From Streptomyces sp. Q6 (GTDB lineage Bacteria > Actinomycetota > Actinomycetes > Streptomycetales > Streptomycetaceae): DNA of 64,000 bases. Numbering within the stretch: the stretch's first letter is position 1; every line of letters starts with the position of its first letter. Below the pieces are notes generated by a model that saw only the letters and a list, made by a program, of their open reading frames with translations, made no database searches and was not told the origin of the DNA. A program made the translations under genes and the position numbers. Below, piece after piece: positions 1-64,000 of the stretch. Where the stretch lies: positions 2,232,001 through 2,296,000 of the forward strand of contig NZ_CP146022.1 of assembly GCF_036967205.1 (NCBI RefSeq). Direction: 5' to 3'.

Positions 1-312
1 GAACTGCACGCCGTCTACGCCGACCACCACTGGGTGCACGTCCTGCCGAACGCGGCGCTCCTGGCCGCGGCGCTCACCCACGCGGACGGCGACTTCGGCG
101 CCTCCGTCTGCCGTGCGGTGGAGGGCGGTTGGGACACGGACTCGAACGGCGCGACGGCCGGCTCGATCGCGGGCCTGCTGGCGGGGGACCCGGACGCGCT
201 CGGCGAGGCGTGGACGGCCCCGTTGAAGAACCGCTTGGCGACCACGGTGGGCGGTTTCGACGGCATCGGCTTCGACGAACTGGCCCGGCTCACTCTGGAG
301 GCCCGCACATGA
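1..312 (+). CDS. ADP-ribosylglycohydrolase family protein (C-terminal part)
   Basis: The frame is open from the first base to TGA at 310-312, so this is the last ~103 residues of a gene that begins upstream. The segment GWDTDSNGATAGSIAG matches the C-terminal metal-binding signature of the DraG/ARH fold, where the Asp-Thr-Asp residues bind a di-magnesium centre. Family members remove ADP-ribose from proteins or small molecules; the substrate here cannot be told. The TGA overlaps the ATG of the CoA-transferase gene (ATGA), so the three genes from here to 2464 are probably one translationally coupled operon. Confidence 0.85.
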   Translation, partial: ELHAVYADHHWVHVLPNAALLAAALTHADGDFGASVCRAVEGGWDTDSNGATAGSIAGLLAGDPDALGEAWTAPLKNRLATTVGGFDGIGFDELARLTLEART

Positions 313-1541
313 CGACCCCTCAAAATCACCACCGGCCGAACCCTCCGCACCAACCCCAGGGCCCCCTGAAGGGCTTGCGCGTCCTGGACCTGGCCACTCT
401 CTTCGCGGGTCCGCTCTGCGCCACGATGCTCGGCGACTTCGGCGCCGAGGTCATCAAGGTGGAGCACCCGCGCAAGCCGGACCCGTCGCGCGGCCACGGC
501 CCGTCGAAGGACGGCGTGGGCCTGTGGTGGAAGACGCTGGGCCGCAACAAGAAGAATCTCACCCTGGACCTCTCCTCCCCCGGCGGCCGCGAGGTCCTGC
601 TCAAGCTGGCGGCCGAGTCGGACGTGATCGTCGAGAACTTCCGTCCGGGCACCCTGGAGAAGTGGCACCTCGGCTGGGAGGAGCTGTCGGCGGCGAACCC
701 CCGCCTGGTCCTGGCGCGTGTCACCGGCTTCGGCCAGTTCGGCCCGTACGCCCGCCGCCCCGGATTCGGCACGCTCGCGGAGGCCATGTCGGGCTTCGCG
801 GCGATCACGGGCCAGCCGGACGGCCCGCCGACGCTCCCTCCGTTCGGCCTCGCCGACTCCATCGCCGCGCTGGCCACCTCGTACGCGATCATGGCGGCGC
901 TGCGCGGCCGGGACACGACCGGGCGCGGCCAGGTCGTCGACATGGCGATCATCGAGCCGATGCTGGCGATCCTCGGCCCGCAGGCCACGTGGTACGACCA
1001 GCTCGGCTACGTCCAGCCGCGCACCGGCAACCGTTCGACGAACAACGCGCCGCGCAACACGTACCGCACCAGCGACGGCCTGTGGGTGGCGGTCTCGACC
1101 TCGGCCCAGTCGATCGCGGAGCGCGTGATGCGTCTCGTGGGGCGGCCCGAGTTCATCGAGGAGGAGTGGTTCGGGTCGGGTGCGGGCCGCGCCGCTCACG
1201 CGGACGAACTGGACGAGGCGGTCGGCGGCTGGATCGCGGCCCACACCCGGGACGAGGTCGTGGCGGCCTTCGAGCGGGCGGAGGCGGCGATCGCCCCGAT
1301 CTACGACGTCCGTGACGTGATGCGGGACGAGCAGTACCGGGCGCTGGGTTCCATCACCGAACTCCCGGACCCGGACCTCGGCACGGTCAAGATGCAGAAC
1401 GTCCTGTTCCGCCTCTCCGAGACCCCCGGGGCCATCAGGTGGACGGGCCGGGAGCACGGCGCGGACACCGACGAGGTCCTCGACGGCCTCGGTCTGACGG
1501 AGGCGGACATCGTGGCGCTGCGAAAGGCCGGTGCGGTATGA
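309..1541 (+). CDS. CaiB/BaiF family (class III) CoA-transferase
   Basis: A protein of 410 aa, normal for the family. The start is the ATG overlapping the upstream stop as ATGA. Near residue 25 it has GLRVLDLATLFAGPLCATML, followed by GDFGAEVIKVEHP, the N-terminal CoA-binding signature. GRGQVVDMAIIEP carries the likely catalytic Asp near residue 211, which forms a mixed anhydride with the acyl group. Family members move CoA between carboxylic acids or racemise acyl-CoAs. The 3' neighbour is a CitE-like lyase, again coupled by ATGA, which suggests a short acyl-CoA pathway. The acyl substrate is unknown. Confidence 0.9.
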   Translation: MTTPQNHHRPNPPHQPQGPLKGLRVLDLATLFAGPLCATMLGDFGAEVIKVEHPRKPDPSRGHGPSKDGVGLWWKTLGRNKKNLTLDLSSPGGREVLLKLAAESDVIVENFRPGTLEKWHLGWEELSAANPRLVLARVTGFGQFGPYARRPGFGTLAEAMSGFAAITGQPDGPPTLPPFGLADSIAALATSYAIMAALRGRDTTGRGQVVDMAIIEPMLAILGPQATWYDQLGYVQPRTGNRSTNNAPRNTYRTSDGLWVAVSTSAQSIAERVMRLVGRPEFIEEEWFGSGAGRAAHADELDEAVGGWIAAHTRDEVVAAFERAEAAIAPIYDVRDVMRDEQYRALGSITELPDPDLGTVKMQNVLFRLSETPGAIRWTGREHGADTDEVLDGLGLTEADIVALRKAGAV

Positions 1542-2464
1542 CCACCAGGCGGCACACCCCACAGAACACCTGGCCGAACACCCCCCGGACCACCTCTGCG
1601 AACACGCCCCGGACCACCTCTCAGCCGGTGCACGTCACCTGGCTGTACGCCCCTGGTGACCGCCCCGATGTCGTCGCCAAGGCCCTCGGCTCGGGCGCCG
1701 ATGTGGTGCTGGTCGACCTGGAGGACGCGGTCGCCCCGGACCGCAAGGCGTACGCCCTCGACGCGACGGCCGAGCTGCTGGCCGACCGGCCCGAGGTGCC
1801 GGTGCATGTGCGCGTGAACGCGCTCGACGGTCCGCTCGCCGAGCACGAGGTACGCCGTCTCGCCGCGCTGCCGGGCCTGGGCGCGCTGCGTCTGCCGAAG
1901 GTGCACGGCCCGGCGGACCTGGCGCGGGTCGCCGACTGGACGGGCGAGGGGCCCGAAGACCTGCCGCTGTACGCCCTGTTGGAGTCGGCGCTCGGCGTCG
2001 AGCAGGCGTACGAGATCGCGTCCCAGCCGTCCGTCCACGGCATCGCGCTCGGTGAGGCGGATCTGCGCGCGGAGCTCGGCATCTCGGACGCGGCGGGGCT
2101 GGCGTGGGTGCGCGGCCGCGCGGTGGTCGCCGCGCGCGCGGCCCAGCTGCCGCCTCCGCCGCAGTCCGTGTATCCGGACATCCGTGACACGCAGGGCCTG
2201 GCCCGTTCCTGCGCCGAGGGCCGCGCGCTCGGCTTCCTCGGGCGTACGGCGATCCATCCGCGCCAGCTGCCGGTGATCGAGGAGGCGTTCCGTCCGACGG
2301 AGGCGGAGGTGGCGGCGGCCGAGGAGATCGTCGGGGCGGCGGCCACGGACGCGGGTGCGCTCGCGTTGCCGGACGGCCGTTTCGTGGACGCGGCGGTGGT
2401 GGCGGGTGCCCGCCGCACGCTGAGTCTGGCGGGGCGCTCGGCGCCCAGGCCGTCCACCGTGTGA
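1538..2464 (+). CDS. HpcH/HpaI aldolase / citrate lyase beta-subunit-like protein
   Basis: A protein of 308 aa with the TIM-barrel CitE fold. YAPGDRPDVVAKAL and VVLVDLEDAV are the typical N-terminal motifs, with acidic residues that bind Mg2+. Homologues cleave or form C-C bonds of acyl-CoAs (malyl-CoA, citramalyl-CoA, citryl-type), which fits the neighbouring CoA-transferase. The ATG at 1538 overlaps the previous stop. The first ~30 residues are Thr/Pro-rich low complexity containing a tandem NTPRTTS duplication; a GTG at 1628 just before HVTWLYAPGDRP is an alternative start that would omit it. The last codons lie in a 23-bp tandem repeat. Confidence 0.85.
   Translation: MTTRRHTPQNTWPNTPRTTSANTPRTTSQPVHVTWLYAPGDRPDVVAKALGSGADVVLVDLEDAVAPDRKAYALDATAELLADRPEVPVHVRVNALDGPLAEHEVRRLAALPGLGALRLPKVHGPADLARVADWTGEGPEDLPLYALLESALGVEQAYEIASQPSVHGIALGEADLRAELGISDAAGLAWVRGRAVVAARAAQLPPPPQSVYPDIRDTQGLARSCAEGRALGFLGRTAIHPRQLPVIEEAFRPTEAEVAAAEEIVGAAATDAGALALPDGRFVDAAVVAGARRTLSLAGRSAPRPSTV
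1574..1621 (+). repeat. 24-bp tandem duplication in the 5' end of the CitE-like gene
   Basis: Two 24-bp copies, 1574-1597 and 1598-1621, differ at only a couple of positions and encode the duplicated NTPRTTS peptide. Being a multiple of three, the duplication keeps the frame. It lies in the poorly conserved N-terminal extension, so slippage there would be tolerated. Confidence 0.8.
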
Positions 2465-2510
2465 CGCCCAGGCCGTCCACCGTGTGACGCCCAGGCCGTC
2501 CACCGTATGA
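2442..2510. repeat. Three tandem copies of a 23-bp unit at the 3' end of the CitE-like gene
   Basis: Copies at 2442-2464, 2465-2487 and 2488-2510 read CGCCCAGGCCGTCCACCGT followed by GTGA, GTGA and ATGA. Copy 1 contains the last codons and the TGA stop of the CitE-like gene; copies 2 and 3 are noncoding. The first two copies are identical and the third differs by one base. Confidence 0.95.
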
Positions 2511-2516
2511 CGCCGA

Positions 2517-2548
2517 AGGGCGCCCGAACCTCGCGGTTCCGGCGCCCT
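2517..2548. terminator. Rho-independent-type hairpin between the CitE-like gene and lgt
   Basis: Arms 2517-2530 and 2535-2548 pair over 14 positions with one mismatch and a TCGC loop. There is no long T run, as is usual in Streptomyces. It sits between two convergent genes and may serve both strands. Confidence 0.75.
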
Positions 2549-2571
2549 CGTCGACGTACGGCGAAGAAACA

Positions 2572-3603
2572 TCAGCCGTTCTTGGCCTCGGCCTCGTCCT
2601 TGGCGTTCTCCATGTCGCCCTTGCCCAAGGTCACGGACTCACCACCACCGGACTTCTCGGAGCCCTCGGCCGCGTCGGCGTCGGCCGACCCGGCCTCCGC
2701 ACCATCCGCCGACGCACCATCCGCCGACGAGCCGGCGTCCACCGATCCGTCCACCGATCCGCCACTCGATCCGTCGCCGTCCTCGGACGCCCTAGGCTCG
2801 ACGATCTCCTCACGCCCCGGCCGCATCTTCGCCGACAGCACCAGGTAGACCACGGCGAGCACGAAGACGAAGATCGCGGTCCAGTTGTTGAGCCGCATCC
2901 CGAAGATGTGGTGCGCGTCGTCCACGCGCATGTACTCGATCCAGAACCGGCCCACGCAGTACGAGGCGACGTAGAGCGCGAAGGCACGCCCGTGCCCGAG
3001 CCGGAACTTCCGGTCGGCCCAGATGACGAGCACGGCGACGCCGATGCACCACAGCGACTCGTACAGGAAGGTCGGGTGGTAGAGGCCCGGCACCCGCCCG
3101 TCCGTGTCCGAGGTGATCTTCAGCGCCCACGGCAGATCGGTCTCCCGGCCGTACAGCTCCTGGTTGAACCAGTTGCCCCAGCGGCCGAAGGCCTGGGCGA
3201 GGGCGATGCCGGGTGCCAGCGCGTCGGCCCACGCGGGGAGCGGGATGCCCCGGCGGCGGCAGCCGATCCAGGCACCGACCGCGCCGAGCGCGATCGCGCC
3301 CCAGATCCCGAGGCCGCCCTCCCAGATCTTGAAGGCGTCCACCCAGTCGCGGCCCTCGCTGAAGTACAGCTCGTAGTCCGTGATCACGTGGTAGAGCCGC
3401 CCGCCGACCAGGCCGAACGGCACCGCCCAGACGGCGATGTCGGCGACCGTGCCGGCCCGCCCGCCGCGGGCGATCCAGCGCTTGTTGCCGAGCCAGACGG
3501 CCACGAAGACGCCGATGATGATGCAGAACGCGTAGCCGCGCAGCGGGATCGGTCCGAGGTAGAGGACCCCGCGCGACGGGCTGGGGATGTAGGCAAGTTC
3601 CAT
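2572..3603 (-). CDS. lgt: Prolipoprotein diacylglyceryl transferase Lgt
   Basis: A 343-aa polytopic membrane enzyme that moves diacylglycerol from phosphatidylglycerol onto the lobe Cys of prolipoproteins, the first step of lipoprotein maturation. RGYAFCIIIGVFVAVWLGNK forms the first conserved membrane segment. AQAFGRWGNWFNQELYGRE carries the Lgt signature residues, and RFWIEYMRVDD lies near the end of the catalytic core. After the last helix (VFVLAVVYLVLSAKM) there is a ~65-aa acidic Ser/Ala/Asp-rich tail ending in KNG, common in actinomycetes and probably disordered and cytoplasmic. LspA, the next enzyme of the pathway, is encoded at 50071-50673. Confidence 0.97.
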   Translation of the reverse strand: MELAYIPSPSRGVLYLGPIPLRGYAFCIIIGVFVAVWLGNKRWIARGGRAGTVADIAVWAVPFGLVGGRLYHVITDYELYFSEGRDWVDAFKIWEGGLGIWGAIALGAVGAWIGCRRRGIPLPAWADALAPGIALAQAFGRWGNWFNQELYGRETDLPWALKITSDTDGRVPGLYHPTFLYESLWCIGVAVLVIWADRKFRLGHGRAFALYVASYCVGRFWIEYMRVDDAHHIFGMRLNNWTAIFVFVLAVVYLVLSAKMRPGREEIVEPRASEDGDGSSGGSVDGSVDAGSSADGASADGAEAGSADADAAEGSEKSGGGESVTLGKGDMENAKDEAEAKNG

Positions 3604-3727
3604 GGCAGGGTCGACGCTACCGTGCCGGGCCGCGGACTCGTCCGGCAGCCCGGCTACGTCTCCATAACAAGGATCACCCGGCGCCCTGCCAGGACTGCTT
3701 GCAGGGTGACCAAGCGGCGGGCGAGGG

Positions 3728-4501
3728 CTACTTGGCCGCTTCCTCCACCTGCTGCTTCAGCTTGTCCGGCGTCAGCGTGTTCAGATCGAGGGTCGTGCCG
3801 TTCAGGATCACCGTCGGCGTCGCCGAGATCTTCTCGTCCTGGAACTTCTTGTAGGTCTTCTGCACCCAGCTGTCGTGCGTCCCGTCGTTCACACAGGACG
3901 TGAAGGTGTCGGTGACCAGGCCGTCGACCTTCCCGGCCAGCTCGATCAGCTTGCTGTTCTTGGCGTACGCGTCGTCCGTCTCTTCCGGCTGGTTCTCGTA
4001 CAGCACGTCGTGGTAGTCGCGGAACTTGCCGGCTTCCTGTGCGCACGCCGCCGCGTTGCCCGCGCGGAGCGAGCCCGTGCCGCCGAGGTTCCCGTCGATG
4101 AGCGTGACGAGGTGGTACTGGATCTGCGCCTTGCCGCTGTCGGCCAGCTCGTGCAGCACCGTGCGGTAGTTGGTCTCGAAGGACTTGCACGCCGGGCAGC
4201 GGAAGTCCTCCCAGATCGTGAGCGTCGACTTGGCGGTGTCCTTGCCCACGGGGATGGCGAGCTGGTCGTCGCCGTCCGCTCCCTTCGGCGCGACGACCGG
4301 GCCCGACGACGTGTCGCCGGAACTGTCGTCGCCCGAGTTCGCGGCGACCACACCGATCACCGCGGCAAGTCCCAGTACGCAGACGACGGCCGCGCCCACC
4401 ACCAACGTCCGGCGCCGCTTCTCCGCGGCCTTCTGCTTCTCGCGCTCCGCGGCAAGCCGATCGCGGGCCGCGCGCTTTCCCTCACGGTTCTTCTCACTCA
4501 C
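3728..4501 (-). CDS. Membrane-anchored DsbA-like thioredoxin-fold protein
   Basis: A 257-aa protein. Residues 1-32 are highly charged and cytoplasmic (MSEKNREGKRAARDRLAAER onward), followed by one membrane helix at about 32-53. The extracellular part is a DSBA-like/thioredoxin_4 domain with the active site FRCPACKSFE (C102-x-x-C105) and the late cis-Pro region SATPTVILNG. It probably makes or reshuffles disulfides in exported proteins. The start is GTG at 4501 (AGT GAG AAG follow); no clear Shine-Dalgarno is visible. It lies downstream of the trpA terminator, so it likely has its own promoter. A paralogue is at 40407-41225. Confidence 0.88.
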   Translation of the reverse strand: MSEKNREGKRAARDRLAAEREKQKAAEKRRRTLVVGAAVVCVLGLAAVIGVVAANSGDDSSGDTSSGPVVAPKGADGDDQLAIPVGKDTAKSTLTIWEDFRCPACKSFETNYRTVLHELADSGKAQIQYHLVTLIDGNLGGTGSLRAGNAAACAQEAGKFRDYHDVLYENQPEETDDAYAKNSKLIELAGKVDGLVTDTFTSCVNDGTHDSWVQKTYKKFQDEKISATPTVILNGTTLDLNTLTPDKLKQQVEEAAK

Positions 4502-4514
4502 ACCCGCGCAACGA

Positions 4515-4544
4515 ACCGGGGAGGCACGAGCGTGCCTCCCCGGT
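4515..4544. terminator. Hairpin terminator after trpA
   Basis: A perfect 14-bp inverted repeat, ACCGGGGAGGCACG (4515-4528) and its complement (4531-4544), with a two-base centre. It lies just past the trpA stop on the minus strand and ends the trpCMBA transcription unit. Confidence 0.85.
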
Positions 4545-4579
4545 CCGATTCCACCCGTACGGGCGACACGGCGACGTGA

Positions 4580-5391
4580 CTATGCGTGACCGCGCACGCC
4601 GGCGGCGAGTTCCGCGGCGAGGGCGCGCACCCCGTCGATCCCGGCCTTCTCGTCCTCGGCGTCCAGCATCCGCTTGACGAACGCGGAGCCGACGATGACG
4701 CCGTCGGCGAAGCCGGCGACCTCCTTGGCCTGCTGGGCGTTGGAGACGCCGATACCGACGCAGACGGGCAGGTCGGTGGTGGCCTTCGTACGGCGTACGA
4801 GGTCCTGGGCCTGGTTGCCGACGGACTCGCGGGTGCCGGTGACGCCCATGAGGGAGGCGGCGTAGACGAAGCCGGAGCCGGCCGCCGTGATGGTGGCCAG
4901 GCGCTCGTCCTTGCTGCTGGGCGCGACGACGAAGACGGTCCCGAGACCGTGCTTGTCGGCGTGCTCGCGCCAGACCGCCGACTCCTGTACGGGCAGGTCG
5001 GGCAGGATGCAGCCCGCACCGCCCGCCTCGGCGAGCTCGGCGGTGAACCGCTCGACGCCGTAGATGTAGATCGGGTTCCAGTACGTCATGACGAGGACCG
5101 GCTTGCCGGTGGCCTCGTGCGCCTCGCGGACGCTGCGCATGACGTCCTTGATCTTGAGGCCGCCGCGCAGCGCGATGTCGTCGGCGGTCTGGATGACCGG
5201 GCCGTCGAGCACCGGGTCGGAGTGCGGGAACCCGACCTCGACGACGTCGGCGCCGCCGTCGAAGGCGGCCTTGATCGCCTCGATGCCGCCGTCGACGGTG
5301 GGGAAGCCGGCGGGCAGGTAGGCGATGAGCGCGGCGCGCCCCTCGGCCTTCGCGCCGGCGAGGGTGTCGTTCAACAGCTGGATGTTGCCGC

Positions 5392-5395
<4 letters not shown>
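4580..5395 (-). CDS. trpA: Tryptophan synthase alpha subunit
   Basis: A 271-aa TIM-barrel enzyme that splits indole-3-glycerol phosphate into indole and glyceraldehyde 3-phosphate, passing indole to TrpB through a tunnel. The catalytic acids are visible as E53 ([11 protein letters not shown]) and D64 (PVLDGP), matching E. coli Glu49 and Asp60. The phosphate-binding loops include GVTGTRE and a conserved [11 protein letters not shown]. The start is GTG at 5395, which overlaps the trpB stop as GTGA, giving tight translational coupling suited to the alpha-beta complex. It is the last gene of the trp unit. Confidence 0.97.
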
Positions 5396-6678
<1,283 letters not shown>

Positions 6679-6814
6679 GCGTAAACCTCACGGTGGGAAC
6701 GGGTGATGACTGATCGCCGTGGGGGCATGGGTCGTTACTCGACGGTGAGCTGTTCGTGGTGGCCCGCGCTCGCGCGGCGCCGTCCGAAGGGTCGAGTGGA
6801 TGAGTCCCGCGCCC

Positions 6815-6961
6815 CTAGCGGGGCGCCTGCCATCGCATGCCGTTGATCTGACCGGGCTCGCTGCCGATGTGGTACCTGACCCTGCGACCTCGTACGCGGC
6901 GCGCCGGGGCCCGGCAGCCGCGAGGGCGGCAGCCGGGGGCGAGGCGGGCGGAGATCGGCAT
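6815..6961 (-). CDS. trpM: TrpM-like small modulator of tryptophan biosynthesis
   Basis: A 48-aa very basic ORF lies between trpC and trpB, starting 8 bp after the trpC stop: MPISARLAPGCRPRGCRAPA, then RRVRGRRVRYHIGSEPGQIN and GMRWQAPR. Its position is that of trpM (earlier trpX) in the S. coelicolor trpCXBA cluster, where the product influences tryptophan supply and development. The paired GCRPRGCRAPARRV and the EPGQINGMRW end look like conserved family features from memory. It is shorter than the ~60-aa S. coelicolor protein. No strong Shine-Dalgarno is seen, so translation may depend on coupling to trpC. Confidence 0.7.
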   Translation of the reverse strand: MPISARLAPGCRPRGCRAPARRVRGRRVRYHIGSEPGQINGMRWQAPR

Positions 6962-6969
6962 GGGTCGGG

Positions 6970-7779
6970 TCAGCTCCGGCCGTGCCGCAGGGCCGGGTGG
7001 GCGCCGGCGGCGACCAGGTCGGCGACCGCGGACTTCGGGTCGCGGCCGGTGACGAGGGACTCGCCGACGAGGACGGCGTCGGCGCCGGCGTTGGCGTACG
7101 CGATCAGGTCGTGCGGGCCGCGGACGCCGGACTCGGCGACCTTGACGATGTGGTCCGGGATCTCCGGGGCGACGCGCTCGAAGGTGCCGCGGTCGACGGT
7201 GAGGTCCTTCAGGTTCCGGGTGTTGACGCCGATGATCTTGGCGCCGGCGTCCACGGCCCGCTCCACCTCGTCCTCGTCGTGCGCCTCGACGAGCGGCGTG
7301 AGACCGATGGACTCGGCGCGCTCGATGAGGGACTCCAGGGCGGGCTGGTCGAGGGCCGCCACGATCAGCAGGGCGAGGTCGGCGCCGTACGCGCGGGCCT
7401 CCCACAGCTGGTACGAGGTGACGATGAAGTCCTTGCGCAGGATCGGGATGTCGACCTTGGCGCGGACCGCTTCGAGGTCGGCGAGCGAGCCGCCGAAGCG
7501 TCGCTGCTCGGTCAGTACGGAGATGACGGCCGCGCCACCCGCCTCGTAGTCGGCGGCGAGGGCGGCGGGGTCGGCGATCATCGCGAGGGCGCCCTTGGAG
7601 GGGCTGGACCGCTTGACCTCACAGATGACCTTGACGCCGTCGCCGCGCAGGGCCGCGACACCGTCCTTGGCGGCTGGAGCCTTCGCCGCGCGCTCCTTGA
7701 GCTCGTCGAGGCTGACGCTCGCCTGCCGTTCCGCGAGGTCGGCACGGACTCCGTCGATGATCTCGTCGAGCACACTCAC
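6970..7779 (-). CDS. trpC: Indole-3-glycerol-phosphate synthase
   Basis: A 269-aa TIM-barrel enzyme that closes the indole ring from CdRP with loss of CO2 and water. [11 protein letters not shown] holds the catalytic Lys of the N-terminal strand, [16 protein letters not shown] the second catalytic Lys, and [13 protein letters not shown] plus [12 protein letters not shown] the later barrel motifs. The start is GTG at 7779, preceded by AAAGGAG at good spacing. A 123-bp gap separates it from the DUF2752 gene, so a promoter for trpCMBA probably lies there; no Trp-rich leader peptide was seen in it. Confidence 0.97.
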
Positions 7780-7902
7780 GCGAGCGGACTCCTTTCCTGG
7801 CGATCCTGAGCGACCAAGTGGTCACTGCGATGGTATCCGGAGGTGGGCGAAGGACCCGCATCCGGTTGACGGCGGTCCCACTACCTGGACATTTCTAGTT
7901 GA

Positions 7903-8346
7903 TCAAGGGTGCAGGAAGCCACCGAGGGGCAGGTTCCGGACAACGGTGAAGACGAGCACCACGGCGCCGACGGCCCACAGCTGGGGGCGGCCGAGAGCGA
8001 GGCCGAGCGGCTTGCCGCGCGCCGCGCGCACGGCCCACACCGTCCACACCACGGCGAGAACCGCGTAGCCGGCGACGGCGAGGGCGTTGGCCCCGAGCGC
8101 CGCGGTCAGGTCGCCGTGCACGAGGGCGTGGGCGCCGCGCAGTCCGCCGCAGCCGGGGCAGTAGATCCCCGTGGCCCGCAGGAGCGGGCAGGCCGGGTAG
8201 TGGCCCGGTTCGTTCGGGTCGACGGCGCCGACGTACGCGAAGGCCGCGGCGACCCCGGCGAGCACGCCGAGCGGCACGGCGAGCCCGCGCAGCGTCGTGG
8301 TGCGGGCGGTGCCGGTGTCGCGCGTCTCGACGGTCACCCGGTGCAT
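7903..8346 (-). CDS. DUF2752 family membrane protein
   Basis: A 147-aa protein with three to four predicted membrane helices (about 20-40, 80-108, 120-140). The family hallmark CPLLRATGIYCPGCGGLRG, a Cys-rich motif with a CPGCGGxR core, lies near residues 52-70. The function of DUF2752 is unknown; the invariant cysteines suggest metal or thiol chemistry at the membrane surface. It lies between the trpE and trpC blocks, after a strong terminator, so it may be transcribed separately or together with trpC. Confidence 0.85.
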   Translation of the reverse strand: MHRVTVETRDTGTARTTTLRGLAVPLGVLAGVAAAFAYVGAVDPNEPGHYPACPLLRATGIYCPGCGGLRGAHALVHGDLTAALGANALAVAGYAVLAVVWTVWAVRAARGKPLGLALGRPQLWAVGAVVLVFTVVRNLPLGGFLHP

Positions 8347-8387
8347 TCTGCCCCGGTGACCCTCGTCGCGCCCGCCGGGAAACGCGG

Positions 8388-8424
8388 AGGGGCGGGGCGG
8401 CGAACCCGTCGCCGCCCCGCCCCT
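8388..8424. terminator. Strong hairpin after the HGxxPAAW gene
   Basis: A perfect 16-bp stem (8388-8403 with 8409-8424) around the loop ACCCG. It ends the trpE - membrane protein - HGxxPAAW transcript on the minus strand. Confidence 0.85.
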
Positions 8425-8442
8425 GTCACGTACCGAGAAGGG

Positions 8443-8694
8443 TCAGGCCTCCGAGCCGACCGGGCGCGCGGTGGCCGAGGACTTCATCTGGAGCTCGGCG
8501 CGCTTCGGCTTGCCGAGGCCGACCGCGCTCATGATGCCGCCGACGATCGCCGCGAGGGCGAGCAGGGCCATGCCCGCCCAGAATCCGGCGACGTTGCCCA
8601 TCACCATGAAGGCGCCGCCGACACAGAAACCGATGAAGGCGATGATGACACCCGTCCAGGCGGCCGGGGTGTGTCCGTGGCTGATGTCCGCCAT
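8443..8694 (-). CDS. HGxxPAAW family small membrane protein
   Basis: An 83-aa protein beginning MADISHGHTPAAWTGVIIAF, the HGxxPAAW signature that names the family. Two membrane helices follow (about 13-34 and 38-60), then a basic cytoplasmic tail. GAGGAG lies at good distance before the ATG. The function is unknown; the gene is usual beside the trpE-associated membrane protein in Streptomyces, so a link to tryptophan or aromatic metabolism rests on context only. Confidence 0.85.
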   Translation of the reverse strand: MADISHGHTPAAWTGVIIAFIGFCVGGAFMVMGNVAGFWAGMALLALAAIVGGIMSAVGLGKPKRAELQMKSSATARPVGSEA

Positions 8695-8788
8695 GGCTTG
8701 CTCCTCGTTGCTTATGGCCTATGCGTACGCGCACGTACGTCGTTCGGGTCCATTGTCCCGTACTCGTACATAGGGAAATAACCCGGGG

Positions 8789-9448
8789 TCAGGCAGCGCC
8801 CGTCGGGTCCTCGCCGCGGTCGAGGGCCTTCCACAGCTCCTCGGGGCGCTCCGGGTCGACGGCCTTCGCCCTGCGGGGGCGGGGAGCGCCGGAGCGCTCG
8901 TAGCGGCCGCCCATCGAGGGCCAGGCCGCGCCGTAGATCACGGCGAGGATCCCGGCGAGCAGGATGAGGGCGCCGCCGGCCGCGGCGACGTACGGCCAGG
9001 CCGTGTGGCTGATCGTGTCCATGGTGGCCGCGGTGTTGCCCGCGGCGGTGGCCGCCTTCTCGTCGAGCGCGGCGCTGTCGTCGGCGCCGAGCACGGCGGC
9101 GGCGACGGCGCCCGCGCCGCTGAGCGCGAGCAGCGCCGAGACCAGGATGCGGCCGGCCCTGCGGACCGCGAACACGGCCACCAGGGCGGCGAGCCCGACG
9201 ATCGCGAGGGCGGCGGGGACGCCGGTGACGTCGCTGCCCGTCGCGGAGAGCGGCAGTTCGCCGCCCGCGACGGAGACGACGCCCGAGCACCATTCCTGAC
9301 GGGAGGCGAGCAGCGCGACCACGGCGCCCGCCGCCCCCAGGAGCAGGGCTGCGCCGAGGCTGCGCCGGCCGTTCTTCGGCGGCTCGGCCGGGTCGGCGGA
9401 CTCGGCGGCATCGGTACGGGGGTGCGGTACGGCAGTCACGCACTCCAC
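8789..9448 (-). CDS. Trp biosynthesis-associated membrane protein (TIGR02234 type)
   Basis: A protein of 219 aa with four membrane helices (SLGAALLLGAAGAVVALLA, ALAIVGLAALVAVFAV, ILVSALLALSGAGAVAAAVL and a C-terminal GGALILLAGILAVIYGAAW) and a charged cytoplasmic tail. The motif SRQEWCSG after helix 1 is typical of the actinobacterial Trp_oprn_chp family found next to trp genes. The GTG at 9448 is chosen because GGAGGGG precedes it by 5 bp; GTG 9439 and TTG 9490 are also in frame. It lies 49 bp after trpE. No biochemical role is established. Confidence 0.88.
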   Translation of the reverse strand: MECVTAVPHPRTDAAESADPAEPPKNGRRSLGAALLLGAAGAVVALLASRQEWCSGVVSVAGGELPLSATGSDVTGVPAALAIVGLAALVAVFAVRRAGRILVSALLALSGAGAVAAAVLGADDSAALDEKAATAAGNTAATMDTISHTAWPYVAAAGGALILLAGILAVIYGAAWPSMGGRYERSGAPRPRRAKAVDPERPEELWKALDRGEDPTGAA

Positions 9449-9497
9449 TATCGCCCCTCCGTCCAGGTATGTGTGACTCGGGGGCCGCAAGCGTGGG

Positions 9498-10979
9498 TCA
9501 CTTCACATGGAGCCGGCCCGCGGTGTGCACGGCGCGGAGCACCGCGGCGGCCTTGTTGCGGCACTCGGTGTCCTCGGCGACGGGGTCCGAGTCGGCGACG
9601 ACGCCCGCGCCCGCCTGCACGTAGGCGGTGCCGTCGCGCAGCAGTGCCGTACGGATGGCGATGGCGGTGTCGGAGTCGCCCGCGAAGTCGAGGTAGCCGA
9701 CGCAGCCGCCGTACAGGCCGCGCCGGGACGGCTCCAGCTCGTCGATGATCTGCATCGCGCGGGGCTTGGGGGCGCCGGAGAGGGTGCCCGCGGGGAAGCA
9801 GGCGGTGAGCACGTCGTAGGCGGTGCGGCCCTCGGCGACCCGGCCGGTCACGGTCGAGACGATGTGCATGACGTGCGAGTACTTCTCGACGGACATGAAG
9901 TCGACGACCTCGACGGAGCCGGGCTCGCAGACGCGGCCCAGGTCGTTGCGGCCGAGGTCGACGAGCATCAGGTGCTCGGCGCGCTCCTTGGGGTCGGCGA
10001 GCAGCTCGTCGGCGAGGGCCTGGTCCTCCTGCGGGGTGGCGCCGCGCGGCCGGGTGCCGGCGATGGGGTGGACCATCGCGCGCCCGTCCTCGACCTTGAC
10101 GAGCGCCTCGGGCGAGGAGCCGACGACGTCGAACCCGTCGAAGCGGAACAGGTACATGTACGGGGACGGGTTCGTGGCCCGCAGCACCCGGTAGACGTCC
10201 AACGCGCTTGCTTCACACGGGGTTTCGAAGCGCTGGGAGGGGACGACCTGGAAGGCTTCGCCGGCCCGGATGCGCTCCTTGATGTCCTCGACGGCGTCCT
10301 GGTACTGCTGGCCGCCCCACAGGGCGGTGAACTCGGGGAGCTCGGAGGGGGGCAGCACGGCGGGGGCGCTCTCGACGGACCTGCCGAGGTCGGCCTCCAT
10401 CGCGTCGAGGCGGGCGACGGCGTCCGCGTAGGCCTCGTCGACGCCGGTGTCGAGGTCGTTGTGGTTGATCGCGTTGGCGATGAGCAGGACGGAGCCGTCC
10501 CAGTGGTCGAGGACGGCGAGGTCGCTGGTGAGCAGCATCGTCAGCTCGGGCAGCGCGAGGTCGTCGCGCTCCCCCGGGCCGATCTTCTCCAGGCGGCGCA
10601 CGATGTCGTAGCCGAGGTAGCCGACCATGCCGCCGGTGAAGGGCGGCAGACCCTCGTAGCGCGGGGTGTGCAGCGTCTCGACGGTGGCGCGCAGCGCGGC
10701 GAGCGGGTCGCCGTCGACGGGGACGCCCACCGGCGGGGTGCCCTGCCAGTGGGCCTGTCCGTCGCGCTCGGTGAGGGTGCCCGCGGAACGTACGCCGACG
10801 AACGAGTACCGGGACCAGGAGCGGCCGTTCTCCGCGGACTCCAGGAGGAACGTGCCGGGCCGCTCGGCGGCGAGCTTGCGATACAGACCGACGGGCGTGT
10901 CACCGTCCGCGAGGAGCTTGCGGCTGACGGGGATCACTCGGCGGTCGGTCGCGAGCTTGCGGAAGGTCTCGAGATCCAT
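9498..10979 (-). CDS. trpE: Anthranilate synthase component I
   Basis: A 493-aa enzyme that converts chorismate and ammonia (from a TrpG partner not in this window) to anthranilate. [18 protein letters not shown] is the N-terminal motif that binds feedback-inhibiting tryptophan. [36 protein letters not shown] and [19 protein letters not shown] are the chorismate-binding motifs. Length fits a stand-alone TrpE rather than a TrpE-G fusion. The 5' gap of 85 bp to the divergent secreted-protein gene contains no short ORF with tandem Trp codons, so ribosome-mediated attenuation is not evident here. Confidence 0.96.
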
Positions 10980-11064
10980 GGGACGAGCTTACGGTCACCG
11001 CGGGTGTGCCCCGCGTGGCTGGTCGGGTCCTGCCGCCGCATCCCCTAGAACGTAGGACGTGATC

Positions 11065-11523
11065 ATGAAACGTGCCGCCGTCCTGGCCGCCCTCGCCCCG
11101 CTGTTGCCCCTGCTCTGTGCCGCCGCCCCCACGCCCGCCCCGCCGCGGTGGCCCGCCCCGACGAACGTCGCGGAGCGGGTGCGCGCCGCCGGGCTGACGA
11201 TGCTCCCGGAGGAGGGCGTCGTCATGCACATCCACTCGCGGCTCACGGTGTACGCGGACGGGCAGCAGGTCACCGTGCCGGCCGACCTCGGCATCGACCG
11301 CAGCGGGGAGAAGCCGCGCTACAGCCCGCTGCACACGCACGACACGACCGGTGTCGTGCACGTGGAGTCACCGCGGTGGCAGGACTTCACCGTCGGTCAG
11401 CTGTTGACGGAGTGGGGCGTGCGGCCGCACTGCGCGGGCGTGGTGGACGGGCGGGCGGTGCCGGGCGATCCGGCCCGGATCGTGTTCCGGGACGGATCGC
11501 GGATCACGCTGCGCTGCCGCTGA
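11065..11523 (+). CDS. Exported histidine-rich protein of unknown function
   Basis: A 152-aa protein with an N-terminal signal sequence ([20 protein letters not shown]). The mature part contains [37 protein letters not shown] and [13 protein letters not shown], a conserved block also seen in other archaeal and bacterial exported proteins. The clustered His residues (HIH, HTH) could bind a metal. ATG 11065 is preferred over GTG 11059 because AGGA lies 7 bp before it. The Cys in LLC does not make a good lipobox. Its 3' end overlaps convergent hisI by 20 bp. Not assigned a role. Confidence 0.75.
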
Positions 11524-11890
11524 GGGGCAGTTCGTCGGCGTCGAAGCAGGTGCGGTCGCCGGTGTGACAGGCGGCGCCGACCTGGTCGACCTTGACCAGG
11601 ACGGTGTCCGCGTCGCAGTCGAGGGCGACGGACTTCACGTGCTGGAAGTGGCCGGAGGTGTCGCCCTTGACCCAGTACTCCTGGCGGCTGCGCGACCAGT
11701 ACGTGCAGCGGCCCGTGGTCAGGGTGCGGTGCAGTGCCTCGTCGTCCATCCAGCCGAGCATGAGCACCTCACCGGTGTCGTACTGCTGGGCTACGGCGGG
11801 CACGAGGCCGTCGGCGCCGCGCTTGAGGCGCGCCGCGATGGCCGGGTCGAGGTTGCTGCGGGGCACGGGCGAGCTGGTCATACGTGCCAT
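11504..11890 (-). CDS. hisI: Phosphoribosyl-AMP cyclohydrolase
   Basis: A 128-aa single-domain HisI (no HisE fusion) catalysing the third step of histidine synthesis, opening of the purine ring of [22 protein letters not shown], then [16 protein letters not shown] and the zinc-site cysteines in LDCDADTV and [10 protein letters not shown] are all present. It stands apart from the main his operon at 19790-25550, as in other Streptomyces. A second ATG (11881) is 9 bp inside; the upstream ATG is kept although no strong ribosome binding site is visible. Confidence 0.95.
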
Positions 11891-11964
11891 TGTGCCGCGC
11901 CGCGGGACGCTCCCGGCGGCCCGTCCACTGTCCGGACGGCAGGCACGGTCGTAGGCTGGCGGCC

Positions 11965-12600
11965 ATGTCGACCCATGCCAAGCGTGAACGACTTCTGCTC
12001 GCCGATCTGTTGGAGGCCGCGGGGCCCGAGGCCGCCACCCTCTGCGAGGGCTGGACCGCCCGCGATCTCGCGGCCCATGTGGTGGTGCGCGAGCGCCGCC
12101 CGGACGCCGCGGGCGGCATCCTCGTCAAGCAGCTCGCGTCCCGCCTGGAGCGGGTGCAGGCCGAGTTCGCCGAGAAGCCGTACGAGGAACTGATCCAGCT
12201 GATCCGCACGGGGCCACCGCGGTTCTCGCCGTTCTCCCTGAAGCAGATCGACGAGGCGTCGAACGCGGTGGAGTTCTATGTCCACGCCGAGGACGTGCGG
12301 CGCGCGCAGCCCGACTGGACGCCGCGCGAGCTGGACCCGGTCTTCTCCGACGTCCTCTGGTCGCGTCTGGAGCGGATGGCGCGGGTGATGGGCCGCAAGG
12401 CGCCCGTCGGCCTGGTGCTGCGCCGCCCGGACGGGCAGACGGCGGTCGCGCACCGCGGCACGCCGGTGGTCACGGTGACCGGTCAGCCGTCGGAGCTGCT
12501 GATGTACGCGTTCGGGCGGCAGGACGCGGCGAGCGTGGAGCTGGAGGGGGACAAGGCGGCGATCGCCACGCTCAGCGAGACGAAGCAGCTGGGGCTGTAG
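11965..12600 (+). CDS. TIGR03085 family protein (DinB/maleylpyruvate isomerase-like)
   Basis: A 211-aa protein. [20 protein letters not shown], then [20 protein letters not shown] gives the helical N-terminal domain typical of the mycothiol-dependent maleylpyruvate isomerase/DinB superfamily, where an H in DLAAHV usually helps bind a divalent metal. FDR-like [19 protein letters not shown] carries the second conserved His. The C-terminus ([15 protein letters not shown] and [15 protein letters not shown]) is family-typical. The actual reaction is unknown. It is divergent from hisI with 74 bp between the starts. Confidence 0.85.
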
Positions 12601-12649
12601 CACCCTGGGGCGTACCGCTGTCCGCAGTCGTCCCGCAGGAAAGGCCCTC

Positions 12650-13048
12650 ATGATCAAGATCGCCATGACCAGCGTCTACGTCGACGACGTGGCCAAGGCC
12701 CACGCGTTCTACACGGACGTCCTGGGCTTCGAGACCCGCAACCACGTCGACCTGGGCGACGGCACGCTGTTCGTGACGGTGGGCGCGGCCGGTGCCCAGG
12801 GGGACGTGGAGCTCCTCCTGGAGCCCGGCCAGGGGCCGATCGCCGAGCCCTACCGCGCGGCGCTGCGCGAGGCGGGCCTGCCGGTGATCGTCTTCTCCGT
12901 GGACGACGTCGCGGCCGAGCACGCCCGCCTCGACCGGCTGGGGGTGCGGTTCACGCAGGGCCCCGAGGAGCAGGGACCGGTGATCACGGCGGTGCTCGAC
13001 GACACCGTGGGCAACTATGTGCAGTTGATGCAGTCGGTCGCCAAGTAG
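12650..13048 (+). CDS. VOC (glyoxalase/bleomycin resistance) family protein
   Basis: A 132-aa protein with the paired beta-alpha-beta-beta-beta modules of the vicinal oxygen chelate fold: MTSVYVDDVAKAHAFYTDVL starts module one, and PVIVFSVDDVAAEHARLDRL starts module two. VGNYVQLMQ is the usual C-terminal strand. AGGAAAGG precedes the ATG. Members include glyoxalase I, dioxygenases and antibiotic-binding proteins; the residues seen do not single out one. It converges on the MFS exporter gene with only 8 bp between. Confidence 0.88.
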   Translation: MIKIAMTSVYVDDVAKAHAFYTDVLGFETRNHVDLGDGTLFVTVGAAGAQGDVELLLEPGQGPIAEPYRAALREAGLPVIVFSVDDVAAEHARLDRLGVRFTQGPEEQGPVITAVLDDTVGNYVQLMQSVAK

Positions 13049-13056
13049 CTTTTCCG

Positions 13057-14301
13057 CTACGGGAGTTCGGCGCGCCGCAGCGGTCCCGAGACCAGAGCGG
13101 TGACACCGCCGAGCGCGCAGACTGCGGCGCACATCGCGAAGACGACGCCGGTCCCCCAGCCCTGCACGGCCCAGCCGACGACGGGGAACGTGAGCGGGGC
13201 GACGCCGAAGCTGACCAGCGTGGAGGCCGAGGTGACCCGGCCGATGTAGGCGGGTCCGGCGTACGCCTGGAGCAGTGCGCCGCTGAGGGTGCCGGCGAGT
13301 CCCACGAGGAGCCCGACGGCGAGTGCCGCGCCGACCGCGCCCCACAGGGACGGCACCTGCGCGAGGGCCGCGATCGCCGTGGACCCGACGACGGCGACCA
13401 CCCCGGTGACGAGCCCGGCGCGGGGCACCCGGCCGCGCACGGTGACCAGGAGCGCCGCGACCCCGGCGCCGACGCCGAATCCGGCGAGGACGAGCCCCAT
13501 GCCGGCCGAGCCCCAGCCGCGTTCGCGTGCGAGGAGGGTCAGGCCGAGGTTCATCGGCCCGACGAAGCCGAGGTCGCCGAGGGCGATGCACAGGACGAGG
13601 GGGCGCAGCACCGGGTGGCGGGCGATGTACCGCAGCCCGTCGCGGAGTTCGGCTCCGACGGCGCCGCGTCCGGGCTCCTCGCGCGGTGCCGGTGTGCGCA
13701 GCCGGACGGTGAGCAGCAGTGGCAGCGACACCCCGATGAGGAGCGCGGCGAGCCCGAAGGATCCGGCCGTGCCGCCGAGCGCGATGCCGAGTCCGCCGAG
13801 GGGTCCGCCGAGCACGTTGGCGAGGCGGGTCGCGAGGGCGCGCAGGCCCTGGACGCGGGCGAGTTGGGCGCGGCCCGTGATCCGGGTGGGCAGTGCTCCG
13901 GCGGCGGGCAGGAAGACGGCGTCGACGATGCCGAAGACGACGGCGACGGCGCCGAGGGCCCACAGGCCGGGGCTGGTGGCGAGCAGCATCACGGCCGCGG
14001 CGACGACGAGGACGGCGCGCACCGCGCTGCTGCCGAGGACGACGCGGCGCGGCCCGTACCGGTCGGCGACCACGCCGCCGCCCAGCATGAGGACGGCCCG
14101 CGGCACGGCGCTGACGGCGGTGACGACGCCGGCCTGGGCGGGGGTCCCCTGCTGCACGGCCGCCCAGGACAGGGCGAAGTAGTAGACGTTGTCGCCGACG
14201 GCGGACGCGGTGTAGGCGCCGAGCCAGCGCAGGACGTTGCCGTCGCGGTGGGCGGACACGGCATCGTCGACGGGCGATATGCGTACGGCGGTCGCGGCCA
14301 T
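13057..14301 (-). CDS. MFS transporter (exporter type)
   Basis: A 414-aa protein with about 12 hydrophobic segments. GGGVVADRYGPRRVVLGSS is the loop 2-3 MFS motif A region. The start is ATG 14301, with GAGGAGG 9 bp upstream. It is 14 bp after the ArsR-type regulator and surely co-transcribed with it, so expression is probably governed by the perfect operator at 14931-14958. By analogy such regulator-exporter pairs remove a drug or metabolite that is also the inducer; the substrate is not known. Confidence 0.9.
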   Translation of the reverse strand: MAATAVRISPVDDAVSAHRDGNVLRWLGAYTASAVGDNVYYFALSWAAVQQGTPAQAGVVTAVSAVPRAVLMLGGGVVADRYGPRRVVLGSSAVRAVLVVAAAVMLLATSPGLWALGAVAVVFGIVDAVFLPAAGALPTRITGRAQLARVQGLRALATRLANVLGGPLGGLGIALGGTAGSFGLAALLIGVSLPLLLTVRLRTPAPREEPGRGAVGAELRDGLRYIARHPVLRPLVLCIALGDLGFVGPMNLGLTLLARERGWGSAGMGLVLAGFGVGAGVAALLVTVRGRVPRAGLVTGVVAVVGSTAIAALAQVPSLWGAVGAALAVGLLVGLAGTLSGALLQAYAGPAYIGRVTSASTLVSFGVAPLTFPVVGWAVQGWGTGVVFAMCAAVCALGGVTALVSGPLRRAELP

Positions 14302-14315
14302 CGCGGGGCGCCTCC

Positions 14316-14906
14316 TCAGGTCCGGAACGGGAACGCGTAGGTGTGCACGGCGACGTTCTCCCGGCCCTCGGTGTCCCCGGCGGCCTCGGCGGCCCGGCCG
14401 TCCTCCTCGTAGCGGCGCAGCAGCTCGCGCATCTCCCGTACGAGGGAGGTGAGTTCGGCGGCGGTGAGACGCATCATCGACTCGGACGACTCGTGGGCCG
14501 TGGCCCAGGCGTCCTCCCAGGCGATCCGCTCGTCGAGGAAGCGCCGGTACATGGCGGCGCGCTGCTCGAAGAAGAGGCGGCTGGCGGCGGTGTGCGCCGC
14601 GGCCTTCTCGGGGGCGTCGCGGAAGTCGGCGTCGCGGATCTCGACGCCCTCGGACGCGGGCTGCCACCAGCGCTCGCGGGCGTCGGCGCGCTGCGGCTCG
14701 GCCTGCTCGATGAGACCGTGCTCGGCGAGTTTGCGCAGGTGGTAGCTGACCAGGGCGACGGCTTCGTCGACCTGCTCGGCCAGTTGCGAGGCGGTCGCGA
14801 CGCGGCGCAGGGACAGCTCCCGGTAGAGCTGGGCCCGTACGGGGTGGGCCAGCGCCTTGAGGGTGCCCAGGTCGGTGATGCGGCGGTCGCGCTCTTTGTC
14901 TGCCAT
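14316..14906 (-). CDS. ArsR-type helix-turn-helix transcriptional regulator
   Basis: A 196-aa protein with an N-terminal winged helix (DLGTLKALAHPVRAQLYREL, then QLAEQVDEAVALVSYHLRKL as the recognition helix and HGLIEQAEPQRADARERWW as the wing). No ArsR-type metal-binding Cys pair is present, so it likely senses an organic ligand through its ~110-aa C-terminal helical domain. It leads an operon with the MFS gene. A perfect 12-4-12 inverted repeat lies 25 bp upstream of the start and is a clear autoregulation site candidate. Confidence 0.9.
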   Translation of the reverse strand: MADKERDRRITDLGTLKALAHPVRAQLYRELSLRRVATASQLAEQVDEAVALVSYHLRKLAEHGLIEQAEPQRADARERWWQPASEGVEIRDADFRDAPEKAAAHTAASRLFFEQRAAMYRRFLDERIAWEDAWATAHESSESMMRLTAAELTSLVREMRELLRRYEEDGRAAEAAGDTEGRENVAVHTYAFPFRT

Positions 14907-14930
14907 GACACCACCGTAGGTACGCAGGAA

Positions 14931-14958
14931 AACTTGCGCAATATAAATTGCGCAAGTT
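14931..14958. promoter_or_regulatory. Perfect inverted repeat, likely operator of the ArsR-type regulator
   Basis: AACTTGCGCAAT (14931-14942) and ATTGCGCAAGTT (14947-14958) are exact complements around ATAA. The AT-rich centre is striking in this GC-rich DNA and may overlap a -10 element for the minus-strand arsR-MFS operon. The 28-bp length fits a dimeric winged-helix repressor. Confidence 0.8.
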
Positions 14959-15007
14959 CTGCTGTGTATCTGTCGCGGTCGCGGGGTCCGCGGGAGCGCG
15001 CGCCTGA

Positions 15008-15178
15008 GCCTGTCTCCCAGATCCCTCCGTCCGCCCGAAGGGCGGGCCCTGCGGCGTCCGGTGCGTGCTCTCGGCGTGCCGGGTGCAGGGCCTCGTACTG
15101 GATGTACGTGGCCTTGGGCCCGGTGCGGCGAGAGCGCGTGCCAGGCGTCGCAGGGCAGGAGAGATCCGGGAGACAGGC
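15008..15178. repeat. 171-bp long-hairpin element with terminal inverted repeats
   Basis: Ends 15008-15028 and 15158-15178 are inverted repeats matching at 19 of 21 positions. Inner arms 15047-15073 and 15129-15155 pair over 27 positions with only one true mismatch once G-U pairs are allowed. The centre is CGTAC-TGGAT-GTACG, and a small side hairpin (CCGCCC-GAA-GGGCGG) lies near 15030-15046. No ORF is convincing. The right end abuts the pucR stop codon (CTA at 15180). It resembles a MITE-like or structured intergenic repeat and could also end pucR transcription. Confidence 0.75.
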
Positions 15179-15179
15179 C

Positions 15180-16397
15180 CTAGGGCAGCTGGCGGTGGGC
15201 GCTCAGGGCGAGGCCGAGCTCCACCAGGTCGGTGGGGCTGGTCAGGCTGCGGCCCGTGAGCTGTTCGCAGCGGCGCAGGCGGTTGAGGACGGTGTTGCGG
15301 TGGCAGTAGAGGCGGGTGGCGGCACGCTGGGCCGAGCCGCCGCAGTCCAGCCAGGCCCGCAGGGTGTCGAGCAGGACCGTCGCGTCGGCGGGCGGCAGGA
15401 CGAGCAGGGGGCCGAGGACCCGGGCGACGAGCATGCGGCCGAGGGCGGGGGCGCCCGCGACGAGGGCGGCGGGCAGCTCGTCGTCGAGGAGGACCGTGCC
15501 GCCGGCGGCGGGACAGATGCGCAGGGCGGTCTCGGCCAGGCGCCGGGCGGTGCCGACGGCGGCGAGCCCGTCGACGGCGGGGCTGACACCGGCCCGCCCG
15601 GTCGCCGACTCCCGCAGCGCCGCGGCGAGCCCGTCGGGGTCGAGGTCCCCCAGGGCGACGATGCCCAGCTCGGCGTCGCCGCTCTTGTGCCAGACCGCGC
15701 GGACCCCGCCCGGCAGCGCGGGCGGCGTGCCGCGGCCGCCCGCGACGAGCACCACCGCGTACCGGCCGCGTTCGGGCAGGCCGAGCACGGCGGCGGCCTC
15801 GGGCAGGTCGGCGATGCGGATGGCCCCGTCGAGGAGCGCCGCGGTCATCAGGCGGCGCCGGTTCTCGCGGCGCCAGGTCAGCTCGCGCTCGGCCTCCCGG
15901 TAGGCGTCGGCGACACAGGTGCAGTGCTCGTCGACGAAGTTCCACACGTCGGCGGCGAGGTGGACCAGCAGATGCGCGTCCTCGGGGTGGTGCAGCGTCA
16001 CCTCGTCGACGAGGGCCTGCCAGACCAGGGCGCCACCGAGCCGGAAGGCGTGCAGCACGGCGTCGAGCGGGAGGCCGCGCGCCGCGCGCTCGGCGCCGAT
16101 CCGGGCGGAGCAGGCGCGGGCGGCGGCACGGGAGCGCACCGGGTCGAGGAGGGAGTCGACGCTGTGCCGCAGCGAGCGGCGGATCTCCGCGCGCACGTCG
16201 GCGGGGTCGGCCTCGATCGCGGCACGGTAGGCCGGCTCCTGTGCGTACAGGTCGGCCGTCAACCGTTCGGTGAGCGAGGCGAGTTGACCGCTCAGGGGCA
16301 GCGCGGCGCGGCGCAGTACGGCGACCGCGTCGGATCCGACGGGGCCTGCGGCGGAGCGCGTACGGGGACGGGGACGGACGAGGTGCGCAGCGGGCAT
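15180..16397 (-). CDS. PucR-type transcriptional regulator
   Basis: A 405-aa protein. The C-terminal HTH is of the PucR/CdaR class: ATRLYCHRNTVLNRLRRCEQ followed by LTGRSLTSPTDLVELGLAL. The middle region (about 165-300) has the GGDEF-like fold of such regulators, and the N-terminal ~150 residues form a helical sensory part (SLRHSVDSLLDPVRSRAAAR, FVDEHCTCVADAYREAEREL). Members control purine, amino-acid or sugar-acid use; no target is evident. The stop codon touches a 171-bp hairpin element. Confidence 0.88.
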   Translation of the reverse strand: MPAAHLVRPRPRTRSAAGPVGSDAVAVLRRAALPLSGQLASLTERLTADLYAQEPAYRAAIEADPADVRAEIRRSLRHSVDSLLDPVRSRAAARACSARIGAERAARGLPLDAVLHAFRLGGALVWQALVDEVTLHHPEDAHLLVHLAADVWNFVDEHCTCVADAYREAERELTWRRENRRRLMTAALLDGAIRIADLPEAAAVLGLPERGRYAVVLVAGGRGTPPALPGGVRAVWHKSGDAELGIVALGDLDPDGLAAALRESATGRAGVSPAVDGLAAVGTARRLAETALRICPAAGGTVLLDDELPAALVAGAPALGRMLVARVLGPLLVLPPADATVLLDTLRAWLDCGGSAQRAATRLYCHRNTVLNRLRRCEQLTGRSLTSPTDLVELGLALSAHRQLP

Positions 16398-16488
16398 GGC
16401 GGTCCTCCACGGGTCGACTCGCGCCCGAAGAATGACATACCGTCCGGTCGGTCTCTAGTGTTCGGAAGAAAGCGGCAGGTCACGGTGC

Positions 16489-16568
16489 GGTGACGTTCAG
16501 GTGTCGTCGTTCGGGTCGTGACGCCCGAAGGGTGGCGTCCGGAGGGGACGGCACAGGTGACGTTCAGG
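16489..16568. repeat. Pair of 13-bp direct repeats between the pucR and luxR genes
   Basis: GGTGACGTTCAGG occurs at 16489-16501 and again at 16556-16568, 67 bp apart start to start. The second copy overlaps the stop of the LuxR-type gene. It could be a regulator half-site of pucR or chance; the rest of the 166-bp gap shows nothing else clear. Confidence 0.45.
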
Positions 16569-18568
16569 AATGCGCGGCCATCTGTTCCGCGCGGTCCACG
16601 AGGCGGGCCAGTTCGACCCGGGAGCGGACGCCGAGCTGCGCGAAGACGTTGCGCAGGTGGTGGTCGACGGTGCGAGGGCTCACCGAGAGGTGCTGGGCCA
16701 CCTCGCGGTTGGTGGCGCCGTCCGCGACGCAGCGCGCGATACGCAGTTGCTGCGGGGTCAACTCGCTGAGCATGCCCGGGGGTTCGCGGTGCGCGGGAGC
16801 CTCGCCCGTGGCCCGCAGTTCGGCCGCGGTCTGCTCCGCCCAGACGGTGGCGCCGCACCGCTCGAAGGCGACGAGCGCGTCGCGCAGCAGGACGCGGGCG
16901 CGGGCCGGTCTGCGGGCGCGGCGCAGCCACTTGCCGTAGAGGGCGGCGGTGCGGGCCCGCTCGAAGTCGCCGCCCGTCCGCTCGTGGCGGGCGAGGGCCT
17001 CGACGAAGCGGGCCGGGGCGACGGCCGGGTCATGGGTGGACAACAGGGCCTGGCAGCGTGCGAGTTGGGCGGGCGCCTGCGCGTCGTGGCCGCGCTCGGC
17101 CCACACCACGAACTCGGCGACGGCGGCGTGCGCCCCGCTCCCCTCCCCGCGTCCTGCGTCTCGCCCGCGAGCACCGCCGCCTCGACGAAGCACGGCACGG
17201 CGAGCATCCGGATCGCGAAGTGCCCGCACCGGGTCCCGGGCCGGACGAGCGGCCCGAGCCGGGCCGCCGCCTCCCCGGCCCGGCCGCGCGCCAGGTCGGC
17301 GCGGGCCAGCGCCCACTGGGCGAGGGTGGCGGCCTGGACGAGGCCGTGCCGGGCGGCGATGTCCTGCGCGGCCCCGGCGTGGTGGGCGACGGCCGCCGCG
17401 TCGCTGTCGAGGGAGGCGACGAGGGCCAGGATCGCGTGCTGGTGGGCGAGGGCGTTGCGCTGGCCGGTGGCGAGCGCGGCGCGCAGCCCTCCTCGGCGTG
17501 GGCGCGGGCCCGCGCGTGCCGCCCCGCGCGCAGTTCGCCGTACGCCAACAGCTCCAGGGCGCGAGGAGTTCGGCCTCCGCGTGCTGGACGCGGGCGGCGG
17601 CGAGGGCTCTGCTGCCCGTGCGGCAGGCGGCGTCGACGTCCCCGGCGACGAGGGCGGCGGCCCCGGCCCGCAGCAGGGCGTCCGGGTCGCGTTCCTGGGC
17701 GGCCCGTGCGACGACCCGGCGCAGGGCGACCCGCGCGGGCCGGTACCGGTCGCCGAGGGAGGCGGACATGCCGAGCCGGTAGTCGCGGTCGGCGTCCGGC
17801 TCGGGTGTCTCCGGCGTCCTGACGAGCGCCGGGGCCGCCGCCTCCCGGTACGCGTCCATGTCGCCGAGGGCCCAGGACGCTTCCGCCGCGGCGAGCCGGG
17901 CCGGGAGCGCGAGGTCCGGCGGGCAGAGCCGGGTCGCGAGCAGCAGGGACTCGCGGGCGTCGGCCACGGGCCCGTCGCGCAGGGCGAGGAGCCCGTGGAC
18001 CAGGGCGGCCCACCCCGGACGGCGTCGCCCCGCGCCGCTTCGGCGGCCCTGTCGAGGAGTGCGCGGGCCTGCCCGGGGCGGCCGGCGAGCCGGGCCTGGT
18101 CGGCGGCGGCGACCAGCCGCCAGGCGTACGCGTCCGGAGCGGTGGCCAGGGCGGCCGCGTGGGCGAGCGCGACGGCACGCTCCCCGTGCGGCGGGCCTGA
18201 CTCCTGCGCCGCCGACGCGAGTTCGGCGCCGAGCCGCTCGTCCGGGTACGGGGAGGCGAGTACCCGGTGCAGCAGGCCCGCGAGCCGCTGCCGCTCCCCG
18301 CGGCGGCAGCGGCGGCCTCGGAGAGCAGCCGGTGCGCGGCCCTGCGCCGGGCGGGCGGCGTCGCCTCGTACAGCGCGCGGCGGCCGGGGAGCAGGAGCCT
18401 GCCGTCCGGTCCGCGCTCCAGGCCCGCGCGCTCGGCGGCGTCCAGGTCGTCGGGGCCGAGTCCCGCGAGGGCGGCGGCCCGCAGCACGATTCCGCCGTCG
18501 GCGCCGGGAGCCTCGGGGTCGCTCTCGTACGCGGCGGCGGCCAGCACCAGAACCTCTGACGCGGTCAC
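16564..18568 (-). pseudogene. LuxR-family regulator (LAL C-terminal type) broken by five single-base gaps
   Basis: A C-terminal LuxR HTH is clear (LTPQQLRIARCVADGATNRE, then VAQHLSVSPRTVDHHLRNVF). Coding continues N-terminally only by changing frame five times, at runs near 17140-17148, 17487-17489, 17557-17559, 18013-18016 and 18296-18299. Each junction is repaired by adding one G/C to the run; the repaired gene is 2010 bp, 669 aa, start GTG 18568. The protein is a TPR-like helical regulator resembling the C-terminal two thirds of LAL proteins, without a Walker ATPase domain. All five shifts have the same sign, so sequencing error is more likely than decay. Confidence 0.7.
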
Positions 18569-18603
18569 CTACGTCACGGTAGGAGCCAACCGCCCGACGG
18601 GGA

Positions 18604-18633
18604 ACGCCGGTTGGGCCCACACCCAACCGGCGT
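18604..18633. terminator. Hairpin between the cutinase and LuxR-type genes
   Basis: ACGCCGGTTGGG (18604-18615) pairs perfectly with 18622-18633 around the loop CCCACA. It lies after the cutinase stop on the minus strand, so a terminator is the simplest reading; being upstream of the LuxR-type gene, it could instead be a regulatory site. Confidence 0.6.
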
Positions 18634-18672
18634 CGCACGACGCTGTGCCCCCGCACACCACAGGTCGCACGA

Positions 18673-19605
18673 TCAGGAGGTGTGGGGGCAGTTCCCCCGG
18701 TACTCGTCGATCGTGAGGCTCGGACTCGGCAGCGGGCAGAGGAACTGCTCGTACCGGGTGTCGTTGTCGATGAAGCGCTTCAGCCACGAAATGCTGTACT
18801 TCGCGATCGTCGTGTTGGACGAGTTGGGCGTGAAGTGCGTGGCGCCGTTCAGCTCCAGATACGCCTTGTCGAGCGATCCGGGCAGGCTCTCGTAGAACGG
18901 TTCGGAGTGGGTGGCGACCGGGGCGACCGTGTCGCCGTCGGCGCCCACGACGAGGGTCGGCGTCTGGATCTCGGGCCAGGTCTTGTCGAGGTTCCAGCCG
19001 GTGAGCGGGATCGCGGCCTGGAGCGAGGGGCGGCTCTTGGCGGCCTCCAGCGTGCCGCCGCCGCCCATGGAGTGACCCATGACGCCGAGCCTGCTGGTGT
19101 CGATGCGGCCGCGCACGGAGCTCTGCTGCGTCAGGTAGTCGAGCGCGGCGAGGAGTTGGCGGCCGCGGCTGTCGGGCTGGTCGAGCGTCGTGTTCGTGTC
19201 GATGGTGAAGACGACGAAGCCCTGCGAGGCCAGGCGTGGGCCGAGCCAGGCGATCGACGACTGGTACGCCGTGTAGCCGGGCGATATCGCGACGGCGCCG
19301 AACGTGCCGTCGGCCGTCGACGTCGGGTAGTAGATCGTGCCGCCGCCGAACCCGCTGACGCTCAGCGACGACACGGTGGTCTGGGAGACGGCGTACGAGC
19401 CGCGCGACGCCTCGATGCTGGACTGGGTCGGGGCGGGGCCGCGCTCGTAGGGGTTGGCGGCGGCGTGCGCGGTCAGCGCCTGCGTGGTGACCAGGCCGCC
19501 GGCCGCGAGGGCGGCGGCGAGTGCCGTACGGATCAGGCGGGTTCGCATCTTGCCGGCGGCTCGTCGGGCGTGCACGGGGGATGCCGCACTGCTGTGCTGC
19601 TGCAC
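18673..19605 (-). CDS. Secreted cutinase / polyester hydrolase (PETase-type alpha/beta hydrolase)
   Basis: A 310-aa preprotein; the signal peptide ends near AHA-A50. The mature part begins [18 protein letters not shown], like Thermobifida cutinases and the S. exfoliatus lipase. The triad is S179 (GHSMGGG), D225 (GADGDTVAP) and H257 (NGATHFTPN). Y111 (SPGYTAY) and M180 form the oxyanion hole; W204 ([11 protein letters not shown]) is the aromatic clamp. C290 and C306 match the conserved C-terminal disulfide. It should hydrolyse cutin and other polyesters outside the cell. Start GTG 19605 has AGAGGAA 10 bp upstream; an internal ATG at residue 20 lacks one. Confidence 0.93.
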
Positions 19606-19742
19606 GATGACGCGTTCCTCTCGGTGGGGCGGCGTCCGTCCCGGGACGCCACCGCGGTCAGTGACAGCGGCCACGCTCCCGTGGGGCGCGCCCCCACGCA
19701 TCGGTGAAATCGCCGGTCTCGTGCAGCGGCGCGAGCAGCGCG

Positions 19743-19776
19743 AAGGGCCCCGGCCGCGGACGCGGTCGGGGCCCTT
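19743..19776. terminator. Hairpin ending the his operon
   Basis: Arms 19743-19758 and 19761-19776 pair over 16 positions with a single G-T wobble (AAGGGCCCCG and its complement at the base). It lies 13 bp past the hisF stop on the minus strand. Confidence 0.85.
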
Positions 19777-19789
19777 GGGTGGTCGTGGC

Positions 19790-20560
19790 TCAGCGCACCG
19801 GGTGTCCGGCCCGGCGCAGTTCCTGCTTCACCTCGCCGATCCGCAGGTCGCCGAAGTGGAACACGGAGGCGGCGAGCACCGCGTCCGCGCCCGCGGCGAC
19901 GGCCGGCGGGAAGTGCTCCAGCTTGCCCGCCCCGCCGGACGCGATCACCGGCACGGTCACGTGCTTGCGGACGGCCTCGATCATCTCGATGTCGTAGCCG
20001 TCCTTGGTGCCGTCGGCGTCCATCGAGTTGAGCAGGATCTCGCCCGCGCCCAACTCGGCCGCCCGGTGGGCCCATTCGACGGCGTCGATGCCGGCGGACC
20101 GGCGCCCGCCGTGCGTGGTGACCTCGAAGGAGGCGGGCGCCCCGGGGCGGGCGGGGGTGCGGCGGGCGTCCACCGACAGGACGAGCACCTGGCGGCCGAA
20201 CCGCTCGGCGATCTCGCGGATCAGGTCCGGGCGGGCGATGGCGGCGGTGTTGACCCCCACCTTGTCCGCGCCGGCGCGCAGCAGCTTGTCGACGTCGTCG
20301 GCGGTGCGTACGCCGCCGCCGACGGTGAGCGGGATGAAGACCTGCTCGGCGGTGCGCCGCACCACGTCGTACGTGGTCTCGCGGTTGCCGCTGGACGCGG
20401 TGATGTCCAGGAACGTCAGCTCGTCCGCGCCCTCGGCGTCGTAGACCTTCGCCATCTCGACGGGGTCGCCCGCGTCGCGCAGGTTCTGGAAGTTGACGCC
20501 CTTGACGACGCGGCCGTTGTCGACGTCGAGGCAGGGGATGACGCGTACGGCGAGACTCAC
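19790..20560 (-). CDS. hisF: Imidazole glycerol phosphate synthase, cyclase subunit
   Basis: A 256-aa TIM barrel that uses ammonia from HisH and PRFAR to make imidazole glycerol phosphate and [24 protein letters not shown] carries the catalytic Asp of strand 1, and [18 protein letters not shown] the second catalytic Asp. [13 protein letters not shown] and [14 protein letters not shown] are the phosphate-binding loops. The GTG start at 20560 overlaps the ridA stop as GTGA. Last gene of the his operon. Confidence 0.97.
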
Positions 20561-20976
20561 TGCGCTGCTCCTGTCGCGTGTCGGAAGGCCTCGACCTCCA
20601 CCTCGACGACCAGCGACGGGTCGATGAAGCCGGAGACGATCAGCAGGGACGTGACGGGGCGCACGGTGTCGAACAGCTCCTTGTGGGCGCGTCCGACGTC
20701 GTCCACGTCCCGGGCGTGCGTGAGGTACATGCGGGTGCGCACGACGTCCTCACGGCCGAGCCCCAGGGCGCGCAGCGCGTCGAAGGCGACCTGGAAGGCG
20801 TTGACCGTCTGCTCGTACGGCGTGCCGGCGTCGATCACGCCGTTGACGTGGGACGTGCAGCCGGAGACCAGGACCAGGCCGTTGGGCAGTTCCACGGCAC
20901 GTGAGTACCCGATGGTCTCCTCGTACGGGACGCCCGAGGAGACCCGGCGCACCTCGCCGGAACCGGAGGAGGTCAT
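20557..20976 (-). CDS. RidA family protein (enamine/imine deaminase)
   Basis: A 139-aa protein of the YjgF/RidA family, which hydrolyses reactive enamine and imine intermediates released by PLP enzymes. [60 protein letters not shown] and [13 protein letters not shown] follow the family pattern; the usual substrate-binding Arg is the one in VVRTRMYL. It overlaps both neighbours (ATGA with priA, GTGA with hisF), so it is made in step with the histidine enzymes. Confidence 0.9.
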
Positions 20977-21707
20977 ACGGAGACCGCCTCCAGGGCCTCT
21001 TCCAGGGTGAACGCCTTGGCGTACAGGGCCTTGCCGACGATGGAGCCCTCGACGCCCAGGGGCACGAGCTCGGCGATGGCGCGCAGGTCGTCCAGGGAGG
21101 ACACGCCGCCGGACGCCACGACCGGGCGGTCCGTGGCCGCGCAGACGTTCTTCAGGAGCTCCAGGTTCGGGCCCTGGAGCGTGCCGTCCTTGGCGATGTC
21201 GGTGACGACGTAGCGGGAGCAGCCCTCGGCGTCGAGGCGCTCCAGCGTCTCGTAGAGGTCGCCGCCGTCGCGGGTCCAGCCGCGGCCGCGCAGCGTCGTG
21301 CCGCGCACGTCGAGGCCGACGGCGATCTTGTCGCCGTGCTCGGCGATGACCTTGGCGACCCATTCGGGGGTCTCCAGGGCCGCGGTGCCGAGGTTCACGC
21401 GGGTGCAGCCGGTGGCGAGGGCGGCGGCGAGGGTGTCGTCGTCGCGGATGCCGCCGGACAGCTCCACCTTGATGTCCATGGCCTGGCTGATCTCGCGGAT
21501 CAGGGCGCGGTTGTCGCCGGTGCCGAACGCGGCGTCCAGGTCGACCAGGTGCAGCCACTCGGCGCCGGCGTTCTGCCAGGCGAGGGCGGCCTCCAGCGGG
21601 GAGCCGTAGGAGGTCTCGGAGCCGGACTCGCCGTGCACGAGGCGGACGGCCTGTCCGTCGCGGACGTCGACGGCGGGGAGAAGTTCGAGCTTGTTCGCGG
21701 CGCTCAT
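20973..21707 (-). CDS. priA: Phosphoribosyl isomerase A (dual HisA/TrpF)
   Basis: A 244-aa TIM barrel. [20 protein letters not shown] holds the catalytic Asp of strand 1, and [20 protein letters not shown] the second. In Streptomyces and Mycobacterium this enzyme isomerises both ProFAR (histidine) and PRA (tryptophan), which explains why no trpF is found among the trp genes here. The assignment as PriA rather than plain HisA rests on phylum knowledge and this absence. The ATG at 21707 shares one base with the hisH stop; its stop overlaps ridA. Confidence 0.95.
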
Positions 21708-22345
21708 CAGAGGGTTCCGATCCAGTTCTTCAGCAGCTGGGCTCCGGCGTCGCCGGACTTCTCGGGGTGGAACTGCGTCGCCCACAGCGCGCCGTTCTCG
21801 ACGGCGGCCACGAACGGCTCGCCGTGGGTGGCCCAGGTGACCTTCGGCGCACGGATGTTCGGGTTGTGCACCTCCAGGTCCCAGTTCTGGACCGCGTACG
21901 AGTGCACGAAGTAGTAGCGCTCGTCGGCGTCGAGGCCGGCGAACAGCCGGCTGCCCTCGGGGGCGCGCACGGTGTTCCAGCCCATGTGCGGGACGACGTC
22001 GGCCTTGAGCGGCTCGACGACACCGGGCCACTCGTCGAGGCCCTCGGCCTCGACGCCGTGCTCGATGCCGCGCGCGAACAGGATCTGCATGCCGACGCAG
22101 ATGCCCATGACGGGGCGCCCGCCGGAGAGCCTGCGGCCGACGATCCAGTCGCCGCGGGCGTCCTTGAGGCCCCGCATGCAGGCGGCGAAGGCGCCGACGC
22201 CGGGGACGAGCAGTCCGTCCGCGTTCATGGCCTTGTCGAAGTCGCGCGTTATCTCGACGTCGGCGCCCGCGCGGGCGAGGGCGCGCTCGGCGGAGCGCAC
22301 GTTCCCGAAGCCGTAGTCGAAGACGACAACTTTCTTCTCAGTCAT
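21707..22345 (-). CDS. hisH: Imidazole glycerol phosphate synthase, glutaminase subunit
   Basis: A 212-aa class I glutamine amidotransferase that supplies ammonia to HisF. The nucleophile is C83 in [12 protein letters not shown]; the His-Glu pair lies in [10 protein letters not shown] near residues 193-197. [16 protein letters not shown] and [13 protein letters not shown] form the N-terminal and oxyanion regions. It begins 10 bp after the stop of the 54-aa membrane protein gene and shares one base (TGATG) with priA. Confidence 0.96.
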
Positions 22346-22355
22346 GACAGTGGGG

Positions 22356-22520
22356 TCAATTCCAGTAGTCGAGCCGCAGCACGCCCGCGACCAGGCACAG
22401 GGCGGCGCTGATCGAGAGGAGCGTGATGAGGCTCTTGCCCATGCCCTGCTTGACGAACGAGTAGACGCCGCCGAGCAGGAAGAGGCCGAGGACGATGAGG
22501 ACGGTCGCGAGGCCGTTCAT
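22356..22520 (-). CDS. 54-aa membrane protein inside the his operon
   Basis: [20 protein letters not shown], then a short basic linker (KQGMGKS) and a second helix ([20 protein letters not shown]) ending DYWN: a two-helix hairpin. The ATG lies 2 bp downstream of the hisB stop and the gene ends 10 bp before hisH, so it is part of the operon. No histidine-pathway enzyme is missing, so a catalytic role is unlikely. Function unknown; similar small proteins occur at this place in other Streptomyces. Confidence 0.8.
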
Positions 22521-22522
22521 GG

Positions 22523-23116
22523 CTAGAGGGCACCCTTCGTGGAGGGGAGGATGCCGGCGGCGCGCGGGTCGCGCTCGCTCGCGTAGCGCAGGGCGCGGGC
22601 GAGGGCCTTGAACTGGCACTCGACGATGTGGTGCGCGTTGCGCCCGTACGGGACGTGGACGTGCAGCGCGATCTGGGCCTGTGCGACGAAGGACTCCAGG
22701 ATGTGCCGGGTCATCGTCGTGTCGTACTCGCCGATCATCGGCGCCATCTTCTCGGGCTCGGTGTGCACGAGGTACGGGCGGCCGGAGAGGTCGACGGTGA
22801 CCTGGGCGAGCGACTCGTCCAGCGGGACGGTGCAGTTGCCGAAGCGGTAGATGCCGACCTTGTCGCCGAGGGCCTGCTTGAAGGCGGCGCCGAGGGCGAG
22901 GGCGGTGTCCTCGATGGTGTGGTGCGAGTCGATGTGCAGGTCGCCCTCGGTCTTGACCGTGAGGTCGAAGAGGCCGTGGCGGCCGAGCTGGTCGAGCATG
23001 TGGTCGTAGAAGCCCACACCGGTCGACACGTCGACCTTCCCGCTTCCGTCGAGGTCGATCTCGACGAGGACGGAGGTCTCCTTCGTCACACGTTCAATAC
23101 GTCCTACGCGGCTCAT
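22523..23116 (-). CDS. hisB: Imidazoleglycerol-phosphate dehydratase
   Basis: A 197-aa monofunctional HisB (no phosphatase domain), manganese-dependent, converting IGP to imidazole-acetol phosphate. The metal-binding motifs are [52 protein letters not shown] and [18 protein letters not shown]. The ATG at 23116 overlaps the hisC stop (ATGA). Confidence 0.97.
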
Positions 23117-24231
23117 GCGCCCCGCTCCTGACTGTTCATTTGGGCCTTCTTCACTTCGCGGGCCGCGTCCAGGAACGCGTCGTTCTCCTCGGGGGTGCCC
23201 ACGGACATCCGCAGCCGTCCCGGCACTCCGTTGTCGCGGATGAGGACTCCGCGGTCGAGGATGAACTGCCAGACGGCGTGCGGGTCTTCGAAGACACCGA
23301 ACTGGATGAAGTTGGCGTCGGCGACGGTCACGTCGAAGCCGAGGCCCTTCAACTCGGCGACCACGCGGTCGCGTTCGGCCTTCAGCTGCTCCACGTAACT
23401 CAGCAGCGTGTCGGTGTACTCCAGGGCGGCGAGCGCCGTGGCCTGGTTGACGGCCGACAGGTGGTAGGGCAGGCGCACCAGTTGGACGGCGTCGACGACG
23501 GCCGGGTCGGCGGCGAGGTAGCCGAGCCGCAGTCCGGCGGCGCCGAACGCCTTGGACATGGTGCGCGAGATGACCAGGTTCGGCCGTCCCTCGATCAGCG
23601 GGAGCAGCGAGTCGCCGTGGCTGAACTCGGTGTACGCCTCGTCGACGATCACCAGGGCGTCCTTGCCGGCCGCCTCGTAGAGCGCGAGGACGTCCTCGGC
23701 CGCCACCGCGTTGCCCGTGGGGTTGTTGGGGCTGGTGATGAAGACGACGCTCGGCCTGTGCGTACGGATCGCCTCGACGGCGCCGGGCACGTCGAGCGAG
23801 AAGTCCGCCCGGCGCGGGGCGCTGATCCAGCCGGTGTTGGTACCGCGGGCGAGCAGCGGGTGCATCGAGTACGACGGCTCGAAGCCGAGGGCGGTGCGCC
23901 CCGGCCCGCCGAAGGCCTGGAGCAGCTGCTGGAGCACCTCGTTCGACCCGTTGGCCGCCCACACCTGCTCGTACGTGACGGGGTGACCGGTGGTCCGGGT
24001 CAGGTACCCGGCGAGTGCGGTGCGCAGCTCGACCGCGTCCCGGTCGGGGTAGCGGTTGAGGTTCCTGGCCGCTTCCGCGACCCGCTCCGCGATCCGCCGC
24101 ACGAGGGGCTCGGGCAGCGGGTACGGGTTCTCGTTCGTGTTGAGCCGTACGGCGACGTCCAACTGCGGCGCGCCGTAAGGGGACTTGCCGCGCAGCTCGT
24201 CCCGTACGGGGAGGTCGTCGATGCCGGTCAT
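23113..24231 (-). CDS. hisC: Histidinol-phosphate aminotransferase
   Basis: A 372-aa PLP fold type I aminotransferase. [16 protein letters not shown] is the N-terminal substrate arm; [21 protein letters not shown] and [17 protein letters not shown] (Lys forming the PLP aldimine) are all in place, as is the C-terminal Arg in [17 protein letters not shown] that binds the substrate phosphate/carboxylate. The ATG overlaps the hisD stop as ATGA. Confidence 0.97.
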
Positions 24232-25550
24232 ACGGTGGGCACCTTCCACCCGAACCGCGCCTTGAGGGCGGCACCGTGCGCGGGCAGGTCCTCGGCCTCC
24301 GAGAGGGTCACCACGTGCCGGGTGATCTCGGCGAGGGCGTCCCGGCTGTAGTCCACGACGTGGATGCCGCGCAGGAAGGACTGCACGGACAGGCCCGAGG
24401 AGTGGCAGGCGCAGCCGCCGGTGGGCAGCACGTGGTTCGATCCCGCGGCGTAGTCGCCGAGCGAGACCGGGGCCCACGGGCCGACGAACACGGCGCCCGC
24501 GTTCCGCACCTTTTCGGCCACGGCGGCGGCGTCGGCGGTCTGGATCTCCAGGTGCTCGGCCCCGTACGCGTTCACGACGGCGAGTCCGTCCTCGACGGAG
24601 TCGACGAGGACGATCGCGGACTGCTTGCCGGTGAGCGCCGGGACGATCCGCTCGTCGCGGTGCTTGCTGACGGCGACCTGCGCCTCCAGCTCCCGGACGA
24701 CGCCGTCGGCGAGCTCCGCGGAGTCGGTGACCAGGACCGAGGCGGCCAGCGGGTCGTGCTCGGCCTGGCTGATCAGGTCGGCGGCGACGTGCACCGGGTC
24801 GGCGGTCGCGTCGGCGAGGACGGCGATCTCGGTGGGACCGGCCTCGGAGTCGATGCCGATGACGCCGGTGAAGTAGCGCTTGGCGGCGGCCACCCAGATG
24901 TTGCCGGGGCCCATCACCATCGGCGCGGACGGGCAGGACTCGGTGCCGTACGCGAACATCGCGACGGCGGTGGCGCCGCCGGCCGCGTACACCTCGTCGA
25001 CGCCGAGCAGCGCGCAGGCGGCCAGGATCGTCGGGTGCGGCAGGCCGCCGAAGTCGGCCTGGGCGGGCGAGGCGAGCGCGATCGAGGGGACCTCGGCCTC
25101 CTGCGCCGGGACCACGTCCATGATCACGGAGGAGGGGTAGACGGCACGGCCGCCGGGCGCGTAGAGCCCGACGCGGTCCACGGGGACCCACTTCTCGGTG
25201 ACGGTGCCACCGGGGACGACCTGCGTGGTCTCGGTCGTACGGCGCTGGGCGCGGTGCACGATCCTGGCGCGCCGGATCGACTCCTCCAGGGCGGCGCGGA
25301 CGGCGGGGTCGAGCGTCTCCAGGGCCTCGGTGATGGCCTCGGCCGGGACCCGTACGCTCTCCAGCTTCACACCGTCGAATTTCTCCGCGTACTCGATCAG
25401 CGCCGCGTCACCGCGATGATGCACGTCCTCGCAGATCGGACGCACCTTGTCCAGGGCGGCCGAGACGTCGAAGTCGGCACGGGGCAGCAGCGAGCGCAGG
25501 GCCTGACCCTCGGGGAGGGCGGCGCCGCGCAGATCGATTCGAGAGATCAC
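24228..25550 (-). CDS. hisD: Histidinol dehydrogenase
   Basis: A 440-aa zinc enzyme that oxidises histidinol to histidine in two NAD-dependent steps; first gene of the operon although last in the pathway. [69 protein letters not shown] and the C-terminal [20 protein letters not shown] are standard HisD motifs. The start is GTG at 25550. Seven genes follow with overlaps or short gaps down to the terminator at 19743-19776. Confidence 0.97.
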
Positions 25551-25590
25551 CCGCCAATTCTCTCAGACGCCGCTCGGCCGTCGGCCGCCC

Positions 25591-25607
25591 GTATCAATGG
25601 CTGATAC
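25591..25607. promoter_or_regulatory. Inverted repeat in the hisD upstream region
   Basis: GTATCA (25591-25596) and TGATAC (25602-25607) flank ATGGC, 41 bp upstream of the hisD start, in the 173-bp gap between divergent genes. It is relatively AT-rich for this region and may be an operator or part of a promoter for the his operon. No leader peptide rich in His codons was seen, so attenuation is not indicated. Confidence 0.4.
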
Positions 25608-25723
25608 ACGCCCTGATCCGGCCGTTGTTCCGGCCCCGGAAGATGACCTTCACGACTAGCGTTCAGACGGTCACCCAGCGGGCATGAACAGGTGTACGAA
25701 ACGTACGGGGAGGAAGAGCAGTC

Positions 25724-27310
25724 GTGGTCGACGGGACGACGACCGGCAGCGGCGACGGAGACGTGCCGGACGGACTGACCGCAACGGAAGTCGGGATGTG
25801 GCAGGCGTTCCGGAACGGGAGCGTCTACGACCTCCGGTCCGGGGACACGGCGGTGGACGACCCGCACGGCGGACATCCCTGGGGACCCGAGCGCAGCGTG
25901 CGGGCGCGGATCGTGGCGTGGCTCCTGCTGGCGGGACCGCCCGCCCTGGACGGCCGGGTCTCCTCCCTCAAGCTCCAGGGCGTGCAGATCACGGACGTCC
26001 TCGATCTCGCGGGCGGCACGGTCGTCCCGTATGTCGAGATGAAGCACTGCCGTTTCGAGAAAGAGGTGCTCCTCCCCGAGGCGCACTTCACGACCGTGCG
26101 CCTCGTCGACTGCTCGGTACCGCGCCTGGAGGGCGCCCGGGTGCGCACCGAGGGCGATCTGCACCTCCCCCGCTGCCGCTTCCACAACGGCGTCCGCCTC
26201 ACCGACGCCCACATCGGTACGGACCTGTTGCTCAACCAGGCCGTCGTGTTCCGCGACCGGCGCGGCAAGTCGATCATGGCGGACGGGATGTCGGTCGGGC
26301 AGGACCTCCAGGCCGAGATGCTGGAGACGCACGGGGAGCTGAGCCTGCGCGGCGCCACGGTGGGCGTCTCCCTCTCGCTGCGCGGCAGCCTGCTCAGCAA
26401 CACCGGCGGGCGGCTCGCCCTCAACGCCCCGCAGATGTCGGTGGAGCGCACCCTCTATCTGACCCCGGCCGGGCTCGGGAACCCGCTCCAGACCAGCGGC
26501 TCCACCCCGGCCCGCGGCACCCGGGTGCAGCGCTTCGCGTGCGTCGGCGGGATCCGGCTCGACGACGGGCGCTTCGGCGACGCCATCGACTTCGACTCGG
26601 CGCGCTTCGCCCTGGAGCAGGACCAGGAGATCTCGCTGCGCCGCGTGCAGACCCCCGAGCTGCGCTTCCTCGGCGAGAGGCCGCAGCGCGGGCGGGTCGT
26701 CCTGTCCGGCGCGAAGGTCGTCAACCTGGTCGACAAGTCGACGAGCTGGCCGGGCCCGGGGCAGCTGCGGGTCGGCGGGTTCCAGTACGAGAACCTGATC
26801 CCGTTCGGCTCCTTCCCGCTCACCCGGCGCCTGGACTGGCTCGCCTCCGCGACCCCCGAGTACAACCCGGAGCCGTACGAGCGGCTCGCCACGGTCCTGC
26901 GCAACAGCGGCGAGGACGCCGACGCCCGCGAGGTGCTCCTCGCCAAGCAGCGGCGCCGCCGCGAGACGCTGCCGCTCGCGGCGAAGACCTGGGGCGTCAT
27001 CCAGGACTGGACGGTCGCGTACGGGTACCGGCCGGGCCGGGCGGCGGTGTGGATGACGGTGCTGTGGGCGGTCAGCGCGGTGGCGTTCAGCCACGCCGAC
27101 CATCCCCGGATGAAGCCGGGCGAGGGCCCGCAGTGGGACTCGGCCCTGTTCACCCTCGACCTCCTGCTCCCCGTGATCGACCTCGGCCAGTCGTCGAGCT
27201 GGCAGCTGCGGGGCGGCTGGCAGTGGCTCGCGGCGGTCCTGGTGCTCCTGGGGTGGATCCTGGCGACGACGGTGGCGGCGGGCGCGTCCCGACTGCTCCG
27301 CAGGAGCTAG
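25724..27310 (+). CDS. Membrane-anchored beta-solenoid-like protein, family often named membrane-associated oxidoreductase
   Basis: A 528-aa protein. LTATEVGMWQAFRNGSVYDL and PWGPERSVRARIVAWLLLAG begin it; residues ~85-370 are irregular ~20-residue repeats with LDLAGGTVVPYVEMKHCRF, VRLVDCSVPRLEGARVRTEG and DLHLPRCRFHNGVRLTDAHI, suggesting a pentapeptide-like right-handed solenoid. Two C-terminal helices follow (AAVWMTVLWAVSAVAF and WLAAVLVLLGWILATTVAAG). No nucleotide, flavin or haem motif is visible, so the common oxidoreductase label is not supported. GGGGAGGAAG precedes the GTG start. Confidence 0.75.
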   Translation: MVDGTTTGSGDGDVPDGLTATEVGMWQAFRNGSVYDLRSGDTAVDDPHGGHPWGPERSVRARIVAWLLLAGPPALDGRVSSLKLQGVQITDVLDLAGGTVVPYVEMKHCRFEKEVLLPEAHFTTVRLVDCSVPRLEGARVRTEGDLHLPRCRFHNGVRLTDAHIGTDLLLNQAVVFRDRRGKSIMADGMSVGQDLQAEMLETHGELSLRGATVGVSLSLRGSLLSNTGGRLALNAPQMSVERTLYLTPAGLGNPLQTSGSTPARGTRVQRFACVGGIRLDDGRFGDAIDFDSARFALEQDQEISLRRVQTPELRFLGERPQRGRVVLSGAKVVNLVDKSTSWPGPGQLRVGGFQYENLIPFGSFPLTRRLDWLASATPEYNPEPYERLATVLRNSGEDADAREVLLAKQRRRRETLPLAAKTWGVIQDWTVAYGYRPGRAAVWMTVLWAVSAVAFSHADHPRMKPGEGPQWDSALFTLDLLLPVIDLGQSSSWQLRGGWQWLAAVLVLLGWILATTVAAGASRLLRRS

Positions 27311-27560
27311 ACGCCGCAAGCCAGTGGTCAGCAGCCGCGAGCCAGGGGCCGCGGGCCGCGGGCCAGGGGTTGGCAGGGACCAGGGACTAGGAACCGGGCG
27401 CCGCGCCGGGCGACACTGGGCGGCAGCAGCCCTGGTCCCGGCACCGCCGGTCCCGAACCGTCCCACCCGAAACATTTCAGCGCCCTTGAGCAACCATCCG
27501 CCCGCATCACCCGTCATTCCTGCGCAAGCAACGAACCCCGCGCGCAGAGGAGGCCCCGCC
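27311..27560. other. 250-bp noncoding gap with G/C-rich short repeats
   Basis: The first ~90 bp are a run of related words built on GCCGCGAGCCAG and GGGCCGCGGGCC, with no long hairpin. The remainder leads to the AGAGGAGG ribosome binding site of the gene at 27561. A promoter is likely but none is clear. Confidence 0.5.
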
Positions 27561-28580
27561 ATGCCGCTCCTGCGCGCTTTCATCCGCACCGCCCGCATGA
27601 TCCGCCACACCGGTTCCCTGTCCGAAGGACTCCCCGCGGACGACGACGTCCTCCTCGACGCCCCGGACGCCCGGCTCGCCCCGGCCCTCGTCGCCGCGGG
27701 CACCGGCGACCCCGGCCCGGTCGCCAAGGTCCTCGCCCACACCCGCGAGGCCGGCGAGTGGGAGAACCGGGACCGCTACGTCCAGCGCCTGGCCGCCTTC
27801 GCCACCCACCGCACCGAGTGGTTCGAGTCCTGGCAGAGCTCCGCGCCGCACGACCCCGACCTGCTCCTGGTCAAGGCCGAGCTCGCGGTGAGCCGCGCCT
27901 TCACCTCCCCAGCCCGCGCCGAGCTGCTGCGCGACGTCACCCCGCTGATCCTCGCCGCGTCCGACGCCGACTCCGGCGACCCGGTCCCCTGGCGCGTGGC
28001 GCTCGACCACGCCCGCGGCACGAACGCCCCGCACACCGCCTTCGAGGCCCTGTGGTCGCAGGCGGTGCGCCGCTCCCCGCACCACTACGGCTGCCACGTG
28101 TCGGCGCTTCAGTACCTGTCGGCCGCCTGGTACGGCTCGCACGCCGAGTGCTTCGACTTCGCCGAGCGCGCCGCGCAGGACGCGCTGCCCGGCTCCCTCC
28201 TCAAGGCCCTGCCGGTCCGCGCCGCCCTCGCGTACCTGACGACGACCGCGCCCAGGACCCCGCACGGCATCCCGCGCACCCGCCTCGACGCCGCCGCCGA
28301 CCTGGCCATCGAGCTGTCCCGCGCGTACGACACCGCGGACGCCTGGCCCGCCGAGGTGCGCAACGTCCTGACCTGCGTCCTGACCGAGTTGCAGCGCTGG
28401 CCGGACGCCCTGGAGCAGCTGCGGCTCATCGGCCCGTACGCGACCACGTTCCCCTGGGACCGGGTCTGCGACGACCCGCTGGGCCGGTTTCTGGAGCTGC
28501 GCGACACCGTGCGCCTGGAGGTCGCGGCGGCCCTGCCGCTGCGCGGCGGACCCGGCACGTCCGGCGCCCATTACGCTTGA
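27561..28580 (+). CDS. Hypothetical helical protein
   Basis: A 339-aa, mostly helical, Ala/Arg-rich soluble protein. The start is ATG 27561 with AGAGGAGG upstream. Recognisable stretches are WENRDRYVQRLAAFATHRTE, WQSSAPHDPDLLLVKAELAV and SPHHYGCHVSALQYLSAAWY; the alternation suggests TPR-like helical pairs. No signal peptide, membrane helix or catalytic motif is seen and I do not recognise the family. It ends just before the LON-domain gene, whose possible TTG start at 28577 would overlap its stop. Confidence 0.75.
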   Translation: MPLLRAFIRTARMIRHTGSLSEGLPADDDVLLDAPDARLAPALVAAGTGDPGPVAKVLAHTREAGEWENRDRYVQRLAAFATHRTEWFESWQSSAPHDPDLLLVKAELAVSRAFTSPARAELLRDVTPLILAASDADSGDPVPWRVALDHARGTNAPHTAFEALWSQAVRRSPHHYGCHVSALQYLSAAWYGSHAECFDFAERAAQDALPGSLLKALPVRAALAYLTTTAPRTPHGIPRTRLDAAADLAIELSRAYDTADAWPAEVRNVLTCVLTELQRWPDALEQLRLIGPYATTFPWDRVCDDPLGRFLELRDTVRLEVAAALPLRGGPGTSGAHYA

Positions 28581-28585
28581 CCGTC

Positions 28586-29362
28586 GTGACCACCGTCCGG
28601 CTTCCGCTCTTTCCGCTCAACTCGGTGCTGTTCCCGGGACTCGTGCTCCCGCTGAACATCTTCGAGGAGCGTTATCGCGCCATGATGCGCGATCTCCTGA
28701 AGGCCGCCCCCGAGATCCCCGACACCGACCCGGCCGTCTCCGACGAGCCCCGGCAGTTCGTCGTCGTCGCCATCCGCGACGGCCACGAGGTCGCACCGAG
28801 CGCCGCCGGGATGCCGGACGCCGCCACGGCGAAGGAGGCCGGCGCGGGACCCGCGGCGGGCTTCGGCGACGACCCGATCGCGTCCTTCCACACCGTCGGC
28901 TGCGTCGCGGACGCGGCGACGATCCGCGAGCGCGCCGACGGCAGCTTCGAGGTGCTTGCCACGGGCACCCGCCGCGTGAAGCTCCACTCGGTGGACGCCT
29001 CGGGCCCGTATCTGACGGCCGAGGTGGAGGAGCTGCCCGAGGACGAGGGCGACGAGGCGGGCGCCCTGGCCGAAGGGGTGCTGCGCGCGTTCCGCTCGTA
29101 CCAGAAGCGGCTGGCGGGCGCCCGCGAGCGGTCCCTGTCGACGGGCGCCGAGCTGCCGGACGAGCCGTCGGTGGTGTCGTACCTCGTCGCGGCCGCGGCC
29201 GTCCTCGACGTACCGACCAAGCAGCGCCTGCTCCAGTCCCCCGACACGGCCTCCCGGCTGCGCGACGAGCTGAAGCTGCTGCGCGCGGAGACGGCGATCA
29301 TCCGGAACCTGCCCTCGCTGCCCGCCACCGACCTCACCCGGCAGGCGACCAGCCTCAACTGA
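28586..29362 (+). CDS. LON peptidase substrate-binding domain protein
   Basis: A 258-aa protein consisting of a LON N-terminal (PUA-like) domain and helical tail without the Lon ATPase or protease. RLPLFPLNSVLFPGLVLPLN followed by IFEERYRAMMRDLL is the domain signature. Such stand-alone LON domains are thought to bind unfolded segments. The GTG at 28586 is preferred; TTG 28577 would overlap the upstream stop. The C-terminus is a helical bundle (YLVAAAAVLDVPTKQRLLQS). Confidence 0.87.
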   Translation: MTTVRLPLFPLNSVLFPGLVLPLNIFEERYRAMMRDLLKAAPEIPDTDPAVSDEPRQFVVVAIRDGHEVAPSAAGMPDAATAKEAGAGPAAGFGDDPIASFHTVGCVADAATIRERADGSFEVLATGTRRVKLHSVDASGPYLTAEVEELPEDEGDEAGALAEGVLRAFRSYQKRLAGARERSLSTGAELPDEPSVVSYLVAAAAVLDVPTKQRLLQSPDTASRLRDELKLLRAETAIIRNLPSLPATDLTRQATSLN

Positions 29363-29398
29363 CCTGACTGACCCGACGGACATCAAGGACGAGAGAAG

Positions 29399-29899
29399 TT
29401 GGCTAAGAAGGCCAAGAAGCAGCAGTCCGGCGGAACGCCCGCGACGGTGGCCCTGACCGCCGCCGGCACGACCTTCACGGTCCACGCGTACGAGCACGAC
29501 CCGGCGCACCCCTCGTACGGCGAGGAGGCGGCCGAGGCGATGGGCGTCTCCCCCGACCGGGTGTTCAAGACGCTCGTCGCGGACGTCGACGGCGCGCTGA
29601 CCGTCGCCGTCGTGCCGGTGGCGGGCCAGCTCGACCTCAAGGCGCTCGCGGCGGCGGTCGGCGGCAAGCGCGCCACGATGGCCGACCCCGCCCTCGCCGA
29701 GCGCACCACCGGATACGTCCGGGGCGGGATCTCGCCTCTCGGGCAGCGCAAGAAGCTGCGTACGGTCATCGACGCGTCGGCGGAGAAGCACGCCACGATC
29801 TGTGTCTCGGCGGGGCGCCGCGGGCTCGAGGTGGAGCTGGCGGCGAGCGACCTGGCGGCGCTCACGGACGCGGTGCTCGCTCCGGTCGGGCGTGCCTGA
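29399..29899 (+). CDS. ybaK: Cys-tRNA(Pro) deacylase, YbaK/EbsC type
   Basis: A 166-aa protein of the YbaK editing family, which clears Cys mischarged on tRNA-Pro. SYGEEAAEAMGVSPDRVFKT carries the usual substrate-pocket residues and the conserved Lys. VAGQLDLKALAAAVGGKRAT and GYVRGGISPLGQRKKLRTVI hold the conserved GGISP motif. The start is TTG at 29399, with GAGAGAAG just before it. It is 36 bp after the LON-domain gene. Confidence 0.92.
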   Translation: MAKKAKKQQSGGTPATVALTAAGTTFTVHAYEHDPAHPSYGEEAAEAMGVSPDRVFKTLVADVDGALTVAVVPVAGQLDLKALAAAVGGKRATMADPALAERTTGYVRGGISPLGQRKKLRTVIDASAEKHATICVSAGRRGLEVELAASDLAALTDAVLAPVGRA

Positions 29900-29940
29900 C
29901 CCCTCGACGAACCCCTGGTCCTCGGCTAAGCACCAAGGAC

Positions 29941-30015
29941 ATGTCGAAGAAGACGCGCAAGCGCAAGTGGCGGATCAAGAAGGGCAAGTCGAATCACGGG
30001 CGCAGGCCCGCCTGA
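29941..30015 (+). CDS. 24-aa basic peptide resembling ribosomal protein bL37
   Basis: ATG at 29941 opens a 24-codon frame: MSKKTRKRKWRIKKGKSNHG then RRPA and TGA. Half of the residues are Lys/Arg. The length and the ending K-S-N-H-G-R-R-P-A closely resemble bL37, a short actinobacterial large-subunit protein first seen in mycobacterial ribosome structures. A perfect hairpin follows 14 bp after the stop, supporting a real transcript end. AAGGA lies only 1 bp before the ATG, so initiation is not well explained. Identification is from memory of the family. Confidence 0.6.
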   Translation: MSKKTRKRKWRIKKGKSNHGRRPA

Positions 30016-30029
30016 GCCGCACGGACGAG

Positions 30030-30059
30030 CCCCGCCGGCCGCGCAGGCGGCCGGCGGGG
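30030..30059. terminator. Hairpin after the bL37-like gene
   Basis: CCCCGCCGGCCGC (30030-30042) pairs perfectly with 30047-30059 around GCAG. It separates convergent genes and can act on both strands. Confidence 0.85.
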
Positions 30060-30082
30060 TCCCGGTGCCCGGTGTGCCGCCG

Positions 30083-30763
30083 TCACGCGGCCGGCGGGGC
30101 CTCTCCACGCGGCATGTAGTACTCGGCGTACGGGTCCGGGTCGCGCGGCCCGAACAGCCCGGTGAGGCCGAGGTGCACGACCATCGCGGCGAGCGGCCAT
30201 GCCAGCAGCGCCCCCTTGGCCTTCAGCTCCAGCGGCGCGTCGAACACGACACCCTTGCCGACGTCCTTCGCGTGCGCGGCGACGTTCTGCGTGGGCCCGA
30301 GCCAGATCCCGAACCGCCACGCGAGCGCGCCGCCCAGCAGGCTGCCGAGGGCCAGCGCCACCACCAGCGCGATCCCGCCGCGCTTGCGCCACAGGAAGAC
30401 GGCGGCACCCGTGACCACGCCGAACGCCAGCCCGAGCAGGGTGAACGTTCCGTCGATGCCGATGGCCTGCTCCCCCTCGGTGTCCTTGAGGTAGACCGCC
30501 GTACTGTCCGACACCAGCGGAACCCGGGGCGCGAGCCACAGCCAGAGCGCGCCGAGCAGCAGCCCGACGAGCGCGACGCCGACCGTCACGACGGCGGCCT
30601 CGCGCAGTTCGGTACGGAGCCCGGGTCCGTCCTGCTCCCCGGCGTGCGGGGCGGACGGCGCGGGCGGCAGGTGTCCCGTCATCGGATCGGGAGCCTGCCA
30701 CGGGTCCCCCTGCCCGTTGTTGTGCGGGGGTTGATGAGGCGGCGGCGTCAACGGTGCGGTCAC
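30083..30763 (-). CDS. DUF2567 family membrane protein
   Basis: A 226-aa protein. The first ~50 residues are Pro-rich and cytoplasmic; four helices follow (VVTVGVALVGLLLGALWLWL, FTLLGLAFGVVTGAAVFLW, IALVVALALGSLLGGALAWR and WPLAAMVVHLGLTGLFG). The layout matches DUF2567, found in mycobacteria and Streptomyces; function unknown. The start is GTG at 30763. Confidence 0.8.
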   Translation of the reverse strand: MTAPLTPPPHQPPHNNGQGDPWQAPDPMTGHLPPAPSAPHAGEQDGPGLRTELREAAVVTVGVALVGLLLGALWLWLAPRVPLVSDSTAVYLKDTEGEQAIGIDGTFTLLGLAFGVVTGAAVFLWRKRGGIALVVALALGSLLGGALAWRFGIWLGPTQNVAAHAKDVGKGVVFDAPLELKAKGALLAWPLAAMVVHLGLTGLFGPRDPDPYAEYYMPRGEAPPAA

Positions 30764-30797
30764 CCTGCCATCGTGCCAGGCGTACCTGTCGGCCGCG

Positions 30798-31628
30798 TCA
30801 CCGGACGGCTGCCCGGCGGTACGCCCACGTCGCCACGGCCAGCGAGGCCACGCCGACGGCGGCGCAGACCCCCAGGTCGAGCAGGACGACGGCCCAGTCG
30901 GGCCGGTCCCCGAAGGTCCGCGCGAAGGCCTCGACCCCGTACGTGGACGGCAGCAGATCCCGCGCGTAGCGCACGATCCCCGGCATCCGGTCGGCCGGGA
31001 GCACTCCGAGCAGCAGCGCCGCGGACATGCCCAACTGGCCGAGCAGGGTGGCCAGTTCGGGTCGCGGCGCGAGGAGTCCGAGGGCGGCGCCCAGACCGGC
31101 GAGGGCCGCTCCGGCCAGCGGGATCACGGCGCCGAGCACCCACAGGTGGGTGAGCGGCAGGTCGAACATGAGGGAGCCGACGACCGCGGTGACCACGGTG
31201 CCGGGCACGGTGAAGGAGGCGTACGCGCCGGCCGCGCCGAGGACGACGGAGGCGGGCGGCACGGGAAGCGTCGCGTAGTGGTCGAGCCCGCCGGCCGCGC
31301 GCAGCTGTCCGAAGTACTGGGCGAGCAGGTTCAGCGCGACGAAGGCGACGACGAGGACGGCGGAGCCGGCGACGACGGCCCGTGCCTCGCTGCCGCCCCG
31401 GTCGACGACGCCCCGCATCAGGATCATGATCCCGATGGACTGGAAGGTCGCCACGAAGAGCAGCGGGATCCGGGCCACGCGGGCCCGGGAGAGCTGGGCG
31501 CGGTAGACGGCGGCGAGCGACGGCAGGAACCGTGCGCGCGGCGCGAGACCGTCGTCGGCGAGTGAGGGCAGTGGTACGGGCTCCGCGGCCCGGCCGCCCT
31601 GCAACGCCTCGGCGGGAACGACACTCAT
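30798..31628 (-). CDS. ABC-2 type transporter permease
   Basis: A 276-aa protein with about six membrane helices (for example FVATFQSIGIMILMRGVV, AVVAGSAVLVVAFVALNLLA and LWVLGAVIPLAGAALAGLGA). The motif MPGIVRYARDLLPSTYGVEA before the last helices is typical of ABC-2 exporters. The ATG overlaps the ATPase stop (ATGA), so the two make one DrrAB-like exporter. Substrate unknown; drug or lipid efflux is usual for the class. Confidence 0.88.
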   Translation of the reverse strand: MSVVPAEALQGGRAAEPVPLPSLADDGLAPRARFLPSLAAVYRAQLSRARVARIPLLFVATFQSIGIMILMRGVVDRGGSEARAVVAGSAVLVVAFVALNLLAQYFGQLRAAGGLDHYATLPVPPASVVLGAAGAYASFTVPGTVVTAVVGSLMFDLPLTHLWVLGAVIPLAGAALAGLGAALGLLAPRPELATLLGQLGMSAALLLGVLPADRMPGIVRYARDLLPSTYGVEAFARTFGDRPDWAVVLLDLGVCAAVGVASLAVATWAYRRAAVR

Positions 31629-32656
31629 GCCTTCACCAGGCCCTTCACGCTGCTGCGGCTCCCGCCGAGCGCCAGGTACACGTCCTCCAGGCTCGGTGTG
31701 GCGAGCGTGAAGTCGTCGAGGAAGTCGAAGGCCGGGCCGCCGGTGACGGCGGCGACGGCGGCGCGGGCCGCGTCCGGGGCGAGCCGCAGGGACCAGCGCC
31801 GACCGGCCTCGACGGCGTGCTCGCGCAGCCGCGCGACCTCGTCGAGCTCCATCGGCGCCTTCTCCCGCCACACGAGTTCGACCCGCACCTCACCGGCCAC
31901 GCTCTCCTTGAGCCCGGCCGGGCTGTCGCAGGCGATGACCCGGCCCGCGTCGAGCACGGCGACCCGGTCGAGCACGGTCTCGGCCTCGATGACGTTGTGG
32001 GTGACGAGCAGCACCGTCGTGCCGCGTTCGGCGCGTCGCCGGTCCACGGCCGCCCAGACGGCGCGCCGGGCGACGGGGTCCATTCCGGTGGTCGGTTCGT
32101 CGAGCACGAGCAGGGGCCGTTCGCCGACGAGCGCGGCGGCGAGGCACGCGAGGCGCCGCTGTCCGCCGGACAGCTTCTTCAGCGGCCGCCCGGCCAGCTC
32201 CGTGAGTCCCAGCTCGTCGAGCACGGCGTCCCGCTCGATCCGCGCGTCCTTGAGGGTGAGCCCGCGCAGCCGCCCGGTCGTCTCGGCGGCGAGGGAGACG
32301 GTCAGCTCGTCGAGGGCGGTCGACTCCTGCCCCAGGTACGCGAGGATCCGCGCGGCCCGCTCGGGGTGCCGCACGATGTCGTGCCCGAGGATCTCGACGC
32401 TGCCCGCGTCGGGCCGCATCAGCCCGGTGAGCTGCCGTACGAGGGTGGACTTGCCGGCGCCGTTGGGCCCGAGCAGTCCGAAGATCTCGCCGCGCCGGAT
32501 GTCGAGCGTCACGTCGTCGGTGGCCCGCACGGCGGGGGTGCCGGGCGCCCCGCGGCGCCCGCGCGCAGCGGAATACGTCTTACTGAGTCCTCGCACCGCG
32601 CACACCACAGTGCCCCCTTTATGGGTCGGGGCGGCCTGACCGGTGCGCGTACTCAC
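31625..32656 (-). CDS. ABC transporter ATP-binding protein (DrrA-like)
   Basis: A 343-aa protein. The Walker A motif GPNGAGKST is at residues 63-71, the signature is LKKLSGGQRRLACLAAALVG, Walker B LLVLDEPTTGMDP and the switch His VTHNVIEAE. Beyond the ~220-residue ATPase, a ~120-residue C-terminal domain (GEVRVELVWREKAPMELDEV onward, ending TLATPSLEDVYLALGG) is typical of DrrA-type exporters. The start is GTG at 32656. It drives the permease encoded just downstream. Confidence 0.93.
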   Translation of the reverse strand: MSTRTGQAAPTHKGGTVVCAVRGLSKTYSAARGRRGAPGTPAVRATDDVTLDIRRGEIFGLLGPNGAGKSTLVRQLTGLMRPDAGSVEILGHDIVRHPERAARILAYLGQESTALDELTVSLAAETTGRLRGLTLKDARIERDAVLDELGLTELAGRPLKKLSGGQRRLACLAAALVGERPLLVLDEPTTGMDPVARRAVWAAVDRRRAERGTTVLLVTHNVIEAETVLDRVAVLDAGRVIACDSPAGLKESVAGEVRVELVWREKAPMELDEVARLREHAVEAGRRWSLRLAPDAARAAVAAVTGGPAFDFLDDFTLATPSLEDVYLALGGSRSSVKGLVKA

Positions 32657-32740
32657 GAGGAACGAGAGTACGGGGTCCGGGCATCATCATGGCGCGCGGG
32701 GCCGGACATATGCGGCGGACGTGCCCGGCCGGGCGCGGCC

Positions 32741-33987
32741 TCACTCCCCCGCGGAGGCGTGCTCCACCGTGGTCCGCACGTCGATCTCGCGCCAGAATCC
32801 GGCCCGGATCGCGTACCGGTCGTGCTCGTCGATCTGGTCGTCCTTGTGGGCGAGCAGCCCGAACCGCGCCGCGTACCTGAGCAGCTCCCCGTCGATCCGG
32901 TGCGGCACGCGCGGGTACATGGTCGCCAGCTTCGGCAGCAGCGTCTGGTCGGCGAGCCGTCCCATCCAGCGCCGCGCGAACACCTGCCCCACCTCGTACG
33001 GGTCGCCGCCGACCGTGGTGATGTCCTCCTCGCGGTCGGCCCACCGCTGCTCCGCCGTGGTGAGCTGCGCGAGTGTCGGCAGCGAGGCGGCCTCGGGGGG
33101 CTCGCCGCCGCCTCCGGGGCGCTCCACCCAGCCCTTGTCGGAGGACCAGCGCAGCGTCGCGTTCGCGGGCTGTCCCACCTGCGCGGCGTGGCCCGGCTGC
33201 GGGCCGGGGCCGCGCAGGGCGGCCAGGTCCTTCGGCGTGGGGACGCCCTTGGCGCCGCCGGAACGGTCCTCCGTGTCGCTCTCGGACCGGGCCGCCGGCG
33301 CGTGTTGGACGGGCTGGGTGTCCCTCGCTCGTCGGCGGCGCGGCCCGCCGAGGCGAGCGCCGACTCGGGCAGCGGGGCGGAGAGGATCGCGGCGATCTCG
33401 GGGCGCGGCACGGGCGGCGGCGCGCAGACGCCGCCGAGGTCCTTGGCGCGGACGGCCTTGGTGATCCAGGTCCGGTCGAGGACGCGCCGCTCGTCGGCCT
33501 CGGCGACGAGGTCCTCGGACTGGTTGTAGTCGCCGTCGGCGGCCTGCACGGCCCACAGGTGGACGGCGACGCCGTGCTCCTTGGCGGCCATCATGCCGGG
33601 CAGCAGATCGCCGTCGCCGGTCACGAGCACGACGTCGGAGCACGCGCGATTGCGGGCGAGTTCGGTCAGCTCCGCGTGCATGGCGGCGTCGACGCCCTTC
33701 TGCGCCCAGCGTCCGTCGCTGCGGGTCAGCGCGCCGAGCCGGACGGTGACGCGGGGCATGACGCGCAGCCGCCGGTGCTCGGGCTGCGGAACGCGGTCGG
33801 GTGCCCCGTCGAACCAGTAGATGCGCAGGAGTTGGCGCTCGGTCTCGGACTCGGCGCGCTCGCGCAGGCCCTGGATGAGGGCGGTGTGGTCGACATGGAT
33901 GCGGGAGCGGGAGGGCTCGCCCGCGAGAAGGCTCGCGGCGGCCCCCAGCAGATACCCGGCATCCACCAGGACGATGCAACGGTCCAC
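32741..33987 (-). pseudogene. NYN (PIN-like) domain protein broken by one single-base gap
   Basis: The N-terminal ~230 residues form an NYN domain: CIVLVDAGYLLGAAASLLAG, DAAMHAELTELARNRACSDV and VLVTGDGDLLPGMMAAKEHG hold the acidic residues of this nuclease fold. The frame is lost at the CCC run 33322-33324; the next frame continues as RDTQPVQHAPAARSESDTED and runs to the stop at 32741. Adding one base restores a 1248-bp, 415-aa gene from GTG 33987, which has AGAGGG 7 bp upstream. Family members are RNA-processing nucleases. Probably intact in the organism. Confidence 0.75.
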
Positions 33988-34232
33988 GCGATCCACCCTC
34001 TTTCGCCGACACGCCCGTGCGTTCGCTTCGGGTTTCCTTCGAGTCTGCCCGACCGCGCGGGGGTTAACGGCCCGAACTCGATCTTCGGCGTGGCGGATGG
34101 CGTGAAGGCCGGACGAACGCGTCCGGATACCCCTTGTCACGCACGGTAATTCTCTGAAATGCGCTGTTTGTCGTCCTATGTGAATCTGGAGCCGGCCCTG
34201 GCCCCTAGATCCCCCTCAGGAGGCAGATCACC

Positions 34233-34412
34233 ATGGCCAAGAACAAGAACCGCAAGCAGGCCGCCCAGCAGAACCGCGCGTCCGCGGCGGAGCAGGCATC
34301 GGAGCAGGCCAAGTCGGCAGCTCAGGAAGCACAGTCGATGCCGCAGACGCAGGCGCAGGGCAGCCCCGCGGATGTGGCCCGTAAGCACCAGCGCCGCTTC
34401 GGTCACAACTGA
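34233..34412 (+). CDS. 59-aa basic Gln/Ala-rich small protein
   Basis: An ATG-to-TGA frame of 60 codons with AGGAGG 10 bp upstream: MAKNKNRKQAAQQNRASAAE, then a Gln/Ala/Ser-rich middle and the end GSPADVARKHQRRFGHN. It lacks hydrophobic segments and looks disordered. The strong ribosome binding site and the perfect terminator 23 bp after the stop support it as a real short transcription unit. Small conserved proteins with this start and end occur beside dnaE in other Streptomyces; function unknown. Confidence 0.75.
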   Translation: MAKNKNRKQAAQQNRASAAEQASEQAKSAAQEAQSMPQTQAQGSPADVARKHQRRFGHN

Positions 34413-34435
34413 CACTAAAAGGCACTTGGCACACA

Positions 34436-34473
34436 GCGAGGGGCTCACCCGGATGTCCGGGTGAGCCCCTCGC
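34436..34473. terminator. Perfect 18-bp hairpin between the 59-aa gene and dnaE
   Basis: GCGAGGGGCTCACCCGGA (34436-34453) is exactly complementary to 34456-34473, with only TG between. It is the strongest hairpin in the window and serves convergent transcripts. Confidence 0.92.
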
Positions 34474-34489
34474 GCGTGTCCGGTCCGGC

Positions 34490-37400
34490 TCAGCCGGCCA
34501 GGCAGGACGGGCCGAGCAGCACCTTCAGGTCGCCGAAGAGCGCCGGGTCCGGCTTCACCCGGTGCCGGTCGAGCCGCAGGACCGTGGTCTTGCGCGGCCC
34601 CTGGAGCTTGATCCGCACCTCGCTGTCGCCGCGGTGGTGGCTGAGGATCTCGCCGAGGCGGCTGATCATCGGCGGGGTCACCTTCAGGGCGGGGATGGTG
34701 AGGATCACCGGCGCGTTGGTGCCCGCGTTCGACAGGTCGGGGACCTGCATCTCCATGGCGACCAGACGCGGCACGTCCTCGCGCTTGTCGAGGCGTCCCT
34801 TGACGAACACCACGGCGTCCTCGACGAGTTGGGTCGACACCAGCTGGTAGGTCGCCGGGAAGAACATGCACTCGATGGAACCGGCGAGGTCCTCGACGGT
34901 CGCGATCGCCCAGGCGTTGCCCTGCTTGGTCATCTTGCGCTGGAGGCCCGAGATGATGCCGCCGACGGTGACGACGGCACCGTCCCCGAAGTCGCCGCCG
35001 GTCAGCTGCCCGATCCCCGCGTCGGCCTTGTCGCTCAGCACGTGCTCCAGACCGAACAGCGGGTGGTCGGACACGTACAGGCCGAGCATCTCCCGCTCCT
35101 GGGCGAGCAGATACGTCTTGTCCCACTCGTCGGTGGAGAACTCGACGTCGAGCCCGAAGCCCGGGGCGTCGCTCTCCTCCTCGCCGCCGCCGAAGAGGTC
35201 GAACTGCCCTTCCGCTTCCTTCCTCTTGACCGCCACCACGTTGTCGATCATCGGCTCGTACTGCGCGGTGAGGCCCTTGCGGGTGTGTCCCAGCTCGTCG
35301 AACGCGCCCGCCTTGATGAGGGATTCGGTCGTCCGCTTGTTGCACGCGGCGGCCTCGACCTTGTCGAGGTAGTCGGGGAACGAGGCGTACTTCCCCTTGG
35401 CCTTGCGGGAGCGGATGATCGCGTCCACCACGTTCGTACCGACGTTACGGACGGCCTCCAGGCCGAAGAGGATCACGTCGTCGCCCTGGGCGGCGAAGTT
35501 GTGCACCGACTCGTTCACGTTCGGCGGGAGGACCTTGATCTTCATGCGCCGGCACTCGTTCAGGTAGACGGCCGACTTGTCCTTATCGTCCTTCACCGAG
35601 GTGAGCAGCGCGGCCATGTACTCGGCCGGGTAGTTGGCCTTCAGGTACGCGGTCCAGTAGGTGACCAGGCCGTACGCGGAGGAGTGCGCCTTGTTGAACG
35701 CGTAGCCGGCGAAGGGCACCAGGACGTCCCACAGGGCCTGGATCGCCTGGTCGGAGAAGCCGTTCTTGCGGGCGCCCTCCTGGAAGATGGTGAAGTTCTT
35801 CGCCAGTTCCTCGGGCTTCTTCTTGCCCATCACGCGGCGCAGGATGTCGGCCTCGCCGAGCGAGTAGCCGGCGACGATCTGCGCGGCCTTCTGCACCTGC
35901 TCCTGGTACACGATGAGGCCGTAGGTGAGGCCCAGCGTCTCCTTCAGGGGCTCTTCGAGCTCCGGGTGGATCGGCGTGATCTCCTGGCGGCCGTTCTTGC
36001 GCTCGGCGTAGTTCGTGTGCGAGTTCATGCCCATCGGGCCCGGCCGGTACAGGGCCGAGACGGCGGAAATGTCCTCGAAGTTGTCGGGCTGCATCTGACG
36101 CAGCAGCGAACGCATCGGGCCGCCGTCGAACTGGAAGACGCCGAGCGTGTCACCGCGGCAGAGCAGTTCGAAGGTCTTGGGGTCGTCCAGCGGCAGCGAG
36201 AGCATCTCCAGGTCGATGCCCTTGTTGGACTTCACCATCTTCACGGCGTCGTCCATGATCGTCAGGTTCCTGAGGCCCAGGAAGTCCATCTTGATCAGGC
36301 CGAGCGACTCGCACTGCGGGTAGTCCCACTGCGTGATGGTGACGCCGTCGGTGTGCCGCACCCAGATCGGGGCGTGGTCGATGATCGGCTCGCTGGACAT
36401 GATGACGCCGGCGGCGTGCACGCCCATCTGCCGGACCAGGCCCTCGACGCCCTTGGCGGTGTCGATGACCTTCTTCACGTCCGGCTCGTTCTCGTACATC
36501 GCCCGGATCTCGCCCGCCTCGCTGTAGCGCGGGTGCTTGGGGTCGGTGATGCCGTTGAGGTCGATGCCCTTGCCGAGGACGTCGGCGGGCATCGCCTTGG
36601 TGAGGCGGTCGCCCATCGCGTACGGGTAGCCCAGCACGCGCGCGGAGTCCTTGATCGCGTTCTTGGCCTTGATCTTGCCGTAGGTGCCGATCATGGCGAC
36701 CTTGTCGGCGCCGTACTTCTCGGTCACGTACCTGATCACCTCGACGCGCCTGCGCTCGTCGAAGTCGATGTCGACATCGGGCATGGAGACGCGCTCGGGG
36801 TTGAGGAACCGCTCGAAGATCAGTCCGTGCTCGATCGGGTCGAGGTCGGTGATGCCCATGGCGTACGCGACGATCGAACCGGCGGCGGAACCACGCCCGG
36901 GGCCCACCGCGATGCCGTTGTTCTTGGCCCACATGATGAAGTCGGCGACGACGAGGAAGTACCCCGGGAACCCCATCTGGATGATGATGTCCATCTCGTA
37001 CTCGGCCTGCTTCTGCCGGTCCTCGGGGACACCGCCGGGGTAGCGGCGCTCCATGCCGCGCCGCACCTCCTCCTTGAACCAGGTGGTGTTGGTGTAGCCC
37101 TCCTCCGGGATGTCGAACTTCGGCATGAGGTCGCGCTTCTCGAACATGCCGGTCGTGTCGATCTGCTCGGCGACCAGGAGGGTGTTGCGGCAGCCCTCCT
37201 GCCAGGCGTCCGAGGAGTCGACGGCGTACATCTCGTCGGTCGACTTCAGGTAGTAGCCCGTCCCGTCGAACCGGAAGCGGTCCGGGTCGGAGAGGTTCTT
37301 GCCGGTCTGGATGCACAGCAGGGCGTCGTGCGCGGTCGCCTCGTGGGCGTACGTGTAGTGCGAGTCGTTGGTCACCAGCGGCGGGATGCCGAGCTTCTTG

Positions 37401-38029
37401 CCGATCTCCAGGAGCCCGTCACGGACCCGGCGCTCGATCTCGATGCCGTGGTCCATCAGCTCCAGGAAGTACCGGTCCTTGCCGAAGATGTCCTGGTACT
37501 CGGAGGCTGCCTTCAGGGCCTCGTCGAACTGGCCGAGGCGCAGCCGCGTCTGGAGCTCGCCGGAGGGGCAGCCGGTGGAGGCGATCAGGCCCTCGCTCCA
37601 CTGCGAGATCGTCTCCTTGTCCATGCGCGGCCACTTCTGGAGCCAGCCCTCGGCGTACGCGTCCGAGGACAGCTTGAAGAGGTTGTGCAGGCCCGTCTTG
37701 TTCGCCGCCCAGATCGTCTTGTGCGTGTAACCACCCGAACCGGACACGTCGTCGCGCTTCTGGTGCGGCTGGCCCCACTGGATCTTCCGCTTGTTGCGCC
37801 GGGACTCCGGGGCGACGTACGCCTCGATGCCGATGATCGGCGTCACACCGGCCTTCTGCGCGGAGTGGAAGAAGTCGTACGCCCCGTGGAGGTTGCCGTG
37901 GTCGGACATCGCGATATGGGTCATGCCCATCTCATTGCACGCGTTGAACATGTCCTTCAGCCGCGCGGCACCGTCCAGCAGCGAGTACTGGGTGTGGACG
38001 TGCAGGTGCGTGAAGGGCGGCTTTGACAC
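34490..38029 (-). CDS. dnaE: DNA polymerase III alpha subunit
   Basis: A 1179-aa replicative polymerase. The PHP domain starts at THLHVHTQYSLLDGAARL (about 7-24). The palm acids lie in VSMPDVDIDFDERRR and in LIKMDFLGLRNLTIMDDAVK. The finger region contains FAGYAFNKAHSSAYGLVTYW. The beta-clamp-binding and OB-fold region follows (VVTVGGIISGLQRKMTKQGN). The GTG at 38029 is chosen: GGAGG lies 8 bp upstream and homologues begin at this SKPPFTHLHVH. The PHP metal residues appear intact, so proofreading by this domain, as in mycobacterial DnaE1, is plausible. Confidence 0.97.
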   Translation of the reverse strand: MSKPPFTHLHVHTQYSLLDGAARLKDMFNACNEMGMTHIAMSDHGNLHGAYDFFHSAQKAGVTPIIGIEAYVAPESRRNKRKIQWGQPHQKRDDVSGSGGYTHKTIWAANKTGLHNLFKLSSDAYAEGWLQKWPRMDKETISQWSEGLIASTGCPSGELQTRLRLGQFDEALKAASEYQDIFGKDRYFLELMDHGIEIERRVRDGLLEIGKKLGIPPLVTNDSHYTYAHEATAHDALLCIQTGKNLSDPDRFRFDGTGYYLKSTDEMYAVDSSDAWQEGCRNTLLVAEQIDTTGMFEKRDLMPKFDIPEEGYTNTTWFKEEVRRGMERRYPGGVPEDRQKQAEYEMDIIIQMGFPGYFLVVADFIMWAKNNGIAVGPGRGSAAGSIVAYAMGITDLDPIEHGLIFERFLNPERVSMPDVDIDFDERRRVEVIRYVTEKYGADKVAMIGTYGKIKAKNAIKDSARVLGYPYAMGDRLTKAMPADVLGKGIDLNGITDPKHPRYSEAGEIRAMYENEPDVKKVIDTAKGVEGLVRQMGVHAAGVIMSSEPIIDHAPIWVRHTDGVTITQWDYPQCESLGLIKMDFLGLRNLTIMDDAVKMVKSNKGIDLEMLSLPLDDPKTFELLCRGDTLGVFQFDGGPMRSLLRQMQPDNFEDISAVSALYRPGPMGMNSHTNYAERKNGRQEITPIHPELEEPLKETLGLTYGLIVYQEQVQKAAQIVAGYSLGEADILRRVMGKKKPEELAKNFTIFQEGARKNGFSDQAIQALWDVLVPFAGYAFNKAHSSAYGLVTYWTAYLKANYPAEYMAALLTSVKDDKDKSAVYLNECRRMKIKVLPPNVNESVHNFAAQGDDVILFGLEAVRNVGTNVVDAIIRSRKAKGKYASFPDYLDKVEAAACNKRTTESLIKAGAFDELGHTRKGLTAQYEPMIDNVVAVKRKEAEGQFDLFGGGEEESDAPGFGLDVEFSTDEWDKTYLLAQEREMLGLYVSDHPLFGLEHVLSDKADAGIGQLTGGDFGDGAVVTVGGIISGLQRKMTKQGNAWAIATVEDLAGSIECMFFPATYQLVSTQLVEDAVVFVKGRLDKREDVPRLVAMEMQVPDLSNAGTNAPVILTIPALKVTPPMISRLGEILSHHRGDSEVRIKLQGPRKTTVLRLDRHRVKPDPALFGDLKVLLGPSCLAG

Positions 38030-38263
38030 GGTTGGGGCCTCCGAGGGGAAACGCGTGGCGACGGGTGGGGGACAGCTTGGAAGTCTACGACCGGGCACTG
38101 ACATCCGAGATGAATACGGTGACGCGCAGCGTCTCGATGAGGGGCGGCGGTCGGGTGACGGGAGGGCGGCACTCCGGAGTACGGTCATGCGTTGGACAGG
38201 TCAGCACGCCTGCTCCGCGTGTCCCACATCTCACGCATCACTTGCACCAGGAGGCACCCCGCG

Positions 38264-39589
38264 ATGTCCGACCCGCAGCCCACCGCTGAGCAGCGTGGCG
38301 AGGAGATCCTCGCCGTCTTCGGCACCGCGTTCGGCGAGCTGCTCGCCGCGGACCCCGCCGCGTTCCGGGTCAAGTTCCGCAAGATGGCCGCCTCGGCGTT
38401 CGCCTTCTACCGCGGGACGGCGTGCCTCTTCTACCACGACGTGCAGCGCGAGCAGCACGGCGGACCGTACCTGGACGACCGCACCAGCCGGGTCTGGATC
38501 CACGGTGACCTGCACGCGGAGAACTTCGGCACCTACATGGACGCCACGGGCCGGCTGATCTTCAATGTGAACGACTTCGACGAGGCCTACGTCGGCCCGT
38601 TCACCTGGGACCTCAAGCGCTTCGCCGCCTCCGTGGCCCTGATCGGCTACGCGAAGGCGCTCAGCGACGAGCAGATCACCGACCTGGTGCGCACGTACGC
38701 GGCGGCCTACCGCGAGCGCATCCACGCGCTCGCCACGGGCGCCAAGAGCGACGAGGTGCCGCCCTTCACGCTGGACACGGCGGACGGCGCGCTCCTGGAC
38801 GCCCTGCGCGACGCCCGCTCGCTGACCCGTTTCGGGCTGCTCGACTCCATGACGGAGATCCGCGACTTCGAGCGCCGCTTCGCGGCGGGCGGCGGCTCCA
38901 TCGAGCTGGACGCGGCGACGCGCTACAAGGTGCTCGCGGCGTTCGACGGCTATCTGGAGACGCTGCCGGAGTCGTCCCTGACGCGCCCGGACTCCTACCG
39001 CGTGAAGGACGTGGTGGGCCGCCGCGGCATCGGCATCGGATCGGCGGGCCTGCCCTCGTACAACATCCTTCTGGAGGGCAACAGCGACGCCCTGGAGAAC
39101 GATGTCGTGATCTACATGAAGCAGGGCCAGACGCCGGCCGTCTCGCGGCACATCGCCGACCGGGCGATCGCCGAGTACTTCCAGCACGAGGGCCACCGCA
39201 CGGTGATCTCGCAGCGCGCCCTCCAGGCGCACGCGGACCCGTGGCTGGGCTGGACCGAGCTGGACGGCTCGGGGCAGCTGGTCGCCGAGGTCTCCCCGTA
39301 CGCGGTGGACCTGGACTGGGGCGACATCGACGACCCGGAGGAGATCGCGGCCGTCGTCGCCGACCTCGGCCGGGCCACGGCGGCGATGCACGCGGCGGCG
39401 GACGACCTGTCCGGGCAGTCGCTCGTGCCGTTCTCCACGGAACGCGCCATCGACGCGGCGATCGCGGCGGACGAGGACGGCTTCGCGGGCGTCCTGGTCG
39501 ACTTCGCGCACTCCTACGGGGCACGCGCGCGTGCGGACCACCAGGTCTTCGTCGACCTGTTCCGCAACGGCCGCATCCCGGGCCTGTAG
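38264..39589 (+). CDS. DUF2252 family protein (protein-kinase-like fold)
   Basis: A 441-aa protein. FAFYRGTACLFYHDVQ and SRVWIHGDLHAENFGTYMD, followed by FNVNDFDEAYVGPFTWDLKR, resemble the catalytic HGDLHxxN and metal-binding D-x-D motifs of aminoglycoside phosphotransferase-like kinases. DYLGRR-type GIGSAGLPSYNILLEGNSDA and later VIYMKQGQTPA are family features. Small-molecule or protein phosphorylation is possible but untested. CAGGAGG precedes the ATG. It is divergent from dnaE over a 234-bp gap that must hold both promoters. Confidence 0.88.
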   Translation: MSDPQPTAEQRGEEILAVFGTAFGELLAADPAAFRVKFRKMAASAFAFYRGTACLFYHDVQREQHGGPYLDDRTSRVWIHGDLHAENFGTYMDATGRLIFNVNDFDEAYVGPFTWDLKRFAASVALIGYAKALSDEQITDLVRTYAAAYRERIHALATGAKSDEVPPFTLDTADGALLDALRDARSLTRFGLLDSMTEIRDFERRFAAGGGSIELDAATRYKVLAAFDGYLETLPESSLTRPDSYRVKDVVGRRGIGIGSAGLPSYNILLEGNSDALENDVVIYMKQGQTPAVSRHIADRAIAEYFQHEGHRTVISQRALQAHADPWLGWTELDGSGQLVAEVSPYAVDLDWGDIDDPEEIAAVVADLGRATAAMHAAADDLSGQSLVPFSTERAIDAAIAADEDGFAGVLVDFAHSYGARARADHQVFVDLFRNGRIPGL

Positions 39590-39636
39590 TCCGAGACCAC
39601 GGAGAGGCACCCTTTAGGCATCGCTTACAGGAAGCC

Positions 39637-40347
39637 ATGGCACACTCCTCCGCGATGGACGACATATCCGGGGCCATGTCCGGGGCCCAGCTCAGAGCCG
39701 TGCGCGCGGCACTCTTCACGGCGCTCGTCGTGACGCTGTCCGCCGCGTCGCACGTCCTGCTGTCCCGGGTCCCGCTGCCGCTCACGACGGTCGCGGCGAT
39801 CGCCGTGGCCGTCTTCGCGGTCGCCTACGCGCTCGCCGGGCGCGAGCGCGGCTTCGGCCGGATCGCGGCGCTGCTCGTCCCGCTGGAGCTGGCCGCGGAC
39901 ACCGTCTTCACCACCGGACAGCACGTCTGTTACGGCGCGGCGGGCGGCCCGGTGGCGGGCCCGCTGCGCGCGTTCGGCCTCGACCTGCTGTGCGCGGGGA
40001 ACGTGGGGACGCCGCTGGCCCGGATGACCGGCACCGGTACCGACAAGGCCGCCGTGCTGCTCGCCCACTCCGACCCGGGCGCGTCCTGGCTGCTGCTCGG
40101 CGCGCACGTCACGGTCGGGCTGCTCGCGGCGGCCTGGCTGCGCCGCGGCGAGCAGGCCCTCGCGCAACTGCTCCGCGCGGTGGCCGCGTTCACGTTCCGG
40201 CCGCTGCTGATCGCCTGCGCCGCGGTCCGCGTGAGCCGCGAGCCGGTGGCCCGCCCCGCGCGCCCCGCCGCCCGCGTACGGGCCGCGCACACCCGGATCT
40301 GGGTGCACTCCGTGGGACGGCGTGGACCGCCGTGCCTGGCCGCCTGA
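39637..40347 (+). CDS. Membrane protein of unknown function
   Basis: A 236-aa protein with about five hydrophobic stretches: LRAVRAALFTALVVTLSAAS, PLTTVAAIAVAVFAVAYAL, IAALLVPLELAADTVFTTGQ, WLLLGAHVTVGLLAAAWLRR and LLRAVAAFTFRPLLIACAA. The layout resembles small actinomycete proteins annotated only as membrane proteins. The C-terminus is very basic. CAGGAA precedes the ATG; an internal ATG at 39655 is an alternative. It is followed by the DsbA-like gene, perhaps in one operon. Confidence 0.7.
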   Translation: MAHSSAMDDISGAMSGAQLRAVRAALFTALVVTLSAASHVLLSRVPLPLTTVAAIAVAVFAVAYALAGRERGFGRIAALLVPLELAADTVFTTGQHVCYGAAGGPVAGPLRAFGLDLLCAGNVGTPLARMTGTGTDKAAVLLAHSDPGASWLLLGAHVTVGLLAAAWLRRGEQALAQLLRAVAAFTFRPLLIACAAVRVSREPVARPARPAARVRAAHTRIWVHSVGRRGPPCLAA

Positions 40348-40406
40348 GCCAGAGCACCCCGGCCCCACCCCCTTTGTCACCACCACAGACCTACGGAGTA
40401 CGGATC

Positions 40407-41225
40407 ATGAGCAAGCGCAACAGCCAGCAGGCGAAGACGGCGGCCCGCGAGCGGCTGCGCATCGAGCGCGAGCGCCAGGCCAGGAAGGACAAGACGAAGC
40501 GCCAGGCCATCGTGGCCGGTTCCATCGTCGGTGTCCTCGCGATAGTCGGCGCCGGCGCCTACTTCATCAAGCAGGCCAACGAGCCGTCGTACTGGGACGC
40601 CGCCAAGAACGACGCCCTGGTCGCGCCGAAGAACACGACCGGCGAGAACAACACCACGGTCACCCTGGGCAAGGACTCCGCCAAGAAGACGATCATCGCG
40701 TACGAGGACTCGCGCTGCCCCGTCTGCGCCTCCTTCGAGCAGACCGTCGGCACGACGGTGAAGAAGGACCTCGACGACGGCAAGTACAAGCTCCAGTACG
40801 TCGGTGCCACGTTCCTCGACAACAGCCTCCAGGGCGAGGGTTCCAAGAACGCGCTCAGCGCGCTCGGTTCGGCCCTGAACGTCTCCAAGGACGCCTTCTG
40901 GGACTTCAAGGAGGCCCTGTACTCCAAGAAGTGGCACCCGGAGGAGACGGACGACAAGTTCAAGGACGACGCGTACCTCATCAAGGTCGCGAACACCATT
41001 CCTGAGCTGAAGAACGACAAGGGCTTCCAGAAGGACCTCAAGGACGGCACCTTCGACAAGTGGGCGCTGACGATGTCGAAGAAGTTCGACGACAACAAGT
41101 ACGGCGTCCAGGGCACGCCGTCCTTCGTCCTGGACGGCAAGAAGATCACCGGCTCGGACGGCGAGAACGCCCCGATGACGGTCGCCGAGTGGAACACCGC
41201 CGTGGACAAGGCCCTCAAGGGCTGA
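40407..41225 (+). CDS. Membrane-anchored DsbA-like thioredoxin-fold protein (second copy)
   Basis: A 272-aa protein built like the one at 3728-4501: a charged N-terminus (MSKRNSQQAKTAARERLRIE), one helix (about 33-54) and an external DSBA-like domain with YEDSRCPVCASFE (C104-x-x-C107). The cis-Pro region is VQGTPSFVLDGKK. The active-site dipeptide is Pro-Val instead of Pro-Ala. It is Lys/Asp-rich, as expected outside the cell. A perfect terminator follows at 41271-41301. Confidence 0.88.
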   Translation: MSKRNSQQAKTAARERLRIERERQARKDKTKRQAIVAGSIVGVLAIVGAGAYFIKQANEPSYWDAAKNDALVAPKNTTGENNTTVTLGKDSAKKTIIAYEDSRCPVCASFEQTVGTTVKKDLDDGKYKLQYVGATFLDNSLQGEGSKNALSALGSALNVSKDAFWDFKEALYSKKWHPEETDDKFKDDAYLIKVANTIPELKNDKGFQKDLKDGTFDKWALTMSKKFDDNKYGVQGTPSFVLDGKKITGSDGENAPMTVAEWNTAVDKALKG

Positions 41226-41270
41226 CGCCGCACGCCCGGCCCGAGCGGGCGATGAGGCACTGACGATGAA

Positions 41271-41301
41271 GAGCGGGCGAACCTTTCGGGTTCGCCCGCT
41301 C
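41271..41301. terminator. Hairpin between the DsbA-like and phoD-like genes
   Basis: GAGCGGGCGAACC (41271-41283) pairs perfectly with 41289-41301 around TTTCG. It follows the DsbA-like stop by 45 bp. Confidence 0.88.
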
Positions 41302-41309
41302 CCTGCGTC

Positions 41310-41321
41310 TACTGATCAGTA
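41310..41321. promoter_or_regulatory. Palindrome before the phoD-like gene
   Basis: TACTGATCAGTA is a perfect 12-bp palindrome, 12 bp before the GTG start, in an AT-rich patch. It might be an operator or a -10 region. Repeats of the GTTCACC type expected of a PhoP box were not found in the 108-bp gap. Confidence 0.35.
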
Positions 41322-41333
41322 ATGTGATCGTCC

Positions 41334-42983
41334 GTGACCAGTCGACTCCTGCCAGAACCCTCAACTCCGCGCCGCCGTACGGTCGTGAAGGCCGCGGCCG
41401 CCAGCGCGGTGCTCGCCGTGCCGCTCGCCGCCGCGGCCACCGCCCACGCCGCCGAGGCGCCCGCCTTCCTGCACGGCGTCGCGTCCGGCGACCCGCTGCC
41501 CGACGGCGTCCTCCTGTGGACCCGCGTGACCCCGACGCCCGAGGCCGTCCCCGGCTCGGGCCAGGGCCCCGATGTCCAGGTGGACTGGGAGATCGCCGAG
41601 GACTCGGCGTTCCGTACGGTCGTGGGCCGGGGCACCACGACCGCGAGCGCCACCTCCGACCACACGGTGAAGGCCGATGTGCGGGGCCTGCGCCCGGCGA
41701 CCGCCTATTACTTCCGCTTCTCCATAGGGGACGTCCGGTCCCCCACGGCCCGCACCCGTACGGCCCCCGCGGCCGACGCCTCCGCCGCGGGCCTGCGCTT
41801 CGGCGTCGTCTCCTGTGCCAACTGGGAGGCCGGCTACTTCTCCGCGTACAGACACCTGGCCGCCCGCAGCGACCTGGACGCGGTCTTCCATCTCGGCGAC
41901 TACCTGTACGAGTACAAGACCGGCGAGTACCCGGCGGCGGCGTACACCGTCCGTCCGCACCGGCCGGCCCACGAGATCGTCACGCTCGCCGACTACCGGA
42001 CCCGGCACGGCGCGCACAAGACGGACGACGACGTACGGGCCCTGCACGCCGCGCACCCGCTGATCGCGATCTGGGACGACCACGAGTTCGCCAACGACGC
42101 CTGGTCGGGCGGCGCCGAGAACCACACACCGGGCGGCGAAGGCGACTGGGCCGCGCGCCGGCAGGCCGCCAAGCAGGCCTACTTCGAGTGGATGCCGGTG
42201 CGCGCGTCCACGGCGGGCACGGTCTACCGCCGGCTGCGCTTCGGCAACCTGGCCGATCTGCACCTGCTCGACCTGCGCTCCTTCCGGTCCCAGCAGTCGG
42301 GCGTCGGCAGCGGCGACGTGGACGACGCGGACCGTACGATCACCGGCCGCGCCCAGCTCGACTGGCTGAAGTCCGGGCTCGCCGCCTCCGACGCGCGCTG
42401 GAAGCTGGTCGGCACGTCGGTGATGATCTCGCCGGTCGCGTTCGGCTCGCTGCCCGCCCACCTCCTGGGCCCGCTCGGGGAGCTGCTCGGACTGCCGGAG
42501 GGCGGGCTCGCGATCAACGTCGACCAGTGGGACGGCTACACGCACGACCGCAAGGAGCTCATCTCCCATCTGCGCGAGCGCGGCATCCGCGACACCGTCT
42601 TCCTGACCGGTGACATCCACATGGCGTGGGCCAACGACGTGCCCGCGCAGGCCGCGACGTACCCGCTCTCGCCGTCCGCGGCCACGGAGTTCGTCGTCAC
42701 GTCGGTGACCTCCGACAACCTCGACGACATCCTGCACGTCGCCCCCGACACCGTCTCCACGGTCGCCGAGGGCGCGATCAAGGCGGCCAACCGGCATGTG
42801 AAGTGGCTGGACATGGACTCTCACGGCTACGGAGTCCTGGACGTCACGGCCGAGCGGGCGCAGATGGACTACTACGTGATCTCCGACCGTACGGACAAGA
42901 ACGCCACGACCTCCTGGAAACGTTCGTACCGCACGCGCAGCGGCACCCAGAAGGTCGAGCGCGCAGACGCGCCCGTACGGTGA
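41334..42983 (+). CDS. phoD: Secreted alkaline phosphatase D (PhoD family)
   Basis: A 549-aa phosphodiesterase/phosphomonoesterase of the PhoD family. The twin-arginine signal is [20 protein letters not shown], with cleavage near AHA-AEAP, so it is exported folded by Tat. The N-terminal Fn3-like domain ([19 protein letters not shown]) is followed by the metallophosphatase core: [34 protein letters not shown] and [10 protein letters not shown] hold the Fe/Ca ligands. The start is GTG at 41334. The S. coelicolor gene at the equivalent locus responds to phosphate starvation; no PHO box is evident here. Confidence 0.93.
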
Positions 42984-43295
42984 ATTCCGGCCACCGGCAG
43001 GCGCGTTAAGGGCGGATGACACCGCTCCCCGAGCGCTCACGGTGGGTGGTGCGGACGCGGTCCGGCGCGGACCCGAATGCGGACACACCACCCACCCCGG
43101 TAACCCCCGCCGTTACGTCCGTATCTCAAACTCCGGACGGGGGCCGAATTTCTTCTCCCGCTTGCCCCGGTTTGCCCGGCACAACTCCCGTACCGATGCG
43201 ACCAGTTACCCGCTCTTCCAGAAGTGACATGGCCACGTAATCTCCCGGCGGCGGCGAGGACGGTCCTCCCCGCTCGTGTCCGCGAGGAGCCCCTG
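42984..43295. other. 312-bp gap between phoD and the metalloprotease gene
   Basis: It holds the hairpin at 43041-43096 and then a less GC-rich stretch around 43115-43215 containing GTTACGTCCGTATCTCAAAC, where the protease promoter probably lies. No ORF in it has convincing codon use. Confidence 0.5.
43041..43096. terminator. Possible terminator after phoD
   Basis: GGTGGGTGGTG (43041-43051) and CACCACCCACC (43086-43096) are perfect complements, separated by 34 bases that include smaller pairings. It lies 58 bp after the phoD stop. Confidence 0.55.
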
Positions 43296-44297
43296 ATGAG
43301 TACTCCCGCCCGAACAGCCCGCACCGCCCCGACCCTGCGCCGCCGTCTGCTCGGCACCGCGGTGCTGGCCGGAACCCTGACCCTGGTCCCGCTCTCCGCC
43401 CCCACCGGCAGCGCCGCCACGAAGACCACGGCCGCGGAGAAGTGCGCCACCGACACGAACGCGGTCGCCCGCGAGAAGAAGCCCACGGGCGCCGAGCACG
43501 CGAACGAGCCGAACGAGCTGACCGCGGCCCAGGCCAAGTCCATGGACGCGGCGCTCCAGAAGAGACTCGACAAGATGCGCGCCGACGGGTCCCTGCGCCA
43601 GGGCCTCGCCGCCGCCTCGACGTCGATCCCGGTGTACTTCCACGTCATCCACAGCGGCACCACCGGCAAGCTGTCGGCGACCTCGATCGCCAACCAGATC
43701 AGCGTCCTGAACGCCGCCTACAGCGGCCAGGGCACCGGCAACGTGGACTCCGGCTTCACCTTCACGCTGGCCGGTACCGACTACACGGACAACGCGTCCT
43801 GGTACAACGGCATCACGCCGGGCTCCACGGCCGAGAAGGCGATGAAGTCGAGCCTGCGCAAGGGCGGCGCGAACGCGCTGAACTTCTACACCGCGGACCT
43901 CGGCCAGGACCTGCTCGGCTGGGCCACGTTCCCGTCCTCGTACAAGTCGAACCCGTCCGACGACGGCGTGGTCGTGCTCGACACCTCGCTGCCCGGCGGC
44001 TCGGCGACGAACTACAACGAGGGCGACACCGGCACCCATGAGATAGGCCACTGGATGGGGCTCTACCACACGTTCCAGGGCGGCTGTAACGGCAACGGCG
44101 ACTACGTGGCCGACACCCCGGCCGAGAAGAGCGCCGCCTACCAGTGCCCGACCGGGCGCGACACCTGCACCAACAAGACGGGCGTCGACCCGATCCACAA
44201 CTTCATGGACTACACGTACGACTCCTGCATGTACCAGTTCACCGCCGGTCAGGTGCAGCGCATGAAGGACAGCTGGACCGCCTACCGGGCCGGCTAG
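43296..44297 (+). CDS. Secreted zinc metalloprotease (M43/pappalysin type)
   Basis: A 333-aa preprotein. The signal peptide is about residues 1-40 ([20 protein letters not shown]), followed by a ~60-aa propeptide-like part. [18 protein letters not shown] and [20 protein letters not shown] open the catalytic domain. [11 protein letters not shown] (residues 248-258) is the extended HExxHxxGxxH zinc site, and [15 protein letters not shown] is the Met-turn region; Cys residues flank the site. This is the pattern of M43B cytophagalysin-like proteases. GAGGAG precedes the ATG at 43296. Its stop overlaps that of the convergent gene. Confidence 0.92.
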
Positions 44298-44863
44298 AGG
44301 GTCTCCAGGAAGCCGAGCGCCACCCGCCAGGTGGCCTCGGCGGCCTCCTCGTCGTAGTCCGGCAGGTCGGGGTCGGTGTAGAGGTGGCCGGCCCCGGCGT
44401 ACCGGTAGACCTCGACGTCGGCGCCCGTGCGACCCATCTGGAGGTACCAGGCGGTCAGCCAGTCGTCCGTCTCGAAGGGGTCCGGCTCGGCGACGTGCAG
44501 CTGGACCGGGAGCTCGTCCACGGTCACGTTCTCGGCGATGTCGGACGTGCCGTGCAGGAGCAGCAGCCCCTTCACCTTCTCGTCGCCCAGGGCGAGCGTC
44601 TGGGCGGTCGCGGCGCCGAACGAGAAGCCCGCGTACACGAGCCCGCGGTCGGAGTAGGGCGCGGCGGCCAGGACGGCGCGCTTGAGCAGCTCGTCCTTGC
44701 CGATCTCGTCCTTGAAGGCCATGCCCTCCTCGACGGTGTCGAAGGTCCGGCCCTCGAAGAGATCAGGGGTCCACACCTCGTGCCCGGCGGCGCGCAGCCG
44801 GTCGGCCGCGGCCTGCACCGCGGGCCGCAGTCCGTACGTCGAGTGGAAAAGCATGATGTTCAT
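44294..44863 (-). CDS. Dienelactone hydrolase family protein
   Basis: A 189-aa alpha/beta hydrolase: [20 protein letters not shown] is the first strand, [16 protein letters not shown] the nucleophile elbow (G-F-S-F-G, Ser), LLLLHGTSD and [12 protein letters not shown] hold the acid, and [10 protein letters not shown] the His. Dienelactone hydrolases often use Cys; this one has Ser, so another ester or lactone may be the substrate. ATG 44863 is chosen; ATG 44872 and a longer in-frame extension exist. Its TAG shares CTAG with the protease stop on the other strand. Confidence 0.85.
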
Positions 44864-44925
44864 GAGCCCCATGGTGCCAGGACCCGGACACGTGTGAGAT
44901 CCGCGATCCCGGTTACGGTCGAGGC

Positions 44926-46035
44926 ATGGAGAACGTACTGCGCCCACTGATCGTTGTCGGTGGCTCGGTCGTGCTCACCCTGTTGGTGGGGTGGGCCGTC
45001 GACCGTCTGCTGCAGCGCGCCGACCGGCGTCACCACGAGACCCCGTTGTGGGGCCTGCTGCGCCGCTGCCGACTACCCCTCCAATTCGTGCTCTGCACGG
45101 CCCTGCTGCGCGGGTCGTACGACCAGGCCCAGATCAGCCCCGAGCACTCCGCCGGGATCGGCCGGACGCTCAGTCTGGTGCTGATCGCCGCGACCGCCTG
45201 GCTGCTGATCCGGATCGCCGCCGCCGTCGTCGAGTCCTCGTACGCCCGCTACGCCAACGCCCACCGCGATCCCGCCCGGGTCCGCCGGGTGCGCACCCAG
45301 GTCACGCTCATCCAACGGGTCGTGTCCGCGGTCGTCGGGGTGGTGGCGGTGGCCGCGATGCTGCTGACCTTCCCGGCGTTCCGGGCGGCCGGGGCCTCGC
45401 TGCTCGCCTCGGCCGGCATCCTCGGCATCGTCGCCGGTGTCGCCGCCCAGTCCACGCTCGGCAACCTCTTCGCCGGCCTTCAGATCGCCTTCGGTGACAT
45501 GGTCCGCATAGGGGACACCGTGGTCGTGGACGGCGAGTGGGGCACGGTCGAGGAGATCACGCTCACCTTCCTCGCCGTCCGCACCTGGGACGAGCGCCGG
45601 ATCACGATGCCCGTGTCCTACTTCACGTCGAAGCCGTTCGAGAACTGGTCGCGAGGAGGCGCCCAGATGACCGGCACCGTCTTCTTCCACCTCGACCACA
45701 GCGCGCCCGTCCCCGAGATGCGCGAGAAGCTGCACGACATCCTGCGCGAGTGCGCCGCCTGGGACGGCCGCGACTGGGGCCTGGCCGTCACCGACACCAC
45801 GCCGAGCACCGTCCAGGTCCGCGCCCTGGTCACGGCCAAGGACGCGGATGACATCTGGACGGTACGGGTCACGGTCCGCGAGCAGCTGGTCCGCTGGCTG
45901 ACCGAGCAGCATCCGTACGCGCTGCCGCGGATCAACACGGCGACGGCCTTGATCTCCCGGAACGACGCGGTGGAGTCCCTGCCCGACCACATGCTCTACC
46001 GTGACGGGCACGCCCCGCGCACGGGCCGGGGCTGA
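44926..46035 (+). CDS. MscS-type mechanosensitive ion channel
   Basis: A 369-aa protein with three to four N-terminal helices (LIVVGGSVVLTLLVGWAV, LSLVLIAATAWLLIRIAAAV, VVSAVVGVVAVAAMLL), then the pore helix and beta domain: SAGILGIVAGVAAQSTLGNL followed by FAGLQIAFGDMVRIGDTVVV is the MscS signature. The cytoplasmic vestibule follows (TFLAVRTWDERRITMPVSYF). It releases solutes on hypo-osmotic shock. It is divergent from the dienelactone-hydrolase gene. Confidence 0.92.
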   Translation: MENVLRPLIVVGGSVVLTLLVGWAVDRLLQRADRRHHETPLWGLLRRCRLPLQFVLCTALLRGSYDQAQISPEHSAGIGRTLSLVLIAATAWLLIRIAAAVVESSYARYANAHRDPARVRRVRTQVTLIQRVVSAVVGVVAVAAMLLTFPAFRAAGASLLASAGILGIVAGVAAQSTLGNLFAGLQIAFGDMVRIGDTVVVDGEWGTVEEITLTFLAVRTWDERRITMPVSYFTSKPFENWSRGGAQMTGTVFFHLDHSAPVPEMREKLHDILRECAAWDGRDWGLAVTDTTPSTVQVRALVTAKDADDIWTVRVTVREQLVRWLTEQHPYALPRINTATALISRNDAVESLPDHMLYRDGHAPRTGRG

Positions 46036-46047
46036 GGCCCTGCCCTC

Positions 46048-46797
46048 TCACCGCCCCAGGACCTCCCCGCCGTTGACCTGGACGATCTGCCCGGTCACAT
46101 GGGCCCCGCCCGGCGACGCGAGCCACAGGAGGGTGGCCGCGATGTCGCCGGGCGTCCCGGCCCGGCCGGTCGGGATGGCCCCGACGCGTCGGCGGTAGTC
46201 CTCCTCGGGCATCGCGGGCCCGAAGAACTCGGTGTCCTCGATGTAGCCCGGCGCGACGGCGTTCACCGTGATGCCGCGCGGCCCGAGCGCCTTGGCGAGG
46301 TCGAAGGTGTACGGGTGCAGGGCCGCCTTGGAACCGCCGTACGCGCCGCCCCCGCCCGAGCCGCGCAGGGCGGCGATGGACGACAGGAAGAGGATCCGGC
46401 CGCCGGGTGCGGCGATGTTTTCGCGAAGCGCCTCGGTGAGCAGGATCGACGTGAGCGTATTCATACGGAAGTTGGCGTTCCAGTCGTGCGCGACGGCGTC
46501 GAGCGGATCGTCCCCTTCCGGCGCCTCGACCATCCGACCGCCGATCCCTCCGGCGCTGTGCACCAGGACGTCGACCGTCCCGCCGAACGCGTCGAGGGCG
46601 AAGTCGGCGGCGGCGCGCGCCCCTTGGACCGTGCTCAGGTCGGCGGCGAACGTCAGCGCGCCCGGCACCCCGGCCTTCTCCAGCACCTCGGCCCGCCGCC
46701 CGAGCAGCAGCACCCGATCCCCTTCGGCCGCGAAGGCGTGCGCCGCCGCGAGCCCGATTCCCGTACCACCACCGGTGACTATCACGTTACGTGTCAT
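46048..46797 (-). CDS. Short-chain dehydrogenase/reductase
   Basis: A 249-aa classical SDR: VIVTGGGTGIGLAAAHAFA (TGxxxGIG), LVHSAGGIGG in place of NNAG, the catalytic Ser in ILFLSSIAALRG, Tyr-Lys in AYGGSKAAL and the VNAVAPGYIEDTEF turn. The G-R-R after strand 2 (LLLGRRAEVL) favours NADP(H). The YGGSK form keeps Tyr and Lys four residues apart. Substrate unknown. It converges with the MscS gene with a 12-bp gap. Confidence 0.92.
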   Translation of the reverse strand: MTRNVIVTGGGTGIGLAAAHAFAAEGDRVLLLGRRAEVLEKAGVPGALTFAADLSTVQGARAAADFALDAFGGTVDVLVHSAGGIGGRMVEAPEGDDPLDAVAHDWNANFRMNTLTSILLTEALRENIAAPGGRILFLSSIAALRGSGGGGAYGGSKAALHPYTFDLAKALGPRGITVNAVAPGYIEDTEFFGPAMPEEDYRRRVGAIPTGRAGTPGDIAATLLWLASPGGAHVTGQIVQVNGGEVLGR

Positions 46798-46874
46798 GCA
46801 CACGAGCCTAGGATGCCGAGCGCACTCCGCGTACCCAAAGCCCCAAGCCACTACGGCTGCACGGCTGCACGGCT

Positions 46875-48461
46875 CTAACGCAGGCTGCGCACATCCAGTT
46901 GCCGCAGCACCCGGTCGACCACCTCGGGGTCGGCCCCCGGCTCGCTCCGCGCGGACAGCACCTCGTGCCGCGCCGCCGACATCATCTCGCCCTGGATGCG
47001 CCGGATCCGCTTGATCCTCGCGTACCGCTTGGCCTGCGACTCGCGCCGCTCCTCCGCCCCCATCTCGGGGTTGATGCGCAGCCCGATGTCGTACGCCCGG
47101 CGCAGCATCTGCTCCTGCACCTCCTCCGGCAGGTCCTCGACCTCCTCGATCTCCTTGAGCCGCCGCTTCGCGGCCTTCGCGGCGCGCAGGGCGAGCTCCT
47201 TCTCGTACTTCTGCTCGATCTCGGTGTCGGCCCGTACCTTCAGCTTCTTCACGAGCCACGGCAGGCTCAGCCCCTGGAGCACCAGCGTCGCCATGATGAC
47301 CCCGAAGGCGATGAACACGATCTCGTCCCGCTCGGGGAACGGCGAACCGTCGTCCATGGTCAGCGGAATGGCGAGGGCCAGCGCGACGGACGCCACGCCG
47401 CGCATCCCCGACCACCACATGACGACGGTCTCGCGCCAGCTGACGGGGATCTCCTCGTCGATGTCGCGCCGCGCGTGCAGCCGCCGCGTCACCCAGGTCA
47501 TCGGCAACAGCCACAGCAGGCGTACGACGATGACCACGGCGACGATCGCGCCCGCCCAGCCCAGCATCTCGCCCCAGCGCCCCTGTGCCGTCCTGATGAC
47601 GTTGTGCACTTCGAGGCCGATGAGGCCGAAGGCGACGCCGGTGACGAGGGTGTCGACGACGTCCCAGAAGGCCCGCCCGGTCAGCCGCGTGAGCACGTCG
47701 TCGGCGTCGAAGGCGCGCTCGGCGAGGAACATGGCCGTGGTCAGGACGGCGAGCACACCGGAGCCGTGCAGCCCCTCGGCGAGGACGTACGAGGCGTACG
47801 GGACGAGGAGCGTGAGGCCGATCTGGAGGGTGGCGTCGCCGAGGTAGCCGATGAGCTTGTTGGCGGCCCAGCCGAACGCCCAGCCGACGGCGACGGCCAC
47901 GACCGCGGACAGGACGAGCTCCAGGACGGCCTGCGGCAGGGAGAAGGAGCCGCTGACGGCGGCGGCGATCGCGACGTGGTAGAGCACGATCGCGGTCACG
48001 TCGTTGAAGAGCCCCTCGCCCTCCAGGATCGACACCAGCCGCCGGGGCAGACCGAGTTGACCGGCGACGGCGGTCGCGGCGACCGGGTCGGGCGGCGCCA
48101 CGAGCGCGCCGAGCGCGACGGCGGCGGCGAGCGGCAGGCCGGGCACGATGGCGTCGGCGGTGACGGCGACGGCCGCCGTGGTGACGAAGACGAGGGCGAC
48201 GGCGAGCAGGAAGATCGGGCGTCTGTTGGACGCGAACTGCCGCCACGACGTGCGGTGCACGGCCGCGTAGAGGAGCGGTGGCAGCACGAGCGGCAGGATC
48301 AGGTCGGGATTGATGTCGACGTTCGGCACGACCTGGATCAGGGCCAGCACGATGCCGAGCAGGGTCATCAGGACCGGCGCGGGGAGCCCGAGCCGGTCAC
48401 CGAGCGGGACGCTCAGCACGGCCCCGAGCAACAGCACGAACAGCAGGGCCAATTGATCCAC
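46875..48461 (-). CDS. CPA1 family Na+/H+ antiporter
   Basis: A 528-aa protein with ~12 helices in the first 420 residues. ALVAPPDPVAATAVAGQLGL, EGEGLFNDVTAIVLYHVAIA and WSGMRGVASVALALAIPL contain the ion-binding Asp and the membrane Arg of the NhaP/NHE type. A ~110-residue cytoplasmic tail is highly charged and helical (KYEKELALRAAKAAKRRLKE, EIEEVEDLPEEVQEQMLRRA), probably a coiled coil. The start is GTG at 48461. It exchanges Na+ or K+ for protons. Confidence 0.93.
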   Translation of the reverse strand: MDQLALLFVLLLGAVLSVPLGDRLGLPAPVLMTLLGIVLALIQVVPNVDINPDLILPLVLPPLLYAAVHRTSWRQFASNRRPIFLLAVALVFVTTAAVAVTADAIVPGLPLAAAVALGALVAPPDPVAATAVAGQLGLPRRLVSILEGEGLFNDVTAIVLYHVAIAAAVSGSFSLPQAVLELVLSAVVAVAVGWAFGWAANKLIGYLGDATLQIGLTLLVPYASYVLAEGLHGSGVLAVLTTAMFLAERAFDADDVLTRLTGRAFWDVVDTLVTGVAFGLIGLEVHNVIRTAQGRWGEMLGWAGAIVAVVIVVRLLWLLPMTWVTRRLHARRDIDEEIPVSWRETVVMWWSGMRGVASVALALAIPLTMDDGSPFPERDEIVFIAFGVIMATLVLQGLSLPWLVKKLKVRADTEIEQKYEKELALRAAKAAKRRLKEIEEVEDLPEEVQEQMLRRAYDIGLRINPEMGAEERRESQAKRYARIKRIRRIQGEMMSAARHEVLSARSEPGADPEVVDRVLRQLDVRSLR

Positions 48462-48603
48462 GGGGGCTCCGACCGGACTCGATGATCAAGACGTTCGGAG
48501 ACCAAGGGTGCCACGCCGAATCGGCATTACCGTCATAACCGGCATTACCGTCATCACTGAAAAAACGGGACGGGTGCCCCACCTGCCTCGGGCGACCGGC
48601 CGC

Positions 48604-49074
48604 TCAGCCGAGGGGCTTGCGCATCGCCCGGTGCGGAATCCCCGCGTCGGGGAACTCGGGCCCGTACACGACGTATCCCAGCCGCTCGTAGAAGCCCAGC
48701 GCGTGGGTCTGCGCGTGCAGGTCCACCGCGACGAGCCCGCGCTCCCGCGCGGCCTCCTCGATCGCCCGCACCAGCGCGGCGCCGACGCCGAGACCACGGG
48801 CGGCCTTCGCCACGGCCAGCCGTCCGAGCGCGCCCACGTCCGCCGCCCCGCCGTTCTTCGCCGCGGCGGCGTCACCGGTCAGGAGCCGGCCCGTGCCGAG
48901 CGCGACCCCGTCCTCCCGGACCGCGACGAGATGCACGGCCCCGGCGTCGTACGCGTCGTACTCAAGGTCCTCCGGCACCCCCTGCTCACCGACGAAGACC
49001 TCTCTGCGGACGGCGAAGCAGGCTTCCCGGTCCGCGTCCGCCTCGGCGACACGGACCACGTAGGCGGCGCTCAC
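48604..49074 (-). CDS. GNAT family N-acetyltransferase
   Basis: A 156-aa protein. [20 protein letters not shown] resembles the ElaA/YjcF-type start, and [20 protein letters not shown] contains the acetyl-CoA pyrophosphate loop (A-x-x-A-R-G-L-G-V-G). [20 protein letters not shown] is the family C-terminus. The GTG at 49074 overlaps the rluD-like stop as GTGA. Substrate unknown. Confidence 0.9.
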
Positions 49075-50012
49075 GAGCTCTCCGCGCGCACCCGGTCGAG
49101 CGCGACCTGAAGGTCCTCGGGGTAGTCGCTCTCGAACTGGACCCACTGCCCGTCCGACGGGTGCTCGAAGCCGAGCCGCACCGCGTGCAGCCACTGCCGC
49201 GTGAGGCCGAGGCGCTTGCCGAGCGTCGGGTCGGCGCCGTACGTCAGGTCACCGACACAGGGGTGCCGGTGCGCCGACATGTGCACGCGGATCTGGTGGG
49301 TCCGGCCGGTCTCCAGCTTGATGTCCAGCAAGGAGGCGGAGCGGAACGCCTCGATGAGGTCGTAGTGCGTCACGGAGGGCTTGCCCTCGGCCGTGACGGC
49401 CCACTTGTAGTCGTGGTTCGGGTGCCGGCCGATGGGGGCGTCGATGGTGCCGCTCATCGGGTCGGGGTGCCCCTGGACGAGCGCGTGGTAGCGCTTGTCC
49501 GGAACGCGCTCCTTGAACTGGCGCTTCAGCGACGTGTACGCGCGCTCCGACTTGGCGACGACCATCAGCCCGGAGGTGCCGACGTCGAGCCGGTGCACGA
49601 TGCCCTGGCGCTCGGCGGCGCCGGACGTGGAGATCCGGTAGCCGGCGGCGGCCAGGCCGCCGATGACGGTGGTCCCGGTCCAGCCGGGGCTCGGGTGGGC
49701 GGCGACGCCCACCGGCTTCACGATCACGACGATGTCGTCGTCGTCGTGGACGATCTCCATGCCCTCGACGGGCTCGGCGACGATCTGCACCGGAGCGGGT
49801 GCCTGCGGCATCTCCACTTCCAGCCAGGCGCCGCCGTGCACCCGCTCGGACTTGCCCACGACCGAGCCGTCGACCATGACCTTCCCGGCGGCGGCAAGCT
49901 CGGCGGCCTTGGTACGGGAGAAGCCGAACATGCGGGAGATGGCGGCGTCGACACGCTCGCCCTCCAGGCCGTCGGGCACGGGCAGGGTGCGGATCTCGGG
50001 AATGGTGCTCAC
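49071..50012 (-). CDS. RluA/RluD family pseudouridine synthase
   Basis: A 313-aa protein. The N-terminal S4 RNA-binding domain ([20 protein letters not shown], then [14 protein letters not shown]) precedes the catalytic domain; [20 protein letters not shown] has the HRLD motif with the nucleophilic Asp. [20 protein letters not shown] is the second signature. The probable substrate is 23S rRNA helix 69, as for RluD; this is inference from family. It is downstream of lspA, the usual order in actinobacteria. Confidence 0.93.
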
Positions 50013-50070
50013 CCGTCGAGTATGCAGGAGCGTACCGACACTCCCGTACGCCAGCCCCGTGACCTGCGGC

Positions 50071-50673
50071 TCAGTCCTTGTGCACGGTCCCGTCGGGGTC
50101 GATTCCGCGGAAGGAGAGGATCACGATCAGGATGCCGCCGCACACGATGGCGGAGTCGGCCAGGTTGAACACCGGGTAGTTCTTCGGCGCGATGAAGTCG
50201 ACGACCGCGCCCTCGAAGACGCCCGGCGCCCGGAAGATCCGGTCCGTGAGGTTGCCGAGGGCGCCGCCCAGCAGCAGGCCGAGCGCGATCGCCCAGGGCG
50301 TGCTGTAGAGCTTCTTCGCGAGCCGCGCGATCACGACGATCACCGCCGCCGCGATCAACGTGAAGACGATCGTGAACGCCTCGCCGATGCCCCAGGCCGC
50401 GCCGGGGTTCCTGATCACCTCGAGCTTGAGCCAGTCGCCGAGGATCTCGATGGAGTCCTGGTGCTCCAGCTTCGCGACCACGAGCAGCTTGCTCACCAGA
50501 TCGAAGGCGTACGCCAGAGCGGCCACGGCGAACAGGACGGCGATCCGCCGCCTGCCCCTGGGCCGCTCGGCACTCTCCTCGGCCGGAGTGACGGCCTCGC
50601 CGTCCTTCTCCGGCTCGGCTGCCCCCGCCTCAGGAGAATCCGGCGTACCGATGATGCGCTCCGCCTCTGCCAC
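50071..50673 (-). CDS. lspA: Lipoprotein signal peptidase
   Basis: A 200-aa aspartyl peptidase that removes the signal peptide from lipidated prolipoproteins. Four helices are visible; the catalytic Asp residues lie in [12 protein letters not shown] and [12 protein letters not shown], and [20 protein letters not shown] is conserved. The first ~45 residues are charged and cytoplasmic, longer than in E. coli. The start is GTG at 50673. It works after Lgt (2572-3603). Confidence 0.95.
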
Positions 50674-50784
50674 GTGAGTCCCTCAAGCTAGGTACCTGAC
50701 TGAGGACGAGAGTACGACACGCGCGCGCGGCAGCACATGGACGGTGCTGCCGGTACGGTCCCGGACGCCCTGCCCGGCACCCGC

Positions 50785-52356
50785 TCAGTAGCGGCGCTCC
50801 TCCTTCTGCTTGCACTCCACGCACAGGGTCGCGCGCGGGAAGGCCTGCATCCGCGCCTTGCCGATCGGGTTGCCGCAGTTCTCGCAGAGCCCGTACGTGC
50901 CCGCGTCCAGGCGCTCCAGGGCCCGCTCGGTCTGCTGGAGCATCTCCCGCGCGTTCGCGGCGAGCGCCATCTCGTGCTCGCGGGTGATGTTCTTCGTGCC
51001 GGTGTCGGCGTCGTCGTCCCCGGCGCCGTCGCCGGAGTCCCGCATCAGCCCGGCGAGCCCCTCCTCCGCCGTGGCGATCTCGCTGCCGAGGCGCAGCACC
51101 TCGCTCTGCAACTCGGCGCGCGCCTCCTCGACCTCGTCCGGCGTCCAGGGGTCCTCACCCGGCCGGACGGGCAGCTCATCAGGTTCCGCGGCGGCCACCC
51201 GCGCCTTGGGAACCGCGCCGGGCTTCTTCGCCGCTGTGGCCGTGCCCTGAGTCTTCTTCGCAACCACTGTCGTGGCTCCCGTCGTCTTCGCGGCCTCGGC
51301 CGCGTCCTCGGCCGCGGAGGCGACCGCCTTCTTCACCGCACGCTTGCGACCTGCGGGCTTCTTGCCGACGCCGCCGGTCTCCGTGGCACCGCTCGGCGCG
51401 GCACCGGTCGCCTTCTTGCTCGTACGCTTCCCCGCGACCGCCTTCGCTGCACCCTCGCCCCCGACGGAGGCGTCACCACTGCCCGCAGCCTCTGTCCCGG
51501 CCACCCGCTTCGCGGCGGCCCCGCCACCGCTCTTGGAGGCCGCACCCTTCCCAGCCGCAGCCTTCCCGGCCGCATTCCCGGAGACCGCGCCGTCCGTGGC
51601 CGCACCCTCCGAAACCTCACTCGGTGAAGCGGCGCCCTCGCTCGAAGCAGCACCCTTCGCCCCCGCCGCCGTACCGGCGCCGCCGTCCCCGCCGGCCTTG
51701 GTCACGGCACGCTTCGACGCAGCACCGTCGTCCCCGCCGGCCTTCGCCACCACATCCTTCGACGCAGCGCCCTCGTCCCCGTCGGCCTTGGCCGCGGCAC
51801 GCTTGGAAGCAGCAGCTTTCCTAGCCACCGCCTTCGTAGCCACCGCTTTCACAGACGCCGCCTTCGTAGACGCCGCCTTCGTAGACGCCGCCTTCGTAGA
51901 CGCTGCCTCCGTGGACGCCGCCTTCGTAGGCGCCGCCTCCGTGGACGCCGCCCCGTCCGTACCAGCCTGCGCCGCCCCACGCTTGGTCGCGGTCGCCCCG
52001 CGCTTCGTCGCTCGGGGCTTCGTCGCCGCGCCCTCGGCCGCCCTCGTCATCGTCTTCGTCGTCACGGCCTTCGTCGCCTCAGCCTTCTCGGCCGCGCTCT
52101 TCGCGGCGGCGGACTTCTTCCCGGTCGGCGTCTCCCCGGGGGCGGCGGTCGCCTTGGACGTCGACTTGACCGCCTTGCTCGCCTTGCTCGCCTTCGCCCC
52201 GTGCGCCGTGCTCGCGGACGCGCCCGCGCCCTTCCCGGCGCCCACGTCCTTGCCCGCACCGCCGGAGGCAGTGTCACGGGCCGCCCCGCCGGAGGCGTCG
52301 GCGCCCGCGGATCTGCCGGACGTCGGCTGCTGAACGGCGGTCTTCTTCGCCACCAT
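50785..52356 (-). CDS. TraR/DksA-type zinc-finger protein with a long Lys/Ala-rich tail
   Basis: A 523-aa protein. Residues ~1-390 are extremely rich in Ala, Lys, Thr, Ser and Gly, without hydrophobic core, like the tails of histone H1 or HupS. The last ~130 residues are a DksA-like module: PWTPDEVEEARAELQSEVLR begins the coiled coil and YGLCENCGNPIGKARMQAFP then LCVECKQKEERRY forms a C4 zinc finger (CxxC-17-CxxC). Such proteins may bind RNA polymerase through the secondary channel; the tail suggests added DNA or RNA binding. The ATG at 52356 begins MVAKKTAVQQ. Confidence 0.88.
   Translation of the reverse strand: MVAKKTAVQQPTSGRSAGADASGGAARDTASGGAGKDVGAGKGAGASASTAHGAKASKASKAVKSTSKATAAPGETPTGKKSAAAKSAAEKAEATKAVTTKTMTRAAEGAATKPRATKRGATATKRGAAQAGTDGAASTEAAPTKAASTEAASTKAASTKAASTKAASVKAVATKAVARKAAASKRAAAKADGDEGAASKDVVAKAGGDDGAASKRAVTKAGGDGGAGTAAGAKGAASSEGAASPSEVSEGAATDGAVSGNAAGKAAAGKGAASKSGGGAAAKRVAGTEAAGSGDASVGGEGAAKAVAGKRTSKKATGAAPSGATETGGVGKKPAGRKRAVKKAVASAAEDAAEAAKTTGATTVVAKKTQGTATAAKKPGAVPKARVAAAEPDELPVRPGEDPWTPDEVEEARAELQSEVLRLGSEIATAEEGLAGLMRDSGDGAGDDDADTGTKNITREHEMALAANAREMLQQTERALERLDAGTYGLCENCGNPIGKARMQAFPRATLCVECKQKEERRY
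51853..51956. repeat. 15-bp tandem repeats in the tail of the DksA-like gene
   Basis: Imperfect copies of a 15-bp unit (plus strand GACGCCGCCTTCGTA) encode K-A-A-S-T repeats on the minus strand (STKAASTKAASTKAASVKAV). Three consecutive copies are nearly identical. Being in frame, copy number could vary between strains. Confidence 0.85.
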
Positions 52357-52676
52357 GGCCGCGGCCCCTTCACATTTTGTGATCTTGCACGCGAATCGTT
52401 CTGGGACGATAAATCGACTCAGAGCCCGCGGCAACGGGGCGCACACCCCGATCAGGCCCCGCTCGCGAGGCCGCGCGGGCACCCCGCGACGAACCTGCAA
52501 GCGTTGTGCCCAGCTCCCCGCCCGGTAATCCGCCCCTCGCCCGCCCACCCCCGCGGGGCCGGACGGCCGGCCGGGATCCGCCACCGCGCGTGTCGCCATT
52601 CGGGTCAGCGGGCCCGCTCGCCGGCCCCCGCCGCACCCCCCGGGAAAACCGGTCGGCCGCCCCCGGCCCGGCGCCG

Positions 52677-52682
52677 TACACT
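52677..52682 (+). promoter_or_regulatory. Candidate -10 element of ileS
   Basis: TACACT lies 8 bp before the presumed start of the ileS leader near 52690. No good -35 hexamer is visible at 17-18 bp, so this is tentative. Confidence 0.35.
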
Positions 52683-52689
52683 GGGCGCA

Positions 52690-52985
52690 GCGAAAAGCGT
52701 GGATGGGGCCGAGTAGCGACGTACGCAGCCAAGAGCGATCCGGGGACGGTGGAAGCCCGGAGGCGAGCGCGCCGCGAAGATCACCCCGGAGCCGCCGGAA
52801 GAACACCGCAGCGAAGCAGCCGCGGCCAGTAGACCCGGCATCGCGACCCCAATGAGGGGGCTCACCGAAGCGCTCACCGGCGCGAAGGGGAGCCAAGGAG
52901 GGTGGTACCGCGGGAGCGCGCCGCACACGGCGTACAGCACATGAGCTCTCGTCCCTCCGACGGAGAGAAGCACGTCCGCCGGAGG
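52690..52985 (+). promoter_or_regulatory. T-box leader of ileS (translational type)
   Basis: AAGGAGGGTGGTACCGCGG at 52895-52913 is the T-box sequence, whose TGGT pairs with the ACCA end of uncharged tRNA-Ile. A candidate Ile specifier is ATC at 52780-52782 (another ATC lies near 52737). CCTCCGACGG (52954-52963) can pair at 9 of 10 positions with CCGCCGGAGG (52976-52985), which contains the ileS Shine-Dalgarno. Thus the off state hides the ribosome binding site instead of ending transcription. Uncharged tRNA-Ile should open it. Confidence 0.88.
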
Positions 52986-52992
52986 AAGACTG

Positions 52993-55900
52993 ATGACGCA
53001 GTACCGCCAGGTGCCCGCCCAGGTCGACCTGCCCGCCCTCGAGCACGCGGTGCTCGACTTCTGGCGCGAGCAGAAGATCTTCGCCAAGAGCCTGGAACAG
53101 TCCGAAGGACGCCCCGAGTGGGTGTTCTACGAGGGCCCGCCCACGGCCAACGGCATGCCGGGCGCCCACCACATCGAGGCCCGCGTCTTCAAGGACGTCT
53201 TCCCCCGCTTCCGCACGATGCGCGGCTACCACGTGGCCCGTAAGGCGGGCTGGGACTGCCACGGCCTCCCGGTAGAGCTCGCGGTCGAGAAGGAGCTCGG
53301 CTTCAACGGCAAGAAGGACATCGAGGCGTACGGCATCGCCGAGTTCAACGCCAAGTGCCGCGAGTCCGTGACCCGCCACACCGACGCCTTCTCCGACCTG
53401 ACGACCCGCATGGGCTACTGGGTCGACCTCGACGACGCGTACCGGACGATGGACCCCGAGTACGTCGAGTCCGTGTGGTGGTCGCTGAAGGAGATCTTCG
53501 ACAAGGGCCTCCTGGTCCAGGACCACCGCGTCGCCCCCTGGTGCCCGCGCTGCGGCACCGGCCTCTCGGACCACGAGCTGGCGCAGGGCTACGAGACGGT
53601 CGTCGACCCTTCGGTCTATGTCCGTTTCCCCCTCACCTCCGGTCCGCTGGCGGGCCAGGCCTCGCTCCTGATCTGGACGACGACCCCCTGGACCCTGGTG
53701 TCCAACACGGCGGTCGCCGCCCACCCCGACGTCCGCTACGTCGTCGCGACGAACGGCGAGGAGAAGCTCGTCGTCGCCGAGCCGCTCGTCGAGAAGTCGC
53801 TCGGCGAGGGCTGGGAGACGACCGGCGAGTCCTTCACCGGCGCCGAGATGGAGCGCTGGAAGTACCAACGCCCGTTCGAGCTCGTGGAGTTCCCGGCCGA
53901 GGCCCACTACGTGGTCAACGCCGAGTACGTGACGACCGAGGACGGTACGGGTCTGGTCCACCAGTCCCCCGCGTTCGGTGAGGACGACCTCAAGGTCTGC
54001 CGCGCGTACGGCCTGCCGGTCGTCAACCCGGTCCTGCCCGACGGCACCTTCTCCGCCGAGGTCCCGCTGGTCGGTGGCGTCTTCTTCAAGAAGGCCGACG
54101 AGAAGCTGACCGAGGACCTCGGCGCCCGCGGCCTGCTCTACAAGCACGTCCCGTACGAGCACAGCTACCCGCACTGCTGGCGCTGCCACACGGCGCTGCT
54201 GTACTACGCGCAGCCCTCCTGGTACATCCGCACCACGGCCGTCAAGGACCGTCTCCTCCAGGAGAACGAGAAGACGAACTGGTTCCCGGAGACCGTCAAG
54301 AACGGCCGCTTCGGCGACTGGCTCCAGAACAACATCGACTGGGCCCTGTCCCGCAACCGCTACTGGGGCACCCCGCTGCCGATCTGGCGCTGCGAGGAGG
54401 GCCACCTCACGTGCGTCGGCTCCCGCGAGGAGCTGTCGCGGCTGACGGGCACCGACCAGTCGCAGCTCGAACCGCACCGCCCGTACATCGACGACGTCAC
54501 GTTCCCCTGCACCCACGAGGGCTGCGCGCGGACGGCCACGCGCGTGCCCGAGGTCATCGACGCCTGGTACGACTCGGGTTCGATGCCGTTCGCGCAGTGG
54601 GGCTACCCGTACAAGAACAAGGAACTCTTCGAGTCCCGCTACCCGGCGCAGTTCATCAGCGAGGCCATCGACCAGACGCGTGGCTGGTTCTACACGCTGA
54701 TGGCCATCGGCACGCTGGTCTTCGACAAGTCCTCGTACGAGAACGTGGTCTGCCTCGGCCACATCCTCGCCGAGGACGGACGCAAGATGTCCAAGCACCT
54801 GGGCAACACCCTGGACCCGATCCCGCTGATGGACCGGCACGGCGCGGACGCGGTGCGCTGGTTCATGGCGGCCGGCGGCTCCCCGTGGGCGGCGCGCCGC
54901 GTCGGCCACGGCACGATCCAGGAGGTCGTCCGCAAGACGCTCCTCACGTACTGGAACACCGTCGCCTTCCAGGCCCTGTACGCCCGTACGTCCGAGTGGG
55001 CGCCCAGCGAGGCGGACCCGGCCCCGGCCGACCGCACCGTCCTGGACCGCTGGCTCCTGTCCGAGCTGCACCAGCTCACGGACCAGGTCACCGCGGCCCT
55101 GGAGGCGTACGACACCCAGCGCGCCGGCAAGCTCCTCTCGGCGTTCGTCGACGACCTGTCCAACTGGTACGTGCGCCGCTCGCGCCGCCGCTTCTGGCAG
55201 GGCGACAAGGCCGCGCTGCGCACCCTGCACGACGTGGTGGTGACCGTCACGCAGCTGATGGCGCCGCTCACGCCGTTCATCGCGGAGCGGGTCTGGCAGG
55301 ACCTGGTCGTCCCGGTCACGCCGGACGCGCCCGAGTCGGTGCACCTGTCGTCGTGGCCGGAGGCCGACACGTCGGCGATCGACCCGAGCCTGTCGACGCA
55401 GATGGCGCTGGTCCGCCGTCTGGTGGAGCTCGGCCGTGCCACGCGCGCGGAGTCGGGCGTCAAGACCCGCCAGCCGCTGTCCCGCGCGCTCGTCGCGGCG
55501 TCGGGCTTCGACACGCTCTCCCCCGAGCTGCACTCGCAGATCACGGAGGAGCTGAACGTCTCCTCGCTGGCCTCGCTCTCCGAGGTCGGCGGCTCCCTGG
55601 TCGACACGACGGCCAAGGCGAACTTCCGGGCGCTCGGCAAGCGCTTCGGCAAGCGCGTCCAGGACGTCGCGAAGGCCGTGGCGAACGCGGACGCGGCGGC
55701 GCTCTCCCTGGCCCTGCGCGAGGGGAACGCCTCGGTGGAGGTCGACGGCGAGACGGTCACGCTCGCCCCCGACGAGGTCATCATCACGGAGACCCCGCGC
55801 GAGGGCTGGTCGGTGGCGTCCGACTCCGGCGCCACGGTCGCCCTCGACCTGGAGCTCACGGAGGAGCTGCGGCAGGCGGGCCTGGCCCGTGACGCGATCC

Positions 55901-56130
55901 GCCTGATCCAGGAGGCCCGCAAGAACAGCGGCCTGGACGTCGCGGACCGGATCGCCCTGCGCTGGACGTCCACGGACCCGGCCGTGATCGCGGCCCTGTC
56001 CGAGCACGCCGAGCTCATCGCGGACGAGGTCCTCGCCACGGACTTCGCCCAGGGCGAGGCGGACGACACGTACGGCACCCCGTTCACGGACGAGGGCCTG
56101 AGCCTGGAGTTCCGCCTGCGCAAGGCGTAG
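52993..56130 (+). CDS. ileS: Isoleucyl-tRNA synthetase (IleRS2 type, altered GxHH signature)
   Basis: A 1045-aa class I synthetase. Where the HxGH motif is expected (PPTANGMP...), the sequence is G57-A58-H59-H60, so the first and third positions are swapped. KMSK is intact (GRKMSKHLGN, residues 598-601). The editing domain has TTPWTLVSNTAVA. GWDCHGLPVELAVEKELGF, YDSGSMPFAQWGYPY and DQTRGWFYTLMAIGTL are typical of the eukaryote-like IleRS2 clade, which resists mupirocin. The C-terminal tail lacks the IleRS1-type zinc cysteines. A T-box controls it. The start ATG 52993 has GGAGGAAG upstream. Confidence 0.96.
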   Translation: MTQYRQVPAQVDLPALEHAVLDFWREQKIFAKSLEQSEGRPEWVFYEGPPTANGMPGAHHIEARVFKDVFPRFRTMRGYHVARKAGWDCHGLPVELAVEKELGFNGKKDIEAYGIAEFNAKCRESVTRHTDAFSDLTTRMGYWVDLDDAYRTMDPEYVESVWWSLKEIFDKGLLVQDHRVAPWCPRCGTGLSDHELAQGYETVVDPSVYVRFPLTSGPLAGQASLLIWTTTPWTLVSNTAVAAHPDVRYVVATNGEEKLVVAEPLVEKSLGEGWETTGESFTGAEMERWKYQRPFELVEFPAEAHYVVNAEYVTTEDGTGLVHQSPAFGEDDLKVCRAYGLPVVNPVLPDGTFSAEVPLVGGVFFKKADEKLTEDLGARGLLYKHVPYEHSYPHCWRCHTALLYYAQPSWYIRTTAVKDRLLQENEKTNWFPETVKNGRFGDWLQNNIDWALSRNRYWGTPLPIWRCEEGHLTCVGSREELSRLTGTDQSQLEPHRPYIDDVTFPCTHEGCARTATRVPEVIDAWYDSGSMPFAQWGYPYKNKELFESRYPAQFISEAIDQTRGWFYTLMAIGTLVFDKSSYENVVCLGHILAEDGRKMSKHLGNTLDPIPLMDRHGADAVRWFMAAGGSPWAARRVGHGTIQEVVRKTLLTYWNTVAFQALYARTSEWAPSEADPAPADRTVLDRWLLSELHQLTDQVTAALEAYDTQRAGKLLSAFVDDLSNWYVRRSRRRFWQGDKAALRTLHDVVVTVTQLMAPLTPFIAERVWQDLVVPVTPDAPESVHLSSWPEADTSAIDPSLSTQMALVRRLVELGRATRAESGVKTRQPLSRALVAASGFDTLSPELHSQITEELNVSSLASLSEVGGSLVDTTAKANFRALGKRFGKRVQDVAKAVANADAAALSLALREGNASVEVDGETVTLAPDEVIITETPREGWSVASDSGATVALDLELTEELRQAGLARDAIRLIQEARKNSGLDVADRIALRWTSTDPAVIAALSEHAELIADEVLATDFAQGEADDTYGTPFTDEGLSLEFRLRKA

Positions 56131-56141
56131 CACCGCACGCC

Positions 56142-56187
56142 CGAAGGCCGGGCCGGTCGGAGACTTCTCCGGTGGGCCCGGCCTTCG
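56142..56187. terminator. Terminator after ileS
   Basis: CGAAGGCCGGGCC (56142-56154) pairs perfectly with 56175-56187; the 20-base loop holds a second small stem (CGGAG-ACTT-CTCCG). It begins 11 bp after the ileS stop. Confidence 0.85.
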
Positions 56188-56217
56188 GCGTTTCGTCCCG
56201 TCGCACGGCTGACGCAC

Positions 56218-56292
<75 letters not shown>

Positions 56293-56355
56293 GCGCTGCC
56301 CGCACCCTAACGCCCGCCCGCCCGTCGCCACCAGCGGTTCACGGCACGCGAAAGA

Positions 56356-56391
56356 CCCTGGCCCGGATCGCAGAAACGATCCGGGCCAGGG
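56356..56391. terminator. Terminator after divIVA
   Basis: CCCTGGCCCGGATCG (56356-56370) is exactly complementary to 56377-56391 around the loop CAGAAA. It lies 43 bp past the divIVA stop on the minus strand. Confidence 0.9.
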
Positions 56392-56433
56392 CCTGAATGA
56401 ACGCCGACGCCTTCTCAGGCGCGCGGGGCGCCC

Positions 56434-57609
56434 TTAGTTGTCGTCCTCGTCGATGAGGAACCCGCGCATCGGCGACGGGGCCTGCTGCATCGGCTGCGGC
56501 GCCTGCGGCCGCACCGGCGCCATCGGCTGCGTCATCGCGGGCGACATCTGCTGCTGGCCTCCGTAGGACGGACCCTGCTGCTGGTTGCCGCCCATGCCCT
56601 GGTTGCCACCGTAGGACGGGGCACCCGCACCGGCCGGAGCCATCGACGGCGCCGGCGACGGCGGCAGCGAGGCGGTGGCCGGAGTACGCGGCGGAGCGAG
56701 CGAGTCGTCGGCCTGGGTCTCCAGCTGACGCAGCTGCGACTCCAGGTACGACTTCAGACGCGTCCGGTACTCGCGCTCGAAGCCGCGCAGGTCCTCGACC
56801 TTGCGCTCCAGCGTGGCGCGAGCGGACTCCAGGGAGCCCATCGCGACGCGGTGCTTCTCCTGCGCGTCCCGCTCCAGGGCGTCGGCCTTGGCACGGGCGT
56901 CACGCTCGAGACCCTCGGCGCGGCTGCGGGCCTCGCCGACGATCTTGTTGGCCTCGGAGCGGGCCTCGGCGATCGCCTGGTCGGCGGTCTGCTGGGCCAG
57001 CGAGAGGACACGGGCGGCGCTGTCGCCACCGGGGCCCTGACCGGGCTGCTGCATCTGCGGCGGGCCGCCGTGGCCGCCCATCGGACCGCCCATGGGGCCA
57101 CCGAGCTGCGGCTGGCCGCCCATGGAGCCCTGCATCGGACCCTGGCCCATGGGGCCCTGGCCCATCGGACCCTGACCCATCTGACCGGGACCCTGCGGGC
57201 CGCCCTGCGGACCGTGTCCACCGGGACCGGCCGGAAGCTGCGGAGCACCGCTCGGCAGCTGCGGCGGACCGCCCATGGGGCCGCCCATCTGCTGCTGCGG
57301 CGGGCCCGATATCCCGGCGGGCACGGGGGCGCCGGGACCGCGCATGCCCTGCGGGGGACCCTGCTGCTGGTCCTGCGGGCCGCCCGGGCCCTCGGGGCCC
57401 TTGCGCATGCCGCCCTGCTGCTGGTTCTGTGCGGCGGCACGGGTGGCGGCGGCGAGCTTCGCGCGCAGGTCCTCGTTCTCACGAAGGAGACGGGTCAGTT
57501 CGGCTTCGACCTCATCGAGGAAGGCATCGACCTCGTCCTCGTCATAGCCTTCTCGGAGGCGGACGGTCGTGAACTGCTTGTTCCGCACGTCCTCGGGGGT
57601 CAACGGCAT
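56434..57609 (-). CDS. divIVA: Cell polarity determinant DivIVA
   Basis: A 391-aa coiled-coil scaffold. The N-terminal membrane-curvature domain is [20 protein letters not shown], then [21 protein letters not shown] long Gln/Gly/Pro-rich linker (about 65-200, with [18 protein letters not shown] repeats) leads to a second coiled coil ([20 protein letters not shown] to [15 protein letters not shown]) and a disordered tail ending IDEDDN. In Streptomyces it marks hyphal tips and directs apical growth and branching. The start is ATG 57609. Confidence 0.97.
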
Positions 57610-57655
57610 CTCTTCACCTCAACGTTGTCGTCGGCATTCGGCAAGACCGTATCGT

Positions 57656-57940
57656 TCACAGCCGGCTCACGACGGAGATCAGGATGTAGACGATGATCAT
57701 CAGTACGAAGAAGGACAGGTCGAGCGCCACGCCCCCGAGACGCAGCGGCGGAATGAACCGCCGCAGAAGCTTGAGCGGTGGATCAGTGACAGTGTAGGTG
57801 GCCTCCAGAACGACCACCATCGCCTTGCCGGGTTGCCACGAGCGGGCGAACTGGAAGACGTAGTCCATGACCAGCCGAAAGATCAGCACGATGAGGAAAC
57901 ACATCAGCGCGATGTAGACCACATCCAAAACCACGCCCAT
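57656..57940 (-). CDS. ylmG: YggT family membrane protein YlmG
   Basis: A 94-aa protein with two helices: VVYIALMCFLIVLIFRLVMD and VALDLSFFVLMIIVYILISV. ATYTVTDPPLKLLRRFIPPL between them is the YggT signature. In dcw clusters it is linked to division-site and nucleoid organisation. It lies 75 bp after sepF. Confidence 0.94.
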   Translation of the reverse strand: MGVVLDVVYIALMCFLIVLIFRLVMDYVFQFARSWQPGKAMVVVLEATYTVTDPPLKLLRRFIPPLRLGGVALDLSFFVLMIIVYILISVVSRL

Positions 57941-58015
57941 GTCGGTGGTTCCCTCTCCCCTGTGTCTCGTGCCTCGTGACTAGTACCTAGCTAGTCGTCG
58001 AACTAGTGCTGCGTC

Positions 58016-58660
58016 TCAGCTCTGGTTGAAGAACCCGCCCTCTGCGATGCGGGCCTTGTCCTCCGCCGTGACATCGACGTTAGCAGGCGACAACAGGAAC
58101 ACCTTCTGCGTCACCCGCTCGATGCTCCCGTGCAGGCCGAAGACAAGACCGGCGGCAAAGTCGACAAGTCGCTTCGCGTCGGTGTCGTCCATCTCCGTCA
58201 GATTCATGATCACCGGGGTGCCCTCACGGAAGTGTTCCCCGATGGTACGGGCCTCGTTGTAGGTCCGGGGGTGCAACGTGGTGATGCGGTAGGGCTCCCG
58301 CTCGGACACGACCTTGGGCATGATCACCGGTGCGTTCTTCTCCAGGCTCTGACGTTCAGGTGTGATGGATGCCACGGGGGCGATTCGCGCCGGACGTCCG
58401 GATTCAGCGGGGAGCGAAGCGGGCTGCCGTACCGGCTCCCGCTGCGCCGGCGGTTGCACCACTCGTACCGATTCCTCCACGTCCGCCACCGCGCGGGAGT
58501 TATGTGACTGATGCGACGGTTCATGCCGTCGGCGGTCACGCTCGGGCTCCGGGTCGAGCTCGGGTTCGAAGTCGTCGTCGGGGTCGAAACCCCGGCCGTC
58601 GTACCCATCGTCCTCCACGAGGCCGAGGTAGACCGCCATCTTGCGCATCGCGCCGGCCAT
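58016..58660 (-). CDS. sepF: Cell division protein SepF
   Basis: A 214-aa protein. The N-terminal amphipathic membrane anchor is [20 protein letters not shown]. An acidic then Pro/Arg-rich linker (about 20-110) leads to the SepF beta-sandwich: [40 protein letters not shown] and [20 protein letters not shown]. It binds the FtsZ C-terminus and anchors the ring in organisms without FtsA. ATG 58660 has GGAGGA upstream; a longer in-frame extension is unlikely. Confidence 0.95.
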
Positions 58661-58786
58661 GCTCTGAGTCCTCCGCTCTGTGGTGGATCGGCTGACGTCA
58701 ACCAATGTGCCCGCGATCCACGTGATCTCCCCGCCCATCAGCGAGAATGACCATATTTTCTGCTGTGGTCCGACTTCTTGGCGACG

Positions 58787-59515
58787 TTACCCGAGCCTGG
58801 GTCGGACGCCGAGGACCGCCGTACCGACGCGCACATGTGTCGCTCCGGCCGCCACTGCCTGCTCGAGGTCCGAACTCATCCCTGCCGAGACCATGTTCGC
58901 AGCCGGATGGGCCGCGCGCAGGGCAGTCGACAAATCCATGAGGCGCTCGAACGCCGCCTGTTGCCGTCCCGCGTAGTCGCCGGTGAGCGGCGCGACGGTC
59001 ATCAGTCCGTCGAGTCGCAACCCCGGGGCCTCGGCCACGCGCGCCGCCAACTCCTGCACTCCGCCCACTCCTACGCCACCGCGCTCGCCCCGGCCGTCCT
59101 CGTCCGCGTCGAGCGCGACCTGGATCAGGCACCCCAGCTCCCGCTCGGCCCGCACGGCCTCCTTGGACAGCGACGTGACGAGCTTCGCCCGGTCCACGGA
59201 CTGCACCAGATCGGCATAACTCACCACGGAACGCACCTTGTTGGTCTGGAGCTGACCGACGAAGTGCCAGGTGAGAGGCAGGTCCGCGCACTCCGCCGCC
59301 TTGGGGGCGGCGTCCTGGTCCCGGTTCTCCGCCACGTGCCGCACGCCCAGTTCGGACAGGATCCGCACATCGCTCGCGGGGTAGGTCTTGGTGACCACAA
59401 TCAGGGTCACGTCCTCGCGCTTGCGGCCGGCGGCGTCGCACGCGGCGGAGATACGTTCCTCCACCGCTGCCAGGTTCGCGGCGAGTTCTTCGTTACGTCC
59501 CTGAAGGTCCGTCAT
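58787..59515 (-). CDS. ylmE: YggS family PLP homeostasis protein YlmE
   Basis: A 242-aa fold-type III PLP protein. VTLIVVTKTYPASDV contains the PLP-binding Lys near residue 43. RHVAENRDQDAAPKAAE, LPLTWHFVGQLQTNKVRSVV and GLMTVAPLTGDYAGRQQAAF followed by SAGMSSDLEQAVAAGATHVR are the family motifs. It balances PLP and amino-acid pools; deletion in Streptomyces affects sporulation septa. It begins 6 bp after pgeF. Confidence 0.94.
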   Translation of the reverse strand: MTDLQGRNEELAANLAAVEERISAACDAAGRKREDVTLIVVTKTYPASDVRILSELGVRHVAENRDQDAAPKAAECADLPLTWHFVGQLQTNKVRSVVSYADLVQSVDRAKLVTSLSKEAVRAERELGCLIQVALDADEDGRGERGGVGVGGVQELAARVAEAPGLRLDGLMTVAPLTGDYAGRQQAAFERLMDLSTALRAAHPAANMVSAGMSSDLEQAVAAGATHVRVGTAVLGVRPRLG

Positions 59516-59521
59516 GTCGTA

Positions 59522-60262
59522 TCAGTCCAGCCAGACATAGCCGGCGAGCCGGCCCGTGGCCTTGTCGCGGCGGTAGGAGAAGTGGTCGTGCGACTCCAGC
59601 GTGCACACCGGCGACTGCTGCCGGTCGCGCACCCCGAGCCGCTCCAGTTGCGCGTGCACACCGGCGGTCACATCGACGGCCGGAGTGCCCCAACTGGTCT
59701 CGGCGTACGCCGCGGGTTCCACCGCGGCGACCTCCGCGCGCATGTCGGCGGGGACTTCGTAGCAACGGCCACAGACCGCGGGCCCGGTGCGGGCCACGAT
59801 CCGGGCCGGGTCCGCGCCGAGCCGCACCATCTCCTCGACAGCGGCGGGCACCACTCCGGCGATCATGCCGGGGCGTCCGGCATGTGCGGCGGCAACGACC
59901 CCGGCGACCGGGTCCGCCAGCAGGACCGGTGTGCAGTCCGCCGTGAGCACGGCGAGGGCGAGCCCCCGCCGTGCGGTGACGAGCGCGTCGACGGACGGAA
60001 TGTCGGCGTCCGTGGCCCAGGGCCCATCCACCACCGCCACGTCGGGGCCGTGCACCTGGTTCATCCAGACGACCCGGGACGGTTCGAGGCCGAGCGCCCC
60101 GGCCGCCAGCTCCCGATTGCGGAGCACGGCCGCGGGGTCGTCGCCGACCGCGCCGCCGAGATTGAGCTCCTCGTACGGAGCGGCGCTCACTCCGCCCCAC
60201 CGGTCGGTGAAGGCGAAGTGCGCGCCACTCGCGGAGGTCACAGCGTCGAGCTGCCCTATCAC
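59522..60262 (-). CDS. pgeF: Peptidoglycan editing factor PgeF (YlmD, laccase-domain)
   Basis: A 246-aa protein of the multicopper-oxidase-like YfiH/YlmD family. VVWMNQVHGPDVAVVDG, AVLTADCTPVLLAD and VVAAAHAGRPGMIAGVVPAA hold the His-Cys-His zinc site; TGPAVCGRCYEVP is the last motif. YfiH removes wrongly placed amino acids from peptidoglycan precursors in E. coli; other members have purine nucleosidase activity. The start is GTG at 60262, 25 bp after ftsZ. Confidence 0.93.
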   Translation of the reverse strand: MIGQLDAVTSASGAHFAFTDRWGGVSAAPYEELNLGGAVGDDPAAVLRNRELAAGALGLEPSRVVWMNQVHGPDVAVVDGPWATDADIPSVDALVTARRGLALAVLTADCTPVLLADPVAGVVAAAHAGRPGMIAGVVPAAVEEMVRLGADPARIVARTGPAVCGRCYEVPADMRAEVAAVEPAAYAETSWGTPAVDVTAGVHAQLERLGVRDRQQSPVCTLESHDHFSYRRDKATGRLAGYVWLD

Positions 60263-60287
60263 TTCAGTGATCCGTAGGCCTGCTCGG

Positions 60288-61505
60288 TCACTTCAGGAAG
60301 TCCGGGACGTCCAGCTCCTCGGCCTGGCTGTCCGGGTAGGACGGCCGGGGCACCTGGGGCGGGGCGACCGGGGCCGCGGGCGCCTCGTTCACCGGCGCGG
60401 GCTCCGGCTCCGGCACCTTCTCCTCGCGCGGCGTGACGCTGCCGAGGCTGCCGAAGGTCGGACGCGAGGGCTCGGGGGTCGACGCCGGACGGGCCGGTGC
60501 CGGTTCCTCGCGCTTGGCCGTGGACGAGCCGAGGACGTTGTCCCGCTTGGCCGGCGGCTGCCCGCCGTCGAACCCGGCGGCGATGACGGTGACCCGCACC
60601 TCGTCGCCGAGCGCGTCGTCGATGACGGCACCGAAGATGATGTTGGCCTCCGGGTGCGCGGCCTCGCTCACCAGCTGCGCGGCCTCGTTGATCTCGAAGA
60701 GACCGAGGTCCGAGCCGCCGGAGATGGAGAGCAGCACGCCACGGGCGCCGTCGATCGACGCTTCGAGGAGTGGCGAGGAGATCGCCATCTCGGCCGCGGC
60801 CACCGCGCGGTCGTCGCCGCGGGCCGAGCCGATCCCCATGAGCGCCGAACCCGCCTCGGACATCACGGACTTGACGTCCGCGAAGTCGAGGTTGATCAGA
60901 CCCGGGGTGGTGATGAGATCGGTGATGCCCTGGACACCGGAGAGCAGGACCTGGTCCGCCGACTTGAACGCGTCGAGGACGGAGACCTGGCGGTCCGAGA
61001 TGGACAGGAGCCGGTCGTTCGGGATGACGATGAGGGTGTCGACCTCTTCGCGGAGCTCGGCGATGCCGTCCTCCGCCTGGTTCGCACGACGGCGGCCCTC
61101 GAAGGTGAACGGTCGCGTGACCACACCGATCGTCAGGGCGCCCAGCGAGCGAGCGATGTTGGCGACGACAGGTGCGCCGCCCGTGCCGGTGCCGCCGCCT
61201 TCACCGGCGGTGACGAAGACCATGTCGGCCCCCTTGAGGACCTCCTCGATCTCCTCGCGGTGATCTTCGGCCGCCTTGCGTCCGACGGCCGGATTGGCTC
61301 CGGCGCCGAGTCCGCGGGTGAGTTCACGGCCGACGTCGAGCTTGACGTCCGCGTCGCTCATCAACAGGGCTTGCGCGTCGGTGTTGATGGCGATGAACTC
61401 GACGCCCTTGAGACCGACCTCGATCATCCGGTTGATGGCATTGACACCACCGCCGCCGACACCGATGACTTTGATGACTGCGAGGTAGTTCTGCGGTGCT
61501 GCCAC
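60288..61505 (-). CDS. ftsZ: Cell division GTPase FtsZ
   Basis: A 405-aa tubulin homologue that forms Z-ladders in sporulating hyphae. [20 protein letters not shown] opens the Rossmann part; the tubulin signature [10 protein letters not shown] is at about 103-112; the T7 loop is [20 protein letters not shown] with the catalytic Asp residues. The Pro/Glu-rich linker (about 320-390) ends in the conserved tail [11 protein letters not shown], the SepF/FtsW docking peptide. The start is GTG at 61505. A ~300-bp upstream region carries likely promoters. Confidence 0.98.
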
Positions 61506-61803
61506 GTCGAAGGCCTCTCGCCTCGAGTTACGTGTCGCCGCCTCGCGTTCTACGGTGCGACGACTGATGCCGAATTGGGGCGGTCCGGACTACTAGTTGA
61601 CTACTAGTCGACTGCCGACCCGAACCCTAACGCTGAAGTTTAGGGTTACCAGTGTGTCTGTTTCCTGGACTCTTCCGAACCTGACACTAAGTCGACAAGT
61701 GGCGCCCGTTCAACGAACACGCCGAACCTCCCGTTTTTCTTTTCACCCTATGTGATCAGCCGTAGCGCTGCCCAACCAGGGTGCTGGCCTGCGCTGATGT
61801 GCG
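61506..61803 (-). promoter_or_regulatory. ftsZ upstream regulatory region
   Basis: This gap is markedly less GC-rich than its surroundings. On the minus strand TTGAAC (61708-61713) and TAGTGT (61684-61689), 18 bp apart, make a good sigma-70-like promoter. AACCCTAA (61623-61630) and TTAGGGTT (61640-61647) form an inverted repeat, and GACTACTAGT occurs twice near 61588-61608. In S. coelicolor several promoters, one of them sporulation-specific, drive ftsZ from the matching gap. Confidence 0.6.
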
Positions 61804-62616
61804 TCAACTCCCCGCTGACGCAGGGGCGGTGGGAACACTCACGTCGAAGTGCCGGGCCTTCGGGGCCGCTTTCATGAGGGCGGCGAGAGCGCGTGCCTTC
61901 GTGGCGCCGTTCTCGGAACTTCCCCAGACGACGGTGCGTCCGCCGGTGAGCTTCAGTGAGATGTCGTCGTACGAACGGACCTTGACGACACGGGTGTCGC
62001 CCGCCGCCACCTTCGGCAACCGCCCCGCGACCCGCACCGCTTCACGGACGAGCCGGTCCGGGCCGAAGCGTCGCAGACTTGCCGCCGCGCCCGCCTGATC
62101 CGGCGTCAATTCCAGCCGGGGAACGCCTTTCGGCACCGTGTCGACCGTCGCAAAACGTACGCCTTCGCGGTCGACTTCGACAAACTTGCCCGAATTTCTG
62201 TCGTCTTCGGCAATCAGGACGGGCTTACGTTCCGTCACTTTCAGCCCGATTCCGTGCGGCCAGGAACGCACCACATCAACCGAGTCGATTCGGGGCAATT
62301 TCCGGCGCAACCGGTCCTCAATGGCGCCCGTGTCGACGGAAATCAACGGGGACCCGACCGGTACGGCCGCCGCCTCGCGCACCTCGGCGGGCGTCAGCAC
62401 GTCCGTCCCCGAGGTCGTGACACGCTCGACGCGCAGCCACTGCGATCCGTACAGGAGCCAGATGCCGCCCGCCCCGATCAGGACGAGCAGCACTCCGGTC
62501 ACGACGAGGGTGCGCACGCTCGGCATGCGCACCCCACGAGGGGCGGGGGGCGGGCCCGAATCGGACGGTTCGGCCTTGTCTCGTTCGCCGCGGTCCGCGG
62601 TGGTCGCTCCGGCCAC
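61804..62616 (-). CDS. ftsQ: Cell division protein FtsQ
   Basis: A 270-aa bitopic protein. A ~35-aa cytoplasmic part precedes one helix (TLVVTGVLLVLIGAGGIWLL). The POTRA domain follows: RVERVTTSGTDVLTPAEVRE, then VGSPLISVDTGAIEDRLRRK and VDVVRSWPHGIGLKVTERKP. The beta domain continues to VVWGSSENGATKARALAALM. It links FtsZ-ring assembly with the wall-synthesis complex. The start is GTG at 62616, 28 bp after murG. Confidence 0.95.
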   Translation of the reverse strand: MAGATTADRGERDKAEPSDSGPPPAPRGVRMPSVRTLVVTGVLLVLIGAGGIWLLYGSQWLRVERVTTSGTDVLTPAEVREAAAVPVGSPLISVDTGAIEDRLRRKLPRIDSVDVVRSWPHGIGLKVTERKPVLIAEDDRNSGKFVEVDREGVRFATVDTVPKGVPRLELTPDQAGAAASLRRFGPDRLVREAVRVAGRLPKVAAGDTRVVKVRSYDDISLKLTGGRTVVWGSSENGATKARALAALMKAAPKARHFDVSVPTAPASAGS

Positions 62617-62644
62617 GCTCCCCTGCCTTTACATCCGTATGTCG

Positions 62645-63733
62645 CTAGTGACGCGAGTTGATCGCCTCGTAGACCATCCCGACGAGCAGGTCGTCGGCGT
62701 CCCTGCGGCCGAACTCGGAGGCTGCGCGGGACATCTCGTACAGCCGGTGCGGCTCGGCGAGCACGGGCAGGACGTTGCCCTGGACCCACTCGGGGCTCAG
62801 CTCCGCGTCGTCGACCAGCAGGCCGCCGCCGGCCTTGACCACCGGCTGGGCGTTGAGCCGCTGTTCGCCGTTGCCGATGGGCAGCGGGACGTAGGCGGCC
62901 GGGAGCCCGACGGCGGAGAGTTCGGCGACGGTCATTGCGCCCGCGCGGCAGAGCATCATGTCTGCCGCGGCGTACGCGAGGTCCATCCGGTCCACGTACG
63001 GTACCGGGATGTACGGGGGCATCCCCGGCATCTGCTGGACCTGCGGCAGTTCGTTCTTCGGACCGACCACGTGCAGGATCTGGATGCCGGACTGCTGGAG
63101 GAGCGGCGCGACGCGCTGTACGACCTCGTTCAGGTGCCGGGCGCCCTGCGAGCCGCCGGAGACCAGCAGCGTCGGCAGGTTCGGGTCGAGACCGAACGCG
63201 GCGCGCGCCTCGGGCCGCACGGCGGCCCGGTCCAGCATGGCGATGGTGCGGCGCAGCGGGATGCCGATGTAGCGGGCCCCGCGCAGCTTGCTGTCCGGGG
63301 TGGAGACGGCGACCCCCGCGGCGTACCGCGAGCCGATCTTGTTGGCGAGGCCCGGCCGGGCGTTGGCCTCGTGGACGACGATCGGGACGCCGGCGCGCTT
63401 GGCGGCGAGGTAACCGGGCAGCGCGACATAGCCGCCGAAGCCGACGACGCAGTCCGCCTTCGTGCGCTCCAGGATCTGCTCCGCCGCCTTGATCGTGCCG
63501 CGCAGCCGTCCGGGGACGGTGATCAGCTCAGGGGTGGGCTTGCGGGGCAGGGGTACGGCAGGGATCAGCGCCAGGTCGTAGCCGCGCTCCGGTACGAGAC
63601 GGGTCTCCAGGCCGCGCTCCGTGCCGAGGGCCGTGATCCCCACGGTCGGGTCCTGCCTGCGCAGGGCGTCCGCGAGGGCGAGCGCCGGCTCGATGTGGCC
63701 GGCGGTCCCCCCACCGGCGAGTACGACATGCAC
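62645..63733 (-). CDS. murG: UDP-GlcNAc:undecaprenyl-PP-MurNAc-pentapeptide GlcNAc transferase
   Basis: A 362-aa GT28 enzyme making lipid II from lipid I on the inner membrane face. VVLAGGGTAGHIEPALALAD is the first glycine-rich loop; DCVVGFGGYVALPGYLAAKR and VVHEANARPGLANK follow. LLVSGGSQGARHLNEVV and CRAGAMTVAELSAVGLPAAY bind the UDP-GlcNAc donor. Six bp follow the ftsW stop, so ftsW-murG-ftsQ are probably co-transcribed. Confidence 0.97.
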   Translation of the reverse strand: MHVVLAGGGTAGHIEPALALADALRRQDPTVGITALGTERGLETRLVPERGYDLALIPAVPLPRKPTPELITVPGRLRGTIKAAEQILERTKADCVVGFGGYVALPGYLAAKRAGVPIVVHEANARPGLANKIGSRYAAGVAVSTPDSKLRGARYIGIPLRRTIAMLDRAAVRPEARAAFGLDPNLPTLLVSGGSQGARHLNEVVQRVAPLLQQSGIQILHVVGPKNELPQVQQMPGMPPYIPVPYVDRMDLAYAAADMMLCRAGAMTVAELSAVGLPAAYVPLPIGNGEQRLNAQPVVKAGGGLLVDDAELSPEWVQGNVLPVLAEPHRLYEMSRAASEFGRRDADDLLVGMVYEAINSRH

Positions 63734-63739
63734 CGAAAT

Positions 63740-64000
63740 TCACCGCTCTCCGGACGTACGCGCCGAAACGCGCCGTCGCATCGTGTTCCATCTCATCCCG
63801 CGCTCCCCCGTGGTTCGCCGCATGGCGAGGGCCGCTCGCGCCGCCGGTTCGTCCCGCGCGAACGCGATCAGAAGTCCCACGGCGAACATGGTCGGCAGCA
63901 GGGCCGACCCCCCGTACGAGAACAGCGGGAGCGGGACGCCGGCGATCGGCAGCAGGCCGAGCACCGCACCGATGTTGACCACGGCCTGCGCCGTGATCCA
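63740..64000 (-). CDS. ftsW: Lipid II polymerase FtsW, C-terminal fragment
   Basis: The frame is open to the window edge, so the gene starts outside. The 86 visible residues contain the last two SEDS helices: [20 protein letters not shown] followed by [34 protein letters not shown] is the FtsW/RodA signature. A basic cytoplasmic tail of ~40 residues ([20 protein letters not shown]) ends the protein. Position before murG in the division cluster supports FtsW over RodA. Confidence 0.93.

Follow-up and report, generated by a model that had tools for sequence, protein, structure and literature searches.

The 64-kb window (the whole 64,000-nucleotide stretch of Streptomyces sp. Q6 DNA that was analysed) contains an ileS gene at 52993–56130 on the forward strand, which opens with an ATG at 52993 and encodes an isoleucine–tRNA ligase of type 2 (IleRS2) of 1045 amino acids, with T-box elements upstream and a tRNA-like gene downstream. 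The protein scored 902 bits against the TIGR00392 model, which has a cut-off of 621 bits, and matched four Pfam families, PF00133, PF08264, and PF19302 (residues 849–1037) among them, with catalytic, anticodon-binding, and DUF5915 domains. Against structure entries, scores were 905–920 bits for Thermus thermophilus IleRS (1ile) and the 1032-residue entries, 611–670 bits for eukaryotic-type entries, and 278–355 bits for entries of 917–921 residues, which we read as IleRS1. The excess of the first group of scores over those of the presumed IleRS1 entries therefore places the enzyme in IleRS2, and the family models and domains agree with this assignment, which the first-pass annotation had already made. 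The protein has a Thr in PPTANG at a candidate position that may be equivalent to E. coli Tyr59. In the available part of PMC4861432, IleRS2 enzymes are distinguished by Phe or Thr at that position and by lack of a C-terminal Cys4 zinc cluster; no zinc-finger family was among the four Pfam families found in the ileS protein. We considered a transferable MupA/MupB resistance gene and rejected it, as these models matched at 782 and 752 bits, far under their cut-offs of 1900.

The first class I signature of the enzyme reads G57-A58-H59-H60 (codons GGC GCC CAC CAC, 53161–53172, forward strand), with the first and third positions of HxGH exchanged, as the first-pass annotation had claimed. Alignment was the check it had proposed; with HMMER, MPGAHH lay without gaps on LPHVGH in both 1ile (T. 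thermophilus IleRS) and 8c8v as well as on LPGVHH of 8c8w, and these alignments with solved structures implied no HxGH at another place in ileS. Judging from their lengths and motifs, 8c8v and 8c8w would be the P. megaterium IleRS2 entries of PMC10485003; 8c8w (GVHH), which we read as the mutant, has the same swap as ileS but, unlike ileS, would be engineered, the matching natural form being HVGH with KMSKS. Residues 57–60, with Gly first and His as both the third and fourth residue, have the composition that defines the G/AxHH subtype in PMC10485003. The second class I signature, at residues 598–602 (54784–54798, forward strand), is KMSKH, with His replacing the last Ser present in 1ile and 8c8v, and an earlier description of it as normal thus fails at the fifth residue. 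In the editing domain, which the first-pass annotation found normal-looking, the codon at 53986–53988 (forward strand) specifies D332, which aligns in HMMER with T. thermophilus D328 and is probably the catalytic Asp. We presume that D332 corresponds to S. griseus D334, the role of which is described in the available part of PMC4861432.

GAHH was present at all 43 same-genus loci examined (L005–L047, drawn from 50 relatives met among the matches listed), and codons 57, 58, and 59 varied synonymously, with seven combinations in total: GGC-GCC-CAC-CAC at 28 loci, GGC-GCG-CAC-CAC at 9, and five others at the remaining 6. The motif is therefore no error, and the prospect that a sequencing mistake, wrong frame, or misalignment conceals a true HxGH elsewhere is negligible, given this conservation and an alignment that needs no gap against structures of either the HxGH or the GxHH kind. 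The swap in ileS is real; it is common to every same-genus locus examined and is no peculiarity of this strain. Across 118 class loci from the matches listed, a non-random set that includes the window's own gene (L001 plus L005–L121, motifs read in the tblastn frame), 108 carried GxHH and 10 carried HYGH. The second residue at these 108 listed GxHH loci was Thr in 51, Ala in 49, Val in 7, and Ile in 1. At the threshold used, no IleRS match was obtained in six of the 197 genomes of the class.

Very probably, ileS is the ordinary and only isoleucyl-tRNA synthetase of Streptomyces sp. Q6. A search of the genome (8.95 Mb, 99.99% complete) for a second ileS, suggested in the first-pass annotation, found none either with the protein or with PF00133. 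The protein search gave one IleRS, and its other three matches fell within one 879-residue frame at 27–29% identity; the PF00133 search recovered both of these genes and, more weakly, frames of 1062, 630, and 412 residues. From their sizes and scores, the matches other than ileS would be valS, leuS, metG, and a CysRS-like gene. An IleRS match was found in each of 61 genomes (its own, 36 of the same genus, 15 of the same order, and 9 of the same class). Every one of the 36 same-genus relatives had a single full-length match, and the extra matches in two of them (G015 and G034) were partial, at 30–31%.

These counts bear directly on the idea that ileS is a horizontally acquired resistance copy accessory to a normal ileS. 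IleRS2 genes do occur elsewhere as second copies, and GxHH and HYGH IleRS2 enzymes are found together in two same-order genomes (G045 and G047), but the lack of a second ileS in both genome searches, the single full-length match per same-genus relative, and the ileS-type T-box elements upstream of the gene make such an origin very improbable. The earlier view of ileS as the main IleRS rather than an accessory copy is thus supported. In the two same-order genomes, the second enzyme (loci L068 and L070, respectively) is an IleRS2 of the HYGH/KMSKS kind, at 42% identity, and lies beside an enzyme of the GxHH clade.

The T-box leader spans 52697–52956 (forward strand) and was detected by a permissive Rfam search as two RF00230 pieces, 52697–52792 and 52851–52956, which scored 40.8 and 20.2 bits against a gathering score of 93; at gathering scores, Rfam gave no T-box match in the whole 64-kb window. 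The T-box proposed before ileS is therefore borne out in its elements, including an AUC specifier, and falls short in its scores, both pieces lying under the gathering threshold. The AUC (Ile) specifier codon was placed at 52780–52782 (forward strand) from the Rfam alignment and the context in genus leaders, where ATCACC(C)CGG occurred in 40 of 44 and four had no match to the pattern. The T-box sequence AGGGTGGTACCGCGG lies at 52899–52913 (forward strand) in the Rfam alignment, and its core GGTGGTACCGCGG was present in all 44 genus leaders (43 relatives and the window). A putative sequestrator hairpin at 52954–52985 (forward strand) is predicted to pair CCUCCG (52954–52959) with CGGAGG (52980–52985), the latter containing the Shine-Dalgarno sequence GGAGG (52981–52985). 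This fold was modestly better than shuffles, with a z-score of −1.68 and 16 of 200 shuffled sequences folding as well.

The leader resembles the actinobacterial ileS T-boxes described in the available part of PMC1262725, for which a translational mechanism with a hairpin over the Shine-Dalgarno box was proposed. The likeness is one of elements rather than of alignment, and consists of an Ile specifier, a T-box sequence, and a predicted hairpin that would hide the Shine-Dalgarno sequence. By this analogy, ileS expression is probably controlled at translation by a T-box responding to uncharged tRNA-Ile.

We hold with great confidence that ileS encodes a housekeeping IleRS2 in which the GAHH swap would retain activity and bind mupirocin poorly, and that expression is governed by a probable translational T-box; catalysis, the mupirocin Ki, and T-box function are assigned here by analogy with published systems. 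On this reading, positions 1 and 3 of HxGH are exchanged in the housekeeping enzyme of a Streptomyces-like actinomycete. As in published IleRS2 structures, the tip of the helix that bears the motif would be shifted, and the third His may substitute for the catalytic first His with no clash with ATP; modelling in published IleRS2 shows the swapped motif clashing with bound mupirocin. A shifted helix tip combined with such a clash would leave activity in place and let mupirocin hardly bind, to judge from these relatives.

Both the swap and its effect on mupirocin are already published and known down to the genus, in agreement with the statement in the first-pass annotation that GxHH enzymes keep activity and confer extreme mupirocin resistance. 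In the parts of the two papers available, PMC10485003 (2023) describes the G/AxHH swap, mentions S. griseus among the organisms that carry it, reports mupirocin Ki values in the millimolar range, counts 86 G/AxHH enzymes among 379 IleRS with none in IleRS1, and finds that exchanging the motif in both directions alters the mupirocin Ki ~200- to 800-fold; PMC4861432 (2016) puts the mupirocin Ki of S. griseus IleRS at 10 mM and reports that this enzyme sustains E. coli growth on plates containing mupirocin. According to Table 1 of PMC10485003, the engineered swap reduces kcat from 66 to 6.2 per second in P. megaterium IleRS2 and from 27.9 to 7.0 in T. thermophilus IleRS2; natural D. radiodurans IleRS2 is faster with its swap, and the same table gives it a mupirocin Ki of 6.6 mM. 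A millimolar Ki combined with nearly normal catalysis, which also characterises the G/AxHH subtype, is seen in these papers only for the S. griseus and D. radiodurans enzymes. The Q6 enzyme is closest in kind to S. griseus IleRS2, being of the same family and genus, with the first/third swap and the conserved post-transfer editing Asp, and no difference in kind was evident in a comparison that follows the papers' wording ("same non-canonical motif") in their available parts rather than motif letters. It also resembles D. radiodurans IleRS2 in having a natural non-canonical motif, although that motif, ALHH, has Ala first and belongs to another phylum. The published work shows that even a main enzyme can carry a swapped class I tRNA synthetase signature and become extremely resistant to an antibiotic as a result, and Streptomyces sp. 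Q6 ileS is one more ordinary member of this known kind. Among the matches listed, the literature gave no lead on a self-resistance role of IleRS in Streptomyces.

We also compared the two class I signatures across genomes. Within the 118 class loci from the matches listed, GxHH was paired with [KR]MSKH at 107 of 108 loci and HYGH with KMSKS at 10 of 10. The one listed class locus that departs from the [KR]MSKH pairing (L102, genome G130) has GTHH with KMSKN. A wider set came from an alignment query on a broad genome collection and comprises the best 80 of 588 confirmed candidates, a non-random sample. Its 36 GxHH loci carried KMSKS (23), KMSKH (8), KMSKT (3), KMSKA (1), or KMAKS (1), and its 44 HxGH loci carried KMSKS (34) or KMSKH (10). 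KMSKH as a compensatory change for GxHH was accordingly rejected, the pairing being broken both ways among these best 80 of 588. Because the coupling fails in the wider set, we read KMSKH as a lineage trait; in a quickly built tree with 103 rows, KMSKH and other letters at this site were separated by at least seven changes. The word KMSKH is absent from PMC10485003 and, among the matches listed, from the literature from 2023 on. The survey thus adds a negative result, in that KMSKH, the companion of GxHH at nearly all class loci examined, is not required elsewhere.

The quick tree, which is unrooted and was built with the motif columns removed, contained the window, the best 80 of 588 candidates, and 22 chosen class rows, and the named rows nearest the window were two Streptomyces species. 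The GxHH/HxGH label required four or more changes, of which starred branches force two, and 28 of the 100 inner branches are open. This minimum of changes agrees with the publication, which counted no fewer than two gains and one reversion. The two states were strongly clustered: the fewest changes were 4 against a mean of 34.5 for shuffled labels, and none of 500 shuffles was as low. As no root was placed, the tree also allows a single early gain followed by several losses.

This history leaves room for a reading in which the swap is an old trait of an IleRS2 lineage, of little catalytic cost and not selected by mupirocin, with resistance as a by-product. We consider it possible, if somewhat doubtful. 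In addition to the clustering on the tree, it draws on the 36 GxHH loci among the best 80 of 588 candidates, which include records named Caldisericum, Anaerolineaceae, Thermoflexus, and Ignavibacteria, organisms that presumably rarely meet pseudomonad mupirocin. These 80 loci are a non-random selection, however; moreover, the authors of PMC10485003, in the part available, favour selection for resistance, and the kcat losses that they tabulate for the engineered P. megaterium and T. thermophilus enzymes speak against a low cost. A more specific version, which strikes us as rather unlikely, makes GxHH the ancient state of one large IleRS2 branch, with the canonical HxGH motifs in the rows from Firmicutes, Thermus, and Chloroflexi (L130) as reversions. 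If GxHH were ancient in this way, the mupirocin hyper-resistance of Streptomyces would be inherited rather than an adaptation to mupirocin.

Downstream of ileS, a tRNA-like gene whose anticodon arm is irregular lies at 56217–56292 on the reverse strand, between ileS and a reverse-strand gene at 56434–57609 that we presume to be divIVA/wag31. ARAGORN called the tRNA-like gene a tRNA-Met (CAT, position 38), and Rfam matched it to tRNA-Sec at 27.4 bits, under the gathering score of 47. One copy is present in this genome. Among 199 genomes of the genus, the Q6 genome being one of them, 68 had matches at E ≤ 1e-6, some at 90–97% identity and sometimes several per genome; this number is a lower bound, with four candidates scored per genome, and those at about 80% may represent other tRNAs. 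Eight copies (L206–L213) hardly differ in their D, anticodon, and T parts but have different acceptor-stem letters and 40-base flanks; by eye, paired acceptor-stem letters change together, and several copies have a TATGAT-like box upstream. Five of ten frames neighbouring L207–L213, picked by codon GC, had Pfam matches (MFS, EF-Tu, GNAT, IS4 transposase, and RamC_N). The gene and its relatives look like a dispersed tRNA-like family, a reading against which stands a predicted fold energy no better than that of shuffles; no literature on such a family was found among the matches listed. At one same-genus locus (L005, genome G017), a related tRNA-like gene (83% over 72 nucleotides) lies at 1326–1400, shortly after ileS and on the strand opposite to it; ARAGORN called it a tRNA-Ala (GGC), with an apparently lengthened anticodon stem, and gave no match at the 45 other ileS loci scanned.
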